Origin: Hydrocarboniphaga daqingensis
Lineage (GTDB): Bacteria > Pseudomonadota > Gammaproteobacteria > Nevskiales > Nevskiaceae
Assembly: GCF_900129825.1 (NCBI RefSeq)
Contig: NZ_FQWZ01000006.1
Location: forward strand, 145,674 to 209,673
Length of the DNA stretch: 64,000 bases
Direction: 5' to 3'
A program made the position numbers and the translations under genes. How positions within the stretch are numbered: the stretch's first letter is position 1; each line of letters begins with the position of its first letter. A model generated the notes under the pieces. It searched no databases. It saw nothing but the letters and a program-made list of their open reading frames with translations, and was not told the DNA's origin. Positions 1-64,000 of the stretch are shown one piece after another.

Positions 1-464
1 ACCGCGATCCGGTCGCCCGGCCGGGCGCCGCTGCGCCGCAATGCGCGGCCGGCCGGCACCTCGCCGATGGCGGTGATCGTCACCGACAGCGGGCCGCGCG
101 TGGTGTCGCCGCCGACCAAGGCCACGTCTGCGTCGGCGGCCAGTGCTTGCAGGCCAGCGGCGAAGCCCGCCAGCCATGGGCGATCAACGTCGGGCAGCGT
201 CAGCGCCAGCGTGAACCAGCGCGCTCGCGCGCCCATCGCGGCCAGGTCGGACAGATTCACGGCCAGCGCCTTCCAGCCGATGTCGAACGGCGCGGTATCG
301 ACCGGAAAGTGCCGGCCGGCGATCAGCGTGTCGCTGGTCACCGCCAGCAGGTGGCCGGCCGCCGGCGCGAGCAGCGCCGCATCGTCGCCGATGCCGAGCA
401 CAACATTGGGCCGCGCCGGCGACAGCGGCGCGAAATAGCAGCGGATCAGCTCGAATTCGTCCAT
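1..464 (-). CDS. thiL: thiamine-monophosphate kinase, N-terminal part
   Basis: Cytoplasmic kinase that converts thiamine monophosphate to the cofactor thiamine diphosphate. Only about 154 N-terminal residues are present; the rest runs off the left edge (family length about 320). Visible signatures are the opening MDEFELI, the GIGDDAAL motif near residues 24-31 (metal/ATP site) and NLSDLAAMGA near 70-79. The ATG at 464 lies 40 bp after the nusB stop. It is the last visible gene of the leftward glyA-nrdR-rib-nusB-thiL run, the usual proteobacterial order, so co-transcription is likely. Nothing unusual is seen in the visible part. Confidence 0.93.
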   Translation of the reverse strand, partial: MDEFELIRCYFAPLSPARPNVVLGIGDDAALLAPAAGHLLAVTSDTLIAGRHFPVDTAPFDIGWKALAVNLSDLAAMGARARWFTLALTLPDVDRPWLAGFAAGLQALAADADVALVGGDTTRGPLSVTITAIGEVPAGRALRRSGARPGDRIA

Positions 465-504
465 GCCCGGCGCGAATATCGCAGCGGCGCGTGGCCGGAC
501 GGCG

Positions 505-960
505 TCAGTAGCCGGCGCCGATCTCGGCGCCGCGCGCATCGCGCGCCAGCTTGTCGAGCACGCCGTTGACGAACTTGTAGCCTTCTTCGGCGCCGAAGAT
601 CTTGGCGAGGTTGACCGCCTCGTTGACCACGACCTTCCACGGCACTTCGATCTTGTACTTCAGCTCATAGGCGCCCAGCAGCAGCACCGCGTGCTCGACC
701 GGGTCGAGCTGGTTCAGCGGCCGGTCCAGATGCGGCACCAGCATCATCGTCAGCTCGGCGGCTTGGTCGACGACGCCTTTGAGCAGTTCGTTGAAGTATT
801 CGCCGTCGGCGCGACCCAAGCCTTCGGGCTGCTCGCGGAACTGCTTGAGCATGCTCTCGGGGTGGGTTTCGTTGACCAGCCACTGGTACAGCGCCTGCAC
901 CGTCAGCCGGCGGGCCAGCCCGCGGCGGCTCTGCGAACCCTGGTAGGCCTGTTCGCTCAT
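505..960 (-). CDS. nusB: transcription antitermination factor NusB
   Basis: All-helical protein of 151 residues that binds boxA RNA together with NusE (S10) in rRNA antitermination complexes. The sequence matches NusB from end to end: an Arg-rich N-terminus (SRRGLARRLTVQALYQW, a classic NusB opening), LDPVEHAVLLLGAYEL in the middle and VVVNEAVNLAKIFGAEEGYKFVNGVLDKLA near the C-terminus in separate helices. Length is normal for the family. Its ATG overlaps the ribH stop by 4 bp (957-960), so translation is probably coupled to the riboflavin genes, a common arrangement. Confidence 0.97.
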   Translation of the reverse strand: MSEQAYQGSQSRRGLARRLTVQALYQWLVNETHPESMLKQFREQPEGLGRADGEYFNELLKGVVDQAAELTMMLVPHLDRPLNQLDPVEHAVLLLGAYELKYKIEVPWKVVVNEAVNLAKIFGAEEGYKFVNGVLDKLARDARGAEIGAGY

Positions 961-1454
961 GCCAGGCTCCGCGCCAGGCGCAACATGTCGAGCACGGCGG
1001 CGGCCGCCTCGTAGCCCTTGTTGGTGCGACCGGGGCCGGCCCGATCATGGGCCTGCTGCACGGTGTTGACCGTCAGCACGCCGAACGCCACCGGCTTGCC
1101 GTGCGTCAGCTGCACGCTCATCAAGCCGCGCGCGCATTCGCCGGCCACGTATTCGAAGTGCGGCGTATCACCGCGGATCACGGCACCGAGCACGACCACC
1201 GCGTCGAACTGCCCCGACGCCAGGATGCGGTCGGCGGCCAGCGGCAACTCGTAGGCACCGGGCGCACGGAATTCGCGGATATGGCCGTCGGTGACGCCCC
1301 AGTCGGCGAGGCAGGCGCGGGCGCCGGCCAACAGCGGGTCGACGATGTCGGTGTTCCACTGCGTGGCGCAGATCGCGATGCGGGTGCTGGCGAACTCGCC
1401 GTCGGCAGTCGGGGCGGGCGCCGAATAGCCGGTCTTCCCTGAGATGGTGGTCAT
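957..1454 (-). CDS. ribH: 6,7-dimethyl-8-ribityllumazine synthase
   Basis: Condenses 5-amino-6-ribitylaminouracil with 3,4-dihydroxy-2-butanone 4-phosphate, the penultimate step of riboflavin synthesis; family members form 60-mer or pentameric shells. The 165-residue protein has the conserved GAYELPLAA segment, GAVIRGDTPHFEYVAGE with the catalytic His, and FGVLTVNT plus the A-x-D-R-AG ending. The reading frame is open farther upstream, to 1769, but the ATG at 1454 (MTTISGKTG) gives the family length, and the upstream extension only shadows ribBA. It overlaps nusB by 4 bp and is preceded by a 52-bp gap from ribBA. Confidence 0.96.
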   Translation of the reverse strand: MTTISGKTGYSAPAPTADGEFASTRIAICATQWNTDIVDPLLAGARACLADWGVTDGHIREFRAPGAYELPLAADRILASGQFDAVVVLGAVIRGDTPHFEYVAGECARGLMSVQLTHGKPVAFGVLTVNTVQQAHDRAGPGRTNKGYEAAAAVLDMLRLARSLA

Positions 1455-1506
1455 TGAGCAGCGGGTTCCAAAGAGCGTCAAAAAGCGGTTGCAGCCGGCA
1501 ACGATA

Positions 1507-2676
1507 TCAGTCGCAAGGTACGTATTCGACGATTTCCAGGCCGAAGCCCGAAATCGCATGCATGCGCTTGGGCGCGGACAGCACGCGCAGCTTGCGCACG
1601 CCCAGGTCGGCCAGGATCTGCGCACCGATGCCGTAGGTCCGCAGAATCTGCGGGTCGGCAGCGACCGACAACGGCTCGGGCTCGGGCGCGCTGCCCTTGT
1701 GCAGACCGACGATCTGCTGCACCAGCTCGCGCGGCGATTCGGGCTTACGCAGCAGCACGACGACGCCATGGCCTTCTTCGGCGACGCGCTTGAGCGCGCG
1801 GCGCAGCGGCCAGCCGAAGTGCTCGTTTTCGACGGTCAGCACGTCAGCCAGCGTGTTGCGCAGATGCACGCGCACCAGCGTCGGCGCGCCCGGCTTGACC
1901 TGGCCCTTGACCAGCGCCAGGTGCACCGTGTTGTCGACCGTGTCCTGGAAGGTCACCAGCCGGAACTCGCCGAATTCGGTCTTGACCGTGGTTTCGGCGA
2001 CGCGCTCGACCGTGTGCTCGTTGTCGAGGCGGTAGCGGATCAGATCGGCGATCGTGCCGATCTTCAAATCATGCTCGCGAGCGAACACTTCGAGGTCGGG
2101 ACGGCGCGCCATCGTGCCGTCCTCGTTGAGGATTTCGCAGATCACCGCTGCCGGCTCCAAGCCGGCAAGGCGGCCGAGGTCGCAGCCGGCCTCGGTGTGG
2201 CCGGCGCGCGCCAGCACGCCGCCCGGCTGGGCGGTCAGCGGGAAGATATGCCCGGGCTGCACCAGGTCCTGCGGCTGGGCGTCGCGCTTGACCGCGGTGC
2301 GGATCGTGTGAGCACGGTCGAAGGCCGAGATGCCGGTGGTCACGCCGGTGGCCGCTTCGATCGACACCGTGAACGCGGTGGCGAACTGGGTGCCGTTGTC
2401 GGTGACCATCGGCGGCAGACGCAGCTGCTTGCAGCGCTGCTCGGTCAGCGTCAGGCAGATCAAGCCGCGAGCGTAGCGGGCCATGAAGTTGATGTCTTCG
2501 GGGCGCACCTTTTCGGCGGCCATCACGATATCGCCTTCGTTCTCGCGGTCTTCGTCGTCCATCAGCACGACCATCTTGCCGGCCTTGAAGTCCGCGATGA
2601 TTTCTTCGACTGAGTTCAATGCGCGGCTGCGCAGCGACTCGTTGGCCGGGCTCAGCGTCTTGACGTCTGCGTTCAT
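1507..2676 (-). CDS. ribBA: 3,4-dihydroxy-2-butanone 4-phosphate synthase with degenerate GTP cyclohydrolase II domain (RibBA/RibBX type)
   Basis: Two-domain protein of 389 residues. The N-terminal RibB half (about 1-210) makes 3,4-dihydroxy-2-butanone 4-phosphate from ribulose 5-phosphate and keeps its acidic metal motif [10 protein letters not shown] (40-49) and the RAGHTEA loop (157-163). The C-terminal half has the GTP cyclohydrolase II fold (LVTFQD, LVRVH), but the catalytic signature is gone: the HSE...C...C-C zinc site is replaced by HLRN and a cysteine-free stretch from residue 271, and the LRQEGRG loop reads LRKPESP (309-315). It therefore probably supplies only the RibB activity, with a separate RibA elsewhere in the genome. 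It lies 4 bp after ribE in the rib operon. Confidence 0.95.
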
Positions 2677-2680
2677 GGTG

Positions 2681-3316
2681 TTAGTCCTGGCGCGCGTTCG
2701 TCGCGGCCGTTGAGTAATCCTCGCCCCGTGCGGCGAGAAGGCGTTCGAGATAGCGGGCGATCAGGTCGACTTCGAGGTTGACCGCATCGCCGGCTGCCAG
2801 CTCGCCGAGCGTGGTGTGCGTCATCGTCTGCGGGATGATGTTAACGCCAAAGCGCCGACCCTCGACTTCGTTCACGGTCAGGCTGACGCCGTTGATCGTG
2901 ATCGATCCCTTGCGGGCGATATAACGCGCCAGCTCGGCCGGCACTTCGAACAGCATGCGCCAGCTACGGGCATCTTCGTGTCGTTCGATCAGACGACCGA
3001 CGCCGTCGACATGGCCCGACACCATGTGGCCGCCGAGCGGCTTGTGCGCGGTCAGCGCTTTTTCAAGGTTGATGCCCTGCCCTTCAACCCATTGCCCGGA
3101 CGTCGTCGCACCCAGCGTTTCGCCGGACAGATCGGCGTCGAAGCCTTGTTCGTACAGCTTGACCGCGGTCAGGCAGATGCCGTTGCAGGCGATGCTGTCG
3201 CCCAGGCCGATGCCGCGCAGATAGCCGTCGGTGGATTCGAAACGCATCCGACGGTCGCCGCCGATGGATTCGATGCGCGCGATGCGGCCGATCGATTCGA
3301 TGATGCCGGTGAACAT
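2681..3316 (-). CDS. ribE: riboflavin synthase, alpha subunit
   Basis: Dismutates two molecules of 6,7-dimethyl-8-ribityllumazine into riboflavin and the pyrimidine that RibH reuses. The 211-residue sequence has the invariant N-terminus MFTGII and two tandem lumazine-binding barrels: the first with DSIACNGICLT, the second with GSITINGVSLT, each beside a G-H-x-V-x-G-H/T-type loop (GGHMVSGHVDG around 97-107). It starts immediately after the ribD stop (no intergenic base) and is followed 4 bp later by ribBA, so it is an internal gene of the rib operon. Some annotations call this gene ribC. Confidence 0.97.
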   Translation of the reverse strand: MFTGIIESIGRIARIESIGGDRRMRFESTDGYLRGIGLGDSIACNGICLTAVKLYEQGFDADLSGETLGATTSGQWVEGQGINLEKALTAHKPLGGHMVSGHVDGVGRLIERHEDARSWRMLFEVPAELARYIARKGSITINGVSLTVNEVEGRRFGVNIIPQTMTHTTLGELAAGDAVNLEVDLIARYLERLLAARGEDYSTAATNARQD

Positions 3317-4420
3317 CTAGGTCTCCTGCAGTACCGCGGTGATTTTCAGGTCGGGGCCGATCTGGCGGACGTCGGTGTAACGCAGCGCGATGCGCTGATC
3401 GAGCGTGTCCAGGCCCGGCAGCGAGGCCAGGCCGCGCGCCTGGTCGCCCAGCAGCGACGGCGCCAGATACAGCACCAGTTCGTCGACCAGGCCGGAGCGC
3501 AGCATTACGCCCGCGAACCGCGATCCGGATTCGACCAGCACGTGATTGACACCGGCAGCGCCCAACCCCGCCAGTGCGGCGCCGAGGTCGAGATGCCCGT
3601 CGGCCGTGGTGGCCACAGGCAGTACGTCGACATCGGCAGGACGCTGCATGGGCTCGACGCCGCACAGCCACAGCCGCCGCGCGCCGGGCGCCCAGACGCG
3701 CGCCGACGCGGCGACGCGGGCCTGAGAGTCGAGCACGATCCGGTCAGGCTGGCGCGCGGTGGCGACAGGCGCGCGGACGCTGAGCTGCGGGTCGTCGGCA
3801 AGCACGGTCGCGCTGGTGGTCAGCACGGCGCCGGCTTCGGCGCGAAGCCGGTGCACATCGGCGCGCGCAGCCTCGCTGGTGATCCATTGCGACTGACCGC
3901 TGGCCATCGCCGTGCGGCCGTCGAGGCTGGCGCCGAGCTTGAGCGTGACGAACGGCCGGCCGCGTTCCATCCGCGACAGGAAGCCGCGGTTCAAGCGGCG
4001 CGCCGAGGCTTCAAGCAAGCCGGTTTCGACGGCGATGCCAGCGGCTTCGAGCGCGGCGACACCGCGTCCGGCGACCAGCGGATTGGGATCGAGCATCGCC
4101 ACGACCACGCGCGCCGGCTGCGCGGCGATCAGCGCGTCGGCACAGGGCGGCGTGCGGCCCTGATGCGAGCAGGGTTCGAGCGTCACGTAGACGGTTGCGC
4201 CGCGCACGGCAGCACCAGCGGCACGCAGCGCATGAACTTCGGCGTGCGGCTCGCCGGCCTTCTGGTGCCAGCCCTCACCGACGATGCGGCCGTCGCGGAC
4301 GATCACGCAGCCGACGCGCGGATTCGGGAACGTGGTCAGCCGGCCGAGCGCGGCCCATTGCAGCGCGCGCGCCATGCAGGCGGCATCGGTCAGCGGGGCG
4401 GCAAGCAACGGGTCGACCAC
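3317..4420 (-). CDS. ribD: bifunctional diaminohydroxyphosphoribosylaminopyrimidine deaminase / 5-amino-6-(5-phosphoribosylamino)uracil reductase
   Basis: Carries out the second and third steps of riboflavin synthesis: deamination, then NADPH-dependent reduction of the ribosyl side chain. The N-terminal cytidine-deaminase-like domain has the zinc site H59-A-E61 with P83-C84 and C93 (LEPCSHQGRTPPC). The C-terminal reductase domain carries TLKLGASLDGRTA and a late VLVESG motif. Length (367) is normal. The start is a GTG at 4420, 9 bp after the nrdR stop; no ATG precedes the conserved N-terminus. It follows nrdR and abuts ribE. Confidence 0.95.
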   Translation of the reverse strand: MVDPLLAAPLTDAACMARALQWAALGRLTTFPNPRVGCVIVRDGRIVGEGWHQKAGEPHAEVHALRAAGAAVRGATVYVTLEPCSHQGRTPPCADALIAAQPARVVVAMLDPNPLVAGRGVAALEAAGIAVETGLLEASARRLNRGFLSRMERGRPFVTLKLGASLDGRTAMASGQSQWITSEAARADVHRLRAEAGAVLTTSATVLADDPQLSVRAPVATARQPDRIVLDSQARVAASARVWAPGARRLWLCGVEPMQRPADVDVLPVATTADGHLDLGAALAGLGAAGVNHVLVESGSRFAGVMLRSGLVDELVLYLAPSLLGDQARGLASLPGLDTLDQRIALRYTDVRQIGPDLKITAVLQET

Positions 4421-4429
4421 GGCCCGGCC

Positions 4430-4957
4430 CTAGACCGGACGCTTGCGGACGACTTTGTCGGCGGCTTCGATCAGCGGCAACTGGCTTTTGCGCTGCTCGG
4501 GTGTCGGCAGCGTCTGCAAGCGTTCGATTTCTTCGCGGAACGCGTTGACGTCCTCGAAGCTGCGGTAGATCGACGCAAAGCGCACATAGGCGACATGGTC
4601 GAGGTCGCGCAATTCGTCCATCACCCATTCGCCGACCTGGCGCGAAGGCACTTCGCGCTCGCCGGTCGCCCGCATCTTGCGCATCACGTTTTCGATCGCG
4701 TGATCGACCATTTCGGGCGTCACCGGCCGCTTGTAGATCGCGTGTTCGATGCCCTGGCGCAGCTTGTCTTCGCGGAACGGCTCCGGGTCACCGCTGCGCT
4801 TGATCACGTTGGGCGTCGACAACTGCGCCTTTTCAAACGTGGTGAAGCGCCCGAAGCAGACCGGGCATTCGCGGCGCCGCCGTACCTGCGATCCGTCCTC
4901 GGCCATGCGCGAGTCGATCACGCGCGTGTCGGGGGCTTTGCAGAACGGGCATTGCAT
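4430..4957 (-). CDS. nrdR: transcriptional repressor NrdR
   Basis: Zinc-ribbon/ATP-cone repressor of ribonucleotide reductase genes that senses dATP/ATP. The 175-residue protein has the ribbon cysteines C3, C6, C31 and C34 (MQCPFC and ECPVC) with the Arg-rich DNA-binding loop VRRRRECP, then the ATP-cone ([20 protein letters not shown], about 52-71), and the [16 protein letters not shown] motif. It sits between glyA and ribD, the standard context in gammaproteobacteria. Its targets (nrd genes with NrdR boxes) are not in this window. Confidence 0.97.
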
Positions 4958-4981
4958 GGCGGCGCCGCGTCGGTCGGCGGG

Positions 4982-6262
4982 CTAGCCCGGCCGCGCTCCG
5001 TAGACTGGGAAGCGGCTGCACAGCGCTGCCACTTCACCGCGGACGCGGGTAACGGCGGCCTCGACGTCGCCACCAGCCGACATCGTGTCGACCAGATCGG
5101 CGATCCAGGTCGCGACCTGCTTCATCTCGGCTTCCTTGAAGCCGCGCGTCGTGCTTGCGGGCGAGCCCAAACGCAGGCCGCTGGTGACGAACGGCGACTT
5201 CGGATCGTTGGGCACCGAGTTCTTGTTGGCCGTGATGTGCGCGCGGCCGATCACCGCTTCAGCGTCCTTGCCGGTGACGTTCTTGGCGATCAGGTCGAGC
5301 AGGAACAAGTGATTGTCGGTGCCGCCGGAAATCACCTTGTAGCCGCGTTCGATGAACACGCTGGCCATCGCGCGGGCGTTGGCGACGACCTGCTGCTGGT
5401 AGGCCTTGAAGCCGGGTTCCAGCGCTTCCTTGAACGCCACCGCCTTGGCGGCGATCACGTGCATCAGCGGGCCGCCCTGGATGCCGGGGAACACCGCCGA
5501 CTGGAACTTCTTGTAGAAGTCTTCGCCCTGGCCCTTCGACAGGATGATGCCGCCGCGCGGGCCGCGCAGCGTCTTGTGCGTGGTGCTGGTAACCACGTGC
5601 GCATGCGGCAGCGGGCTCGGGTAGACGCCGGCCGCGACCAGGCCGGCGATGTGCGCCATGTCGACCCAGAAGTAGGCGCCGACCTTGTCAGCGATCGCGC
5701 GCATCCGCGCCCAGTCCTTGACGCGCGAATAGGCGGAAAACCCGCCGATCAGCAGCTTGGGCCGGGTTTCGAGCGCGATACGCTCCATCTCGTCGTAGTC
5801 GATCAGACCGGTTTCGGTGTTCAGGCCGTACGGGACGATCTTGTAGTGCTTGCCGGAGAAATTGGCCGGGTTGCCGTGCGTCAGATGGCCGCCCTGAGCC
5901 AGGTTCATGCCCATCACGGTGTCGCCGGGGCTGACCAGCGCCAGGAACACCGCGGCATTGGCCTGCGCGCCGGAGTGCGGCTGCACGTTGGCGTAGTCGC
6001 AGTCGAACACCTGCTTGAGCCGGTCGATCGCCAACTGCTCGGCGATGTCGACGTGCTCGCAGCCGCCGTAATAGCGCTTGCCCGGATAGCCTTCGGCGTA
6101 TTTGTTGGTGAGGCTCGAGCCCTGCGCTTCCATGACCGCGGGGCTGGCGTAGTTTTCGGACGCGATCAGCTCGATGTGCGCTTCCTGGCGCGCGCTCTCG
6201 GCCGCGATCACGGCGGCGAGTTCAGGGTCGAACTGGGCGATGCTGGGGGCGTTGGTCCACAT
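4982..6262 (-). CDS. glyA: serine hydroxymethyltransferase
   Basis: PLP enzyme that interconverts serine plus tetrahydrofolate with glycine plus 5,10-methylene-THF, the main source of one-carbon units. The 426-residue sequence contains [28 protein letters not shown]201-M-A-H204 and the PLP-binding K230 in [13 protein letters not shown], all as in bacterial GlyA. It appears to be the first gene of the leftward block and is separated from nadA by 156 bp holding a REP-like doublet. Functionally it pairs with the glycine-cleavage operon farther right (35-36 kb). Confidence 0.98.
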
Positions 6263-6295
6263 ATCGGGCGCTTCTTCTCTTCGGTCTCATTGTGT

Positions 6296-6416
6296 TTCCC
6301 CTCCCCTTTTGGAAGAGGGGCCTGGGGTTAAGGCCTTTCAGATACGAACCTGGGTTCAAAGCTGAAAATCCCTCACCCGGCCCTTCGGGCCACCCTCTCC
6401 CAAGGGAGAGGGCAAA
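6296..6416. repeat. REP-like inverted doublet between nadA and glyA
   Basis: Two imperfect GC-rich elements in opposite orientation, about 40 bp apart. The right one (6370-6413) reads CCCTCACCCGG, a small GGCCC-TTC-GGGCC hairpin, then a perfect CCCTCTCCC-AA-GGGAGAGGG stem. The left one (6298-6333), read on the minus strand, begins CCTTAACCCCAGG and carries an equivalent CCCCTCTTCC/GGGGAGGGG stem. This CCTCACCC...CCCTCTCCC...GGGAGAGGG pattern is the type of extragenic repeat found in many proteobacteria. It probably forms stable hairpins downstream of nadA and could act as a terminator or mRNA 3'-end stabiliser. Confidence 0.7.
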
Positions 6417-6418
6417 AA

Positions 6419-7516
6419 CTAGTCAACCACTTCCAACATCAGATTCAGGGCCTTGCGCGCCGGTTCGGCGACCGCTTCGGGTACGCGGATGCGATTAACG
6501 ACGTTGCCGGCCACCAGATTGTCGAGGCACCAGGCCAAGTGCTGCGGGTCGGTGCGGAACATCGTCGAGCACATGCACACAGTCGGGCTCATGAACTGCA
6601 CCGTGACGCCGCGCGGCTTCATCTCGTCGGCAAGGCGGTTGACCAGGTTCAGCTCGGTGCCGATCAGCCAGTGCGTGCCCGGCTCGGACGCCCGCACGGT
6701 GCGCAGGATGTACTCGGTGCTGCCGACGAAATCGCTCTTCTGGCAGACCTCGTAGGCGTTCTCGGGGTGGCTGATGACCAAGCCGTTGGGCTGGGCCTTG
6801 CGGAAGTTGTCGATGTGCGCCGGCTGGAACATCTGGTGCACCGAGCAGAAGCCTTTCCACAGGATCATCCGCGCGTTCTTGATCTGCTCGTCGGTCAGGC
6901 CGCCACGCGGCTTCATGAAGTCCCAGGTGACCATCTGGTCGAGCGGGATGCCCATCTTCAGGCCCGTGTTGCGGCCCAGGTGCTGGTCGGGGAAGAACAG
7001 CACCTTCTCGCGCCGAGCAAAGCTCCATTCGAGCACGGCACGGGCATTGGAGCTGGTGCAGACGATGCCGCCGTGGCTGCCGCAGAACGCCTTCAGGTCG
7101 GCCGCCGAATTGATGTAGGTAACCGGCGTGACGTGCTCGTCCGGGTCGAGCAACGTGCTGATCTCGTCCCAGCACTTGCGCACCTTGACCAGGTTGGCCA
7201 TGTCGGCCATCGAACAACCCGCCGCGAGATCCGGAAGGATCACGCTGCGCTGGCCGAAGGTCAGCACGTCGGCGACTTCGGCCATGAAATGCACGCCGCA
7301 GAAGACGATGAACTCGGCGTCGGAATCAGCCGCCAGCTGCGACAGTTTCAGCGAATCGCCAGTGAAATCGGCGTGCTTGAACACTTCGTTGCGCTGGTAA
7401 TGGTGGCCGAGAATCGCCAGCCGTTTGCCCAGGATCGCCTTGGCTGCCGTGATGCGGGCATCGCATTCGCGGTCGTCCATCAGGCTGAATTGGTCGATTT
7501 TCAGTGCGGCAGACAT
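6419..7516 (-). CDS. nadA: quinolinate synthase A
   Basis: Iron-sulfur enzyme that condenses iminoaspartate and dihydroxyacetone phosphate to quinolinate in de novo NAD synthesis. With the start at 7516 (MSAALKIDQF) it is 365 residues. Conserved blocks are LGHHYQRNEVFKHADFTGDS, CGVHFMAE, GCSMADM with C101, GFCSVHQMF with C224, and the PTVCMCSTM pair C314/C316; these supply the expected [4Fe-4S] cysteine ligands. An in-frame ATG at 7585 would add 23 residues without family similarity, so I reject it. No nadB or nadC is visible nearby. It is divergent from the DUF1302 gene. Confidence 0.96.
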   Translation of the reverse strand: MSAALKIDQFSLMDDRECDARITAAKAILGKRLAILGHHYQRNEVFKHADFTGDSLKLSQLAADSDAEFIVFCGVHFMAEVADVLTFGQRSVILPDLAAGCSMADMANLVKVRKCWDEISTLLDPDEHVTPVTYINSAADLKAFCGSHGGIVCTSSNARAVLEWSFARREKVLFFPDQHLGRNTGLKMGIPLDQMVTWDFMKPRGGLTDEQIKNARMILWKGFCSVHQMFQPAHIDNFRKAQPNGLVISHPENAYEVCQKSDFVGSTEYILRTVRASEPGTHWLIGTELNLVNRLADEMKPRGVTVQFMSPTVCMCSTMFRTDPQHLAWCLDNLVAGNVVNRIRVPEAVAEPARKALNLMLEVVD

Positions 7517-7929
7517 GCCTAATCCCGGCGGGGAGCGGACGCGGATTCTACTGCATTGCGACGGCCCGGCAGCGTCCGAGGGCATCGCAATCGGCGATCG
7601 GCTCCAGCGGAAAAGCCACTGAGGCCGGTGGCGTCGTGGTCAATCCGGGTCGAACACGACAGTGGGTTCAGCTACCCGATCCGGTGGGGCGCAGCGCCAC
7701 GGCAGCGACCACAGTCGCCTAACAGGCGCTCCATACGGTCAGGCGCCTCACCGGAGCTTTGATTGCCGCATCGGATTCGCCACGCGCCGTCCTTGCCGAT
7801 CCCCATCCCGCTCCGCTGCCTACCCCACAACACGACACGCGGCTCATATGCCGCTGCCGGCCGTTGCAACAAGGGCCACCCGGCCCGATTACCGGCGGGC
7901 CCAGCCCGACCCATAACGAGGAGAACTCC
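7517..7929. other. 413-bp divergent intergenic region between nadA and the DUF1302 gene
   Basis: No credible gene: the short reading frames here are not family-like. It must hold promoters for both flanking genes. On the minus strand a TAGAAT hexamer (near 7545-7550) is a possible -10 for nadA, without a clear -35. A good AGGAG ribosome-binding site (7917-7922) precedes the DUF1302 start. A short AGGCGC/GCGCCT inverted repeat (7724-7748) is present; its meaning is unknown. Confidence 0.5.
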
Positions 7930-9774
7930 ATGAGAAGCCGTCACTTACAAACGGTCACCCAGCGCTGCATGCTATTGGCGCTGAGCTTGGTGGCGGGCGC
8001 CGCCCAAGCCCAGTCGGCCAATACCGGGCAGTGGTACGGGGTCGATTACACGTTCAGCGGCAACCTGCGGCTGGACCAGGCGCTATCGACGTCGGACACC
8101 GAAAACCCGTTCAACCAGCGGGGCAACCTGTTCAACGGCGTACCGGTCGAGCGGAACTCGGTGATCGGCGTACAGGACACGGCGACCCGCAACGGCGTGC
8201 CGGCCGACAACGACCTGAACCTGCAACTGCTGCGCGGCGAGCTCAACGCCAAGTTCGGCCTGACGTCGTCGCTGGCGCTGGTCGCCAAGCTGCGCGGCGT
8301 CTGGGACCCGACGCGTTATCAGGAATTCGACCCGGGCGCCGTCGACAGCGTGGCGGCCGGACGGCTGTATGGGCGGCCCAACTACTTTGACTACGACGCC
8401 GAAGGCCAGGCGCATCCCAACCCGCTGGAATGGAGCGGCCGCGAAGGCATGGTCGACCTGCCGGCGCTGTTCTTCGAATACAACCGCGGGCCGTTGAATC
8501 TGCGCGCCGGCAACCAGCAGATCGCCTGGGGTCAGGCGATCTTCTTCCGCGTGCTCGATGTCGCCAATGGCCTGGACTTGCGGCGGCATTCGGCGCTGGA
8601 CCTGGCACCAGAAGAGTTTTCAGACAAGCGCGTGCCGGCACTGGGCTTGCGCGGGTCGCTGCAGATCAACGATCAGTGGCTGCTCGACAGCTTCGTGCAG
8701 AAGTTCCAGCCGACGGTTCAAAGCAACCCCAACACGCCGTACAACGCGATCGCGTCGCAGTTCACCGTGCATGACCAGTTCGGCGCCTATGACAGCAAGT
8801 TCAACGCCGGCCTGCGGCTGAAGGGTGATTTCGGGCCGGTCGGTGTCCAGGCGATCGCCGTGCGCCGCTACAACCCGGACGGCGTCTACCGCTGGACCGA
8901 GTCGGGCGTGAACCGCGATCTGCCGGGCGCGCCCGGGTCGGGCGCGGTGCTGGCGCAAACCCCGTTTGAAGTCGACAGCACCGGCGTGTGGTCGGCCGAA
9001 GAGTGGTTTACCTATGCGGCCATGTCGCGGCTCGACGGCACCCAAGGCCTGAATTCGGCGGTCAACGAATTCCCGGCGGCCGCGCTGCTCGGCGCCTTTC
9101 CGGTGGCGACGCGCGATCAAGCGGCCCAAGAGCTGGACCTGTTCTTCCAGCTGTCGGGCAGCGGGCTGCGCGGCCATCTGGCGCGCGAGTACGTCCGCGA
9201 AACCAACCTCGGCGCTGGCGCCAGCTACGTGGTGTCGGCCTCGCCCGGGTCCTTGCTCGACCAGCTGATCATCAACGTGGAGACGCTGTACACGCCGGAC
9301 CGCGCGTTCACCAATCCGTCGCTGAGCCGCGACTACTTGCGCCAGGACGAATGGACCACGGCCCTGGTGATGGAAAAGTACCAGCGCTTCGCCGAGTCGC
9401 TGCCGGCCACGTATCTGGTAGCGCAGTGGCTGCACAAGACACGCAGCGACCTGTTCGGCCGCAGCCTTGAAGGCATGGGCGGCGACCCCGACCGCACGCC
9501 GACTGGCTACTCGGGTGGATTCGACGCCGTGGTGCTGGCACTGCAGCAGCCATTCGCAAACCTGATCTGGCGCGCCGACCTGGCCCTGCTATACGACACC
9601 AAGGGCGGCCTGCTGGCGCAACCCGCACTGCGCTGGAAGCCCAACACCGAATTCACCGTCGAAGCCTTCTACAACTACGTGAACGGATCGCTACACGGCA
9701 ACCCGAACAACAACACCCTGTCGACGTTCTCGTACGCCGACGAACTGACGCTGCGACTCGGCTACCAGTTCTGA
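7930..9774 (+). CDS. DUF1302 family outer-membrane protein
   Basis: 614-residue protein with a clear Sec signal peptide (MRSRHLQTVTQRCMLLALSL, cleavage after GAAQA near residue 27) and a body of alternating aromatic/hydrophobic strands ending in LTLRLGYQF, the C-terminal aromatic signature of outer-membrane beta-barrels. The order of segments (GELNAKFGLT, LPALFFEYNRGPLNLRAGNQ, IFFRVLDVANGLDLRR, TYLVAQWLHKTRSDLF) fits DUF1302, a family seen near lipid, steroid or hydrocarbon catabolism genes in gammaproteobacteria. It is a single gene here, with no partner such as a DUF1329 gene beside it. The ATG at 7930 follows an AGGAG site. A transport role for hydrophobic substrates is inference. Confidence 0.85.
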   Translation: MRSRHLQTVTQRCMLLALSLVAGAAQAQSANTGQWYGVDYTFSGNLRLDQALSTSDTENPFNQRGNLFNGVPVERNSVIGVQDTATRNGVPADNDLNLQLLRGELNAKFGLTSSLALVAKLRGVWDPTRYQEFDPGAVDSVAAGRLYGRPNYFDYDAEGQAHPNPLEWSGREGMVDLPALFFEYNRGPLNLRAGNQQIAWGQAIFFRVLDVANGLDLRRHSALDLAPEEFSDKRVPALGLRGSLQINDQWLLDSFVQKFQPTVQSNPNTPYNAIASQFTVHDQFGAYDSKFNAGLRLKGDFGPVGVQAIAVRRYNPDGVYRWTESGVNRDLPGAPGSGAVLAQTPFEVDSTGVWSAEEWFTYAAMSRLDGTQGLNSAVNEFPAAALLGAFPVATRDQAAQELDLFFQLSGSGLRGHLAREYVRETNLGAGASYVVSASPGSLLDQLIINVETLYTPDRAFTNPSLSRDYLRQDEWTTALVMEKYQRFAESLPATYLVAQWLHKTRSDLFGRSLEGMGGDPDRTPTGYSGGFDAVVLALQQPFANLIWRADLALLYDTKGGLLAQPALRWKPNTEFTVEAFYNYVNGSLHGNPNNNTLSTFSYADELTLRLGYQF

Positions 9775-9780
9775 CCACGG

Positions 9781-9825
9781 CCGGCAGCAGCGGCGCCGGG
9801 CGGGGCCGGACGCTGCTGCTGCCGG
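9781..9825 (+). terminator. GC-rich stem-loop after the DUF1302 gene
   Basis: CCGGCAGCAGC (9781-9791) pairs perfectly with GCTGCTGCCGG (9815-9825) around a 23-nt GC-rich loop, starting 7 bp after the stop codon. There is no U-tract, so it may be a processing or stability hairpin, or a Rho-type end, rather than a classical intrinsic terminator. Confidence 0.45.
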
Positions 9826-10110
9826 AGGTTGCGAGTGGGGTTGTCGTCGTCTGGCGGACGGTCGTTGACGCACTATCGCTGCCCGCAAACGCTGCCACTT
9901 GAAGCGGTTGGTCGACGATCCGCTGACGTTTCTTTGGCCGCCTAGCGGAGGGAATCTATAAGCCCGGGCTGCAGCCGTGACCGGAGTAGCTCGGGATACG
10001 CCTGCTCGCGGCTATCCGTTGTTGTGCCGAACTACAGGCAATGCAGCTGCGGATGCAGCAGAAAGTGCGCCTCGCTCTGCGCGTTGAATCGATTAATGGT
10101 GGTCTGTCCC
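9826..10110. other. non-coding stretch between the DUF1302 gene and the Rhs cassette
   Basis: Together with the stem-loop this is a 336-bp gap with no supportable gene. Two things stand out. First, 9897-9935 resembles the 3' end of der (see findings). Second, at 10096-10115, just past the immunity gene, there is a GGTGGTCTGTCCCCTA motif that looks like a dispersed repeat. No promoter for a rightward gene is evident. Confidence 0.4.
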
Positions 10111-10419
10111 CTATTGTTCTTTTTCCCAAGGCTTCAGCAGGCTATCCAACAAGGTGACCGCGCGATTGATTAGCTTTTCGCCGTCCGCGTCAATTCGCCC
10201 ATCTCTCATGGCTTGAGCGTAGGAATAGACTTGCTCGAGAATTTCCCATTGTTCTCTTAGGCGCTTTCGGGTTTCTTGATCCAAGGAGCCCAGCATCTTG
10301 AGTAACGCTTCGATGGTGGTAATTAGCTGCCGAAGAGGTATCGATCCAGCTTTAAACTGCGCGACACAGTCGGTCATCAAATTAAGCTGCCGCAAATCAT
10401 TTTCTGAGGCTTTTATCAT
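10111..10419 (-). CDS. putative immunity protein of the Rhs toxin tip
   Basis: Small acidic/basic helical protein (102 residues) that I do not recognise as a named family. It starts one base after the stop of the Rhs-toxin gene (TGA-A-ATG), which is the position of immunity genes in Rhs/CDI polymorphic toxin systems; that placement is the only evidence for function. Predicted helices cover most of the chain (TTIEALLKMLGSLDQETRKR, LREQWEILEQVYSYAQAMRD). No signal peptide or membrane segment, so it would act in the cytoplasm against an incoming toxin. The region is visibly poorer in GC than its neighbours, suggesting horizontal acquisition. Confidence 0.65.
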   Translation of the reverse strand: MIKASENDLRQLNLMTDCVAQFKAGSIPLRQLITTIEALLKMLGSLDQETRKRLREQWEILEQVYSYAQAMRDGRIDADGEKLINRAVTLLDSLLKPWEKEQ

Positions 10420-10420
10420 T

Positions 10421-11479
10421 TCAATATACCGTGATCACTCGGCCTGAGACGGTATCAGTAACTGCTGTTGTTCCGTTAACCGGGTCACGGAAGACTGTTG
10501 TACCCGGCTGATTGCCAGGAGTGGCTTCACCCGTTGCGATGGTGTTTTCTACAACCGACGGAGTCTGACCTCTGCCCTGCATTCGATCTAAGGAGTGACC
10601 AGAGTAACTACGCCCGGCAATATTTTCGGCTGAGTTTGTGCCTTTCGGGACATCCATTGGGCTCCTCTGGGAGCCAACAGGAGTCGAAGCGGGCAGCTCA
10701 GATTTAGTAGCAATCCGCGCTGACTCTGCCGTTTTCGTCAGCGCACCTTCCACTGCCTTTTCAACCGCCCTCCCTGCGGTGAGGGCTTGCGACGGATTCT
10801 TCGTGAAGGTCAGTACAACAGCACCAGCCGCGACGCCAGCCATAACCGCAGTTTCTTTCGGCGTTGGCGCCCGCATCTCAGTGCAGTTGCTGTTTGAAAC
10901 GCAAGCCGCTTCCCGCCCGGTCGGATCGCTGAACCGGTACGGATTGTTGTTCCCATAAGCATACCGATTGAACGTAAACGGATTGTCGTCGACGAAGTGG
11001 ATCGGGTCCGGGGTCAGGAAGCGGTGTTGCGATGGGTCGTAGAACCGGGCCTTCATGTACGTCAGGCGCGTCGCGTCGTGGGCGTGCCCGGTGTAGCCCA
11101 CCGTGGTTTCCGATCCGTTGAGCTTGGCTCCATAAGGGTCGTAGTGCTCTTGCCACAGCAGCGCGCCCGTCCCCGAACTGGCCTTGCGTGGTGAGCCCAG
11201 AAGATCCGGGTGCAGATACACCGGCGTCGTCGTCGCACCCACCTTCGTCAGCTGAACCAGCGTCTGCCCGCCCAGTTCCAGAAAGTCCGTCTGTTGACTG
11301 CCGATCTGCCGGTACGCTCGGCGACCGCTGCGCGTGTACAGCGTGTATTCCGCCGTTGCTCCTGACTGAGGCGTGGTTGGCCGCGCTGAAGGTATAGCGC
11401 GGTCGCCGTGCCCCGATATCGCCGCCCAGGCGTTTTGTACAAGCGGGCTGTCAAGTGCGCCGCTAGCATCGCGTCCCAA
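10421..11479 (-). CDS. 5'-truncated Rhs protein with C-terminal RNase-like toxin domain
   Basis: Encodes the last part of an Rhs (YD-repeat) protein. Residues about 44-188 are the Rhs-associated core: HPDLLGSPR, YDPYG, GYTGHAHDATRLTYMKARFY, RFLTPDP, NRYAYGNNNPYRFSDPTG. After the D-P-x-G boundary comes a linker and a 67-residue tip (286-352; SYSGHSLDRMQGRG, PSVVENTI, PGTTVFRDPVNGTTAVTDT, GRVITVY). The tip resembles small BECR-fold (EndoU/colicin-like) RNase toxins of CDI and Rhs systems; that assignment is from memory of the family pattern. Complete Rhs proteins exceed 1000 residues, so the N-terminal shell and delivery domain are missing. The start given is a TTG; the true start is uncertain. 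Confidence 0.75.
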   Translation of the reverse strand: MGRDASGALDSPLVQNAWAAISGHGDRAIPSARPTTPQSGATAEYTLYTRSGRRAYRQIGSQQTDFLELGGQTLVQLTKVGATTTPVYLHPDLLGSPRKASSGTGALLWQEHYDPYGAKLNGSETTVGYTGHAHDATRLTYMKARFYDPSQHRFLTPDPIHFVDDNPFTFNRYAYGNNNPYRFSDPTGREAACVSNSNCTEMRAPTPKETAVMAGVAAGAVVLTFTKNPSQALTAGRAVEKAVEGALTKTAESARIATKSELPASTPVGSQRSPMDVPKGTNSAENIAGRSYSGHSLDRMQGRGQTPSVVENTIATGEATPGNQPGTTVFRDPVNGTTAVTDTVSGRVITVY

Positions 11480-11503
11480 TATAAAAACAAGAGGGGACCC
11501 CGC

Positions 11504-13057
11504 ATGCTCAGAACACCACTTCTGCTCGCCTGCTCAGTGCTGTTCGCACTGGCAGGCTGCGGCACCGCCGACAACGTGCCGATCAATATCATCCAGGCCT
11601 GCAGCAAGGATGATTCGGCCGTTGCGACCGGCATGCCGACTCAAGATCGCATTTACTCTTGGATCGAAGACTTGGTCAGCATCGGCTATCGGCGCACGGG
11701 GACCAAGGCGGGCTATGAAGCGGCGGCCTACGTAAAGTGCCAGTTCGAGTCGTTGGGTCTGGAGGACGTTCATTACGAATATTCGACGTCCTGGAGTTGG
11801 TCTGCCGATAAAGCCGCCCTATCCGTTGGCGGCACACCGGTTGATGCGTTTCCTTCTGCGTTTTCCTATCTGACGCCCAATGAACCATCGACTTTTTCGA
11901 CAGGTCCACAGGGCCTGAACGCCGAGATGATCGATATCGGCCTGGGCACGCCGATCGAGCAGCAACTGAAGAACGTAAAGGGCAAGATCGTTCTGTTTGA
12001 CCTGAAGTTCCTGTTGCCGACGGCAGGCTTGGCGCCGCTGATGGAATTCCTGTGGGACCCGACCTTATCGGTGCTGGATCGCGAGTTGTCGATCCTCGTT
12101 CCGAATCCTTACATCACGACCTACTCCACGGTGTTGCAGGCGGCAATGGACGCTGGCGCTGTTGGGTTTGTTGGCGTGATGGCGGACTACTTTGATTCCA
12201 ATCACTACTACAACGAACTGTATCGCCGCACCGAAGTGACCATCCCGGGCTTTTGGGTGACGCAAAAAGAAGGGCAGCGTCTGAGAGAACAGCTGCGCAA
12301 CGGTACGAGAGAAGCCCGCATCGTATTCGAGGGCTCACGCAAAGCCGTTGAAGCGCGCAGCGTGGTGGGCATCCTGCCTGGCAAAAGCGAAGAGACCATC
12401 ATGGTGCAATCGCATCACGATTCCGTCTTCAAAGGGGCGGTGGAAGATGGCAGCGGCGTGGCGTCGGTGCTAGCCCAAGCGCAGTACTACGCATCGCAGC
12501 CCGCAGAATCGCGTGAGAAGACGATGCTGTTCGTGACCTTTGATACGCACTTCACCGGCTATCAGGCGCACATGGCGTTCGTGGACAAGTACATCGTCAA
12601 GAAGGAAACGCCATATAAGATTGTTGCCAATGTCACGCTGGAGCACATCGGCAAGCAAGGCATCAAAGGCCCCGACGGACAACTGGTGATCAAAGATCAG
12701 TCCGAGCTGCGCGGCATCATGAACAACTTTGGTCTGCCGATGAAGGTGGCGATGATCAATGCCATCATCAAACACGACCTGCGCCGCATGGCGCTATTGC
12801 AAGCCAATGTTCTTTGCGCCGTTGCTGGAATTCCAACCGATGCGTCCTTTGTGTGCGCCGAGGGCATACCGACGGCCAGCCTGATCTCGGGCCCGCTGTA
12901 TCTGTATGACGAAGCCGACACGCTCGACAAGGTCGACCGCGAACAACTGGTGCCAGTCACCGAAGCGTTCATCGACATCATCGATGCAATCGACGCAACG
13001 CCCGCCGCATTGCTGGGCCTGCTGCCCGTCCCTGTCGTCAATCCGGTCGACCTCTGA
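11504..13057 (+). CDS. M28-like peptidase lipoprotein with PA-domain insertion and degenerate metal site
   Basis: 517-residue exported protein; the N-terminus ends in a lipobox (LFALAGC, Cys19), so it is probably a lipoprotein. The chain resembles M28 aminopeptidases with a protease-associated insertion (about 140-290; VKGKIVLFDLKF, AAMDAGAVGFVGVMADYF). The first metal motif is present (SHHDSVFKGAVEDGSG, H304/H305, D306, D315). The canonical FxGEExGLxGS dyad reads FDTHFTGYQAH (346-356), and the final YHTxxDT reads LYDEADT, so the general-base Glu and two zinc ligands look replaced. It may be inactive or mechanistically different. The ATG at 11504 overlaps the lipase start by 1 bp at its 3' end. 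Confidence 0.75.
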   Translation: MLRTPLLLACSVLFALAGCGTADNVPINIIQACSKDDSAVATGMPTQDRIYSWIEDLVSIGYRRTGTKAGYEAAAYVKCQFESLGLEDVHYEYSTSWSWSADKAALSVGGTPVDAFPSAFSYLTPNEPSTFSTGPQGLNAEMIDIGLGTPIEQQLKNVKGKIVLFDLKFLLPTAGLAPLMEFLWDPTLSVLDRELSILVPNPYITTYSTVLQAAMDAGAVGFVGVMADYFDSNHYYNELYRRTEVTIPGFWVTQKEGQRLREQLRNGTREARIVFEGSRKAVEARSVVGILPGKSEETIMVQSHHDSVFKGAVEDGSGVASVLAQAQYYASQPAESREKTMLFVTFDTHFTGYQAHMAFVDKYIVKKETPYKIVANVTLEHIGKQGIKGPDGQLVIKDQSELRGIMNNFGLPMKVAMINAIIKHDLRRMALLQANVLCAVAGIPTDASFVCAEGIPTASLISGPLYLYDEADTLDKVDREQLVPVTEAFIDIIDAIDATPAALLGLLPVPVVNPVDL

Positions 13058-14358
13058 TGATGCGGTCCATCGTTGCGGCGGCGGCACTGGCCGCCGCCTG
13101 TGGACTGTCGGCCTGCGCGGGCGGAGATGACGGCGCAGCGGTCGGGCTCGACACTGTTGCCGAGCGGGCCCAACAGCTGCCGACCGTGGTGTCCATGTTC
13201 AGCCGCCCGCCTGCATCGCCTGCGTCCACGCAGTGGCCGGTGCTGCTGTCTCACGCTTGGTCGAGAACCGCGGACACCACCTTCCAGGGTGACACCAAGG
13301 TGTCGGGTGGCGAATACGATGCGTATGGTGTCAAAACGGCACTGGAGGCCGACGGCGTCATCGTTTATCAGCCGAACAAAATGATGTATGGCTCCCACGA
13401 AGATCGCGGCAGCCTGCTCTACAAGCGCTGCGCAGGCGACACGCTGGACGCGCGCCTGTGCAAGGGCCGCGCGCCGGTCGTCGAAGACGGCTTCTACGCG
13501 GCGATGGTCGACTACTGCGGCAGCCCGGTGAACCGTGAAAAGCACGCCTTCACGTCGGAAGGCGAGTGCTATCAGAAGGTGAAGTTCAACATCATCTGTC
13601 ACTCGCAGGGCTGTCCCGACTCGCGATACATGATGTCGGCCATCACCAATGAATTAACGGGCCGACCCCTCTATCAAAGCGTGGCGAGTTGGACGTCCAT
13701 GCTCGGAGCGAACAAGGGGACGGCGCAGGCTGATTTTGTCATCGAGGCGTCCGCGTCCTGTCTTAGCGATCAGTGCGAGTCCCCGCTGCTCGACCTGGCT
13801 TTCGCGGTCGACGAGTACAGCGGCAACCGATTCCTCAACGCGGAAGGAAGTAAATCCGTCGTCGCGCTCAGCACCAAGTACATGACGGTCACCACCGACA
13901 TGAACTGCGATCCCGGCAAGCAGACCTGCCCGCCGAGCTTCAATCAGCGATATCCGTTACCGGAAGACCTTGCGCATCCGATCTACTACCAGACGTTTTC
14001 CACTTCGATCCAAGATATCACGCATCCCTGCTACCAGAAGGATCAGTTCTTCTGGCGCATCATTCTCGATCGTGAAGGCGAGAACGACGGCAACATCTCG
14101 GTGACGTCACAGGCGTTCGAGTTTTACGGCCCGGGCAGCACCGGCGGGAGAACGCCGGTGAAAGCACGCTACGTCTATGGCGATAGCCTGACGACGACAC
14201 GGTCGCATCCCGGCTTGAATCATATGTCGCTCAGCAGCTCCGACGTGCCCGGCCTGCCTGGCGTGAGTTGCATGGGCGAAGATAATTCCGACTTCGCCTT
14301 CAGCAGAATCAACTTCTATCGCAACGTGGTCACGGAGTTGGCGAACCTGGGCCTATGA
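13057..14358 (+). CDS. secreted/lipoprotein triacylglycerol lipase-like alpha/beta hydrolase
   Basis: 433-residue exported protein with a lipobox (CGLSAC, Cys20). The fold and order of motifs match bacterial family-I lipases (Pseudomonas/Burkholderia type): PVLLSHAW strand near 61-68 (oxyanion region), nucleophile elbow C-H-S183-Q-G, then SRYMMSAI; Asp344 in ENDGNISVTSQ and His389 in GLNHMSL complete the triad. Many paired cysteines suggest a disulfide-rich periplasmic or surface protein. Start codon overlaps the stop of the peptidase gene (TGATG), so the two are translationally coupled. No Lif foldase gene is seen. Its stop overlaps that of the convergent AraC gene by 6 bp. Confidence 0.82.
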   Translation: MMRSIVAAAALAAACGLSACAGGDDGAAVGLDTVAERAQQLPTVVSMFSRPPASPASTQWPVLLSHAWSRTADTTFQGDTKVSGGEYDAYGVKTALEADGVIVYQPNKMMYGSHEDRGSLLYKRCAGDTLDARLCKGRAPVVEDGFYAAMVDYCGSPVNREKHAFTSEGECYQKVKFNIICHSQGCPDSRYMMSAITNELTGRPLYQSVASWTSMLGANKGTAQADFVIEASASCLSDQCESPLLDLAFAVDEYSGNRFLNAEGSKSVVALSTKYMTVTTDMNCDPGKQTCPPSFNQRYPLPEDLAHPIYYQTFSTSIQDITHPCYQKDQFFWRIILDREGENDGNISVTSQAFEFYGPGSTGGRTPVKARYVYGDSLTTTRSHPGLNHMSLSSSDVPGLPGVSCMGEDNSDFAFSRINFYRNVVTELANLGL

Positions 14359-15165
14359 CGCTGCATCCGGCGCACAGTGGATCAGGCTGACGAAGTTCGG
14401 ATCGATGACGTTGGTCGGGTTGATCCCAAAGACTTCGTTGAAGGCGTGATCCACATGCGACAGGTCGTGGAAGCCGGCATCCATCGCCACTTCGGTGAAC
14501 TGGCGCCCGCGCTGCCACATCAAGCAGCCGCGCCAGACCGCCAGCCAGCGAGCGTATTGCTGAACGGTAAAGCCCACTTCCTTCTTGAACAGATAGCGGA
14601 GTCGCGACTTGGATAGATGGGCTTCCCTGGCCAGAACGTCGGCCTCGACCTCGTTCAGTGGAAGTGTGGCCAAGGCATTCAGTACGCGCTCGATACGAGG
14701 ATCAACCGGGCTCTTCTCCTGTATGGGCTCACCGAGCATCGCCTCGATCACATCATCCATCAGTTGGCGTGCTTGCGCCGGCCGCAACTCGCCGCTGGCA
14801 GCGAGCCGGATGGTCGGCAACAAGTGCTCGAATCGATCGATCGCGAAGTCGACGACATCTCGGTTTTTCAGCAGCGCTTTTACCTGCTTCATGCCCGCCG
14901 CTTCGACGGGTATGTAGAACAGCGCGATATCACTTTCAAACGCGATCAGCTGGTTTCTGACGGCGCCGGGCGCAACCAACGATGCCCGCGTCACCAACTT
15001 CTGCCCGTTGACCTCAATCGAATAGGGCTTTCCACAAGCAATCCGCAGCGTGGCGCAAAGAGGCGAAGTCGGCCTGTCCAGCAGCAGAGAAGGCGCCAGC
15101 AGAATCAGGCTGCACGGCCAGTAATAAATGATGATGCCCTTAGGTGCCGAATGCTTGATCTGCAT
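14353..15165 (-). CDS. AraC-family transcriptional regulator
   Basis: 270-residue regulator with an N-terminal ligand/cupin-like region and a C-terminal double HTH (about 170-260): ADVLAREAHLSKSRLRYLFK is the first recognition helix region, followed by FTEVAMDAGFHDLSHVDHAF, the usual second motif. Related proteins regulate nearby catabolic or hydrolase genes; control of the convergent peptidase-lipase pair is plausible but inferred only from proximity. It is separated from der by 261 bp and ends inside the last bases of the lipase gene. The effector is unknown. Confidence 0.88.
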   Translation of the reverse strand: MQIKHSAPKGIIIYYWPCSLILLAPSLLLDRPTSPLCATLRIACGKPYSIEVNGQKLVTRASLVAPGAVRNQLIAFESDIALFYIPVEAAGMKQVKALLKNRDVVDFAIDRFEHLLPTIRLAASGELRPAQARQLMDDVIEAMLGEPIQEKSPVDPRIERVLNALATLPLNEVEADVLAREAHLSKSRLRYLFKKEVGFTVQQYARWLAVWRGCLMWQRGRQFTEVAMDAGFHDLSHVDHAFNEVFGINPTNVIDPNFVSLIHCAPDAAS

Positions 15166-15328
15166 GACGTATTTTAGGCCCCATTACGAACGGACCGCTC
15201 GTTGCTGCGGTCGTCGAAGGCTGGCTGATCTTCCTCAGCGCGGATCATGTGCAGCGCAATCGCGGACAGCAACCCGCGATTACGGCGGATCATCGGGGCA
15301 CTACTTTCAGATCACGAACGCAGTCTGC

Positions 15329-15354
15329 CTGACCGGACGATCATGCTCCGTCAG
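15329..15354. promoter_or_regulatory. inverted repeat upstream of the AraC-family gene
   Basis: CTGACCGGA and TCCGTCAG face each other across CGATCATGC, an almost perfect dyad with one extra C, in the 261-bp gap between der and the AraC gene. It could be an operator for the regulator or the terminator hairpin of der; no U-tract is obvious, which slightly favours the former. The rest of the gap shows no gene. Confidence 0.35.
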
Positions 15355-15426
15355 TCAGGGTCGCATCGTTTAAAAGCGGCGGGCCGCGATCGCCGATCGC
15401 CGGGCGCGCGCCGCACGCAAGCGCGA

Positions 15427-16833
15427 CTACTTGAAGCGCTTGATCATCCGCTGACGCTTCTTGACCTGGCGGCCGGTCAACACGTTCTTTTTGTCCTTGA
15501 ACGGGTTGTCGCCAGTCTTGAACGTCAGCACCAGCGGCACGCCCTTGAGCTCGAAGTGCGCGCGGAACTCGTTGGCGAGGTAGCGCTTGTAGGTCGTCGG
15601 CAGCTTGTCGGTCTGGTTACCGTGGATGACGATCTGCGGCGGATTGCTTCCGCCCTGGTGCGCGTAACGCAGCTTGATCCGGCGGCCGAGCACCGCAGGC
15701 GGTGCGTGGCGGTCGACGCTGCGCTCGAGGATGCGAGTCAGCTCGGGCGTGGGCAGGTCCTTCATCGTCGATTCGTAGGCGACCTTGACGTCGCGCATCA
15801 CCACGCCGACGCCGGAGCCGTGGCGCGCCGAGATGTAGTGAACCGGCGTGAAGTCCAGAAACGGCATCTTCAGCCCGACCTGGTACTTGGCCTGCTCGCG
15901 GTCACCGGAATCGAGGCCGTCCCACTTGTTGACGGCCAGGATCATCGCGCGACCGCGTTGGGCGACCAGGCCCATCAGCCGAGCGTCCTGCTCGCCGATG
16001 TCAGCGTGAGCATCGACGACAACGATCACCACGTGGGCGTTCTCGATCGCTTGCAGCGTCTTGATGATCGAAAATTTCTCGATGACTTCTTCGACGCGCG
16101 ACCGACGCCGCACGCCAGCGGTGTCGATCAGCGTGTAGGCGTTGCCCTCGTATTCGAACGGCACGCGGATCGCGTCGCGCGTGGTGCCGGGCTTGTCGGC
16201 GGCCACGACGCGCTCTTCGCCGATCAAGCGGTTGACCAGCGTGGACTTGCCGACGTTGGGGCGGCCGACGATAGCGACGCGCACCTCGCCTTCGATGTCC
16301 GGCAGCGTCGCGTCGTTGGCTGGGAACTTGCCCATGACCGAGCGCATCACGCTGACGATGCCGTCGCCGTATTCGGCGGACACCGGCTGCGGCTCGCCCA
16401 GGCCCAGCGCGTAGAAGTCCGCGACCATCGTGCCGCGGTCGTTGCCGCGCGCGCGGCCTTCGGTCTTGTTGACCAGCAGCGTGATCGGCTTGCCGAGCTT
16501 GCGCAGCTTGCTGGCGATGGCCTCGTCGCTGCTGTGGCGGCCAGCCGGCGCGTCGGTCAGAAAGAAGATGTGGTCGGCTTCTTCCAGCGCCATCTGCGCC
16601 TGCTCTTCGGCCAGCGCCGCGAGCGGGTCGGCCGATTCCGGCATCAAGCCGCCCGTGTCGACGACGATGAAGGCCTTGTCTTCGAACACGCCGCGGCCGT
16701 ACTGACGGTCACGCGTCAGGCCGGCGTAGTCGGCCACCAGCGCGTCGCGCGTGCCGGTCAGACGGTTGAACAGCGTGGACTTGCCGACATTGGGTCGCCC
16801 CACCAATACCAGTACGGGGAGACCCGATTGCAT
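15427..16833 (-). CDS. der: ribosome-biogenesis GTPase Der (EngA)
   Basis: Tandem-GTPase protein (468 residues) needed for 50S subunit maturation. Two complete G domains are visible: first G1 GRPNVGKSTLFNRL with DTGG, NKTEG; second G1 GRPNVGKSTLVNRL with DTAGVRRR and NKWD. A C-terminal KH-like domain ends in a basic tail (RQVKKRQRMIKRFK). It follows bamB by 6 bp, as in most gammaproteobacteria, and is probably the last gene of the leftward ndk/rlmN...bamB-der block. Confidence 0.98.
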   Translation of the reverse strand: MQSGLPVLVLVGRPNVGKSTLFNRLTGTRDALVADYAGLTRDRQYGRGVFEDKAFIVVDTGGLMPESADPLAALAEEQAQMALEEADHIFFLTDAPAGRHSSDEAIASKLRKLGKPITLLVNKTEGRARGNDRGTMVADFYALGLGEPQPVSAEYGDGIVSVMRSVMGKFPANDATLPDIEGEVRVAIVGRPNVGKSTLVNRLIGEERVVAADKPGTTRDAIRVPFEYEGNAYTLIDTAGVRRRSRVEEVIEKFSIIKTLQAIENAHVVIVVVDAHADIGEQDARLMGLVAQRGRAMILAVNKWDGLDSGDREQAKYQVGLKMPFLDFTPVHYISARHGSGVGVVMRDVKVAYESTMKDLPTPELTRILERSVDRHAPPAVLGRRIKLRYAHQGGSNPPQIVIHGNQTDKLPTTYKRYLANEFRAHFELKGVPLVLTFKTGDNPFKDKKNVLTGRQVKKRQRMIKRFK

Positions 16834-16839
16834 GTCGAT

Positions 16840-17997
16840 TTACTTCTTCTGAAGCTGGATTGCCGCGAGGCGACCAGCGGAGTTGAGCACGTAGAGCACA
16901 TCGCCCGACACCACCGGCTTGGCGGTGATCGGGTCGCTGCCCAAACGGCTGCGGCCGACGATGCGGCCGTCGGAGGGGTCCATCCAATGCAGATAGCCTT
17001 CGTAGTCGCCGACGACGACGTAGCCGTCGAAGTACGCCGGCGGCGAGGTGTGGCGATACAGCAGCGATTCCTGCTTCCAGGCGGCGGCGCCACTGCGGCC
17101 GTCGAGGCCCCAGATCACGCTGCTCTCGTCGGAAACAAACACCTTGCCGCCGCCTTCTTCGAGGCTGTTGAACGATTTGACGCCGCGGCGCCAGGCCACT
17201 TGTCCGCCGGCCGGCTCTAGGCAAGCCACTTCGCCACCGAAGCTGGCCACGTACAGGCACTGCTCGCCGAGCACCATGTCGCCGTCGATGTCGACCAGGC
17301 GGTCGAGCACGGTGCGGCCGCTCGGGACGCTGATCGCCTGCTCCCAACGCGGCGTGCCGTCGGCCAGCGTCAGCGACACCAGACGGCCGTTTTCCATGCC
17401 GATGACGACGGTCGGACCGATGATCATCGGCCGCGACAGGCCGCGCAGCACCAGCTCGGGCACCGTGCGGTCGAACGTCCACTGGCGTGAGCCGTCGCTG
17501 GCCGACAAGCCGAACACGCGGCCGTCAACCGAACGCGCGACGACGATGTTGCCCTCGCCAACCGGCGTGCCGAGCACTTCGCTCGACAGCGCCGCGCGCC
17601 AGACTTCGGCGCCGTCGGTGCGCTTGAGCGCAATCACTTCGCCTTCGAGCGTGCCGACCAGAATCAGGTCACCACTGACACCGGGGCCGGCCGCGATGCG
17701 GGCCTTGGTGTCGACCTTCCACAGCGTCTTGCCGGTTTCGGTGCTGAACGAATACACGCGACCCTTGAGGTCGGCGCCGTAGACGGCGTCGATCTGGGCG
17801 TTGGGCGCCAGCTCGGTGAAGAACTCGTCGCTGCCGTTGCCGACGCGTGCCGTCCACAACGTGCGCGGGCTGACGGTGGGCTTGTCGACCGCCACCAGCT
17901 TGGCAGGCTCGCGCACCTTGCCCTTGGACGAGCAGGCGCTCAGCGCCAAGGACGACAGCAGCGCTGCCGCCAGCACCATTCGCACGGTCAGACGCAT
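16840..17997 (-). CDS. bamB: outer-membrane assembly lipoprotein BamB
   Basis: Periplasmic lipoprotein of the BAM complex that assists BamA in inserting beta-barrels. N-terminal signal with lipobox (SLALSAC, Cys22) and 385 residues that fold as an eight-bladed PQQ-like propeller: repeated blades such as GKTLWKVDT, GAEVWRAAL, GSRQWTFD, GTPRWEQAI, GQVAWRRGV, GAAAWKQES. Length is typical. Its start overlaps the yfgM stop by 1 bp and der follows, the canonical yfgM-bamB-der order. Confidence 0.96.
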   Translation of the reverse strand: MRLTVRMVLAAALLSSLALSACSSKGKVREPAKLVAVDKPTVSPRTLWTARVGNGSDEFFTELAPNAQIDAVYGADLKGRVYSFSTETGKTLWKVDTKARIAAGPGVSGDLILVGTLEGEVIALKRTDGAEVWRAALSSEVLGTPVGEGNIVVARSVDGRVFGLSASDGSRQWTFDRTVPELVLRGLSRPMIIGPTVVIGMENGRLVSLTLADGTPRWEQAISVPSGRTVLDRLVDIDGDMVLGEQCLYVASFGGEVACLEPAGGQVAWRRGVKSFNSLEEGGGKVFVSDESSVIWGLDGRSGAAAWKQESLLYRHTSPPAYFDGYVVVGDYEGYLHWMDPSDGRIVGRSRLGSDPITAKPVVSGDVLYVLNSAGRLAAIQLQKK

Positions 17998-18656
17998 CAG
18001 GATTTCACCGGTTCGGCGGCAACGGCCGCATCCACGGCCAGATCGTCGAGCTTCTGCTGCAGCAGCGCGCGGTTGGCGGCCGCTTCGGGCGCGCTGTCGA
18101 GCGCGGCCTGATACGCCTTGCGCGCGGCATCGCGGTCGTTCTTGGCGTAGGCGATGTCGCCGCGCAACTCGGCGTACAGGCTGGCGTAGTCGCCGGCGTC
18201 ACCGTCGAGCAGCTTGAGCGCCTCGTCGGGCTTGTTCTGCTGCCACAGCACGCGGGCCTTGCGCAGCACGGCGAGCTGGCGGATGCCGTTCTCGTCGCCA
18301 TGCTCGGCGACCCAGTCCAAGCGCAGCAGCGCGGCGTCGAAGTCACGCGCGGCGACCTTGACGCTGGCCAAGCGCAGCGCGGCGGCGCTGGCGTACGGCG
18401 TGCCGGCGTACTGCGCCTGCAGCTTGTCGGTGATCGCGACGGCATCGTCGGTCTTGCCGGCGGTCAGCGCCTTCTTCAGGTCGTCATACATTTGGGCGCC
18501 GGCCAGTGACTGGCGGTCCTGGTAGGCCTTCCAGCCCTGCCAGCCGCCGATCGCGCCAAAGCCGATCACCAGGCCCGCGGCCAGCGCCACCCAGTTCTCG
18601 CGGAACCAGCGCTTGAGGTTCTCGAGTTCTTCTTCTTCGTCCAGATGAGTGGCCAT
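17997..18656 (-). CDS. yfgM: YfgM-type inner-membrane TPR protein
   Basis: 219-residue single-span protein: a short acidic cytoplasmic N-terminus (HLDEEEELENLKRWFREN), one membrane helix at about 22-42 (WVALAAGLVIGFGAIGGWQG) and a periplasmic tetratricopeptide domain rich in Ala. In E. coli YfgM is an ancillary Sec translocon subunit with PpiD that hands clients to periplasmic chaperones. It is co-directional with hisS upstream and overlaps bamB by 1 bp, matching the conserved cluster. Confidence 0.93.
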   Translation of the reverse strand: MATHLDEEEELENLKRWFRENWVALAAGLVIGFGAIGGWQGWKAYQDRQSLAGAQMYDDLKKALTAGKTDDAVAITDKLQAQYAGTPYASAAALRLASVKVAARDFDAALLRLDWVAEHGDENGIRQLAVLRKARVLWQQNKPDEALKLLDGDAGDYASLYAELRGDIAYAKNDRDAARKAYQAALDSAPEAAANRALLQQKLDDLAVDAAVAAEPVKS

Positions 18657-18731
18657 GGTGTCGGGTTGTTGCTCGTGGAAGATCAGGCCGCGCAGCGCGG
18701 CGAGGACAGCGGTCGAATGGGACAGGCCGTG

Positions 18732-20009
18732 CTACTGGCGGCCTAACAGACTGCGCAGCAGCGCCGGCAGTTCAGCCCAACTGCAGGTTTGCTGCGGGGC
18801 GGCGGCATCGCGCAACGATTTTACTTGAACCTGCCCGGCAGCGGCCTCGCTGTCGCCGAGCACCAGCGCGTAGCGGGCGCCACTGCGGTCGGCGCGCTTG
18901 AACTGGGCCGGCAGCTTGCCACCGCCGACGTTGAGCTGAATACCGGCGCCAGGCAGCGCATCACGCAGCGTCTCGGCCAACGTGGCCGCCGCCCGCTGCG
19001 CCGTCTCGCCGAGCGTGCACAGATAGACCGCCGGCCCAAACGTGCGCGCTTGCTGCTGCGCCTGCAACAGCAGAATCAGCCGCTCGACGCCGCTGGCCCA
19101 GCCCACGGCCGGCGTCGGCCCGCCGCCCAGGCTCTCGACCAGGTTGTCGTAGCGGCCGCCCGCGCAAACGGTGCCCTGGGCGCCCAGTTCGGTGGTGACC
19201 CACTCGAACACGTCCTTGGTGTAGTAGTCGAGCCCGCGCACCAGGCGCGGGTTGACGACGTGGGCCACGCCCATGTCGCTCAGCCCCTGACGCAAGCCGT
19301 CGAAATGCGCGGCCGATTCGGCGTCGAGATAGTCGAGGATGCTCGGCGCGTCGCGGACGATGTCCTGCGTCGTCGGCACCTTGGAATCGAGCACGCGCAG
19401 CGGGTTGCTCAGCAAACGGCGCCGTGAGTCGTCGTCGAGCGAGCTTTCATGGCGCTGCAGAAACTCGATCAGCGCCGCGCGGTAGCGGCTGCGCGTGTCG
19501 CCGGTGCCCAGCGAGTTGAGCTGCAGTTCCAGTCCGCCGAAGCCGAGCTTCTTCCACAGCCGCGCCGACATCGCGATCAGTTCGGCGTCGACGTCCGGGC
19601 CGGCGATGCCGTAGGCCTCGACGTTGAGCTGGTGAAACTGCCGGTAGCGACCCGCTTGCGGCCGTTCGTAGCGGAACACCGGGCCGGTGCACCAGATGCG
19701 CTGCTGCTGGTTGTGGAACAGGCCGTGTTCGACGCCCATGCGCACCGCGCCCGCGGTGAACTCGGGGCGCAGGCTGATGTGCTCGCCGCCACGATCCTCG
19801 AACGAGTACATCTCCTTCTCGACCACGTCGGTGACTTCGCCGACGGCGCGCTTGAACAGGTCGGTGCGCTCGACCACCGGCAGCCGGATTTCGGCGTAGC
19901 CATAGTCTTCGAACACGCCGCGCGCCGTGTCATGCAAGTGCTGCCACAGGCCGGAGTCGGCTGGCAGCACGTCGTTGAAGCCGCGGATGGACTGGATTTT
20001 CTGCGCCAT
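18732..20009 (-). CDS. hisS: histidyl-tRNA synthetase
   Basis: Class II aminoacyl-tRNA synthetase (425 residues). The start MAQKIQSIRGFNDVLP is typical. Motif 2 (RYERPQAGRYRQFHQLNVE), the His-binding LVRGLDYYTKDVFEW and motif 3 (GWASGVERLI) are all present, followed by an anticodon-binding domain. It lies 52 bp after ispG and 75 bp before yfgM in the conserved leftward cluster. Confidence 0.98.
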   Translation of the reverse strand: MAQKIQSIRGFNDVLPADSGLWQHLHDTARGVFEDYGYAEIRLPVVERTDLFKRAVGEVTDVVEKEMYSFEDRGGEHISLRPEFTAGAVRMGVEHGLFHNQQQRIWCTGPVFRYERPQAGRYRQFHQLNVEAYGIAGPDVDAELIAMSARLWKKLGFGGLELQLNSLGTGDTRSRYRAALIEFLQRHESSLDDDSRRRLLSNPLRVLDSKVPTTQDIVRDAPSILDYLDAESAAHFDGLRQGLSDMGVAHVVNPRLVRGLDYYTKDVFEWVTTELGAQGTVCAGGRYDNLVESLGGGPTPAVGWASGVERLILLLQAQQQARTFGPAVYLCTLGETAQRAAATLAETLRDALPGAGIQLNVGGGKLPAQFKRADRSGARYALVLGDSEAAAGQVQVKSLRDAAAPQQTCSWAELPALLRSLLGRQ

Positions 20010-20061
20010 GGTGGGGTTCGGGTTGTGCCGCGCGCGGGGCTGCCGCGCGGCCGGGCCGCGG

Positions 20062-21165
20062 TCAGGTCGTCTGCGCCTGCTTGCGGGCGGCGATCTTTTC
20101 GCGCACCAGCGCGTCGAGGCGGTCGACCAACTGGTCGTTGTGGACTTTCTGCTGAATCGTGCCGTCGATGTAGACCGAGTTCGGATACCCGCCGGCGACG
20201 CCGATATGCGCTTCGCGCGATTCGCCGGGGCCGTTGACCACGCAGCCGATCACGGCGAGGTCCAGCGGGTCGGCGATGTCCTCGAAGCGGCGTTCCAGCT
20301 CGGCCACGACCTTGACCACGTCGAAGTTCTGCCGCGAGCAGCTCGGGCAGGCGACGAGGTTGATGCCACGGCTGCGCAAGTGCAGCGACTTGAGGATGTC
20401 CCAGCCGACCTTGACCTCTTCGATCGGGTCGGCCGCCAGCGAAATGCGGATCGTGTCGCCGATGCCGTCAGCCAGCAGCATGCCCAGGCCGATCGAGCTT
20501 TTGACCGCGCCCGAGCGCAGGCCGCCGGCCTCGGTGATGCCCAGGTGCAGCGGCTGGTCGATCAGCGTGGCCAGCTTGCGGTAGGCCGCGACGGTCAGAA
20601 AGATTTCGCTGGCCTTCAGCGACACCTTGAAGTCGTTGAAGTTGTGGCGCTGCAGGATTTCGACGTGGCGCAGCGCCGACTCGACCAGCGCATCGGCATT
20701 GGGCTCGCCGTACTTTTCCTGCAGGTCGGCTTCCAGTGAGCCCGCGTTGACGCCGATGCGGATCGGGATGCCGTGATGCCGTGCGCAGGCGATCACTTCG
20801 GCGACCTTGGCCTCGCTGCCGATGTTGCCGGGGTTGATCCGCAGGCAATCGGCGCCGGCTTCGGCGGCGGCGATGCCGCACTTGTAGTTGAAGTGGATGT
20901 CGGCCACCAACGGCATGTCGCCAACGCGCTGCTTGATCTGCTGGAACGCGCGCGCCGCTGCCAGCGTCGGCACCGACACGCGGACGATATCGACACCGGC
21001 GCTGCGCGCGGCTTCGATCTGCGCGACCGTGGCCTCGACGTTTTCGGTGTCGGTGTTGGTCATCGTCTGCACCGAAATCGGCGCATCGCCGCCAACCGCC
21101 ACGCGGCCGACCTTGATCTGGCGGCTCTTGCGGCGCTCGATCTTGTGGTGCGCGGTCATTGCCAT
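20062..21165 (-). CDS. ispG: 4-hydroxy-3-methylbut-2-en-1-yl diphosphate synthase (flavodoxin)
   Basis: [4Fe-4S] enzyme of the MEP isoprenoid pathway that converts MEcPP to HMBPP. The 367-residue protein shows [20 protein letters not shown] at the TIM-barrel start, RINPGNIG, the cluster cysteines in ACPSCSRQ and the conserved ending [10 protein letters not shown]...IGVAGG. Start is ATG at 21165 (MAMTAHHK), with a second Met three codons later as an alternative. Positioned between rodZ and hisS, as is usual. Confidence 0.97.
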
Positions 21166-21181
21166 GGCCGGTACCGGTTCG

Positions 21182-22174
21182 CTATTGGCGCGGCGCCAGC
21201 GGCACCGTGAAGCGCGCCGTGGCGCTGTCGCGGATCAGCGCCTTGATGTCCACCGTGGCGCCCTGGTACTGCACCTGCACGCCCGGCGCATTGCCGAGGA
21301 ACACCGCATACGGCGGCTGACCGTCGAGCATCTGCCGTTCGCCAGCCTGGACCACGCGATTGAGCAACACGCGGCCGTTGGCGTCCTCGACGCGGGCCCA
21401 GGAAATCGACACGAAGTTCAGCAACAGCTTGCTGCTGCCGGCCTCGGTGGAGATCGGCGCCGGCGCGGCGGGCTTGATCGCGGCAGCAGGCGGCGGGGCC
21501 ACCGCTTCGGTAGCCGCCGGTGCCGGCGCCGGGGACGACGACAGTGCCGCGCCGAACGAGGCATCGGGCTCAGGCGCCGGCGGCGTCGATGCGGCCGACG
21601 GCAACGACGTCGATCCGGTGGGGGCGGGTGGCGGCGGAGTCGACGGGCTGGTCAGCGCGTCGACCGGCTGATCGCCGGTGGGCGTGACCGCCGGTGCGGC
21701 GTTGTCGACCGTCGGCAGCGGCATGCCCAGCAGCGGAGCGCGTTCACCGCGCAGGTACCACAACACGGCGCCGGCGATGACCGCCACCAGCGCCACCATG
21801 ACCACGCTGCTGAAACGGCGGGCCGTGCCTTCGCTGCCCGTGCCGAGCCGCAACTTGGCCGGCGGCGTCAGCGGCCGCGGCTGCACTCGCGAGGTGTAGG
21901 CCGCCATCAGCGCCTCCTCGGGAATGTTCAGCACCTTGGCGCACTTGCGGTAATAGCCGCGGACGTAAACCGCTTCGAGCAGCGCGGCGAAGTCGTCGCG
22001 TTCGAGCGCTTCGAGCGTGCCGCGGGCGAGCTTGGTCTGGCCGGCCAATTCATCGAGGCTCAGCTTGAGCCGGTCGCGAGCGGCACGGATCAGCGTGCCG
22101 GGACTCTCCGAAGTCGGCACCAGCGGTACGGCGGGCGCGGAGGCGACGGGTGCTTGAGGAGTGTCGACGTTCAT
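21182..22174 (-). CDS. rodZ: cytoskeletal protein RodZ
   Basis: Bitopic inner-membrane protein that links MreB to the cell-wall elongation machinery. Domain order in 330 residues: cytoplasmic HTH_25 domain (about 25-95; [38 protein letters not shown]), one transmembrane helix near 122-144 ([18 protein letters not shown]), a long Pro/Ala/Thr-rich periplasmic linker (about 160-240), and a C-terminal DUF4115 beta domain ([32 protein letters not shown]). Start overlaps the pilW stop by 4 bp. Confidence 0.96.
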
Positions 22175-22947
22175 GGTGACGGTGCGCGCGGCAGGTTGCC
22201 GCTCTCTTCGGATTCGGGAAATTCTTTACGTAGCCGCTGCTCATAGGCGCGGGCCGCCACAGTATCGCCGAGCGCATGCTCGGTGAGGGCGCCAATCAGC
22301 AAAGTTTCTGGCGTGGGCGCACCGACCTGCTGGTAGCGCTGCAGGAACGCACGCGAGCGCAGGTAGTCCTTGCGCTGGTAGGTCAGCCACGCCATCTGCG
22401 CCAGCGCGTCGGCAAAACCGGGGTTGATCTGCAGCGCGGCGCGGAAGTCGCGCTCGGCGCCGTCCAGGTCGGGCTTCTTGCGGGCGCAGACGCCGGCATT
22501 GGTCAGCGCGACTTCAGGGGTGCGATAGGCCTTGTCCTGGGCCGCTTCGCGGAAGTAGCGCACGGCCTCGTCGGCGCGCTGGTGCGCGCACAGGAACACG
22601 CCGTAATTGTTCTTGACCAGCGCATCGGGCGTCAGATCCAGCGCGCGTCGATAGTGCCGGTCGGCCAGTTCGTCGTCGCCACGACGGGCATAGACGAACG
22701 CGATCGTCGAATGGGCATCCGCCAGCCGCGGGTCCTGATCGAGGGCGCGCTTGAGCTTTTCGAGCGCGAGGTCGTCCTGGCCCTGGCGGGCGTAATCGAT
22801 GCCGAGCTGGGTGTTGAGCCGGGCCGCTTCCGCGTAGTCGACCTGGCCGCTGTTTTCGACCGTGCCACGCTCGGTGCTGGTGGTCGTGACACAGGCCGCC
22901 GGCAGCCACAGCAACCCTGCCAGCAGAAGACGGACGCGGCGTGTCAT
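22171..22947 (-). CDS. pilW: type IV pilus biogenesis/stability lipoprotein PilW (PilF)
   Basis: Outer-membrane pilotin-like TPR lipoprotein that assists secretin (PilQ) multimerisation. N-terminus has a lipobox (LLWLPAAC, Cys19) and the 258-residue chain contains successive TPRs (LNTQLGIDYARQGQDDLALE, ADAHSTIAFVYARRGDDELA, VKNNYGVFLCAHQRADEAVR). Overlaps rlmN upstream and rodZ downstream by 4 bp each (ATGA junctions), so strong translational coupling is expected. Its presence implies type IV pili, although no other pil gene is visible. Confidence 0.94.
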   Translation of the reverse strand: MTRRVRLLLAGLLWLPAACVTTTSTERGTVENSGQVDYAEAARLNTQLGIDYARQGQDDLALEKLKRALDQDPRLADAHSTIAFVYARRGDDELADRHYRRALDLTPDALVKNNYGVFLCAHQRADEAVRYFREAAQDKAYRTPEVALTNAGVCARKKPDLDGAERDFRAALQINPGFADALAQMAWLTYQRKDYLRSRAFLQRYQQVGAPTPETLLIGALTEHALGDTVAARAYEQRLRKEFPESEESGNLPRAPSP

Positions 22948-24278
22948 CGACCGTTCGACGCCGCGACGCTTCCGATCTCGACCTTGACGCCGACGTCGCG
23001 CAGGCGCTGCTTCTGGCGCGACTGCACCCGACCGACCAGCTGGCCGCAGGCGGCGTCGATATCGTCGCCGCGCGTGCGGCGCGTGGTCACGAGGATGTCT
23101 TTGTCGCGGAGAATCTCCGCGAAGCGGGCGATCACATCGGACTTGGAGCGCCGGTACTGCGTCTCAGGGAACGGGTTGAACGGAATCAGGTTGACCTTGG
23201 CCGGCATGCCGGCGAGCAGCTTGGCCAGCTGCCGCGCATGGTCGGGCTGATCGTTGACGCCGTCGAGCATCACGTACTCGTAGACGATGTGCATCTTGCG
23301 ATCTTTGCCGGCCGTGTAGCGGCGGCAAGCGGCCATCAGCTCGGCGATCGGGTACTTGCGGTTGATCGGCACCAGCTTGTTGCGCAGCTCGTCGTTGGGC
23401 GCATGCAGCGATACGGCCAGCGCGGTGTCGCAGTCGCTGCGCAGCCGGTCCATGAACGGCACCAGGCCCGAGGTCGACACGGTGACGCGCCGCTTGGACA
23501 GGCCAAAGCCGAAGTCGTCCTGGAGGATGCTGATCGCGGTCAGTACCTGCGCATAGTTGGCCAGCGGCTCGCCCATGCCCATGAACACGACGTTGGAAAT
23601 GACGCGCTCGTTCTGGAAGTCGCCGCCGAGTGTCTTGGCGGCAAACCACACCTGGGCAACGATTTCGGCCGCCGTCAGATTGCGATTGAGCCCCTGCTGC
23701 GCGGTCGAGCAGAACGAGCAGTCCATCGCGCAGCCGACCTGGCTGCTGATGCACAGCGTGCCGCGGTAGCGCCCTTCGGTGCTGGTCGACGGGCCAGGCT
23801 CGCGTGTGGCCCGGTCCGTCGATGGCAGGCTGGCGACATCGCCCGGCCCGCCGCCGGCGCTGCGCTCGGCGCGCTTGGCGGCCGATCGTTCAAGGCGAGC
23901 TTCAAAGTCGCCTTCGGGAATGAATACGGTCTCGATGGCATTGCCGCCGTCGAGTTTGAGCACCCACTTGCGGGTGCCGTCGGTGGATACCTGCTCGGCG
24001 AGCAGTTCCGGGTGAAAGATGTCGAACGTGGCCTTCAAGCGTGTCCGAAGGTCCTTGCCGACATTGCTCATCGCGTCGAAGTCGTCGACGCCGCGCCGGT
24101 AGATCCAGCCCATGATCTGGTCGGCGCGATACGCGGCTTCGCCCATATCGGCGAACAGCGCGCGCATCTGGGCGCGGTCGAGGCCGAACAGGTTGACCTT
24201 CGCCCCTGCGGCAGCCGGACGGGCCGCAGCAGGCTGCGGCGACGTCGGCTCGGGGGCTTCGGGGGTCAGATCCTGCAC
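22944..24278 (-). CDS. rlmN: 23S rRNA (A2503)/tRNA (A37) C2-methyltransferase RlmN
   Basis: Radical-SAM enzyme that methylates C2 of A2503 in 23S rRNA and A37 of some tRNAs. Cluster cysteines C183, C187, C190 (CAMDCSFC) and both mechanism cysteines, C176 (TLCISSQ) and the one in DDIDAACGQL, are intact. It is longer (444) than the usual 350-380 residues for two reasons: a Pro/Ala-rich N-terminal tail of about 25 residues, and a hydrophilic insertion (about 123-170, rich in Arg, Ser, Gly, Pro) between the VFIPE strand and the radical-SAM motif. It follows ndk by 18 bp and overlaps pilW by 4 bp. Confidence 0.96.
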   Translation of the reverse strand: MQDLTPEAPEPTSPQPAAARPAAAGAKVNLFGLDRAQMRALFADMGEAAYRADQIMGWIYRRGVDDFDAMSNVGKDLRTRLKATFDIFHPELLAEQVSTDGTRKWVLKLDGGNAIETVFIPEGDFEARLERSAAKRAERSAGGGPGDVASLPSTDRATREPGPSTSTEGRYRGTLCISSQVGCAMDCSFCSTAQQGLNRNLTAAEIVAQVWFAAKTLGGDFQNERVISNVVFMGMGEPLANYAQVLTAISILQDDFGFGLSKRRVTVSTSGLVPFMDRLRSDCDTALAVSLHAPNDELRNKLVPINRKYPIAELMAACRRYTAGKDRKMHIVYEYVMLDGVNDQPDHARQLAKLLAGMPAKVNLIPFNPFPETQYRRSKSDVIARFAEILRDKDILVTTRRTRGDDIDAACGQLVGRVQSRQKQRLRDVGVKVEIGSVAASNGR

Positions 24279-24296
24279 GGCCTCATCCTGGCTACT

Positions 24297-24728
24297 TCAG
24301 CGGGTGCGCGGCGACAGTTCGGTGGCGCGGAAGAAGTACGCGATCTCGACGGCGGCGTTCTCGGCGCTGTCGGAACCGTGCACGGCGTTCTCGTCGATCG
24401 AGTCCGCGAAGTCCGCACGGATCGTGCCCGGAGCGGCCTTCTTCGGGTCGGTGGCGCCCATGATGTCGCGATGCTTGGCGATCGCGTCTTCGCCTTCGAG
24501 CACCTGGATCACCACCGGGCCGCTGATCATGAACGACACCAGGTCCTTGAAGAACGGACGGTGCGAGTGGACGGCGTAGAAGCCGCCGGCTTCCTTTTCC
24601 GTCAGGTGGGTCATGCGCGAAGCGACGATCTTCAGGCCGGCCTGCTCGAAGCGCGTGTAGATCTGGCCGATCACGTTCTTGGAAACGGCGTCCGGCTTGA
24701 TGATGGAAAGGGTGCGTTCGACAGCCAT
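24297..24728 (-). CDS. ndk: nucleoside diphosphate kinase
   Basis: Transfers the gamma-phosphate from ATP to other NDPs through a phosphohistidine. The 143-residue sequence is canonical: [15 protein letters not shown] at the start, [36 protein letters not shown], and the active-site [12 protein letters not shown] with the catalytic His. It heads the ndk-rlmN-pilW-rodZ run. A 150-bp gap separates it from lgt upstream, presumably with its own promoter. Confidence 0.98.
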
Positions 24729-24878
24729 CGGATAATCCTATTGAGTTGAGCGGGTGTACTGCCCGGGAGCCCCGGGCGAAAGAGGAACAGCGCTGCGGAG
24801 CTGCCAAACGGCAGCCGCGACGCCAGAACAGCCCTCCATTTTAGTCGCCTGGGGGCTTGCGCGGCAATCGGGACCGTG

Positions 24879-25691
24879 TCAGGCAGGACGGGTCTGCGGC
24901 CGGCCGTAAGCCAGCGCCAGCATCGCGGCACCCGCCAGCAGCATCGGAATGCACAGCACCTGCCCCATCGTCAGCCAACCGAAGGCCAGATAACCGAGCT
25001 GCGTGTCCGGCGTGCGGACAAATTCGACAGCCCACCGGAAGCTGCCGTATAGCACCAGAAACAGGCCGGAGACGGCCATCGGCGGGCGCGGCTTGCGTGA
25101 AAACCACAGCAGCAAGCCCAGCATCACGGCGCCTTCGAGCAGCGCTTCGTAGAGCATCGACGGGTGCCGCGGCAGGCGCTGCGGATCGGTCGGAAACACC
25201 ATCGCCCACGGCAGGTCGGTCGGCGCACCCCACAGCTCGGCGTTGATGAAGTTGCCGATGCGGCCGGTCAGCAAGCCCACCGGCACGACCGGCGCAATAA
25301 AGTCCGCGACCTGGAAAAACGTCAGCCCCCGGCTGCGCGCGTACCAGGCCATCGCCACCAGCACGCCGATCAGGCCGCCGTGGAACGACATGCCGCCTTC
25401 CCAGATGCGGAAGATCACCAACGGATCGCTGAGGATCACCAGATGCCCGGCGGCGTCGACGTTGTAGAAGAACGTGTACCCGATGCGCCCACCGAGGATC
25501 ACGCCGAGCACGATGAAGAACAGCAGGTCGGACAGCGCTTGCGGCGAAAACGGCGAGAACGGCCGCCGGCCCCGCCGCAGCGCCAGGTAATAGCCACCCC
25601 AGAAGCCGATCAGGTACATCAGCCCGTACCAATGCACCTTGATCGGGCCGAGCGAAACGGCGATCGGGTCGATCTGCGGGTACTGCATCAT
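24879..25691 (-). CDS. lgt: phosphatidylglycerol:prolipoprotein diacylglyceryl transferase
   Basis: Integral inner-membrane enzyme that adds diacylglycerol to the lipobox Cys of prolipoproteins; needed by the many lipoproteins in this window (BamB, PilW, the hydrolases). The 270-residue chain has about seven hydrophobic helices, the [10 protein letters not shown] motif, and the Lgt signature [13 protein letters not shown] with its essential Arg and Asn. Length is normal. thyA, often its neighbour, is not present; a 23S rRNA methyltransferase gene lies upstream instead. Confidence 0.97.
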
Positions 25692-25779
25692 CGGGACGCT
25701 CCTGGTTCGGCCGTCGGCGGCGCGGCGGTAGGCATTGTAGAAGCGCCGCGATGACCGGCGCGCTTCGGCCGAAAGCCGC

Positions 25780-26952
25780 TCAGCTCAGGCGGCAGACGAA
25801 CGACTTCAGGTAGCGCGTTTCCGGAATCGCCGGGTGAACCGGGTGGTCGGGCGACTGGCCGCCCTGCTCCAGAATCTGCAGACGACGTCCGGCCGCACGC
25901 GACTCGCGCAGCAGGATGCGCTGCAGTTCGCTGGCGTCCATATGGAACGAGCACGAGCAGGCAATCAGGATGCCGTTGGGCGCCAGCAACTGGATCGCCT
26001 GACGATTCAGCGCCGCGTAGTGCTCGGTGCCGGCGTCGGTATCGCGCTTGCGCTTGATCAAGGCCGGCGGGTCGACGATGACCAAGTCGTAGAGCCGGCC
26101 TTCGCCGCGCAGCCGCTTGAGCACGTCGAGCGCTTCGCCCTGGTGAACGTCGAGCGCGGCCCCGTTGATCTCGGCATTGACCAGCGCCGAATCCAGCGCC
26201 AGCTTGGAGCTGTCGACGCAGGCAATGCTGGTGGCGCCGAACCGGGCCGCGCGTACCGCCCAGCCACCGACGTAGCTGAACACGTCGAGCACGCGGGCAT
26301 CGCGGGCATAGGGCGCCATCCGGTCACGGTTGGCGTGCTGGTCGTAGAACCAGCCGGTCTTCTGGCCGCCACGGATCGGCGCCTTGAACGACACGCCAGA
26401 CTCGATCACGTCGACCACTTCCGGCACATCGCCGATGACTTCTTCGTACATCGACAGCCCTTCCAGCTCGCGCGACGCGGTGTCGTTACGCAGCAAGATG
26501 CCGCGCGGCTTGAGCACGCGCTGCAGCGCTTCGAGCACCAGCGGCTTGAGCTGTTCCATGCCGGCCGTGGTCATCTGCACGACCAGCACGTCGTCGTAGC
26601 GGTCCACGACCAGGCCCGGCAAGCCGTCGCTGTCGCCGAACACCAGCCGGTAGTGCGGCGTCGGGTACAAGCGCTTGCGCAGGTCCAGCGCCGACACCAG
26701 GCGCCGCTGGAACCAGTTGGTATCGATCGTGGCGTCAGCCTTGCCGGTCAGCAGGCGGCCGCACAGCAGCGCAGTCGGGTTGATGTAACCCACACCCAGA
26801 ATCTTGCCGCGCGTGTCAGAAAAGCGGCACAGCGTGCCGGCAGCGACGGCCTTGATCGGCGTCGCTTCGGTGTCGATTTCGTTGGAATAGATCCACAGGT
26901 GACCGGCACGCAGGCGGCGGTCTTCGTTCTTCTTCAGTTTGACGGTCAGCAT
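25780..26952 (-). CDS. rlmI: class I SAM-dependent rRNA methyltransferase (RlmI-like)
   Basis: 390-residue enzyme with an N-terminal PUA domain ([20 protein letters not shown]), a connecting EEHEA-like domain ([20 protein letters not shown]) and a C-terminal Rossmann methyltransferase. The SAM-binding motif is [16 protein letters not shown], the catalytic-type motif IVDPPALIK, and a CSCSFHMD segment is typical of RlmI, which methylates C1962 of 23S rRNA. The exact target nucleotide is inferred from family membership. Stand-alone gene between lgt and the PfkB kinase. Confidence 0.9.
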
Positions 26953-27115
26953 GGGGCAGCCTGTGTAAAGCGCGCGGTGGAGCCGGGGTGCCGGGCACCG
27001 CGCTGCGGCTCAGACGTCTTCGCTGCGGCCATGCGGCGCGGCTACGGGCGGTCTGCGGGGGTCCGGCAGTCTAGCACGCGCCCCCGGCGCCCCTTCCCGA
27101 CCGGGCTTGCGGCCC

Positions 27116-28051
27116 TCAGCCGAAGTCGTAGTGGAACTCGTCCTTGAAACGCTCGCGGAAGCCCTCCGGCGTGAACCGGTGGTTCTGCGGACCGAGCCGC
27201 TCGATCTTGATCGCGCCCATCAGCGAGGCGATGCGGCCGGTGGTTTCCCAGTCCATGCCCTTCGACAAGCCGTACAGCACGCCACCGCGGTAGGCGTCGC
27301 CGCAGCCGGTCGGGTCGGCCAGCGATTCGGCCTTGGCGCAGGGAATCTCGAACAGCTTGCCCTTGGCGTAGATTTCCGAGCCCTTGCCACCGCGCGTGAC
27401 GATCAACGCCTCGACGCGCTCGCCGATCTGCTTCAGCGTCAGCCCGGTCCTGGCGATGATCATCTCGGCTTCGTAATCGTTGACGGCCACATAGGTCGCC
27501 TGGTCGATGAAGGCCTTGAGCTCGTCGCCGCCGAACATCGGCAGTCCCTGGCCCGGATCGAAAATGAACGGAATGCCCGCCTCGGCGAACTGGCGCGCAT
27601 GCAGCAACATGCCGTCACGGCCGTCCGGCGACACGGTGCCGAGCGTAATGCCGGCCTTGGTCGGCACGTCCTGCTGGTGCGAAAAACTCATCGCGCCCGG
27701 GTGGAAGGCGGTGATCTGGTTGTCGTCCAGGTCATTGGTGATGTACGCCTGCGCGGTGTAGGCATCTTCGATCTTCATCAGCATCGACGGATCGACGCCG
27801 GTCTTGCCCATCCATGCCGCGTACATGTCGAAGTCCTTGCCAACCGTCGCCATCGGCAGCGCTTTGCCGCCGAGCAGATGCAGGTTGTAGGCGATATTGC
27901 CGGCGCAGCCGCCGAACTCGCGGCGCAACTGCGGCACCAGGAAGGACACATTCAGGATGTGCACCTTATCCGGCAGGATTTCGTTCTTGAAGTAGCCGGG
28001 GAACACCATGATGGTGTCGTAGGCCATGGAACCGCAGATCAAAACGCTCAC
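27116..28051 (-). CDS. PfkB-family carbohydrate/nucleoside kinase (adenosine-kinase-like)
   Basis: Ribokinase-fold kinase, 311 residues from the GTG at 28051 (SVLICGSMAYD). That start matches the family N-terminus and has a GGCGAG site upstream; an ATG at 28147 would add 32 unlike residues. Family marks: EFGGCAGNIAYNLHLLGG (substrate side), VNDYEAEMI, VTRGGKGS, and the DPTGCGDAYRGG anion-hole/catalytic-Asp motif near the C-terminus. It groups by sequence pattern with bacterial proteins annotated as adenosine kinase, but ribose, fructose or other sugars are possible. It is divergent from the small lipoprotein, with a CRP-like site between them. Confidence 0.85.
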   Translation of the reverse strand: MSVLICGSMAYDTIMVFPGYFKNEILPDKVHILNVSFLVPQLRREFGGCAGNIAYNLHLLGGKALPMATVGKDFDMYAAWMGKTGVDPSMLMKIEDAYTAQAYITNDLDDNQITAFHPGAMSFSHQQDVPTKAGITLGTVSPDGRDGMLLHARQFAEAGIPFIFDPGQGLPMFGGDELKAFIDQATYVAVNDYEAEMIIARTGLTLKQIGERVEALIVTRGGKGSEIYAKGKLFEIPCAKAESLADPTGCGDAYRGGVLYGLSKGMDWETTGRIASLMGAIKIERLGPQNHRFTPEGFRERFKDEFHYDFG

Positions 28052-28204
28052 GTGGGTCTCGCCTTGGTTGTGGGGCCGCGTTGGCGTGCTTCCGGCATCG
28101 GGCGCAAGCGTCGATGGCACGGGCAGGATCGCGCGGCTGGTCATCATATCGCCTGAACCCGTGAGGCCGTGGAAATCGAGGCGATTTCAGTCCGCGGCAC
28201 GCAC

Positions 28205-28220
28205 TGTGAACAGCTTCACA
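28205..28220. promoter_or_regulatory. CRP/Vfr/Clp-type binding site
   Basis: TGTGA-ACAGCT-TCACA is an exact match to the TGTGA-N6-TCACA consensus of the CRP family. It lies in the 292-bp divergent region between the PfkB kinase and the lipoprotein/DUF4105 pair, 123 bp upstream of the lipoprotein start and 154 bp from the kinase start. The remainder of the region shows no gene; an AAGGGAAG ribosome site precedes the lipoprotein. Confidence 0.6.
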
Positions 28221-28343
28221 CAGCGCCAACCAACCGTTCCGGAGTGATGCAAGCGGCCCGTCATACTCGGGCGGCTGAGCCTATGGCCCCGCATGGCGAT
28301 CGGCCTCAGCCAATACTGATCGCATCATTACAAAGGGAAGTGA

Positions 28344-28709
28344 ATGAAAAGCCTGAAAAAGTGGGTACCTGTCGTGCTGGCGTGCAGCGCCATCACGGGC
28401 TGTGCGACGATCCTCAATGAGGAAACCCAGCCGGTGAACATCTCCGCGAGCAACGGCAAGCCGATCGAAGGGACGATCGCCGGTACGCCGTTCACCGCCC
28501 CCGGCATCGTCAATGTGAAGCGGGCCCAGGACGGCCAGATCGCCAAGGTCAGCACACCGGGGTGCACGCCGGAAACCGCAATACCGGCGTCGGTCGACTC
28601 CAAGTTCTTCATCAACATCTTGACCGGCGGCACGTTCGGTTCGACCACCGACATGTCGACCGAGGAAATGTGGAAATACCAGGATGCCGTGACGATCAGT
28701 TGCCAGTAA
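28344..28709 (+). CDS. small putative lipoprotein
   Basis: 121-residue exported lipoprotein (signal MKSLKKWVPVVLACSAITGC, lipobox Cys20). The rest looks like a compact beta domain (QPVNISASNGKPIEGTIAG, TPFTAPGIVNVKR) with a C-terminal Cys and Ser/Thr-rich segment; a stretch ILTGGTFGSTTDMSTEEMWK recalls glycine-zipper-like or Curli/TraT-type small lipoproteins, but I do not assign a family. Its TAA overlaps the ATG of the DUF4105 gene (TAATG), suggesting coupled translation, yet a strong terminator follows immediately. Confidence 0.8.
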   Translation: MKSLKKWVPVVLACSAITGCATILNEETQPVNISASNGKPIEGTIAGTPFTAPGIVNVKRAQDGQIAKVSTPGCTPETAIPASVDSKFFINILTGGTFGSTTDMSTEEMWKYQDAVTISCQ

Positions 28710-30547
28710 TGGCGTCATGCTGCACCCAAAGGAGGCGATCCAATCGCCTCCTTTTTGTTTGGATCGGCGCGCACGCTGCCGGGCTGTTCGCGGTCGCACT
28801 GCTGTTGTTCGCCCCCACCACCCATGCCCAGCAGGACATGCCCACACCGGTCGCAGGGTTGGCGACCGATGCCCGCTGGCTGGCGTTGCTGCACAGCGAC
28901 GGCACCCGATCCGGCCTGACCGGGTCCGGCCTTCTGCTGATCGAGCCGTTCCAGGGTAGTCACGCCGAGCTCGTTGCCACGTGGCAACTGCTGTATGCCG
29001 ACGACGATGCGTCAAACAGTGAATCGCGTTGTCGTTACCCAGCACGCTACCTGCTGATCGAGGAGGCGATCCACGGCCCGACACCGATCGACCCGTTGGC
29101 GCACTGCGCGTCGCTGATCGACTTCATCGAACGCGCGCCGATGGATCGGCTGCAACTGGCATTCGCCGGGGAAAACCTGCTGTCGGCGTCGAGCATGATG
29201 GGACACACGATGCTGGTGCTCGAAGGCCGCAATCGCGATGGTGTCGTCGCCTCGCACGCCGTCTCGTTCTTCACCGTCATCGATTCGATCAACCTGCCGC
29301 GAGTGATCTTTGAATCGCTGATCACCGGCAAGCCGGGCTACTTCACGCTGACGCCCTATGCGGAAAAGCGCGACCACTACGTCAACGTGGAGGCCCGCAA
29401 CCTGTGGCGATTGACCCTCGCCGCGTCCGGCGCAGCCCGGCGCCGTCTACAGGCGCATCTGCATGAGCTGAGAACCGCCAAGCTTCGCTACGACTTCGAC
29501 TCGTTCAATTGCGCCACGCTGACCGCCAACCTGCTTCGCGTGGCCTTCCCCGATACCCGCTTCGATGGTGCGATGTGGACGACACCACTGGACATCATGC
29601 AAGCGGCCGCGATGGCGGGCCTGATCGAGTCGATCGACGCGGACCTGGCGCCCGCCTGGGAATATCGGATGCTGCGCCGGCAACGGGCGGATCTCGACCG
29701 AACGGCGAAAGCGACCGCCTCGCAGCGACGGCACCTTGAACTCCAGCTCGATGCCAGCGTGGCCGACTATCAAGCATCGACCGGTCAACTCGATGCCGCG
29801 CATTGGGCAGCGCGGATGGCGGCCATCCAAGCGCAGCAGCCACCGTCAACCGAGCCGCCTATCCCTGTCGATGCGCGACTGGCGCCGTACAACGCGCCAC
29901 AGGATTCGCAGTGGCGCGGCGGCGCCGGGTACGACGGCCAGCAGTCGCTGATATCGGTCGGCTTCCTGGCCGCCGGCCACCGGTTGATCGACTCCAGCTC
30001 CCACACGTTTGGCGAATACGATCTACGCATCGGCGACATCGACATCGACTGTGCACTCCGCGATAGCCACTGCCGCCTGCAACAGCTGACGATTTACTCC
30101 GTTGCCAGCCTGCTGCCCTATGACCGCGTCGTCGGCGGCTCGTCATGGAATCTCGCACTGGGCGCAGAGCCCCAAGTGGACGACGACGGTGCTTGGCGCA
30201 CCGTTCCGTCGCTCAGCGGCGGCCTGGGTCACTCGCTGATGTTGTCGCGCTCGGTACAGCTGTTCGCACAGGGACGCGGCGGCGTCGGCTATCACCTCGG
30301 GCGCGCCTTCCTCTACGGCGGCCCTGTCGTCGGCGGCGTACTGAGCGTCGGCAACAGCGCGAAATTGATTGCCACTTGGCAACGAGACGCCAACCCATTG
30401 GGTCAGCACCACCACGTCGATCAGATTCGGATTCAGTCGCTGTACCGACTGAACCGGCTGACCGGCATCGTGCTGGAAGGTCGCATCCTGCCAGGCCGCG
30501 GGCACGACGCATCGCGCAGCGTGTTATCGGTCGTCCGTTACTTCTGA
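28709..30547 (+). CDS. DUF4105 (Lnb-like) periplasmic/outer-membrane protein
   Basis: 612-residue exported protein. The signal peptide (basic n-region CTQRRRSNR, hydrophobic core, cleavage after PTTHA at residue 40) supports the start at 28709. Residues about 55-300 match DUF4105: MMGHTMLVL with His166 and FNCATLTANLLR with Cys268, a papain/NlpC-like Cys-His pair also used by the Lnb lipoprotein N-acyltransferase. A coiled segment (about 310-370) leads into a beta-rich C-terminal half ending ...SVLSVVRYF, like an outer-membrane barrel. The first codons span a perfect terminator hairpin. Catalytic role unknown; transacylase or peptidase are candidates. Confidence 0.8.
   Translation: MASCCTQRRRSNRLLFVWIGAHAAGLFAVALLLFAPTTHAQQDMPTPVAGLATDARWLALLHSDGTRSGLTGSGLLLIEPFQGSHAELVATWQLLYADDDASNSESRCRYPARYLLIEEAIHGPTPIDPLAHCASLIDFIERAPMDRLQLAFAGENLLSASSMMGHTMLVLEGRNRDGVVASHAVSFFTVIDSINLPRVIFESLITGKPGYFTLTPYAEKRDHYVNVEARNLWRLTLAASGAARRRLQAHLHELRTAKLRYDFDSFNCATLTANLLRVAFPDTRFDGAMWTTPLDIMQAAAMAGLIESIDADLAPAWEYRMLRRQRADLDRTAKATASQRRHLELQLDASVADYQASTGQLDAAHWAARMAAIQAQQPPSTEPPIPVDARLAPYNAPQDSQWRGGAGYDGQQSLISVGFLAAGHRLIDSSSHTFGEYDLRIGDIDIDCALRDSHCRLQQLTIYSVASLLPYDRVVGGSSWNLALGAEPQVDDDGAWRTVPSLSGGLGHSLMLSRSVQLFAQGRGGVGYHLGRAFLYGGPVVGGVLSVGNSAKLIATWQRDANPLGQHHHVDQIRIQSLYRLNRLTGIVLEGRILPGRGHDASRSVLSVVRYF
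28728..28760 (+). terminator. intrinsic terminator inside the 5' coding region of the DUF4105 gene
   Basis: GGAGGCGAT (28731-28739), loop CCA, ATCGCCTCC (28743-28751), flanked by AAA and TTTTTGTTT: a 9-bp perfect GC-rich stem extended to 12 bp by A-T pairs. It would end the lipoprotein transcript, but it is also codons 8-18 of the downstream gene. Confidence 0.85.
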
Positions 30548-30566
30548 CGCAGAGCGTCGACCGATT

Positions 30567-32024
30567 TCACGGCTTGCGGCCGCCGCGCCACGCGCGTTCG
30601 AACGGCAGCCGCCAGGCGTGTGGCGCGACCAGTTGGTGGATCGCCTTGGGGCCCCAGGAGCCCGGCTCGTAGAAGCGCACCGGCGGTGGGTTTTCAAGCA
30701 GCGGTGCCGACACTTGCCACAGACGCTCGATGCCTTCGGCCGTCGTGAACAGCGTGTGGTCGCCGCGCATCGCGTCGAGAATCAAGCGCTCGTAGGCTTC
30801 GAGCACTTCGCCGATCAGGCCGGTGTCGTCCATCGCGAACTGCAGGCTGAGCTTGTCCAGCCGCATGCCGGGGCCGGGCCGTTTGCCGTAGAACGATAGC
30901 GATACCTTCGACGCATCGGCCAGATCGAACGTTAGATGGTCCGGTCCTTGGGCGCCGACGCCGGAGCCGGCCGGGAACATGCTCTTGGGCGGCTCGCGAA
31001 ATGCGATCGAAATGATCCGTTGGCCTTCGGCCAGCCGCTTGCCGGTGCGCAGATAAAACGGCACGCCGGCCCAGCGCCAGTTGTCGATCGAGCACTTGAG
31101 CGCGATGAAGGTTTCAGTTTCCGACGCCGGGTCGACGCCTTCTTCGTTTCGATAGCCGGCGTACTGGCCGCGAACGACATGGGCCGGCTCCAGCGGCAGC
31201 ATGCTGCGGAACACCTTGTTCTTTTCTTCGCTGATCGGCTGCGGTTCGAGCGAGGTTGGCGGCTCCATCGCCATGAAGCCGAGAATCTGAAACAGGTGCG
31301 TGACGACCATGTCGCGATAGGCGCCGGTCTGTTCGTAGAACGCGGATCGCTTGCCCAAGCCCAGCGTTTCGGGCACGTCGATCTGCACGTGATCGATGAA
31401 GTTGCGGTTCCAGATCGGCTCGAACAAACCGTTGGCGAAGCGGAACGCCAGGATGTTCTGCGCCGGCTCTTTGCCGAGGAAGTGATCGATCCGGAAGATC
31501 TGCTGCTCGGTGAAGAAGTCGTGCAGCCGCGTGTTCAGCGACACCGCGCTGGCCAAGTCGGTGCCGAACGGCTTTTCCATGATGATCCGCGACTGCGCCA
31601 CCAGCCCTGCATCGGCCAGCAGACGCACCGCCGGCAGTGCCGCATTCGGCGGCACGCTCAAGTAATGCAGCAGCCGGCAATCGTCGCCGAGTATCTGACG
31701 TGCACGTTCGACTGCCGCGGTCAGAGCCGGCGCGCCCGAGGCCAACGGCACATAGTCGAGACCCGCTGCAAAGCGCTGCCATTCGTCCGCGGTGGGCTTG
31801 CGCGTCGAGTGCTCGTCGAGCGCCTGCCGTGCCACGGCGCGGAAGCCATCGGCGTCGAGCGCGTCGAGCGAGACGCCGATGATGCGGCAGCCGGGGATGA
31901 ACCCGGCGTTGCTCAGATGAAACAGGCCCGGCAACAGCTTGCGCGCAGCCAGGTCACCCGTAGCGCCGAACAGCACGACCAACTGCGGGTGACGCGGCCC
32001 GACGCCCGGCGGAATCTTCGACAT
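30567..32024 (-). CDS. zwf: glucose-6-phosphate dehydrogenase
   Basis: Oxidises glucose 6-phosphate to 6-phosphogluconolactone with NADP+ (pentose-phosphate/Entner-Doudoroff entry). 485 residues from the ATG at 32024; the frame is open upstream, but that part only shadows gcvPB. Marks: LVVLFGATGDLAARKLLP nucleotide-binding loop, IMEKPFG, the active-site RIDHFLGKE with the conserved His/Lys, and FYLRTGKRL. It lies 56 bp downstream of gcvPB on the same strand; no pgl, edd or eda is visible. Whether it shares the gcv transcript is unknown, but there is no terminator between them. Confidence 0.96.
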   Translation of the reverse strand: MSKIPPGVGPRHPQLVVLFGATGDLAARKLLPGLFHLSNAGFIPGCRIIGVSLDALDADGFRAVARQALDEHSTRKPTADEWQRFAAGLDYVPLASGAPALTAAVERARQILGDDCRLLHYLSVPPNAALPAVRLLADAGLVAQSRIIMEKPFGTDLASAVSLNTRLHDFFTEQQIFRIDHFLGKEPAQNILAFRFANGLFEPIWNRNFIDHVQIDVPETLGLGKRSAFYEQTGAYRDMVVTHLFQILGFMAMEPPTSLEPQPISEEKNKVFRSMLPLEPAHVVRGQYAGYRNEEGVDPASETETFIALKCSIDNWRWAGVPFYLRTGKRLAEGQRIISIAFREPPKSMFPAGSGVGAQGPDHLTFDLADASKVSLSFYGKRPGPGMRLDKLSLQFAMDDTGLIGEVLEAYERLILDAMRGDHTLFTTAEGIERLWQVSAPLLENPPPVRFYEPGSWGPKAIHQLVAPHAWRLPFERAWRGGRKP

Positions 32025-32080
32025 TGCGCAGTCCTCGTCAGCGACGCTTGGTGGACCTGCGACGCAAAAGCAGCGCCAGA

Positions 32081-33541
32081 TCAGCGCGCCGGCTGGTAGC
32101 GGATGTCGAGCTGCCTTGCGGCGCGCACGTCGTCGAGACGCCGCACCGGCATCGTGTACGGCGCGCCCTTGACGTAGGCGATGTCGCGCTTGGCCTCGGC
32201 CCAGATCGCCACCAGCGCGTCGACGAACAAGTCGAGCGTGGCCTTGTCCTCGGTTTCGGTCGGCTCGATCAGCAGGCATTCCGGCACCAGCAGCGGGAAG
32301 TACACGGTCGGCGCGTGGAAGCCGTAGTCGAGCAAGCGCTTGGCGATGTCGGTGGCCGTCAGATCGAGCTGCTGCTTCTGCCGCTTGAGCGTGACGATGA
32401 ATTCGTGGCTCGCGCGGCGACCGGGGAATGCCAGGTCGAAACCCTGCGCACGCAGCCGCGCCTGCAGGTAGTTGGCGTTGAGCGTGGCGTATTCAGCAAC
32501 GCGGCGCATGCCGTCGCGGCCGAGCATCCGCGCATAGACGTAGGCGCGCAGCAGCACGCCGGCGTTGCCCATGAACGTCGACAAGCGGCCGATCGACTGC
32601 GGCAAATCGGCTTCGTCGAGCCAGCGGAAGTGGTCGCCGTCCTTGCCGACGATCGGGATCGGCATGAACGGCAGCAGGCGCTGCGACACGCCGACCGCAC
32701 CGGCACCCGGACCGCCACCGCCATGCGGCGTGCTGAAGGTCTTGTGCAGGTTCATGTGGATCACGTCGAAGCCCATGTCGCCGGGACGCACCTGACCGAG
32801 AATCGCGTTGAGGTTGGCGCCGTCGTAGTACAGCAGACCGCCCGCATCATGGACGATGCCGGCGATCTGCTTGATGCGGCGCTCGAACACGCCCAGCGTG
32901 CTCGGATTGGTCAGCATGATGCCGGCCGTCTGCGGACCGACCGCCGCACGCAGCGCTTCGATGTCGACATCACCTTCGGCGTCCGTCGGAATCTCGCGTG
33001 CGGTATAGCCCATCATCGTCGCGGTCGCCGGATTGGTGCCGTGCGCCGCGTCGGGCACCAGGATCTCGGTGCGGGCGCTGTCGCCGCGCGCGCGGTGGTA
33101 GGCGCGGATCATCGCCACACCAGCGAATTCGCCTTGCGCGCCGGCCATCGGCGTCAGGCTGACGCCGGCCATGCCGGTGACGTCTTTCAGAATCTCCTGC
33201 AGGTCGTACATGCAGGCCAGGAATCCCTGGCTGTGCGACATCGGCGCCAGCGGATGTCGCTGCAGAAACTCGGGCAGCATTGCCAGCGTGTTACAGGCAC
33301 GCGGGTTGTACTTCATCGTGCACGAGCCCAGCGGGTAGAAGTGCGTGTCGATCGAGAAGTTGCGCTTGCTCAGCCGCGTGTAATGACGCACGGCTTGCAG
33401 CTCGGATACTTCGGGCATCGCCGGCGCCGCCTTGCGCCGCAGCGATTCGGGAATCGCGCTCAGCTGCTGTGCGGCAGCCGGGCGCTGGGCATGCGCCGCG
33501 CGGCCGGGCGAGGAGCGTTCGAAGATCAGGGGTTCGGACAT
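32081..33541 (-). CDS. gcvPB: glycine dehydrogenase (decarboxylating) subunit 2
   Basis: PLP-carrying beta subunit of the split P-protein. 486 residues from the ATG at 33541 ([10 protein letters not shown]). It has the family-typical [13 protein letters not shown] segment, [18 protein letters not shown] and the PLP lysine K267 in [16 protein letters not shown]. With GcvPA it decarboxylates glycine and loads the aminomethyl group on lipoyl-GcvH. It starts 10 bp after gcvPA. E. coli and many gammaproteobacteria have one fused GcvP, so the split form is a useful lineage marker. Confidence 0.97.
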
Positions 33542-33551
33542 GTCGGGTTCC

Positions 33552-34934
33552 TTAGGCGGCAGCGGCCAGCACGGTGGCCAGCGCATCGCGGTAATGGCGC
33601 AGATCGGCCGGGGTCTTGGTTTCGGTGACGCAGATCAGCAATGCGTGACCCAGCTCCGGATAATCGGCCGACAGATCAAAGCCGCCGAGCACGCCATGCG
33701 CGCTTGCCAGCGCAGCGAGTACCGGCGCCACCGGCTGCGGCAGGCGGATCACGGCCTCATGAAAGCCGGGCGACGCGAATACACGCTCGACGCCGGGAAT
33801 CTCGCACAGCATCGCCGTCAGCTCGGCGGTGCCGTTGAGGCTCGCCGATGCCACGCGCGCCAGACCTTCGGCGCCGAGCAGCGACATGTGGATCGTCGCG
33901 GCAGTGACCAGCAAGCCCTGGTTGGTGCAGATGTTCGACGTGGCCTTGCTGCGACGGATGTGCTGCTCGCGCGCCTGCAGCGTCAGCGTGAAACCCGGCT
34001 TGCCATCGAGGTCAACGGTGCGGCCGACGATGCGGCCCGGCATCTGCCGGACGAAAGCCTGACGCGCGGTCAGGAAGCCGAAATACGGGCCGCCCGACGA
34101 CAGCGGCGCGCCGAGCGGCTGTCCGTCGCCGCAGACGATGTCGACGCCGATGCCGCCGCCGGACGTGCCGCTGCCCCACTCGCCCGGCGGCCGCAGCACG
34201 GCCAGTGACACCGGATTGACCACGGCGATGACCATCGCGCCCTTGCTGCGCGCCAGATCGGTCAGCGTGTCGACGTCTTCAAACACGCCGAAGAAGTTCG
34301 GCTGCGGAATCACCAGGCAGGTGAAGCTGCCAGCGTCGAGCGCCGACAGCGCAGCGATGTCGGTGCGGCCGTCGGCATCGGCCGGCAGCTCGACGATCTC
34401 GATGTTCTGCGCGTCGATCAGCGCGAACAGCACCTTGCGATACAGCGGATGCAGCGTGCGCGGCACGACCACGCGGCGCTTGCCGTCGGCGTGCGCACGC
34501 TCGGCCATCAAAACCGCTTCGGCCAGCGCCGACGCGCCGTCGTACATCGACGCGTTCGACACGTCCATGCCGGTCAACGCGGTCATCATGCTCTGGTATT
34601 CGTACAGCAGCTGCAGCGTGCCCTGGCTGGCCTCGGCCTGGTACGGCGTATAGGCCGAGTAGTACTCGCCGCGCGTGGTGATTTCCCAGACCGCGGCCGG
34701 AATGTGGTGCTCGTAAGCACCGGCGCCAATGAAGCTCAGGCCGTGCCGGTCTTGATGTGCGCGCCCGTGCATCAGCCGCGCCACCTCCATCTCGGTCAGC
34801 CGTGGCGGTACATGCTTGAGCTCGCCGCAGCGCAGCTCGGGAGGAATCTCGTCAAACAGCGCATCAAAGCTGCTGGCGCCGATCGTCGACAGCATCTGCG
34901 CGACGTCGGTCTCGGTGTGAGGAATGAAGGGCAT
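33552..34934 (-). CDS. gcvPA: glycine dehydrogenase (decarboxylating) subunit 1
   Basis: Alpha subunit of the split P-protein. 460 residues from ATG 34934 ([15 protein letters not shown]). Diagnostic segments are [53 protein letters not shown] and a late [13 protein letters not shown]. The upstream in-frame extension is without family similarity. It follows gcvH by 85 bp, a spacer that contains a perfect hairpin, and precedes gcvPB by 10 bp. Confidence 0.97.
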
Positions 34935-34985
34935 GGTCAGGTCAGGTAGTGAAGACGCAGCAGGAAGGCGGCACGCAATGCAACC

Positions 34986-35011
34986 GCCCCTCTCGCGCAC
35001 ACGAGAGGGGC
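34986..35011 (-). other. intra-operon hairpin between gcvH and gcvPA
   Basis: GCCCCTCTCG and CGAGAGGGGC form a perfect 10-bp stem with a 6-nt loop in the 85-bp spacer. The downstream minus-strand sequence is not U-rich, so it is probably a processing/stability element or weak attenuator rather than a full terminator. Confidence 0.6.
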
Positions 35012-35019
35012 GCGCGGAC

Positions 35020-35409
35020 TCAGGCGGTTTCGAGCACCTTGGCGTAGCCGGCGGCGTCGAGCAGCGCAGCAACGTCGGCGGGGTTGGCGGGCTTGAGCTT
35101 CCACATCCAGCCGGCCTGATACGGATCGCTGTTGAGCAGCTCGGGCGTGGACGCCAGCGCCTCGTTGATCGCCGACACTTCGCCGGCCACCGGCGCATAG
35201 ACGTCCGACGCAGCCTTGACCGACTCGACGACGGCGCAGGCTTCGTTGGCGGCCAGCTTGCGGCCGACCTTGGGCACTTCGACGAACACCAGGTCGCCGA
35301 GCGCGCCCTGGGCGTGGTCGGTGATGCCGATCGTCAGCGTGCCGTCGGCTTCGACGCGCACCCATTCGTGCGACGCCACGTATTTCAGCTCAGCGGGGAT
35401 GTTGCTCAT
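35020..35409 (-). CDS. gcvH: glycine cleavage system H protein
   Basis: Lipoyl carrier (129 residues) shuttling the aminomethyl group between P-, T- and L-proteins. ATG at 35409 ([10 protein letters not shown]); an ATG 33 bp upstream is rejected because the family starts with this peptide. The lipoylated lysine is K65 in [18 protein letters not shown] and [11 protein letters not shown] are standard. Positioned 111 bp after gcvT; the spacer shows nothing clear. Confidence 0.97.
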
Positions 35410-35520
35410 GCAATGTCTCTCCAGATTCGGACGTTGGGCCAACGGCCCATAAAAGGTGAAAGATTCGATGTCAGGCGGTGCGGCGCCTGCGGCGTCGAGC
35501 GGCGCTGACCAAGGCAGCCG

Positions 35521-36606
35521 CTACACCAAGACTTTGCCATGCCGCACGAACGGCGGCTTGACCAGGCGCGCCGCGACCCACTGGCCGCGGATCTCGACTT
35601 CGCAGGCGCCGCTGTAATCGGAGGCAACGCGCGCCATCGCGATCGACTGCTTCATCGTCGGCGCAAAGCCGCCGCTGGTGGTCTCGCCTACGGCGCCGTT
35701 GGCAAAGCGCACTGGCATGTGCGCGCGGATCACGCCGCGCCCTTCCAGCACCAGGCCGACCAGCGTCTGCGGGCTGTTGCCGCGCAAGGGCTCGATCGCC
35801 CGGCGGCCGATGAAGTCGCGGTCGTCCGGCGTCCAGGCGACGGTCCAGCCCAGGCCCGACTCCAGCGGGTGCCGCGATTCGTCCATGTCTTGGCCGTACA
35901 GATTCATGCCGGCCTCCAGCCGCAGCGTGTCGCGCGCGCCCAGGCCGCAGGGCTTGACGCCATCGGCCAGCAGGCTGCCCCACAGGGACACCAGCTCGGC
36001 ATGCGGCAGGATCAGCTCGAAGCCGTCTTCGCCGGTGTAGCCGGTGCGGCCGACGAACACGTCGCCGCTCCACGCTGCCTGGAATGCGATCAGCTGCAGC
36101 GCCGCTTCGGCCAGCGCGGCCGGCAGATGCCGGGCGACGGCGGTACGCGCCTGTGGCCCTTGCACCGCGAGAATGCCCAGGTCGCTGCGGTAGCGGACCG
36201 TCACGCCGTAGGCCGCGGCCTGGGCGCTGATCCAGGCAATGTCCTTGTCGGTGGTGCCGGCGTTGACGACGAGCCGGAACGCCTCGTCGCTGATGTAGTA
36301 CGCGATCAGGTCGTCGAGGATGCCGCCGTCGTCGCGCAGCATGCAGCTGTACAGCGCCTTGCCGGGCAGCTTGAGCTTGCCGACGTCGTTGGCCAGCAGA
36401 TGCCGCAGGAATTCGCGGCAGCGGGCGCCTTGCAGGTCGAGCGCCGACATATGGGCGACGTCGAACATGCCGGCCGCGCTGCGGACCGCATGATGCTCGT
36501 CGAGCTGGGACTGGTACTGGATCGGCATGTCCCAGCCGGCGAAATCGACCAGGCGGGCGCCGAGGCGCAGGTGTTCGGCGTGCAGCGCGGTGTGCTTGAG
36601 CGTCAT
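35521..36606 (-). CDS. gcvT: aminomethyltransferase (glycine cleavage T protein)
   Basis: Transfers the aminomethyl group from GcvH to tetrahydrofolate, releasing ammonia. 361 residues from ATG 36606 (MTLKHTALHAEHLRLGARLV). Recognisable: VDFAGWDMPIQY, the FDVAHMS folate region with the catalytic Asp nearby, GRTGYTGEDGFE and LGARDTLRLEAGMNLYG. First gene of the gcv operon and directly downstream of a tandem glycine riboswitch, so expression should rise with glycine. The reading frame continues into the riboswitch but that is not protein-like. Confidence 0.97.
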   Translation of the reverse strand: MTLKHTALHAEHLRLGARLVDFAGWDMPIQYQSQLDEHHAVRSAAGMFDVAHMSALDLQGARCREFLRHLLANDVGKLKLPGKALYSCMLRDDGGILDDLIAYYISDEAFRLVVNAGTTDKDIAWISAQAAAYGVTVRYRSDLGILAVQGPQARTAVARHLPAALAEAALQLIAFQAAWSGDVFVGRTGYTGEDGFELILPHAELVSLWGSLLADGVKPCGLGARDTLRLEAGMNLYGQDMDESRHPLESGLGWTVAWTPDDRDFIGRRAIEPLRGNSPQTLVGLVLEGRGVIRAHMPVRFANGAVGETTSGGFAPTMKQSIAMARVASDYSGACEVEIRGQWVAARLVKPPFVRHGKVLV

Positions 36607-36674
36607 GCGGGTGAACTCGGTACCTAGGACGTTGCAGGGCACGGCGGGCGCCCCGGCTGCCCGGGACCCACTGC

Positions 36675-36895
36675 GTTCGCCCTGTCTGTCCACCCGAACG
36701 CGAGGTTCGGACCTGAGAGTTCCAGCGGTCGTGACGACCGCCTTGCCCCATCGGTGGACGCTGCGCCCTACGGGCAGCGTCGCTCTCCAGAGTCGGCAGA
36801 CCACGCAATCCTTGGTGCCTGAGCGATTCCGGGCGGATTTGCGCCTTCGGCGCCGCCCATGACAGCTGGACGGTCTCTTTCGCGAGGTCTGTTGC
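36675..36895 (-). promoter_or_regulatory. tandem glycine riboswitch upstream of gcvT
   Basis: On the minus strand, aptamer 1 (36891 to 36797) opens CAGACCTCGCGAAAGAGACC, contains GCGCCGAAGGCGCAA and a CTCAGGC-type core, and closes with GGTCTG pairing with CAGACC (P1). Aptamer 2 follows after a short linker: CTCTGGAGAGCGACGCTGCC, CCGATGGGGCAAGG, and AACTCTCAGGTCCGA, ending near GGACAGACAGGG. This is the two-aptamer glycine riboswitch layout; gcvT starts about 70 bp later. Glycine binding normally switches on glycine-cleavage genes. Exact end points are approximate. Confidence 0.9.
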
Positions 36896-37069
36896 CGGTG
36901 GCCAGTCTACCGGACCGGGCTGCGTCCGCAACAGCATCCGGCGATACCGGGCACCGCCTTTGTTGCATCCGTGTTGCCACTGCCGGGCAGGCGGCAAGGC
37001 CAATGGCAGCGCCGGAACGCGTGTACACACTCGCCGCCTCGTTATTGTTCTCAACCTCTGGTCAACACC
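36896..37069. other. divergent promoter region gcvT / acyl-CoA dehydrogenase
   Basis: No gene seen. It should hold the promoter for the riboswitch-led gcv operon (leftward) and that of the acyl-CoA dehydrogenase (rightward). I cannot identify convincing -35/-10 pairs. Confidence 0.4.
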
Positions 37070-38887
37070 ATGCCCGCTTACAAAGCCCCATTGCGCGACA
37101 TGCGCTTCCTGTTGAACGAAGTGTTCGACTACCCGGCGCACTACGCTTCGATCCCGAACGGCAAAGACGCCGACCCGGAAACGGTCAGCGCGATCCTCGA
37201 CGAATGCGCCAAGTACTGCGAAGAAGTGCTGTCGCCGATCAACCTCTCCGGTGACGTCGAAGGCTGCAAGTTCGAAAACGGCAAAGTGACCACGCCGGCC
37301 GGTTTCAAGGACGCCTACGACCAGTTCGTCGCTGGCGGCTGGCAGGGCTTGTCGCACCCGACCGAATACGGCGGCCAGGGCATGCCGATGTCGATGGGCC
37401 TGTTCAAGACCGAAATGGTCGGCACCGCCAACTGGTCGTTCGCGATGTACCCCGGCCTGTCGCTGGGCGCGATGAACACGATCATGCAGCACGCGTCCGA
37501 AGCGCTGAAGAACACCTACATGCCGCCGCTGACCGAAGGTCGCTGGTCGGGCACGATGTGCTTGACCGAGCCGCACTGCGGCACCGACCTGGGTCAGGTT
37601 AAGACCAAGGCGGAAGACAACGGCGACGGCACTTACAGCGTGACCGGCACCAAGATCTTCATCTCCGCCGGCGAACACGACCTGGCCGAGAACATCGTCC
37701 ACATCGTGCTGGCCCGTCTGCCCGGCGCACCGGCCGGAACGCGCGGCATCTCGCTGTTCATCATCCCCAAGCATCTGCCGGCGGCCGATGGCTCGGTCGG
37801 CCCGTTCAACAACGTGGTCTGCAGCTCCATCGAACACAAGATGGGCATCAAGGCCTCGGCCACCTGCGTGATCAACTTCGAAGGCGCCAAGGCCTGGCTG
37901 ATCGCCGAGCCAAACAAGGGTCTGGAAGCGATGTTCACGTTCATGAACACCGCCCGCATCGGCACCGCGATCCAGGGCATCTGCCACGCCGAACTGTCGT
38001 ACCAGGGCGCGCTGCGCTACGCCAAGGACCGTCGCTCGATGCGCGCCGTGTCGGGCAAGAAGGAACCCGACAAGGTGGCCGACGCGCTGATCCATCACGC
38101 TGACGTGCGCCGCATGCTGCTGACGCAGCGCGCGATCGCCGAAGGCGGCCGCGCGATGATCTATCACTGCGCGCAGTTCGCCGACCACATGGTCAACGGC
38201 ATCCTCGAAAACGATCCGGCCAAGTACAAGAAGTGGGACGACAAGCTCGGCTTCTACACGCCGATCCTGAAGGGCTTCCTGACCGAACTGGGCCTGGAAG
38301 CAGCCAATCAGGGCGTGCAGGTGTTCGGCGGCCACGGCTACATCAAGGAACACGGCATGGAGCAGATCGCCCGCGATGCCCGCATCGCGACGATCTACGA
38401 AGGCACCACCGGCATCCAGGCGCTCGACCTGCTCGGCCGCAAGGTGTTGATCATGACCCGCGGCGGCGCGGTGCGTGAGTTCACCACGCTGGTCGGCAAG
38501 TTCGCGGTCGACAACATGCGCAATCCGAAGATGCGCAGCTTCGCCACCACGCTGGCCAAGTACGCGGCCGAGTGGAACCTGCTGACGATGCGCATCATGC
38601 TGATGGCGCGCAAGGACCGCGACGTGGTCAGCGCGGCTTGCAACCACTTCCTGATGTACTCGGGCTACGTGATGATGGCGTACTTCTGGGCGCTGCAGGC
38701 CTCGGTTGCCAGCGAGAAGCTGGCCAAGGGCGGCAGCGAATCCGAAGAGTTCTACAAGGCCAAGATCGCGACCGCGCGCTTCTACTTCGACCACCTGCTG
38801 CCGCGCGCCAAGGGCCACGCGACGTCGATGGTCAAGCCGAGCAAGTCGATCATGAAGATGCCGATCGAAAGCTTCGTGTTCGAATAA
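37070..38887 (+). CDS. acyl-CoA dehydrogenase (DmdC/FadE-like)
   Basis: FAD-dependent acyl-CoA dehydrogenase of the large (about 600-residue) class with an N-terminal extension and an extra C-terminal helical domain; 605 residues from ATG 37070 (MPAYKAPLRDMRFLLNEVFD). CLTEPHCGTDLG lies at the FAD/substrate side, TGTKIFISAGEH in the middle domain, and the catalytic Glu is expected in TIYEGTTGIQALDLLGRK. Relatives are annotated as 3-methylmercaptopropionyl-CoA dehydrogenase (DmdC) or medium/long-chain acyl-CoA dehydrogenase; substrate cannot be told from sequence. Single gene between the gcv riboswitch and a strong terminator, with no other beta-oxidation gene close by. Confidence 0.93.
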   Translation: MPAYKAPLRDMRFLLNEVFDYPAHYASIPNGKDADPETVSAILDECAKYCEEVLSPINLSGDVEGCKFENGKVTTPAGFKDAYDQFVAGGWQGLSHPTEYGGQGMPMSMGLFKTEMVGTANWSFAMYPGLSLGAMNTIMQHASEALKNTYMPPLTEGRWSGTMCLTEPHCGTDLGQVKTKAEDNGDGTYSVTGTKIFISAGEHDLAENIVHIVLARLPGAPAGTRGISLFIIPKHLPAADGSVGPFNNVVCSSIEHKMGIKASATCVINFEGAKAWLIAEPNKGLEAMFTFMNTARIGTAIQGICHAELSYQGALRYAKDRRSMRAVSGKKEPDKVADALIHHADVRRMLLTQRAIAEGGRAMIYHCAQFADHMVNGILENDPAKYKKWDDKLGFYTPILKGFLTELGLEAANQGVQVFGGHGYIKEHGMEQIARDARIATIYEGTTGIQALDLLGRKVLIMTRGGAVREFTTLVGKFAVDNMRNPKMRSFATTLAKYAAEWNLLTMRIMLMARKDRDVVSAACNHFLMYSGYVMMAYFWALQASVASEKLAKGGSESEEFYKAKIATARFYFDHLLPRAKGHATSMVKPSKSIMKMPIESFVFE

Positions 38888-38903
38888 GCAGCGCCGGCTG
38901 TGC

Positions 38904-38939
38904 AAAGCCCCCGGTCGCGAAAGCGACCGGGGGCTTTTT
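38904..38939. terminator. bidirectional-looking intrinsic terminator
   Basis: AAAGCCCCCGGTCGC-GAAA-GCGACCGGGGGCTTTTT: a 12-bp GC stem plus A-T extension with a GAAA tetraloop and a U-run on the plus strand, 16 bp after the acyl-CoA dehydrogenase stop and between two convergent genes. Confidence 0.92.
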
Positions 38940-38993
38940 CATGGGCGCTGGCGTGCGCCTTGGGAGCGATGCGGCGCGGCGCGCGCCGAGACG

Positions 38994-40148
38994 TCAGGCC
39001 AGCGCGCGCTGGATCAGCAGGCGCTTGGCCGGCGCAACGCGGTCGAGCAGCGCCAAGCCGTTGTCGAGCACGCGCGGCAACAGCGCCACCGGCGTGCGGA
39101 ACGCGCGGTCGAGTGCATCGGTCAGCGCGATCATCTCGATGTTGGCGGCCTTGCGCGCGCGCTCGTAGCGACGCAGCACGCGCAGGCCACTCCAATCGCG
39201 GCGCTCATCGCGCGCTTGGGTCAGCGTCGTCAGCAGTTGCTCGACATCGCCGAGCCCCAGGTTGACGCCCTGCCCGGCCAGCGGATGGATCACGTGCGCG
39301 CTGTCGCCGATCAGCACCAGGCGCTCGCGTACGTACTGTTCGGCGTGCATCAGCCGCAGCGGGAACAGCAAACGTGGCGTCGAGGCGCTGATTGCGCCGG
39401 CTTCGAACTGGATCGCAGAGGCCAGAGCCTGATGGAAGTCATCGTCCGGCAGCGCGCACATTGCTTGCGCCTCATCGGCCGGCAGCGACCACACCACGGA
39501 TCGCCGGCCGTCGGCCAGCGGCAGCAAGGCCAGCGGCCCGCCCGGCAGGAAGCGCTGCAGCGCGACACCGCGATGCGGCTCGCTGCATTCAACATGCGTG
39601 ACCACGGCCTGCTGCCCGTAATCGCGGCTGTGCAGCACGATGCCGGCGCGTTCGCGCAGCGGCGACTGCGCGCCTTCGGCGGCGATCACCAGCGAGGCGT
39701 GCAGCGTCTGGCCGCCTTCGAGTTGCAGGCGGGCGGCGTCAGACCCGTATTCGGCAGCGAGCACCCGCGCCTGCGTCATCGGCACACGGGCCGGTAGTGC
39801 CGCCCACAAGGCACCGAGCAACTGCGACTGCTCAGCGATCCAGCCCAGTTGCACGCGGCCGACATCGGCAGCCGAAAAGCGCAGCGCGCGCTCAGGCGCC
39901 GATTCCCAGACCTGCATGCCGTCATAGGCGCACAGCCGAGGCACCGGCCAGACGCCGAGCCGCTGCATCAAGCTCGCCGACGACGGTGCGATTGCATACA
40001 CGCGCGGATCGACCGGCTCGGGTGCCGGGGGCGGCGCGGCACCGGCTTCGAGCAAACGCACGTCGAAGCCCGCCTGACTCAAACCCAGCGCGACAGCCGC
40101 GCCGACGATGCCGCCGCCGACGATCGCGATATCGCAGCGGTCAGCCAT
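38994..40148 (-). CDS. ubiI: UbiH/UbiF/UbiI-family FAD monooxygenase (UbiI-like)
   Basis: Flavin hydroxylase of ubiquinone synthesis. 384 residues from ATG 40148 (MADRCDIAIVGGG); GxGxxG nucleotide fold IVGGGIVGAAVALGLSQAG, the DG-type motif in VIAAEGAQSPLRE, and the GD motif LVLIGDSAHVIHPLAGQGVNLGLGD. It overlaps ubiH by 8 bp and ends the ygfB-pepP-ubiH operon; in E. coli this place is taken by ubiI (C5 hydroxylase), so the symbol is assigned by context and could instead be a UbiF-type enzyme. Confidence 0.88.
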   Translation of the reverse strand: MADRCDIAIVGGGIVGAAVALGLSQAGFDVRLLEAGAAPPPAPEPVDPRVYAIAPSSASLMQRLGVWPVPRLCAYDGMQVWESAPERALRFSAADVGRVQLGWIAEQSQLLGALWAALPARVPMTQARVLAAEYGSDAARLQLEGGQTLHASLVIAAEGAQSPLRERAGIVLHSRDYGQQAVVTHVECSEPHRGVALQRFLPGGPLALLPLADGRRSVVWSLPADEAQAMCALPDDDFHQALASAIQFEAGAISASTPRLLFPLRLMHAEQYVRERLVLIGDSAHVIHPLAGQGVNLGLGDVEQLLTTLTQARDERRDWSGLRVLRRYERARKAANIEMIALTDALDRAFRTPVALLPRVLDNGLALLDRVAPAKRLLIQRALA

Positions 40149-41364
40149 GACGGCGTGCCAACGTCGGCGCGGCACTGCCGTAGCCGAGGTTCTGCTGCAT
40201 GACCGCGTGCTTGGCCGGCGGTGTCAGGTCCAGCGCCAGCAAACCCAGATGACGCAAGCCGCGCAAGCCGGGTATCGAATTGGAAAACAGCCGCACCAGG
40301 CCATCGGTGAATCCAGCAACGCGCGCACGATCGGACGCGCGGCGCGCCTCGTAATCAGCCAAGCGCGCCGAAGCACCGCAATCGCCCGGCTCCGCGAGCA
40401 CGTCGGCCAACGTGGCGACGTCACGCAAGCCGAGGTTGAAGCCCTGCGCGGCCACCGGGTGCAGCGACTGCGCGGCGTTGCCGAGAAACAGCACGCGCGG
40501 TGACGCCAGGCGTTCGCTGAGCACGCGCTCCAGCGGCCAGGCATTGCGACGCCCAAGCGCAGTAAAGCGGCCAAGCCGCTCGCCGAATGCGTCGTGTGCC
40601 GCGGCCAGAAACGCCGCGTCGTCCAGCGCCAGGTAATGCGCCGCATCGGCGGCGCCGACGGTCCACACCAGCGAGCAGGCGTGGCCATCGGCATCATCCG
40701 GCTTGGGCAGGATCGCCAGCGGACCGGACGGCAGGAAGCGCTCGTAGGCGACACCCGCTGCCGAGCGCTGTGTGCGCACGGCAGTGACGATCGCCGTCTG
40801 CTGGTAGTCGCGCGACGCACTGCCGATGCCGAGCAGATCGCGCACCGTCGATCGCGCGCCATCGGCCGCGATCACCAGCTGCGCACGCAAGGTCCGCTCG
40901 CCCGCATCGGTGTCGATGCCCAGATGCACCGAGTCGCCGGCCGGCTGCAGCGAACGCAGCCGCGCGGGGCGCAGCAGTTGCGCCGTGGTCTGCATCGCAG
41001 CGTCGGTGAACTGCTCACCGAGCACGCGGATCGGCACGTTGTAGCCCAGAGCCGGCAAGCCCGCCTGTTCAGCGGTAAAGCGCGCCACGCCAAAGCGACC
41101 GCGCTCGGAAATGTGCGTCGAGGTGATCGGCACCACGAACGGCGCGATCCGGTCCCACAAACCGAGATTGGCGACGATCTGCTGCGAAGCCGCGTTAAGC
41201 GCGATGCAGCGTTCGTCCCAGTGAGCGGCAGCGGCCGGCGGGGGTGCGGATTCGACCTGCAACACGCGCAGATTTAGCGGTGCCAGCGCCACCGCGAGAC
41301 TGGCGCCGACCAAGCCGCCACCGACGATGGCGACATCGACGACGTCGGCATCGACCGCGCTCAT
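40141..41364 (-). CDS. ubiH: 2-octaprenyl-6-methoxyphenol hydroxylase UbiH
   Basis: FAD monooxygenase hydroxylating C1 of the ubiquinone ring. 407 residues from ATG 41364 (MSAVDADVVDVAIVGGG). Family marks: VGGGLVGASLAVALAP, WDERCIALNAAS, the LVIAADGARSTVRDLLGI motif and FLGNAAQSLHPVAAQGFNLGLRD. The ATG overlaps the pepP stop by 4 bp and its end overlaps the ubiI-like gene by 8 bp, showing a tight operon. Confidence 0.94.
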   Translation of the reverse strand: MSAVDADVVDVAIVGGGLVGASLAVALAPLNLRVLQVESAPPPAAAAHWDERCIALNAASQQIVANLGLWDRIAPFVVPITSTHISERGRFGVARFTAEQAGLPALGYNVPIRVLGEQFTDAAMQTTAQLLRPARLRSLQPAGDSVHLGIDTDAGERTLRAQLVIAADGARSTVRDLLGIGSASRDYQQTAIVTAVRTQRSAAGVAYERFLPSGPLAILPKPDDADGHACSLVWTVGAADAAHYLALDDAAFLAAAHDAFGERLGRFTALGRRNAWPLERVLSERLASPRVLFLGNAAQSLHPVAAQGFNLGLRDVATLADVLAEPGDCGASARLADYEARRASDRARVAGFTDGLVRLFSNSIPGLRGLRHLGLLALDLTPPAKHAVMQQNLGYGSAAPTLARRHG

Positions 41365-42683
41365 GCGGCGGCGATCAGCGATTCGATAGCGGCCACGTCC
41401 TTGGGCACGCCGCCGGTCAACACTTCGGGGCCGGCAGCGGTGACCAGCACATCGTCCTCGATGCGGATACCGATGCCCCAATACGATTCGTCGACGCCGG
41501 GCGTGCCGGGCGCGATGTACAGGCCGGGCTCGACCGTCATCACCATGCCGGCCTCGAACTTGCGGTACTTGCCGCCGAGCTTGTAACGGCCGACATCGTG
41601 CACGTCCATGCCCAGCCAGTGGCCGGTGCCGTGCATGTAGAACTGGCGGTATTGCTGCTGCTCGATCAGCGCATCGACCTTGCCCTTGAGCAGGCCCAGA
41701 TCGACCAGGCCTTGGGTCAGGATGCGCACCGCGGTTTCATGCGGTTTGCCGACCGACGCGCCGACCTTGAGCGTCTTGATCGCCGCCTTGTTGGCGGCGA
41801 GCACGACTTCGTAGACCGCCTTCTGCGCGCCATTGAAGCGGCCGTTGACCGGGAACGTGCGCGTGATGTCGGCCGTGTAACCCTGCAGCTCGCCACCGGC
41901 GTCGATCAGCAGCAGATCGCCGTCGCGCAGCGGCTGGTTGTTCTCGGTGTAATGCAGGATGCAGGCGTTGTCGCCGCCGCCGACGATGCTGCCGTAGCCG
42001 GGCTGCATGTTCTCGCGCTCGAACTCGCACTGAATCTCGGCCATCACCTGCCATTCGTTGACGCCGGGTCGCGCCATCTGCATTGCCTTGCAGTGCGCAC
42101 GCGCCGACACGGCAGCGGCTTTCTTCAACAGCGCGATTTCGGCGCGGCTCTTGATCAGCCGCATCTCGTGCAGCGTGGTTTCCAGCGCCACGAATGTGGT
42201 CGGTGCCGCGGCACCGCGCCGCGATACCTCGCGCAGATAACGGACGATGCCGGTGATCTTCGGGTCCAGCTCGGGAAACTCGCCCAGCGTGTAATGCACG
42301 GCCTCGCGGCCCATCAGCAGCTTGGGCAGCTCGGTGTCGAGCTGGTCGAGGTTGAACGCCTGATCGGCGCCGTACTGAGCCACCGCACCTTCGGGCCCGG
42401 CGCGGCGGCCGTGCCAGATTTCGCTGTCCTTGTCGCGCGGCCGCACAAACAGCACAAACTCGCCGCCCTTGCGACCCGGCACCAGCACTGCGATCGCCTC
42501 GGGCTCGGGGAAGCCGGTCAGGTACTGGAAGTCGCTGTTCTGCCGGAAGCGGTAGTGCGTGTCGCGGGCGCGCACCACTTCGTGCGACGCGGGAATGATC
42601 GCCACCGCATCGCCGCCGATGCGACGCATCAGTTCCTTGCGGCGACGGCTGTGTTCGCGGGCGTCTTGCGTGCTCAGGGTCAT
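41361..42683 (-). CDS. pepP: Xaa-Pro aminopeptidase
   Basis: Dimanganese aminopeptidase P (440 residues) that removes N-terminal residues preceding Pro. An N-terminal creatinase-like domain (YRFRQNSDFQYLTGFPEPEA) precedes the pita-bread catalytic domain with the metal ligands in LLIDAGGELQGYTADITRTF (two Asp), HGTGHWLGMDVHDVG (His), VEPGLYI (Glu) and IRIEDD (Glu). Second gene of the ygfB-pepP-ubiH-ubiI operon, 18 bp after ygfB. Confidence 0.97.
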   Translation of the reverse strand: MTLSTQDAREHSRRRKELMRRIGGDAVAIIPASHEVVRARDTHYRFRQNSDFQYLTGFPEPEAIAVLVPGRKGGEFVLFVRPRDKDSEIWHGRRAGPEGAVAQYGADQAFNLDQLDTELPKLLMGREAVHYTLGEFPELDPKITGIVRYLREVSRRGAAAPTTFVALETTLHEMRLIKSRAEIALLKKAAAVSARAHCKAMQMARPGVNEWQVMAEIQCEFERENMQPGYGSIVGGGDNACILHYTENNQPLRDGDLLLIDAGGELQGYTADITRTFPVNGRFNGAQKAVYEVVLAANKAAIKTLKVGASVGKPHETAVRILTQGLVDLGLLKGKVDALIEQQQYRQFYMHGTGHWLGMDVHDVGRYKLGGKYRKFEAGMVMTVEPGLYIAPGTPGVDESYWGIGIRIEDDVLVTAAGPEVLTGGVPKDVAAIESLIAAA

Positions 42684-42701
42684 GTCGTCGCGGCCTGCGG
42701 G

Positions 42702-43274
42702 CTAGTGCAGCGTCGGCTGCCCGTCATCGGGCGCCGGGCGGTGGGTCTGCGGATTGAGTTCGAGGAATACGAGCTGGGCGCCAACGCGGATGTATTCGAT
42801 CAGCTCGGCGTAGGCCGATTCTTCGATGTCTTCGTTGTCGCCAGCGTCGATGCCGGCCTGGGTGAACTGCGCCAAGTCCTGGATGATTTCGCGCAGTTCT
42901 TCGGAGCAGGTGCTCAGGTCGATCTTGCGGCGGCTCGACAAGCCGTACAGAAAGCCCTGGCACCACATCGTCAGCGCGTAGACGCGTGCGTCGAGCGGGA
43001 TCTCGTCGCCGGGCAGCAGCGGCGCAAACACCATCTGCGACGAGTTCAGCGCCTTGACCGTCTGCGTGCCGAGCAGCTGCAGCAGCGCTTCGGCATCGGC
43101 GTCGGGTTGGTACTCCTCGACGTCGGCGTCGATCAGGTCGACCGCGTTGAACGTGGCGGCGTCCTGGACGCACAGCGCGCCGCACAGCGTGCCGTGGAAC
43201 TCGGAGGCCTCTTCGGCGCTGCCGAGCCGTTCCAGCGCATGGGCCAGATCGGCATAGGGGATTTTGTTTTCCAT
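42702..43274 (-). CDS. ygfB: UPF0149 family protein YgfB
   Basis: All-helical cytoplasmic protein (190 residues from ATG 43274, MENKIPYADL). Family marks: SEFHGTLCGALCV, LPGDEIPLDARVYALTMWCQ, GFLYGLSSR and the C-terminal EYIRVGAQLVFLEL. In Pseudomonas YgfB affects beta-lactam resistance by interfering with antitermination factor AlpA; whether that applies here is unknown. Head of the pepP-ubiH operon, and divergent from argA with a TATAAT exactly 6 bp before its ATG. Confidence 0.94.
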   Translation of the reverse strand: MENKIPYADLAHALERLGSAEEASEFHGTLCGALCVQDAATFNAVDLIDADVEEYQPDADAEALLQLLGTQTVKALNSSQMVFAPLLPGDEIPLDARVYALTMWCQGFLYGLSSRRKIDLSTCSEELREIIQDLAQFTQAGIDAGDNEDIEESAYAELIEYIRVGAQLVFLELNPQTHRPAPDDGQPTLH

Positions 43275-43280
43275 CGGCCG

Positions 43281-43286
43281 ATTATA
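43281..43286 (-). promoter_or_regulatory. -10 element of the ygfB-pepP-ubiH operon (predicted leaderless)
   Basis: TATAAT on the minus strand followed by CGGCCG and then the ATG of ygfB. With six bases between the -10 box and the start codon, the A of ATG is the expected +1. No good -35 is seen. Confidence 0.6.
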
Positions 43287-43331
43287 GGCCCAGGGCGCCG
43301 CACCACGGCCGCCCGTGCCGCAGGCGGCCCG

Positions 43332-43337
43332 TATAAT
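43332..43337 (+). promoter_or_regulatory. -10 element of argA (predicted leaderless)
   Basis: TATAAT followed by CGGGCG and the ATG of argA at 43344, the same six-base spacing as on the opposite strand. The two -10 boxes are 45 bp apart with overlapping -35 zones. No Shine-Dalgarno is present before ATG. Confidence 0.6.
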
Positions 43338-43343
43338 CGGGCG

Positions 43344-44663
43344 ATGAGCTCGAACTTCGTCGCCTCGCTGCGTTCGGCAGCCCCGTATGTGCACGCGCAC
43401 AACCAGCGCGTGTTCGTGCTGGCGTTCGGCGGCGAGGCCGCCGACCTACCCGACTTCGACAAGCTGATCTATGACCTGGCGCTGTTGCAGAGCCTGGGCG
43501 TCAAGCTGGTGCTGGTCCATGGGGCGCGGCCGCAGATCGACCGCGCACTGCGGCAGGCCGGCCAGGTGCCGCGCGTCGAGCAAGGCTTGCGCGTCACCGA
43601 TCGCGCGGCGCTGCAATGCGTCAAGGCGGCCGTCGGCGCGCTGCGGATGGAGATCGAAGCCAAGCTGTCGACGTCGCTGGCCAGCACGCCGATGGGCGGC
43701 GCGCGCATCCGCGTCGCCGGCGGTAACTGGGTGCTGGCGCAACCGGTGGGCGTGCGCGGTGGTGTCGACTTCCAGCACACCGGCGAGATCCGCCGGGTCG
43801 ATGCGGACGCGATCCGGCGCGAGCTCGACGCCGACCGGATCGCGCTGGTGTCACCGGTGGGTTACTCGCCGACCGGCGAAATCTTCAACCTGCGCTCCGA
43901 ATATCTGGCCACGGCGGTCGCCACCGCGATCGGCGCCGACAAGCTGATCTTCATCACCAGCAGCGATCCCGACGGCTGGAAGCTGGCCGACGACACCGGC
44001 GACGCCGGACAGCTGTCACTGGCCGATGCCGAGCGCCTGTTGGCCGAAGCGCGGGTCGACGCCGCCGACCGTGGCTATCTGGAAGCGGCACTGGCCGCGG
44101 CCCGCAGCGGCGTGCGCCGCGTCCACTTGCTGGGCGCACAAACCGACGGCGCGCTACTGCGCGAGCTGTACACACGCGACGGCGTCGGCCTGATGCTGTA
44201 CGCCGATGCCGGCTACGACGAAGCCGTGCGCGCGGCGACCATCGACGACGTCGGCGGGCTGCTGGCGCTGATCAAGCCGCTGGAGGCGGCTGGCGTTCTG
44301 GTGCCGCGCTCGCGCGAGCAGCTGGAGCTGGAGATCGGCCAGTTCTTCGTCATGGCCCGCGACGGCATGGTGATCGCCTGCGCGGCGCTGATCACGTTCC
44401 CCGACAGCCGCATGGGCGAGTTCGCCTGCGTTGCCGTGCACGCCGACTACCAGGGCAGCGGGCGCGCGGCGACGCTGCTCGCCTATGCCGAGGCCCAGGC
44501 GCTCAAGCTCGGCCTGAGCTCGCTGTTTGCGCTGACCACCCACACGCCGCACTGGTTCGTCGAACACGGCTTCGTCGCCGGCGCGGTCGAAGACCTCCCC
44601 GACGAGCGTCAGCGCTTCTACAACTGGCAGCGCAATTCGCTGGTCCTGATCAAGCCGCTGTGA
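43344..44663 (+). CDS. argA: amino-acid N-acetyltransferase (N-acetylglutamate synthase)
   Basis: First enzyme of arginine synthesis; acetylates glutamate with acetyl-CoA and is normally feedback-inhibited by arginine. 439 residues: an N-terminal amino-acid-kinase-like regulatory domain (about 1-280; KLVLVHGARPQIDRAL, ALVSPVGYSPTGEIFNL) and a C-terminal GNAT domain (about 295-439; FACVAVHADYQGSGRAATLL acetyl-CoA loop, WFVEHGFVAG). ATG 43344 is fixed by the family start and sits 6 bp after a TATAAT. The bioA-rsmE pair follows after a 21-bp gap. Confidence 0.96.
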   Translation: MSSNFVASLRSAAPYVHAHNQRVFVLAFGGEAADLPDFDKLIYDLALLQSLGVKLVLVHGARPQIDRALRQAGQVPRVEQGLRVTDRAALQCVKAAVGALRMEIEAKLSTSLASTPMGGARIRVAGGNWVLAQPVGVRGGVDFQHTGEIRRVDADAIRRELDADRIALVSPVGYSPTGEIFNLRSEYLATAVATAIGADKLIFITSSDPDGWKLADDTGDAGQLSLADAERLLAEARVDAADRGYLEAALAAARSGVRRVHLLGAQTDGALLRELYTRDGVGLMLYADAGYDEAVRAATIDDVGGLLALIKPLEAAGVLVPRSREQLELEIGQFFVMARDGMVIACAALITFPDSRMGEFACVAVHADYQGSGRAATLLAYAEAQALKLGLSSLFALTTHTPHWFVEHGFVAGAVEDLPDERQRFYNWQRNSLVLIKPL

Positions 44664-44684
44664 GGCGGCGCCCACGGTGACGGC

Positions 44685-46058
44685 ATGACCCAAGCCCAAG
44701 ACGATTTGATGCAGCGCTCGCTGGCCTGCATCTGGCACCCGTGCACGCAGATGAAGGACCACGAGTGGCTGCCGATGGTGCCGATCGCGTCGGCCGAAGG
44801 CGTCTGGCTGACCGACACCAGCGGCAAGCGCTATCTCGACGGCATCAGCTCGTGGTGGACCAATATTTTGGGTCACCGTCATCCGGTGATCATGGCGCGG
44901 ATCAAGCAGCAGCTCGACACGCTCGACCATGTGATCTTTGCCGGCTTCACCCACGAGCCGGCCGTGCAGTTGGCCGAAAAGCTGTGCGAGCTGACGCAGC
45001 TCGACCGCTGCTTCTTTGCCGACAACGGCAGCGCCGCCGTCGAAGTGGCGCTGAAGATGAGCGCCCACTATTGGCGCAACGTCGGCCAACCGGCCAAGAC
45101 CGGCTTCATCGCGCTGACCAACAGCTATCACGGCGAGACGCTCGGCGCGCTGGCGGTCGGCGACAACGCGCTGTATCGCGAGGCTTATGCGCCCATGCTG
45201 ATGCAGCCGCGCTTCGTCACGTCGCCGGACTGCTTCGAACGCGCGCCCGGCACCAGCTGGGAGGACCATTCGCGGCGCGCGTTCGCGCATATGGAAATGG
45301 CGCTCGAACAGCATGCCGCGACCACGGCGGCGGTCATCGTCGAACCGCTGGTGCAATGCGCCGGCGGCATGCGCATGTATCACCCGGTTTATCTGACGAT
45401 GCTGCGCGAGGCTTGCAACCGCCACGGCGTGCATCTGATCGTCGACGAGATCGCCACCGGCTTCGGCCGCACCGGCATGCTGTGGGCCAGCGACTGGGCC
45501 AAGGTTGATCGTGAAAGTGCCGAGCCGATCCGCGGTGATTTCATGTGCCTGTCCAAGGGACTGACCGGCGGCACGATGGCGTTGGCCGCCGTGATGACGA
45601 CGAACACCGTGTACCAGGCGTTCTACGACGACTACGCCTCGTACAAGGCCTTTCTGCATTCGCACAGCTACACCGGCAACCCGATCGCCTGCGCGGCGGC
45701 ACTGGCCACGCTCGACGTGCTGGCCAGCGAAAACTGGATGGCGCGCAACCGCGAAGTCGGCCACCTGATGTGGATGCGCATGTCCGAGTTGCTGAGCCAT
45801 CCGCATGTGGCCGAAGTGCGCCAGCAGGGCATGATTCTGGCCGTCGAGATGATGAAGAACCCGTCGCGGCGCACGCCGTATCCGGCCAGCGAGCGGCGCG
45901 GCTTGCGCGTCTACCAGCACGGCTTGGACAAGGGCGTACTGCTGCGGCCGCTGGGCAACGTCGTCTACCTGATGCCGCCGTACGTGATCGAAAGCAAGGA
46001 AGTCGAACTGATGACCCGCACGGCGATCGACGGCATCCATCTGGCCACGCGCGACTGA
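44685..46058 (+). CDS. bioA: adenosylmethionine-8-amino-7-oxononanoate aminotransferase
   Basis: PLP aminotransferase of biotin synthesis that uses SAM as amino donor to make DAPA. 457 residues: WHPCTQMKDHEWLPM, SSWWTNILGH, the DEIATGFGRTG motif and PLP lysine K291 in CLSKGLTGG. Only this bio gene is visible; others must be elsewhere. It begins 21 bp after argA and ends overlapping rsmE by 1 bp (TGATG), so the three genes probably share a transcript. Confidence 0.97.
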   Translation: MTQAQDDLMQRSLACIWHPCTQMKDHEWLPMVPIASAEGVWLTDTSGKRYLDGISSWWTNILGHRHPVIMARIKQQLDTLDHVIFAGFTHEPAVQLAEKLCELTQLDRCFFADNGSAAVEVALKMSAHYWRNVGQPAKTGFIALTNSYHGETLGALAVGDNALYREAYAPMLMQPRFVTSPDCFERAPGTSWEDHSRRAFAHMEMALEQHAATTAAVIVEPLVQCAGGMRMYHPVYLTMLREACNRHGVHLIVDEIATGFGRTGMLWASDWAKVDRESAEPIRGDFMCLSKGLTGGTMALAAVMTTNTVYQAFYDDYASYKAFLHSHSYTGNPIACAAALATLDVLASENWMARNREVGHLMWMRMSELLSHPHVAEVRQQGMILAVEMMKNPSRRTPYPASERRGLRVYQHGLDKGVLLRPLGNVVYLMPPYVIESKEVELMTRTAIDGIHLATRD

Positions 46059-46792
46059 TGGCGACGCGGCTGCATGTCGACGCGGCGCTGGCCGTAGGCC
46101 AGACGCTGACCTTGCCGGACGGTGCGTTTCGCCACTGGGTGCAAGTGCTGCGCGCCAAGCCGGGCGATCAGGCGCGGCTGTTCAACGGCCACGACGACTA
46201 TGAATACCGGGCGACGCTGACCGAAGTCAGCCGTCGCGAGGCCTGCGTGCGGATCGACGCTGTCGACACCGTACAGCGCGAATCACGCTTGTCGCTGATG
46301 CTCGCGCAAGCGGTGTCCAAGGGCGACCGGATGGACTACACGCTGCAGAAAGCGGTGGAACTGGGCGTGTCGCGGATCCAGCCGCTGATCAGCGAGCGCA
46401 GCGTGGTCAAGCTCGACGCCGAGCGCTGGGACAAGAAGCTCGAACACTGGCAGGGCGTGATCGCGTCGGCCTGCGAACAGTCCGGCCGCGTGCGGCTGCC
46501 GACGCTGCTGCCGGTGCAGAAGCTCGGCGCCTGGCTGGCCGAGCCGACGACAGAATCGACGATGCTGAAGCTGACGCTGGCGCCGACCGCATCGGCCGCG
46601 CTGCGCGACCTGGCCCCGCCTTCTGCGGCCTGTCTGCTGATCGGCCCCGAAGGCGGGCTCAGCGACGGCGAGATCGCGCACAGCGCGCAAGCCGGGTTTG
46701 TCGGGCTGCGCCTCGGACCGCGCGTGCTGCGCACTGAAACGGCCGGCGTCGCCGCACTGGCGGCGATGCAGGCGCTGTGGGGCGATCTGTAG
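46058..46792 (+). CDS. rsmE: 16S rRNA (uracil(1498)-N3)-methyltransferase
   Basis: SPOUT-fold methyltransferase (244 residues) that methylates U1498 in the decoding centre. N-terminal PUA-like region (GAFRHWVQVLRAKPGDQ), then the trefoil knot with LLIGPEGGLSDGE and LGPRVLRTETAGVAAL, the usual SAM-binding signatures. Translationally coupled to bioA; its end faces the convergent DUF445 gene 28 bp away. Confidence 0.96.
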   Translation: MATRLHVDAALAVGQTLTLPDGAFRHWVQVLRAKPGDQARLFNGHDDYEYRATLTEVSRREACVRIDAVDTVQRESRLSLMLAQAVSKGDRMDYTLQKAVELGVSRIQPLISERSVVKLDAERWDKKLEHWQGVIASACEQSGRVRLPTLLPVQKLGAWLAEPTTESTMLKLTLAPTASAALRDLAPPSAACLLIGPEGGLSDGEIAHSAQAGFVGLRLGPRVLRTETAGVAALAAMQALWGDL

Positions 46793-46819
46793 TGATCGGC
46801 GCCGCGCTGCGATGCGCGG

Positions 46820-48067
46820 CTAGTGCAGCATCACGAACACTTGCAGCTCCCCGACCAGGAAGCCGAGCGCGGCGCCGACCGCGATCAAGATCCACTCGTC
46901 TTCCTTGAACACCGGCCGCAGCATGTCTTCGAATTCTTCGGACGACAGCGCCTTCAGCTTGGTGATCAGCGTGTTGCGGATATCCATCGCGTCCTCGGCA
47001 TAGCCGGTGGCGTGCCGCACCGTCTGAGGCAACTCCTTGAGGATCGCATCGGCGATCAGCTGTTTGATCTCGACGTATTTGCGCGACCCGACGGCCATCG
47101 CCACGATCGGCTTGGCCATACCGGCCTGCTCGTCGACCGCCTGCTTCACATGGCGCTGGATCACCTCCATCAGCCGGTCCGACAGCGGGCCGCTCAAGAT
47201 GCCCTCGAGCAGCTTCTGCGGCGTCAGCAGCTGATCGGCAATCAGTGCACCGTATTCCTCGGCGACCTCCTTCTGTCGCGCCAGGAACAAGCCCTGTACC
47301 TGCAAGCCGAATACGCGCCGCGGACGCAGCGGCCGGAACAGCAGCTGCAAGGCCAGCCAGTCACTGGTCAGGCCGACGATCAAGCCGAACGCCGGCAGAA
47401 TCCACGGCTCCTTGAAGAATACCCAGGTGACCATCTGCACCACGCCCAGCGCCAAGCCGAAGTAGAAGCCGGCGGTGCCGAAGAACTTGAATTCCTGGCG
47501 GCCCGTGCGCCAGAAGATGCTGTTCAGCAGATGCTTGTCGCGTACCAGATTATTGACGACCATCGCCTTGAGGTCGAACACGTCGTCGATGTTGTCGCGG
47601 ATCTCTTTCATGATCCGGTCGACGATCTGCGGCACGTCGGCCTTGACGCGCTGGTTAATGCGCTGCTTGATGAACTCGGGCAAGGTCAGCCACAGGCCGG
47701 GGCCATAGCGCTCGGCCACGTCCTGAACGATCCGGTCCATCGCCACCATCAGCGGCTTTTCAATCTCGGCAGCCACGCGCAGCGGGTCGAGCCGATTGAA
47801 CACTTCGGACACCGAGATCAGCCGCGACGTCAGCGTCGTGACCGCCATGCCGGCCATTTTCTCGGCCTTGCGCGGCACGATGCCCTGCCAGCCCAGCCAC
47901 GGACGGATGCCGATGAACTCGATCGGATGGAACATCATCTGGATCGCGACCACCTTGGTCACATAGCCGATGATCGCGCTCGCCACCGGCAGCGACAGGT
48001 ACACCATCCAATGCTGACGCAGGTCCGCTCCGATCCCCTGCCAATCGATCCACGCTAGCCAGCTCAT
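46820..48067 (-). CDS. DUF445 family membrane protein
   Basis: 415-residue inner-membrane protein. Hydrophobic helices at the N-terminus (VYLSLPVASAIIGYVTKVVA), in the middle (FFGTAGFYFGLALGVVQMVT, ILPAFGLIVGLTSDW) and at the very C-terminus (ILIAVGAALGFLVGELQVFV) bracket long amphipathic segments. The duplicated KVVAIQMMFHPIEF / DWLALQLLFRPLRP motifs are characteristic of DUF445. Its function is unknown; related proteins are annotated as YjiN/YheB-like. It stands alone, convergent with rsmE. Confidence 0.88.
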   Translation of the reverse strand: MSWLAWIDWQGIGADLRQHWMVYLSLPVASAIIGYVTKVVAIQMMFHPIEFIGIRPWLGWQGIVPRKAEKMAGMAVTTLTSRLISVSEVFNRLDPLRVAAEIEKPLMVAMDRIVQDVAERYGPGLWLTLPEFIKQRINQRVKADVPQIVDRIMKEIRDNIDDVFDLKAMVVNNLVRDKHLLNSIFWRTGRQEFKFFGTAGFYFGLALGVVQMVTWVFFKEPWILPAFGLIVGLTSDWLALQLLFRPLRPRRVFGLQVQGLFLARQKEVAEEYGALIADQLLTPQKLLEGILSGPLSDRLMEVIQRHVKQAVDEQAGMAKPIVAMAVGSRKYVEIKQLIADAILKELPQTVRHATGYAEDAMDIRNTLITKLKALSSEEFEDMLRPVFKEDEWILIAVGAALGFLVGELQVFVMLH

Positions 48068-48134
48068 AACTCTCCCACTGCGTTTCTATTCTTATAGTGG
48101 GGAGATTGTGCCGAGTTTGCGGCGGCGTCACACG

Positions 48135-50156
48135 CTATCGACGATCAACGACGGGCTTTCGCGGTGCTGGATCGGGGCTCGAAGCGGGGGCCGGGCCCGG
48201 CTGCTGCAGATCGCGCAGCAGCGCCACACAGTCATTGTCCTGCCCAAGCCCGAGCTGGATCGTCGGAATCAGCGCCGCCAGCGGCGTCAGCAGCGTGCCG
48301 AGCACGACGGCCGCCCCGCCGCGCAGCGCCAATGCGCCGGTGTCGGGCCGAACCCGCGGGTTGCGCAGATCGCCGCTGATCTCGATGGGCGCACCGAGCC
48401 GGCCGACATTGAGCCGCTTGGGCTGCGTGCGGATGCGGTAGTCGATCCGTTCGCTGGCGAAGTTCACCGACCCGCTGCCGATCACGTTGGCTTCGGTGGT
48501 GTCGGCCAGCAGCGTCCGCGTATCGAGCCGGCCGTGTGTCAGGTCGAAGTCGGCGACCAGACAGCGCAGGTCGGCGCGACGCGGCAAGCCCAGCGCCGAA
48601 ATCAGCGAATTGCCGAGGTCCAGGCCCGCAAGATGGACCAACAGCGCGCTGATGTCGCCGCCGGCCATGAACAGTTTCAACTCGCCGTTGCCCGCGCCGA
48701 GCATCGCGGCCATCGAGTTGCCGACTGTGTCGATCCGCGCACTGCCGCCGACGGTGCCACTACCGCGAAACGCCGACAGCTTGTCGACGATCCGCGAAAA
48801 GTCCAGCTGTCGAAAATCGATGTCGGCCGTGGTGCGAATCGGGTCGCGGCGGCCGTCGAGCTCGATATTGGCGACGACACTGCCCTTGCCAACGCCGAGC
48901 TTCAGCGGCCGCACGCGGATCAGGCCGTCGTCGATCTGCAGATGGCCTTCGAGCCGGTCCACCGGCGTGATCTGGCTTTCGATCCGGTCGACGCGGTAGT
49001 GCACGTCGAGGTCGGCTGCACGAATACGCGGCAACGCGATCGGCTTGTCCGGCAGCAGTTTGCCGCTGGCGGGCCGCGCGCTGTGCTGGGCGCGGGTGTC
49101 ATCAGGCACGTCGGCCTGCCCCGGCCTGCCGCCGATCAAGCCCGCCAGATCGCGCCAGACGACGCGGTCGGAATGCGCGTCGATCCGCACCTGCCGCCGG
49201 CCGCCACGTTCCGGCGCCACGCTGGCTTCGCCGGCGATGTCGCTCTGGCCGTAGCGGCCGGCGATCTCGCGAAACCGGAAGCGGCCGTCGGCATAGTCCA
49301 GCCGCCCGGTCAGCTGATACGGCGGTGACGGCGGCAGCGGCACGCCAGTCAGCGGATACAGGTCGGCCAAGTTGTCGCCGTTGAAGTCCAGCCGCAGATC
49401 GGCGCCGCCGAAGCGCAGCGGGTCGAGCAGGCTGCCGGCCAGGCGCACCTGAGTGCGGCCATTGCGCAGGCGCAGGTCGACCGGGTACGGCCGCTGCGCA
49501 TCGCGCAAGCCCAGCACCGACCCGCCGACGAAACGCGCCGTGATCGGCGATCCGGCATAGCGGCCGTCAGCCTCCGCTTCGAACCGGTCTTCGTCCGAGG
49601 CCGGCTGGGGCCGGGTCCGGAAGCGCAGATCGAAATCGGCCTTCAGCGCGGGATCGACGAAACGCAGATGGCCATCGCTGACGCGCAAGCGGCCGATGTC
49701 GACGGTCAGCGGCTCATCCGGGGGGCCGTTAACGGCCCGGGATGGGTCAGGCGTGAACACCGGCAGACGGTAATTCGAACGGCCGTCGGCGCCGCTGACC
49801 AGATCGACATCCGGCCGCTGAATCTCGATCTCGACCACGCGCCAGCGCCGGTTAAACCACGCCCAAGGGTCGACGCGGACCGCGACGTGCTCGACACGCA
49901 GCAGATGGCCGTCGGAAGGCCAGTCGGGCGGATTGGCGACCGCCAGTCCGTCGGCGGTCAAGCGTGGATAGCGGCCGAGTTCGACGTCGAAGCGCTGCAG
50001 CGTCACGGCGCGTCCCAGCGCGGCCGAGGCCTGACGCTCGACCAGCGGCCGGAACCAGTCCCAGTCCCACAGCAACGCCAGCAGCAATGCCGCCGTAATA
50101 ACGAGCAGCCACCTAAGGCGGCCGCGATGGCGCGGGCCTACGGTCATGCGATTCAC
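48135..50156 (-). CDS. AsmA-family (TamB/YhdP-like) envelope protein
   Basis: 673-residue protein with an N-terminal basic stretch and one membrane helix (about 15-33, LLVITAALLLALLWDWDW), then a long beta-rich periplasmic repeat-beta-groove body with the family N-terminal signature ALGRAVTLQRFDVELGRYPRL, ending in a C-terminal AsmA domain (DFRQLDFSRIV, GDISALLVHLAGLDLGNSL). AsmA-like proteins are thought to bridge inner and outer membranes for phospholipid transport. The start is a GTG at 50156 or an ATG three codons later. No operon partner. Confidence 0.88.
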   Translation of the reverse strand: MNRMTVGPRHRGRLRWLLVITAALLLALLWDWDWFRPLVERQASAALGRAVTLQRFDVELGRYPRLTADGLAVANPPDWPSDGHLLRVEHVAVRVDPWAWFNRRWRVVEIEIQRPDVDLVSGADGRSNYRLPVFTPDPSRAVNGPPDEPLTVDIGRLRVSDGHLRFVDPALKADFDLRFRTRPQPASDEDRFEAEADGRYAGSPITARFVGGSVLGLRDAQRPYPVDLRLRNGRTQVRLAGSLLDPLRFGGADLRLDFNGDNLADLYPLTGVPLPPSPPYQLTGRLDYADGRFRFREIAGRYGQSDIAGEASVAPERGGRRQVRIDAHSDRVVWRDLAGLIGGRPGQADVPDDTRAQHSARPASGKLLPDKPIALPRIRAADLDVHYRVDRIESQITPVDRLEGHLQIDDGLIRVRPLKLGVGKGSVVANIELDGRRDPIRTTADIDFRQLDFSRIVDKLSAFRGSGTVGGSARIDTVGNSMAAMLGAGNGELKLFMAGGDISALLVHLAGLDLGNSLISALGLPRRADLRCLVADFDLTHGRLDTRTLLADTTEANVIGSGSVNFASERIDYRIRTQPKRLNVGRLGAPIEISGDLRNPRVRPDTGALALRGGAAVVLGTLLTPLAALIPTIQLGLGQDNDCVALLRDLQQPGPAPASSPDPAPRKPVVDRR

Positions 50157-50310
50157 ATCGACGGCTCCTGGTGGGGACGCGGGCGCCGCCGTCCGCGGCT
50201 CGATTGGCCATCGTCGGCTGCCGTGCTGACGGCAGGCTGAGCGTGGTCAGATGGCGCCGCAAGCGGCACCATCGACGGGCAGCCAGCCGGTTGCGCCATC
50301 AGGGACGAAG

Positions 50311-50907
50311 ATGCCGTTCATTGAAATCGGTGCCGACGGATTGGCACGCTGCGCGTGGTCCACGGGTTCGGACGCATACCGTCAGTACCATGACCGCGAA
50401 TGGGGCGTTCCCTGTCGCGATGAGCGGACGCTGTTCGAGTTTCTGGTGCTCGAAGGCGCACAGGCCGGGCTGTCATGGAGCACAATCCTGGCCAAGCGTG
50501 AAGGCTATCGCCTGGCGTTCGCCGATTACGATATCGAGCGGATCGCGTCGTTCACCGATGCCGAGCTCGACGCGCTGATGCATAACCCCGGCATCGTCCG
50601 CAATCGCTTGAAGATCGCGTCGGTGCGCCGCAACGCACAGGCGATGCTGGCATTCCGGCAGACGCACGGGTCGTTCTCGCGCTGGCTGTGGGCGCACGTC
50701 GACGACACGCCGTTGGTCGGCCATCCGGTCGAACGCGGCGACCTGCCGGCGCGCACCGAACTATCCGACCGGATCAGCCGCTCGCTGATCAAGCTCGGGT
50801 TCAAGTTCGTCGGCAGCACGATCATCTATGCCTACCTGCAGGCGATGGGTTTGGTCAACGATCATGTCGTCGGCTGTCACCGTCACGTCCAAGCGGCGCA
50901 CCGGTGA
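50311..50907 (+). CDS. tag: DNA-3-methyladenine glycosylase I
   Basis: Removes 3-methyladenine from alkylated DNA (base excision repair). 198 residues from ATG 50311. Zinc-snap ligands C14 (LARCAW), H27 (YHDREWG), H185 and C189 (HVVGCHRH) are all present; the base-binding region is FEFLVLEGAQAGLSWSTIL with the conserved Glu. It is preceded by a 154-bp divergent gap from the AsmA gene. Confidence 0.96.
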   Translation: MPFIEIGADGLARCAWSTGSDAYRQYHDREWGVPCRDERTLFEFLVLEGAQAGLSWSTILAKREGYRLAFADYDIERIASFTDAELDALMHNPGIVRNRLKIASVRRNAQAMLAFRQTHGSFSRWLWAHVDDTPLVGHPVERGDLPARTELSDRISRSLIKLGFKFVGSTIIYAYLQAMGLVNDHVVGCHRHVQAAHR

Positions 50908-51295
50908 CCGTGTCGACTTACCGTCGCATCACGGCGGTGATGACGTTAAACGGATACCCGTCGCCGTCGGTTTTGTAACAAGCCGCGTCTTGCCTAGCCT
51001 TTGAGTGTAGAACAAGGCGATGCCATTCCCGCAACGGCATGCTTCCTGCGAAAGTGTCAGCGTGCAGACGCCCTCACGCCCACAGCGGTTGCCCCGGCAG
51101 ACGAGCCGGACGATGACGCATCCGCTTGGTGAGCTCGACTCATGCGGTCGCCGTCGCGCGGTGACCGCTGCGGCTGCCACCGCATCACGTTCTTTATGAC
51201 GACAAGCCTCCATCGTGTGTCCGCTACGCGTCACGACACACCGTTCGTTGGGGAATTTCTACCGTGCAGGCGGTCGAAGGTTTCGCTAGCGCAGG

Positions 51296-51318
51296 GCTTG
51301 CATCCAATTCATGCAAGC
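51296..51318. promoter_or_regulatory. inverted repeat 1 upstream of prkA
   Basis: GCTTGCAT-N7-ATGCAAGC: perfect 8-bp arms separated by CCAATTC, about 90 bp before the prkA ATG. It looks like an operator for a dimeric regulator. Confidence 0.5.
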
Positions 51319-51324
51319 GTCGAA

Positions 51325-51343
51325 GTCATCTCATGAAGATGAC
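51325..51343. promoter_or_regulatory. inverted repeat 2 upstream of prkA
   Basis: GTCATCT-CATGA-AGATGAC: perfect 7-bp arms, only 6 bp right of repeat 1. Could be a second operator or an mRNA hairpin in the prkA leader. Confidence 0.45.
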
Positions 51344-51407
51344 CCGGCGATGAGTGATAAGTGGTCTTTCCATCAATGCATCGTTTCAGCAATGTGGAGA
51401 TACAGTC

Positions 51408-53330
51408 ATGGGTTTGCTGAATAGTTTCCGGGAGCAGTACCTGAAGAACCGCGACGAGGAAATGTCGCTCGAAGAGTACTTGCTGCTGTGCAAAAACGAT
51501 CCGCTGGCCTATGCCACGCCTGCCGAGCGCATGCTGGCCGCCATCGGTGAGCCCGAGATCATCGACACGCGTAACGACACGCGCCTGTCGCGGCTGTTCT
51601 CCAATCGTGTGATCCGGCGCTATCCGGCGTTCCGCGAGTTCTACGGCATGGAGGAAGTGATCGCGCAGGTCGTGGCCTTCTTCAAACACGCCGCGCAGGG
51701 ACTCGAAGAACGCAAGCAGGTGCTGTACTTGCTCGGTCCGGTCGGCGGCGGCAAATCGTCGATCGCCGAGCGCCTCAAGTCGCTGATGGAGGCCTATCCG
51801 ATCTATGCGATCAAGGGCTCGCCGATCAACGAATCCCCGCTGGGACTGTTCGTGCCCGACCGCGACGGGGCGATGCTGGAAGCCGAGTACGGCATTCCGC
51901 GGCGCGTGCTGTCCGGCATCGCCTCGCCGTGGGCGCTGAAGCGGCTCGAAGAATACGAAGGCGACATCAGTCGCTTCCGTGTCGTGCGACTGCAGCCGTC
52001 GGTGCTGCGTCAGTTGGCGATCGCCAAGACCGAGCCCGGCGACGAGAACAACCAGGACATCAGCTCGCTGGTCGGCAAGGTCGACATTCGTAAGCTGGAA
52101 CTGTTCAGCCAGGACGATCCTGACGCCTATAGCTACTCGGGCGGCTTGTGCCAGGCCAATCAGGGCCTGCTCGAATTCGTCGAGATGTTCAAGGCGCCGA
52201 TCAAGATGCTGCATCCGCTGCTGACGGCGACGCAGGAAGGCAACTTCAAGGGCACCGAAGGCTTTTCGGCGATCCCGTTCAACGGCGTGATCCTGGCGCA
52301 CAGCAACGAGAGCGAATGGCAGACCTTCCGCAACAACAAGCATAACGAGGCCTTCCTAGACCGCGTTTACATCGTCAAGGTGCCGTACTGCCTCCAGGTG
52401 TCGGAAGAAGTGCGCATCTACGGCAAGCTACTGAAGAACAGCTCGCTGGCGAACGCGCCCTGCGCGCCCGGCACGTTGGAAATGATGGCGCAGTTTTCGG
52501 TGCTGACACGCCTCAAGGAGCCGGAGAACTCCAGCATCTTCTCGAAGATGCGCGTCTACGACGGCGAAAGCCTGAAGGACACCGACCCGGCCGCGAAGAG
52601 CTACCAGGAATATCGCGACTACGCCGGCATCGACGAAGGCATGACCGGCATGTCGACGCGCTTTGCGTACAAGGTGCTGTCGGCGGTGTTCAACTACGAC
52701 CAGACCGAAGTCGCGGCCAATCCGGTGCACCTGATGTATGTGCTCGAGCAGCGCATTCTGCGCGAGCAGCTGCCGGACGAAACCCAGCGCCGCTACCTGG
52801 AGTTCATCAAGGGCTATCTGTCGGCGCGTTATGCCGAGTTCATCGGCAAAGAAATCCAGACCGCCTACCTGGAGTCGTATTCGGAGTACGGGCAGAACAT
52901 CTTCGACCGTTACGTGACCTTTGCCGACTACTGGATCCAGAACGAAGACTATCGCGACCCCGAAACCGGCGAGTCCTTCGACCGCGCCTCGCTGAATACC
53001 GAGCTGGAGAAGATCGAAAAGCCGGCCGGTATCGCCAATCCGAAGGACTTCCGCAACGAGATCGTCAACTTCGTGCTGCGCGCGCGTAGCCAGCACGGCG
53101 GCAAGAATCCGAAGTGGACCAGCTACGAAAAGCTGCGTGAGGTGATCGAGAAGAAGATGTTCTCGTCCACCGAAGAACTGCTGCCGGTGATCTCGTTCAA
53201 CGCCAAGGCCTCGGCCGAGGACAAGAAGAAGCACGAAAGCTTTGTCACGCGGATGGTGACCAAGGGCTATACCGAAAAGCAGGTGCGACTGCTCAGCGAG
53301 TGGTATCTGCGGGTGCGCAAGTCGGCGTAG
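51408..53330 (+). CDS. prkA: PrkA/YeaG-type AAA+ protein
   Basis: 640-residue AAA+ ATPase historically called a serine protein kinase; the Bacillus homologue has been reported to have protease activity. Walker A GPVGGGKSS (110-118, K116), Walker B/sensor region around FNGVILAHSNESEW, and a C-terminal PrkA domain (PEN-S-S/FSKMRVYDGE, then helices to the end). Start ATG 51408 follows a GTGGAGA site. First gene of prkA-yeaH-spoVR; in E. coli yeaG/yeaH are under sigma-S and nitrogen control and affect stress survival. Cytoplasmic; no membrane segment. Confidence 0.96.
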   Translation: MGLLNSFREQYLKNRDEEMSLEEYLLLCKNDPLAYATPAERMLAAIGEPEIIDTRNDTRLSRLFSNRVIRRYPAFREFYGMEEVIAQVVAFFKHAAQGLEERKQVLYLLGPVGGGKSSIAERLKSLMEAYPIYAIKGSPINESPLGLFVPDRDGAMLEAEYGIPRRVLSGIASPWALKRLEEYEGDISRFRVVRLQPSVLRQLAIAKTEPGDENNQDISSLVGKVDIRKLELFSQDDPDAYSYSGGLCQANQGLLEFVEMFKAPIKMLHPLLTATQEGNFKGTEGFSAIPFNGVILAHSNESEWQTFRNNKHNEAFLDRVYIVKVPYCLQVSEEVRIYGKLLKNSSLANAPCAPGTLEMMAQFSVLTRLKEPENSSIFSKMRVYDGESLKDTDPAAKSYQEYRDYAGIDEGMTGMSTRFAYKVLSAVFNYDQTEVAANPVHLMYVLEQRILREQLPDETQRRYLEFIKGYLSARYAEFIGKEIQTAYLESYSEYGQNIFDRYVTFADYWIQNEDYRDPETGESFDRASLNTELEKIEKPAGIANPKDFRNEIVNFVLRARSQHGGKNPKWTSYEKLREVIEKKMFSSTEELLPVISFNAKASAEDKKKHESFVTRMVTKGYTEKQVRLLSEWYLRVRKSA

Positions 53331-53368
53331 TCGTCATCACCACCGGGTCGTAGCGTCAGGAGAACACG

Positions 53369-54598
53369 ATGTCGATCGTCATCGATCGTCGCTTGAATGA
53401 TCGCAACAAGAGCGCCGTCAACCGCGAGCGTTTTCTGCGCCGCTACAAGGAGCAGATCCGCAAATCGGTCGGCGACCTGATATCGAAGCGTTCGATCACC
53501 GACATGGATCGCGGCGGCGACGTCAACATCCCGTCCAAGGACATCAGCGAGCCGACGTTCCACCATGGCAACGGCGGCGACCGCGAGATGGTGTTGCCGG
53601 GCAACCGCAAGTTCAATCGCGGTGACAAGCTCAAGCGGCCCGACGGCGGGGGTGGTGGCGGCAACGGCAGTGGCGACGGTGAAGGCGGCGGCGACGATTC
53701 CAGTGACGACTTCGTGTTTTCGCTGTCACGCGAAGAGTTCATGAATCTGTTCTTCGACGACCTGGAACTGCCGCACCTAATCCGCAATGCAATCGGCGAT
53801 GTCCGCGAGTTCAAGATGCAGCGCGCCGGCTATACGCCCAGCGGCGTACCGGCCAACCTGTCGGTGACACGCTCGCTGCGCCAGGCGATGGCGCGGCGCA
53901 TTGCAATCGGCGCCCCGCTGCGCCGCCAGATGCGCGAGCTGCAGGCGGCCGAGGTGCCGGCCGACGAGGAGATTGCCGAGCTACAGCGTCGGCTCGACCG
54001 GATTCCGTTCCTCGACGACTTCGATCTGCGCTACCGCCATCGCGTCAAGGTGCCGATGCCGATTTCGCGTGCGGTGATGTTCTGCTTGATGGACGTGTCG
54101 GCGTCGATGACCGAGCAGAAGAAGGATCTGGCCAAACGCTTCTTCACGCTGCTGTATCTGTTCCTGTCGCGCAAATACCAGCGGGTCGAGCTGGTGTTCA
54201 TCCGCCACACCGACAACGCGCAGGAAGTCGACGAACAGGGCTTCTTCCACGACCAGCAGAGCGGCGGCACCGTCGTGCTGTCGGCGCTCAAGCTGATGCA
54301 CGAGATCGCCGTAGCGCGTTATCCGTCCGACGCCTGGAACATCTACGGCGCGCAGGTTTCCGACGGCGATGCGTTCGGCGCCGACCCGGAAAAGAGCCGC
54401 GCGTTTCTGAACGAGCAGTTGCTGCCGCTGTCGCGTTACTTCGCCTACATCGAAGTACCCGACGACCCGATGCGTACCAGTCCTTTGTCCTACGCCTACC
54501 AGCGGATCGACAGCGACAAGTTCGCGATGTCGACCGTGGCCGGCAAGGGCGAGGTTTATCCGGTTCTTCGCGAGCTGTTCAAGAGAGAGGCCGCGTGA
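53369..54598 (+). CDS. yeaH: YeaH/DUF444 protein with intact VWA MIDAS
   Basis: 409-residue cytoplasmic protein, partner of PrkA. A positively charged N-terminus with a GGGGGGNGSGDGEGGG linker (93-108) precedes a von Willebrand A-like domain. The metal-ion-dependent adhesion site is complete: D242-V-S244-A-S246 (LMDVSASM), T301 (SGGTVVLSAL) and D332 (VSDGD). This makes it a likely AAA+ partner in the manner of MoxR/VWA pairs (inference). Starts 38 bp after prkA; its TGA overlaps a GTG start of spoVR by 4 bp. Confidence 0.95.
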   Translation: MSIVIDRRLNDRNKSAVNRERFLRRYKEQIRKSVGDLISKRSITDMDRGGDVNIPSKDISEPTFHHGNGGDREMVLPGNRKFNRGDKLKRPDGGGGGGNGSGDGEGGGDDSSDDFVFSLSREEFMNLFFDDLELPHLIRNAIGDVREFKMQRAGYTPSGVPANLSVTRSLRQAMARRIAIGAPLRRQMRELQAAEVPADEEIAELQRRLDRIPFLDDFDLRYRHRVKVPMPISRAVMFCLMDVSASMTEQKKDLAKRFFTLLYLFLSRKYQRVELVFIRHTDNAQEVDEQGFFHDQQSGGTVVLSALKLMHEIAVARYPSDAWNIYGAQVSDGDAFGADPEKSRAFLNEQLLPLSRYFAYIEVPDDPMRTSPLSYAYQRIDSDKFAMSTVAGKGEVYPVLRELFKREAA

Positions 54599-56112
54599 AC
54601 GCACTGCAACCCACCAGCGGCCCGCTGTCGACCGGCGCCGAATGGAACTTTGAACTGCTGGAAACCTACGACCACGCGATCGCCGACATCGCATTGAATG
54701 AGTACCACCTCGACATCTATCCCAACCAGATCGAGGTGATTGCCTCCGAGCAGATGCTCGACGCCTATGCCTCGCTTGGCTTGCCGATCGGCTATCCGCA
54801 CTGGAGTTACGGCAAGGAGTTCATCCGCAACGAACAGATGTATCGCAAGGGTCAGCGCGGGCTGGCCTACGAGATCGTCATCAACTCCAACCCCTGCATC
54901 GCCTATCTGATGGAGGAGAACAGCCTGCCGATGCAGGCGCTGGTGATCGCGCATGCCTGCTACGGGCATAACTCGTTCTTCAAGGGCAATTACCTGTTCA
55001 AGCAGTGGACCAACGCCGACGCGATCATCGACTACATGGTGTTTGCGCGTAACTTCGTGATGAAGTGCGAGGAGCGCTATGGTCATGGCGCAGTCGAGGA
55101 CGTGCTCGATTCCTGCCATGCGCTGATGAGTCACGGTGTCGACCGCTACCGCCAGCCCACACCGCTGTCGGCCGACGAAGAACGGCTGCGCCAGCGCGAA
55201 CGTGAGGACTACGCCTGGAAGCAATACGACGAGATCTGGCGCACGCTGCCCAGCCGTAACGCCGGCGCCGGCGACAAGCGCGGCAATGAACCGAACTATC
55301 CACCGGAGCCGCAGGAAAACCTGCTGTACTTCGTCGAGAAGCACGCACCCAAGCTCGAGCCCTGGCAGCGCGAGATCGTGCGCATCGTTCGCAAGATGGC
55401 GCAGTACTTTTATCCGCAGGGCCTGACCAAGGTCATGAACGAAGGCTGGGCCACGTTCTGGCACTACACCCTGCTGAATCGGCTCTACGACAAGGGCCAG
55501 GTCGACGACGGCTTCATGCTCGAAGTGCTGACGTCGCATACCAATGTCGTCACCCAGCGCGGCTTCGACCAGCGCGGCTACGGTGGCATCAATCCGTATG
55601 CGCTCGGCTTTGCGATGATGACCGACATCCGCCGTATCTGCGAAAACCCGACCGACGAAGACCGCGACTGGTTTCCGGACATCGCCGGCGGTGATTGGCT
55701 CAAGGTGCTCGACTTTGCGATGCGCAACTACAAGGACGAGTCCTTCATTGGCCAGTTCCTGTCGCCACGGCTGATTCGCGAATTCCACCTGTTCGCGATC
55801 GCCGATCACGCGCGCGACGAGCATTTGCTGGTCGACTCGATCCACAACGAGCAGGGTTATCGACGCGTGCGGCAACTGCTGTCGCAGCAGTACAACCGCG
55901 ACGGCTTGGTGCCCGACATCCAGGTTACCCGCTACGACCATCGCGGCGACCGCTCGCTGACGCTGACGCACCGGCGTCATCGCGGGCGCCCACTCGACGA
56001 CAGCGCCAGTGAGGTGATGAAGCATCTGGCGCGGCTGTGGGGCTTCACGGTCAGGCTGCAGACCCAGGACGACAGCGGCAAGGTCGTTGACCAGCAGGAG
56101 ACCCGGGCTTGA
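54595..56112 (+). CDS. spoVR: SpoVR family protein (YcgB)
   Basis: 505-residue soluble protein. Conserved SpoVR features: PHWSYGKEF near 68-76, ALVIAHACYGHNSFFKGNY, EGWATFWHY and the INPYALGFAMMTDI region; several His and Glu residues could bind metal, but no enzyme activity is established. In Bacillus SpoVR is a spore-cortex factor; in non-sporulating proteobacteria the prkA-yeaH-spoVR trio is conserved and tied to stationary-phase stress. Start GTG at 54595 overlaps the yeaH stop (GTGA). Probably the last gene of the operon. Confidence 0.94.
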   Translation: MNALQPTSGPLSTGAEWNFELLETYDHAIADIALNEYHLDIYPNQIEVIASEQMLDAYASLGLPIGYPHWSYGKEFIRNEQMYRKGQRGLAYEIVINSNPCIAYLMEENSLPMQALVIAHACYGHNSFFKGNYLFKQWTNADAIIDYMVFARNFVMKCEERYGHGAVEDVLDSCHALMSHGVDRYRQPTPLSADEERLRQREREDYAWKQYDEIWRTLPSRNAGAGDKRGNEPNYPPEPQENLLYFVEKHAPKLEPWQREIVRIVRKMAQYFYPQGLTKVMNEGWATFWHYTLLNRLYDKGQVDDGFMLEVLTSHTNVVTQRGFDQRGYGGINPYALGFAMMTDIRRICENPTDEDRDWFPDIAGGDWLKVLDFAMRNYKDESFIGQFLSPRLIREFHLFAIADHARDEHLLVDSIHNEQGYRRVRQLLSQQYNRDGLVPDIQVTRYDHRGDRSLTLTHRRHRGRPLDDSASEVMKHLARLWGFTVRLQTQDDSGKVVDQQETRA

Positions 56113-56262
56113 TTGGCCTGATTCAGCTCCATCGGGCCATCAATCGGGGGCATCCGAGGCTCTGACGACGCCGTCAGCTAGGTTCCGGCTCGAATATTGG
56201 TTACCGTTTGGCGTCGCGAGGCCGGGTGGGCCCGCATTCCACGTACATCAGGGAGAACCAAT

Positions 56263-57135
56263 ATGAAGATCCGTTCGATCGGCCGCGCCAGCGCGGTCGC
56301 CGCATGGCTCGTCGTCAGCATGGCCGCTGCACAGGATTCAGAGTCCAGCCTTAGCCGCCGCTGCATGACCGTCGAGCCCAACGCCACCCAGCGTCTGGAC
56401 ATCGACCGCAAGCTCGGTGACTTCCTGCAGGCGCGCGCGCAGCGTGGCGCCAGCCCCTATCGCGCAGCGGGCTCGGTGCTGGTTCCGGTCTATGTGCACG
56501 TGATCAACAACGGCAGCACGCTGGAGCAGGGCAACATTCCGCAGTCGCAGATCGATTCGCAGCTCAGCGTGCTGAACTCGGCCTATGCCGGCACGCCGTT
56601 CCAGTTCACGCTGGCGGCGGTCGACCGTACGACCAACGCCGACTGGTACACGATGTCGCCGGGTAGCGCGGCCGAGAAGGCGGCCAAGACGGCACTACGC
56701 AAAGGCGGCGCTGGTGCGCTGAACCTGTACACCGCCAATCCGGGCGGCGGCTTGCTTGGTTGGGCCACGTTCCCGAGCAGCTACAAGGCACAGCCTTCGC
56801 TCGACGGCGTGGTCGTGCTGTACAGCAGCGTGCCGGGTGGCGCGGCCGCGCCTTACGACGAAGGCGACACCGGCACTCACGAAGTGGGTCACTGGCTGGG
56901 TCTGTATCACACGTTCCAGGGCGGCTGCGGCCTCCAGGGCGACAGCGTCAGCGACACGCCTGCCGAACGTAGCCCTGCGTATGGCTGCCCGACCAGCCGC
57001 AACAGCTGCCCGTTCAAGGCCGGCGACGACCCCATCACCAACTTCATGGATTACGTCGACGATTCCTGCATGTTCCAGTTCACGCCGGCTCAGTCGACGC
57101 GGATGGACCAGATGCACCAGCAGTACCGCAGCTAA
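56263..57135 (+). CDS. secreted zinc metalloprotease, M43/pappalysin-like
   Basis: 290-residue exported protease with signal peptide (cleavage about residue 23, SMAAAQ). Zinc motif [11 protein letters not shown] with H206, E207, H210 and H216 and a Met-turn at M262 ([11 protein letters not shown]) define a metzincin of the M43 type; the cysteines at 34, 222, 242, 249 and 269 probably form disulfides. ATG 56263 follows GGGAGAA. It lies 150 bp after spoVR with no terminator recognised between, and is followed by a strong one. Secreted nutritional protease is the likely role. Confidence 0.87.
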
Positions 57136-57157
57136 GCTCGCGTCCGCTGGATTAGCC

Positions 57158-57193
57158 AATAAAAAGCCGGCCCGAGGGCCGGCTTTTTATTGG
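57158..57193. terminator. bidirectional intrinsic terminator between the metalloprotease and cysS
   Basis: AATAAAAAGCCGGCCC-GA-GGGCCGGCTTTTTATT, an almost perfect 16-bp palindrome with GC core and T/A-tracts on both strands, between convergent genes. Confidence 0.95.
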
Positions 57194-57201
57194 GCGCTGG
57201 C

Positions 57202-58575
57202 TTATGCGTAACGCCAGCGGGTGCCTTGGGCGCTGTCTTCGATGATCACGCCCTGCGCGGCGAGTTCGTCGCGAATCCGGTCGGACTCGGCCCATTGCCG
57301 CGCCTTGCGGGCGGCGCTGCGAGCCTCCAGCTGCTGCTCGATCTGCTCGGCACTGAGCGCCGAGCCGGCCGGCTGCTGCGAGAACCAGGCGATCGGGTCC
57401 TGCTGCAGGATGCCGAGCAGCGCGCCGGCATCGAGCAGCTGTGCCTTGAGCCGTGCCTTGTCGTCGACGCTCTGCGCCTTGTTGGCGCTGCGCACCAACT
57501 CAAACAGCTCGGCCAGCGCCATCGGCGTGTTCAGGTCGTCTTCGAGCGCGGCGACGAAGGCATCGGGCGCCGTGACGCCCGTCGCCGGCACGACGTCGGC
57601 CAGATCACGCAGCGCACCGTACAGGCGATCGAGCTTCTTGCGCGCATCGCTGGCCACTTCGTCGGTCCAGTCCAGCGGCTGACGGTAATGGCCGGTCAGC
57701 AGTACCAGGCGGATCACTTCGCCCGGCAGCGTCTTGAGCAGGTCGCGCACCAGCAGCACGTTGCCCAGCGACTTGCTCATCTTTTCGTGGTTGACGTTGA
57801 CGAAGCCGTTGTGCAGCCAATAACGGGCGTACGTCGCGCCGCCATGCGCGCAGACGCTCTGCGCGATCTCGTTCTCGTGATGCGGAAAGATCAGATCGTG
57901 TCCGCCACCATGGATGTCGATGCTGTCGCCGAGCACGGCTTCGGACATCGCCGAGCACTCGATATGCCAGCCCGGCCGGCCGCGGCCCCAGGGCGAAGCC
58001 CAGCCCGGCTGATCGTCACTGGACGGCTTCCACAGCACGAAGTCGCCCGCGTGACGCTTGTACGGCGCCACTTCGACGCGAGCGCCGGCCATCAGCGACT
58101 GCTCGTCACGCTTCGAAAGCCGGCCGTAGTCGGCAAAGCTCAGCGTGTGAAACAGCACATGGCCTTCGGCTGCATAAGCGTGACCGCTGCCGATCAGCCG
58201 CTCGATCATCGAAATGATCTGCGGTATGTGCTCGGTGACCTTGGGCTCGGCGTCGGTCGGCGCCACGCCCAGCGACGCCAGGTCTTCGTGATACGCAGCG
58301 GCATAGCGGCTGGTGATCACGCCGATGTCGACGCCTTCGCGCGCGGCGGCGGCGTTGATCTTGTCGTCGATGTCGGTGATGTTGCGGGCGTAGACCACGC
58401 TCGGATACCGCCGCCGCAGCACCCGCGCCAGCGTGTCGAACACCACCGGCGGGCGGTAGTTGCCGATGTGGGCGAACGAATAGACGGTCGGCCCGCAGAC
58501 GTACATCGTCACCCGGTTCGGGTCCAGCGGAACAAAAGCTTCCTTCTGCCCGGTCAGCGTGTTGTGGAATTGCAT
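57202..58575 (-). CDS. cysS: cysteinyl-tRNA synthetase
   Basis: Class I aminoacyl-tRNA synthetase (457 residues). [18 protein letters not shown] is the N-terminal HIGH-type motif with the zinc Cys, [14 protein letters not shown] and [19 protein letters not shown] carry further zinc ligands, and MSKSLGN is the KMSKS motif. A truncated anticodon helix follows. Single gene, divergent from the transglutaminase-TPR lipoprotein across 102 bp. Confidence 0.98.
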
Positions 58576-58677
58576 GGAAGGCGGCGGTACCCGAAAGAGG
58601 GCGCAAGGATAGCCGGCAAGCCCGAACGCCGGTAGCGGCGCTATGCTGCGGCTCCGTCGCCTGCGCCGGAGCGCGCC

Positions 58678-59868
58678 ATGCCGATCCGTGTCCTGTTGCG
58701 GGATTTGTCATCGCGCTGCGCGAGGCCGCTGAGCGGGCTGATCTGCTTGCTGCTCGCCGGCTGTGCCGGCATGCCGAGCAGTCAGCCGCTGACCCGCGCC
58801 GAACGGGATTGGGTGCTGCAAGGCGCAGGCTTGATCGAACCCCGCCGCGTTGACGACCTGCCGACACCGGCCTCGCTGCTGGCCGTCAGCGAGCCGATGC
58901 GCGCGTTTGCACAGCGCAGCGTCGCCGGCATCAGCGGCACCAGCGCGCGGCTCGACGCGCTGACCCGCGCCATGAACGGCGACGACGGCCTGGGGCTGCG
59001 CTACGACGCGCTGGCAACGCTGAGCGCCGAGCAGGCTTTCATCCAGCGTCGTGCCAACTGCCTGAGCTACACGATGCTGCTGGTCGCACTCGGCCGCGAA
59101 GTCGGTATCGATGTCCGCTTCAACGAAGTCGACGTGCCGCCGATCTGGGATCTGCGCGATGAAACCCGCGACGGCTTCCTGATGTATCGGCACATCAATG
59201 CCCGCGTCGAATCGTCGGTAACGCGCTTCTTGATCGTCGACGTCACGCCGCAGGAATACGACGGTAACTTCCCGCAGCGCGTGATCAGCGACCGTCAGGC
59301 GCTGGCCCAGTACTACAACAACCGCGCGATCGAACGTCTCGGCGACGGCAGTCCGGAGGCGGCGCTGCCCTATGCGTTGCGCGGGCTGTCGCTGGACGAG
59401 GAGCCGGCCTACCTGTGGACCAACCTCGCCCACTTGTATCTGCGCCTGGGACAGCCGGCTGCGGCCGAAGCCGCCGTGCGCCGCGGGCTGCAACTGGATC
59501 CCGCCGACAGCAGCGCCTACGGCACCGTGGCCAGCGTCTACGATGCGCTGAAGCAGCCGAGTGCGGCAGCGCGATTCCGGCGTGCCGCCGAGCGGGCACA
59601 GCAGCGGAATCCGTACTACCACTACCAGCTGGCACGGCAATCACTGGAGCGTGGCGACGACTTGCTTGCGTATCAGCAGATGCGCCGCGCGATGAAGCTC
59701 GACGCGCACGACCACCGCTTCTTCTTCCTGATGGGCGTGATCCTGGCGCGGCTCGACCAGATGGACCTGGCACGCAGCAGCATCGAAGTCGCGATCCAGC
59801 TCAGCAGCGATCCGCAGCAGCAATCGCGCTATCGCAACAAGCTGCAGCGGCTGCGACCCTTGAGCTAG
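58678..59868 (+). CDS. lipoprotein with transglutaminase-like domain and TPR repeats
   Basis: 396-residue exported lipoprotein (LLLAGC, Cys29). Residues about 75-200 resemble a transglutaminase/papain-like domain with a plausible triad C128 ([20 protein letters not shown]), H172 (MYRHINARV) and D188 (FLIVDVTP). From about 210 to the end come tetratricopeptide repeats ([38 protein letters not shown]). Such enzyme-plus-TPR lipoproteins are known in gammaproteobacteria without an assigned function; peptidoglycan or protein processing is only a guess. Confidence 0.8.
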
Positions 59869-59889
59869 CGGTCGCAGCTGACGGCGCGC

Positions 59890-61590
59890 TTATTCGCCGC
59901 CGTCGGTCACGGCGCCGCGATCGGCACCGCTGACCAGCCGCGCGAACTTGCCGAGCACGCCGCGGGTGTAGCGCGGCGCCGGCTGCTTCCACGCGGCGCG
60001 GCGAGTCGCCAACACATCGTCGCTGACATTGATCTGGATCAGCTGCTGATGCGCATCGATCGTGATCGAATCGCCTTCCTCGACCAGCGCGATCGGACCG
60101 CCGACATAGGCTTCGGGCGCGACATGGCCAACGACCATGCCCCAGGTGCCGCCGGAGAACCGACCGTCGGTGATGAAGCCGGTGCTCTCGCCCAAGCCGC
60201 GACCGATGATCGCCGAAGTCGGCGCCAGCATTTCCGGCATGCCGGGGCCGCCCTTGGGGCCGATGTAGCGGATCACCAGCACGTCGCCGGGACGGATCTT
60301 GTCGGCCATGATCGCGTCCATCGCTTCCTGCTCGGAATTGAACACGCGTGCCGGGCCGGTGATGCTCGGATTCTTCAGGCCCGTGATCTTGGCGACGGCG
60401 CCATTGGGCGCCAGGTTGCCCTTCAGGATCGCCAGATGGCCCTTGGCGTACAGCGGCTTGTCGAACGGACGGATCACGTCCTGATCGGCGCGCGGCTCAG
60501 CCGGCACGTTTTCCAGCTCCTGCGCCATCGTCTTGCCGGTGATGGTCATGCAGCTGCCATCGATCAAGCCGTGAACCAGCAACATCTTCAGCACCTGCGG
60601 CACGCCGCCGGCCTTGTGGAAGTCGACCGCCACGTACTGGCCTGACGGCTTGAGATTGCACAGCACCGGCGTGCGCAGACGCACGCGCTCAAAGTCTTCG
60701 AGCTTCCACTCGACGCCGGCAGCGTGGGCGATCGCCAGGAAGTGCAGCACTGCATTGGTGCTGCCGCCGGTGGCCATCACCAGCGCCACGGCGTTTTCGA
60801 TGCTGGCGCGCGTGATGATGTCGCGCGGGCGCAGGTTGTTGCGGATCGCGTCGACCAGCACGCGCGCCGAATGCGCGACCGAATCGGCTTTCTCCGGGTC
60901 CGGATTGGCCATCTGCGAGCTGCCCATCAGGCTCATGCCCAAGGCTTCGAACGCGCTCGACATCGTATTGGCGGTGTACATGCCGCCACAGGCGCCGAAA
61001 CTCGGGCAGGCGTTCTTTTCGATGCCTTCGAAGTCTTCCTGGCTCATGTTGCCGGCAGCGAACGCGCCGACCGCCTCGAACGAGGAAACGATGGTCAGAT
61101 CCTGGCCCTTCCACTTGCCCGGCTTGATCGTGCCGCCGTAGCAGAACAAGCCCGGCACGTTCATCCGCGCCAGCGAAATCATCACGCCCGGCATGTTCTT
61201 GTCGCAGCCGCCGATTGCCAGCACGCCGTCGAGGAACTGGCTCTGGGTCGACACTTCGATCGAGTCGGCGATGACCTCGCGCGACACCAGCGAGTACTTC
61301 ATGCCCTCGGTGCCCATCGAGATACCGTCGGTGACGGTCGGGAAGCCGAACGTCTGCGGCATCGCGCCGGCGGCCTTGAGCGCCGCCGAGGCCCGGTTCG
61401 CCAGCGGATCGAGGCCGGCGTTGCACGGGTTCATCGTCGAATGGCCGTTGGCGACGCCGACGATCGGCTTATCGAAATCGCCATCACCGAATCCGACGGC
61501 GCGCAGCATCGCGCGGTTGGGACTGCGGGCGACGCCGGCGGTGATCGTGTGGCTGCGGCGGTTCGGACGGGGGTCGACGGGCTCGGACAT
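59890..61590 (-). CDS. ilvD: dihydroxy-acid dehydratase
   Basis: Iron-sulfur lyase of valine, isoleucine and pantothenate synthesis. 566 residues, with cluster cysteines C56 (NPCNAGL), C129 (GCDKNMPG) and C201 (GACGGMY), and the [15 protein letters not shown] signature. This short IlvD class tends to have a [2Fe-2S] cluster. ATG 61590 ([10 protein letters not shown]). No other ilv gene is nearby; the cysH gene upstream is co-directional, 85 bp away. Confidence 0.96.
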
Positions 61591-61675
61591 GGCAATTCCT
61601 TAGCTGATAGGCCTGCGGGACGGCGCGGAGAATACACCAAGCCCGGCGCTGATCCGCGGCAAGGGCGCGCTGCGC

Positions 61676-62314
61676 TTAATGCGCCAGATGCAGTCCGCAC
61701 TCCCGGTGCTCGTCGACCTTGGTCGGGTCGAAATAGTCGAAGTTGTTCGGCAAGTCGTGACGCTTCAGGTATTCGTGCAGCTGACGGGCAGTCCAGCCCA
61801 GCAGCGGCGCCACCTTGATCAAGCCATCGGCGCTACGCGACACCGGCTGCATCCGCGCACGCTCGGCCGTTTCCTCGGCACGAATCCCGGTAATCCAGAC
61901 CTTGGGCGCCATTTCGGCCAGCGCGCGTTCGAACGGCTCGATCTTCACTTCGCGACTGAACGCCTCATGTCGAGGATCGCCGGGCTCGGGCACCGGCCCT
62001 TCAACCGCCTCGCGGTGCGCTCGCGAGCGGCGCGGATGGACGATCTGCAGATTCAGCGCCAGTCGCAGCGCCAGGGCCTCGGCGTAGCGATAGGTTTCGG
62101 GCGTGTTGTAGCCGGTATCCATCCACAGCACCGGCATGTCCGGGCGCCGCTGCGTGACCATGTGCAGCAGCACGCCCGAAAACGGGCTGAAGCTGGTGGT
62201 CACCAACGCCGGGCCGGGCTGCGACACGGCCCATTCGATCAGACCGGCGGCGTCCTGCCCCGGATGCGGATCGGTCGCGTCGGTTATCGTCGGTTGCGCA
62301 TCATCGCGTGTCAC
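61676..62314 (-). CDS. cysH: phosphoadenylyl-sulfate reductase
   Basis: Reduces PAPS to sulfite with thioredoxin in sulfate assimilation. 212 residues from a GTG start at 62314 preceded by GGAAG. TTSFSPFSGVLLHMV is the PP-loop like P-motif (SPFSGVLL), IRAEETAERARM the R-loop, and the catalytic Cys206 is in the C-terminal ECGLHLAH. The paired Cys-Cys [4Fe-4S] motif of APS reductases is absent, so it uses PAPS. Divergent from the sensor gene. Confidence 0.93.
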   Translation of the reverse strand: MTRDDAQPTITDATDPHPGQDAAGLIEWAVSQPGPALVTTSFSPFSGVLLHMVTQRRPDMPVLWMDTGYNTPETYRYAEALALRLALNLQIVHPRRSRAHREAVEGPVPEPGDPRHEAFSREVKIEPFERALAEMAPKVWITGIRAEETAERARMQPVSRSADGLIKVAPLLGWTARQLHEYLKRHDLPNNFDYFDPTKVDEHRECGLHLAH

Positions 62315-62420
62315 GGGGCTTCCTTTCGCCAGCCGTCAGGGCTGCGGATAATGCATACAACATGGGCACGCTCCCCTTCCGTTCAATGTCATTGCCGAAG
62401 CCGGCCGGTTTGCACCGGCC

Positions 62421-64000
62421 ATGCTGAGCGCCCGCTGGCTGCGCTGGCACCTGCTGGCCGCCATCTTGATGAGCTTGGCCTGGGCCGGCGCACTGCTGTT
62501 GCAGCAGCAGCACCGCGAGCAGCAGGGAATCGATCAGGATCAGCAAGCACTCGATCGCGCCGAGAGCCAGCTGCTCGATCGCTTTGCCGACATGGTCAAC
62601 GACCTTCGATTCGTCGCCAGCGCGCACGAACTGCACCGCGTGCTGACCGACCGCTCCGACTCCGCGGTCGACGGCGTGACCGCGCTTTTCGAGGCCTTGC
62701 TGCGCGACAAGCCCGGCTATATCAGCGCGCGCCTGTTCGACGACGAGGGACGGATGCTGGCGCGTGTCGACCGGCGTGGCGATCAACTGCGACGCCTGCC
62801 ACCCGCGACCTTGGCGCGAAGCGACGGCCAAGACCTGTTCGACGCGGCCAGAGTGCTGCAGCCGCGCATGGTCTATCTGGCACGACTGGCGCTGGAAGTG
62901 GACAACGGCACGCTGGCGCTGCCGCACCGCCCGCTGCTGCGTGCGGCCGTGCCGCTGCGAATTCCCGGCCGGCCCGCGATGGTGCTGGTACTGGATCGGG
63001 ATGCCGCGCCGCTGCTGGACGGCGTGGTGCGACAGATGAACTCGCCAGGGGCCCAGGCGATGATCGTCGACGACCTCGGCTACTGGCTGCATCACCCCGA
63101 AGCCAGTCAGCGCTGGGGCGCGCAACTGGGCGCTGGCACCAGCCTGGCGCGCCGATACCCGGAGACCTGGGTGGCCATTCAGGGCGCGCGCGGTGAACGT
63201 CGCGACGACAGCGGGACATGGTCGTACCGGCCACTGCGGCCAGCGCCAACCATCAGCGGCATCGCCGGTCCGATCGCGGCTCATGGACTATGGCTGCTGG
63301 TTCACCGACCCAAGCAAGTCCTGTGGCTGCCGCAACGCGTGGTCGATGATCCGAGGTTTTGGATCGTCCAATTGCTGATGCTGATCTTCAGCGGCCTGCT
63401 GGCACAGCAGCGCAGCCGACACCACCACTGGCGCCGCCAGCAGCAGCAGGCGCTGCAACAGGTCGAAGCCGGTGCGCAGGCGCAGCGCGACATGCGCGAA
63501 CGGGTCTACCGGCTCGGGCTGAGCCTGCAGACCGCTACGACGCTACATCGCTTCGGCGAAGTGCTGCTTAGCGAACTGGCACGGGTGCTCCCGCTATCGG
63601 TCGGCGCGCTGTATCTGAGCGACGGGCGCTGGCTGCGCGCAATCGCCGGCTATGGCTTGCCCGATGACGTGACGCTGCGCCAGTTCAAGTCCGGCGAAGG
63701 CCTGCTCAGCGAGGCGCTGGCGAGCCAGCAACGCATCACGCTCGCCAAGCTGCCACCGGACTATCTGGAAGTGCGCAGCGCGCTGGGCCAAGCGCCGCCC
63801 AGCCAGCTGTTGCTGGTGCCGCTATGGCTGCGCGCCGACAAGCTCGGCGTGCTCGAACTCGGCTTGACCCAGCCGCTGAGCGTGATCGCCGAGCAGACGC
63901 TGCGCCAATGCCTGCCGCTGATCGCGCTGCATCTGGCCAATCTGCGCCAGCGCCCCGACACCGACGAGACGCCATCGGACAAGACGCCGACGGCGGCGGT
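62421..64000 (+). CDS. membrane sensor protein with extracytoplasmic sensor and GAF domain, N-terminal part
   Basis: Open reading frame of 526 codons to the right edge without a stop. Residues about 5-25 form TM1 (WLRWHLLAAILMSLAWAGAL); a 280-residue periplasmic dCache/4HB-like sensor follows; TM2 lies near 312-331 (WIVQLLMLIFSGLLAQQ); a coiled linker rich in Gln/His leads to a GAF domain at about 374-510 (VGALYLSDGRWLRAIAGYGL, LLVPLWLRADKLGVLELGL). The output domain (histidine kinase or diguanylate cyclase) lies beyond the window. ATG 62421; divergent from cysH. Confidence 0.8.
   Translation, partial: MLSARWLRWHLLAAILMSLAWAGALLLQQQHREQQGIDQDQQALDRAESQLLDRFADMVNDLRFVASAHELHRVLTDRSDSAVDGVTALFEALLRDKPGYISARLFDDEGRMLARVDRRGDQLRRLPPATLARSDGQDLFDAARVLQPRMVYLARLALEVDNGTLALPHRPLLRAAVPLRIPGRPAMVLVLDRDAAPLLDGVVRQMNSPGAQAMIVDDLGYWLHHPEASQRWGAQLGAGTSLARRYPETWVAIQGARGERRDDSGTWSYRPLRPAPTISGIAGPIAAHGLWLLVHRPKQVLWLPQRVVDDPRFWIVQLLMLIFSGLLAQQRSRHHHWRRQQQQALQQVEAGAQAQRDMRERVYRLGLSLQTATTLHRFGEVLLSELARVLPLSVGALYLSDGRWLRAIAGYGLPDDVTLRQFKSGEGLLSEALASQQRITLAKLPPDYLEVRSALGQAPPSQLLLVPLWLRADKLGVLELGLTQPLSVIAEQTLRQCLPLIALHLANLRQRPDTDETPSDKTPTAA

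Follow-up and report, generated by a model that had tools for sequence, protein, structure and literature searches.

The genes prkA, yeaH and spoVR of Hydrocarboniphaga daqingensis constitute one module: bacteria retain or lose it as a unit, and dozens of large phages carry the full set. All three genes are intact and located on the plus strand of the window, which is the whole stretch of 64,000 nucleotides analysed (Table 1). They may well encode a single ATP-driven machine, with PrkA as the motor, YeaH as the adaptor, and SpoVR as client and effector; the chances of this assignment are considered to be evenly balanced. All-or-none inheritance and phage carriage fit a machine composed of motor, adaptor and client without proving it. 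Gene structure, motifs, predicted folds, inheritance and phage carriage were computed in this study. The Pfam matches of the three proteins are PF08298 and PF06798 for PrkA, PF04285 for YeaH, and PF04293 and PF24755 for SpoVR, with E-values ranging from 1e-25 to 1e-178. The same protein families are encoded by yeaG-yeaH and ycgB of E. coli and by prkA, yhbH and spoVR of B. subtilis, where research has mostly dealt with them as genes of stress, starvation or sporulation and not as parts of a single machine. The first-pass annotation had called the role of the three proteins not well described, which is only partly true, since co-conservation of the bacterial triplet was described in 2007 (PMC2375023) and phenotypes of YeaG and YeaH are known (PMC4664914, PMC10954441). 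New are the identical occurrence of the three families in bacterial genomes and the complete modules on viral contigs.

Table 1. Features of the prkA-yeaH-spoVR module, in coordinates of the window
Feature	Position	Strand	Description	Evidence or conservation
prkA (yeaG)	51408..53330	+	640 aa; AAA+ ATPase with C-terminal PrkA domain	PF08298 E 4.6e-178, PF06798 E 7.3e-68; NCBIfam NF011999
PrkA Walker A GPVGGGKS, residues 110-117	51735..51758	+		K116 in 191/191 relatives
PrkA non-canonical Walker B region E-F-V-E, residues 256-259	52173..52184	+		aligned to MoxR/RavA Walker B
PrkA EAFLDR, residues 314-319	52347..52364	+	MoxR-like EAxxDR with putative arginine finger	aligned to MoxR EAQLDR
PrkA GMSTR, residues 414-418, then K422	52647..52673	+	putative AAA+ sensor 2	aligned to MoxR GASPR
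yeaH (DUF444)	53369..54598	+	409 aa; N-terminal helices, flexible linker, C-terminal VWA domain	PF04285 E 7e-162; AlphaFold2 pLDDT 83
YeaH Gly-rich linker, residues 93-111	53645..53701	+	disordered	pLDDT < 50
YeaH MIDAS DVSAS, residues 242-246	54092..54106	+		D242, S244, S246 invariant in 197 sequences
YeaH MIDAS T301	54269..54271	+		invariant in 197 sequences
YeaH MIDAS D332	54362..54364	+		invariant in 197 sequences
yeaH stop/spoVR start overlap GTGA	54595..54598	+	4 nt	minority of relatives
spoVR (ycgB)	54595..56112	+	505 aa, GTG start; orphan fold, putative enzyme/client	PF04293 E 1.6e-174; AlphaFold2 pLDDT 89.4, pTM 0.87
SpoVR H120-ACYG-H125	54952..54969	+	histidine pair	H120, H125 in 208/208 sequences
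SpoVR N282-E283-G284	55438..55446	+		invariant

The start-stop coupling of spoVR to yeaH seen in the first-pass annotation is real, and a Shine-Dalgarno-like AGAGAGG is found ahead of the spoVR start codon. The fixed stoichiometry that had been deduced from this coupling is rejected, because the overlap lacks conservation; of the 44 relatives with both genes adjacent, only about 12 show it, other gaps being up to 164 nt long, while in four enteric genomes spoVR is located elsewhere or 8.3 kb off. Also in E. coli, ycgB does not adjoin yeaGH. Upstream of prkA, the best site of a sigma-54 promoter search matched 12/15, a score reached in 12% of shuffles, and a PADLOC search for a defence system gave no convincing match.

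SpoVR, DUF444 and full-length PrkA occur in the same 128 of 399 Pseudomonadota genomes, the number of genomes with one or two of them being zero, and this pattern holds also where spoVR is unlinked. Weak matches of the AAA_PrkA probe (1e-7), which cover about 50 aa in Lon-like frames of 800-870 aa, were excluded from the count. Outside the Pseudomonadota, PF04293, PF04285 and PF06798 match the same four organisms; co-occurrence there rests on these four control genomes, because the scan of the genome collection returned nearly only Pseudomonadota.

Complete modules are found on about 89 viral contigs, in four huge-phage genomes (595-642 kb), and in cultured Thermus phages, the latter with the triad in a different gene order. 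In one huge phage, spoVR is about 243 kb away from prkA-yeaH, all three genes being kept. Viral SpoVR loci contain all three genes in 73 of 80 cases, the other seven having little or no sequence upstream; for internal viral YeaH loci the corresponding number is 33 of 35. The possibility that viral copies are host contamination proved partly true. In 44 viral YeaH loci the record opens with yeaH, a pattern seen in enteric proviruses that have host yeaH on their flank, and the sequence of Enterobacter phage LAU1 starts with host-like yeaG-yeaH; such host-flank-like loci were taken out of the viral set, and the remainder holds up. Terminase and/or T4-like capsid matches are present on 13 of the 24 viral records tested, some of the capsid matches being short fragments. 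The nearest relative of a phage copy is another phage copy in 59-64 of 68 cases, and only six changes between phage and bacteria are seen per gene tree, with 56 viral sequences. Homing endonucleases are found inside the viral module, and some phage copies are only about 25% identical. The best-matching PHROGs family of each protein is labelled "unknown function". Genes annotated as spoVR and serine kinase in phages (phiYS40, RsoM2USA, marine viromes) belong to the same families; in the respective publications, spoVR and prkA are listed separately, or spoVR is presented as a sporulation auxiliary gene (PMC8504454, PMC8940887). A report of the complete three-gene viral module was not found in the literature.

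Both the complete Walker A motif of PrkA and the complete MIDAS of YeaH (D242, S244, S246, T301, D332) are exactly as described in the first-pass annotation. The Walker A lysine is kept throughout the PrkA relatives and all five MIDAS residues in 197 of 197 YeaH relatives; since conservation extends even to relatives that are about 25% identical, the motifs are not due to chance. A canonical Walker B, hhhhDE, is absent from PrkA. In the profile alignment to MoxR, V258-E259 takes the position of the usual Asp-Glu, with E259 being invariant and the usual Asp position being occupied by V, I or A. Invariant are also E314, A315, D318 and R319 as well as G414, S416 and R418. The alignment extends over 191 columns (probability 92%, pairwise E 5.4e-7), and the MoxR core order of Walker B, sensor 1, EAxxDR and GxSxR sensor 2 is present in PrkA; the lid alone gives an E-value of 0.03 against MoxR, which is not significant, and the assignment of sensor 2 relies on colinearity. 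The MoxR Pfam model AAA_3 (PF07726) is not among the PrkA matches at E<=1, while it matches the true MoxR proteins of the same genome at 1e-62. RavA was found in the PDB by the PrkA profile (E 2.6e-4). A solved PrkA relative is represented by 30 chains over three PDB entries (9xip, 9xiq, 9xir), which suggests that it forms oligomers; one Bacillus PrkA is described as monomeric when purified and oligomeric with ATP (PMC13001217).

The AlphaFold2 model of YeaH matches 93 solved structures in the PDB at E<=1e-3, almost all of those listed being VWA or integrin I domains; among them are NorD of the NorQD complex (9qhe_G) and the midasin MIDAS domain. On YeaH, the Pfam model VWA_2 remains below the cut-off, and hhalign places DxSxS and GGT in register with the VWA domain of ViaA. 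The AAA+/VWA pairing proposed initially is thus supported by the predicted fold and the metal site of YeaH and by the MoxR profile alignment of PrkA.

The closest precedent for such a pairing is NorQ-NorD, a MoxR AAA+/VWA pair which inserts iron into cytochrome c NO reductase (PMC13036017, PMC9976466). Common to both systems are an AAA+ motor, for which a ring form would be assumed in the case of PrkA, and a protein with an N-terminal domain, a disordered linker and a C-terminal VWA/MIDAS domain. NorQ-NorD has a dedicated client gene nearby, and spoVR adjoins here as the candidate client. NorD MIDAS mutants abolish client activity, while binding to NorQ is kept (PMC9976466). Unlike the NorQ-NorD system, PrkA has no MoxR Pfam match, is extended by a long additional domain at the C-terminus and deviates from the canonical Walker B, and SpoVR is of orphan fold. 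RavA-ViaA and CbbQ-CbbO represent the same kind of pairing; in hhalign, RavA aligns to PrkA from Walker B to EAxxDR, and the ViaA VWA domain to YeaH. They differ in that they belong to other families by sequence, and their clients, fumarate reductase and rubisco, are unrelated to SpoVR.

The SpoVR model has no fold match in the PDB at E<=1e-3 and a single match among viral structures, an unnamed protein of 617 aa. SpoVR is plausibly both enzyme and client, combining an orphan fold with invariant H, E, N and D residues. As judged from conservation, H69, E93, N109, H120, H125, E283 and D381 probably make up an active site, possibly one that binds metal; invariant residues could also be structural instead of catalytic. 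H120-x(3-4)-G-H125 and NEGxA recall HExxPGH and EGWA of the DUF885 metallopeptidases. SpoVR as a hidden member of that family was rejected, with an hhalign probability of 0.8% (E 0.07), different motif spacing, and absence of the catalytic Glu following H120.

In the proposed scenario, for which we infer complex formation, the direction of action and the chemistry of SpoVR, PrkA would act as a MoxR-like AAA+ ring motor, as indicated by profile similarity. YeaH would be the adaptor, consisting of a docking N-terminus, the flexible Gly-rich linker and the VWA domain, whose metal site may grip an acidic residue on the client; this is based on fold, invariance and the NorD analogy. The PrkA-YeaH motor would remodel SpoVR, its dedicated client and effector, or load it into an active state, by analogy with the action of NorQD on NO reductase and of CbbQO on rubisco. 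According to the literature, the output would be slower metabolism and cell protection in starvation and stress. The module would be self-sufficient enough for whole carriage by phages. Several observations fit this scenario less well. In Salmonella, an effect on peptide resistance is reported for yeaH but not for yeaG (PMC2375023), an unexpected finding if motor and adaptor are obligate partners; the Walker B of PrkA deviates from the canonical motif; and one Bacillus PrkA is reported to be a monomer when purified, though oligomeric with ATP, and to have hardly any kinase or protease activity (PMC13001217).

Historically, PrkA has been annotated as a serine/threonine kinase, for which YeaH and SpoVR would be regulator and substrate. 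K422 of PrkA corresponds to K426 of E. coli YeaG, the assumed kinase lysine, and complementation in E. coli fails with YeaG K426A as well as with a truncated C-terminus (PMC4664914). The kinase reading is nevertheless weak, because this lysine sits four residues past the invariant GxSxR aligned to MoxR sensor 2 and 10 of 68 viral PrkA sequences have D or N in its column, while Walker A is invariant; N is also found in 1 of 123 bacterial ones. The invariant catalytic lysine expected of a Hanks-type Ser/Thr kinase at the PrkA C-terminus is therefore lacking. In a 2026 study, a Bacillus PrkA showed negligible kinase and protease activity, and B. anthracis PrkA was without kinase activity and without a kinase P-loop (PMC13001217). 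Overall, a kinase is improbable. Quite improbable, too, is that PrkA works as an ATP-dependent protease of the Lon kind, for which YeaH would be the adaptor and SpoVR the substrate; a protease role had likewise been considered in the first-pass annotation. Around Walker A, PrkA is similar to Lon, and ATP-dependent protease activity of B. subtilis PrkA was reported by another group (cited in PMC13001217); yet Pfam reveals neither a Lon protease domain nor any other protease family in PrkA, and protease activity of B. anthracis PrkA was not detectable after removal of a trace amidohydrolase (PMC13001217).

Alternatively, the client could be another protein. PrkA and YeaH would then work on different proteins of the host, SpoVR serving as a subunit for targeting or regulation, which is possible though on the unlikely side. 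Co-occurrence and phage data fit this reading too, and neither a recognised enzyme fold nor a significant match to a DUF885-type metallopeptidase is found in SpoVR. Against this stand the enzyme-like set of invariant residues and the stronger conservation of SpoVR compared with the adaptor, the median best identity between phage and bacteria being 56% for SpoVR versus 47% for YeaH. Whichever role applies, SpoVR is not separable from the PrkA-YeaH pair in genomes and phages, its client status being that of a candidate. That three functionally separate stress genes are merely co-regulated, as might be concluded from the distance between spoVR (ycgB) and yeaGH in some enterics, is very improbable in view of their all-or-none retention, unlinked cases included, and of phages carrying the whole module in rearranged order.

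More tentatively, the machine of PrkA, YeaH and SpoVR could be carried by large phages of many lineages as a host-control module, with SpoVR being a new-fold enzyme that a MoxR-like AAA+/VWA motor activates; the "kinase domain" of PrkA would begin with the AAA+ lid, so that earlier "kinase-dead" phenotypes would report on the motor. The genes yeaG, yeaH and spoVR are present in E. coli, Bacillus, Thermus, Haloferax and many other organisms; they are stress-responsive and have no agreed biochemical function. If they encode one AAA+/VWA machine, three decades of annotations as "kinase", "unknown" and "sporulation" would be united in a single system open to testing. The phage copies would represent natural variants showing which residues matter, and Thermus phages would offer experimental systems for module deletion. 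In virome surveys, a viral spoVR would be read as one third of a machine and not as a lone sporulation gene.

The three genes of the module all run in one direction, and their products match the NCBIfam families of Escherichia coli YeaG, YeaH and YcgB, a correspondence that is well established.

Genes of the PrkA-YeaH-SpoVR module, in window coordinates
Gene	Position	Orientation	Product	Pfam
prkA	51408-53330	same direction as yeaH, spoVR	640 aa, intact	PF08298+PF06798
yeaH	53369-54598	same direction as prkA, spoVR	409 aa, intact	PF04285 (DUF444)
spoVR	54595-56112	same direction as prkA, yeaH	505 aa, intact	PF04293+PF24755

The residues singled out in the first-pass annotation, the YeaH MIDAS (D242, S244, S246, T301, D332) and the PrkA Walker A motif (GPVGGGKS, residues 110-117), are placed exactly, and the start-stop coupling is real, GTGA being common to the yeaH stop and the GTG start of spoVR. 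The fixed stoichiometry read from this overlap is not supported, since the intergenic distance ranges from -14 to +164 nt among relatives and enteric spoVR lies elsewhere; the overlap thus carries no general message on stoichiometry. Upstream of prkA, at 51287-51302, is a weak sigma-54-like site (TAGCGCAGGGCTTGCA, 12/15, reached by 12% of shuffles); one relative (L053) has the full consensus, TGGCACAGGGCTTGCA. The next gene downstream of spoVR (56264-57135), which is outside the module, encodes by motif a secreted-looking zinc metalloprotease-like protein.

Co-conservation of the triad in bacteria (PMC2375023), the association of DUF444 with SpoVR (PMC12804078) and the bacterial phenotypes are already known; strict all-or-none retention is new as far as searched here. 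In an even draw of 200 genomes across Pseudomonadota, SpoVR, DUF444 and PrkA were confined to the same 49, one extra PrkA match falling below the PrkA cut-off. Among 399 genomes, a draw that largely contains the earlier one, SpoVR, DUF444 and full-length PrkA were each found in 128; the three sets are identical, and no genome of the 399 has just one or two of the proteins. The 128 genomes cover 67 genera, and kinship among genomes inflates any naive probability for this co-occurrence. The sole locus lacking yeaH between prkA and spoVR is from Endozoicomonas (L102), the genome of which carries two yeaH copies elsewhere. Split matches to spoVR (genome G050) and yeaH (G028, G199) suggest a frameshift or broken gene, through sequencing error or decay. 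DUF444 was also found on 72 plasmid records (including NZ_CP090612, CP110563 and NZ_LR134433), some of them chromosome-sized and filed as plasmids; they include an E. coli megaplasmid and a Legionella plasmid with SpoVR adjoining DUF444.

The module extends to phages. A tblastn search of phage records, with the window proteins as queries, located all three genes in four genomes of uncultured huge phages (595-642 kb; LR745206, LR756502, LR756504, LR756511), with about 243 kb between spoVR and prkA-yeaH in LR756502, and likewise in Thermus phages, of which the cultured MN1 and phiYS40 have the order DUF444-SpoVR-PrkA. Between spoVR and prkA, phiYS40 has an extra 616-aa gene, YS40_058 (L246:7931-9781); it matched no Pfam family and is a possible fourth module component. 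In IMG/VR, 73 of 80 SpoVR loci carry the full triad, arranged as in bacteria; the remaining seven have little or no upstream sequence, one with a GIY-YIG homing endonuclease directly upstream. The reverse scan from YeaH gave complete modules at 33 of the 35 viral loci where yeaH lies within the contig; of the two exceptions, one is cut by the contig end and the other is enteric and probably host flank. Merged by contig name, the two scans place the triad on about 89 different viral contigs. Of the 24 viral records checked, 13 match terminase and/or a T4-like capsid, at sizes up to 343 kb. For 56 viral sequences, six phage/bacterium changes suffice in the tree of each gene, and among phages the three proteins agree in their pairwise distances (rho 0.85-0.91); judged from these trees and distances, the module is therefore kept and inherited together within phage lineages. 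Two papers found in the search mention pieces: in jumbo phage RsoM2USA, SpoVR (ORF28) and PrkA (ORF30) were put in different categories (PMC8504454), and a marine virome study interpreted spoVR of viruses as a gene for sporulation (PMC8940887). No module was recognised in either paper, and the novelty of the complete module in many phages is provisional because most subscription papers and preprints were outside the search.

Viral modules also contain homing endonucleases of GIY-YIG/NUMOD and HNH/NUMOD types, located between the triad genes or immediately upstream of them (L222:790-1830, L188:5805-6587). Left out of the count were 44 viral records opening at or within the first yeaH codons, apparently enteric proviruses with host flank; phage genes adjoin, often a tail-fibre end in those examined (L272, L274-L308, L310-L316, L321). 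The record of Enterobacter phage LAU1 (MN688132.1, L349) opens with yeaG-yeaH. In enterics, prophages appear to integrate repeatedly in the region directly downstream of yeaH.

Is PrkA a kinase or an AAA+ motor? Searched against the PDB, its profile picked up 9xip, the solved relative of PrkA itself, as well as Lon through the Walker A region (E ~1e-5) and RavA over Walker B to EAxxDR (E 2.6e-4). Compared by hhalign with an alignment of RavA and MoxR proteins of the same bacterial family, it matched over 191 columns (probability 92%, pairwise E 5.4e-7), the alignment ending with GMSTR of PrkA on GASPR of MoxR, the sensor-2 motif; the lid taken alone gave no significant match to MoxR. Divergent PrkAs have GVSPR or GLSPR at this position. 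The profile result points towards MoxR-like ATPases, at variance with the placement in AAA+ clade III from AF3 models (PMC13001217). Lysine K426 of E. coli YeaG, mutated as the kinase lysine (PMC4664914), corresponds to K422 here, four residues past the sensor-2 arginine, and 10 of the 68 viral PrkAs carry D or N in that column, while Walker A K116 is without any variation. Loss of function in K426A thus need not imply kinase activity, in agreement with the B. anthracis enzyme, in which neither kinase nor protease activity was detected (PMC13001217). Placing this lysine in an AAA+ lid is a new reading as far as searched here.

The AlphaFold2 model of YeaH (pLDDT 83, pTM 0.71; residues 93-111 disordered) gave 93 PDB matches at E<=1e-3; among those listed, almost all are VWA or integrin I domains. 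They include NorD of the NorQD complex (9qhe_G), which has the same N-domain/linker/VWA layout, and the MDN1 MIDAS domain. E. coli ViaA aligned with YeaH at DxSxS and GGT (hhalign). The SpoVR model (pLDDT 89.4, pTM 0.87) matched nothing in the PDB at E<=1e-3 (TM to query ~0.1-0.2), nor was a solved relative found by sequence; at this sensitivity SpoVR is an orphan fold, new as far as searched here. In relatives from 49 Pseudomonadota genomes, 80 named genome contigs and 80 viral contigs, each of the five MIDAS residues is present in all 197 YeaH sequences; PrkA G110, P111, K116, S117, H298, N300, E303, E314, A315, D318 and R319 are near 100% (191 sequences); and SpoVR H69, E93, N109, H120, H125, E283 and D381 are kept in 208 of 208. 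SpoVR N282 and G284 are likewise invariant, and the H120-to-H125 spacing is 4 or 5 residues. The invariance of the MIDAS and SpoVR residues down to ~25% identity is new within the same search. The complete module also exists in a divergent form, ~27-31% identical to that of the window, in gammaproteobacterial genomes and one viral contig (L075 of G114, L163, G319).

In nitrogen-starved E. coli, deletions of yeaG and yeaH act alike (PMC4664914), the pair has been called a "metabolic brake" (PMC10954441), and yeaH and ycgB influence peptide resistance (PMC2375023). The closest worked example is NorQD, in which a VWA finger inserts into the AAA+ pore, ATP-driven rotation stretches the linker, and the MIDAS is proposed to touch an acidic residue of the client; MIDAS mutants abolish client activity and leave NorQ-NorD binding intact (PMC13036017, PMC9976466). 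The PrkA-YeaH-SpoVR triad has a defined anatomy and is inherited together. By analogy with NorQD, its products would form a complex with PrkA as the motor, YeaH as the adaptor and SpoVR as the client or effector, an inference that extends to the direction of action and to the chemistry.
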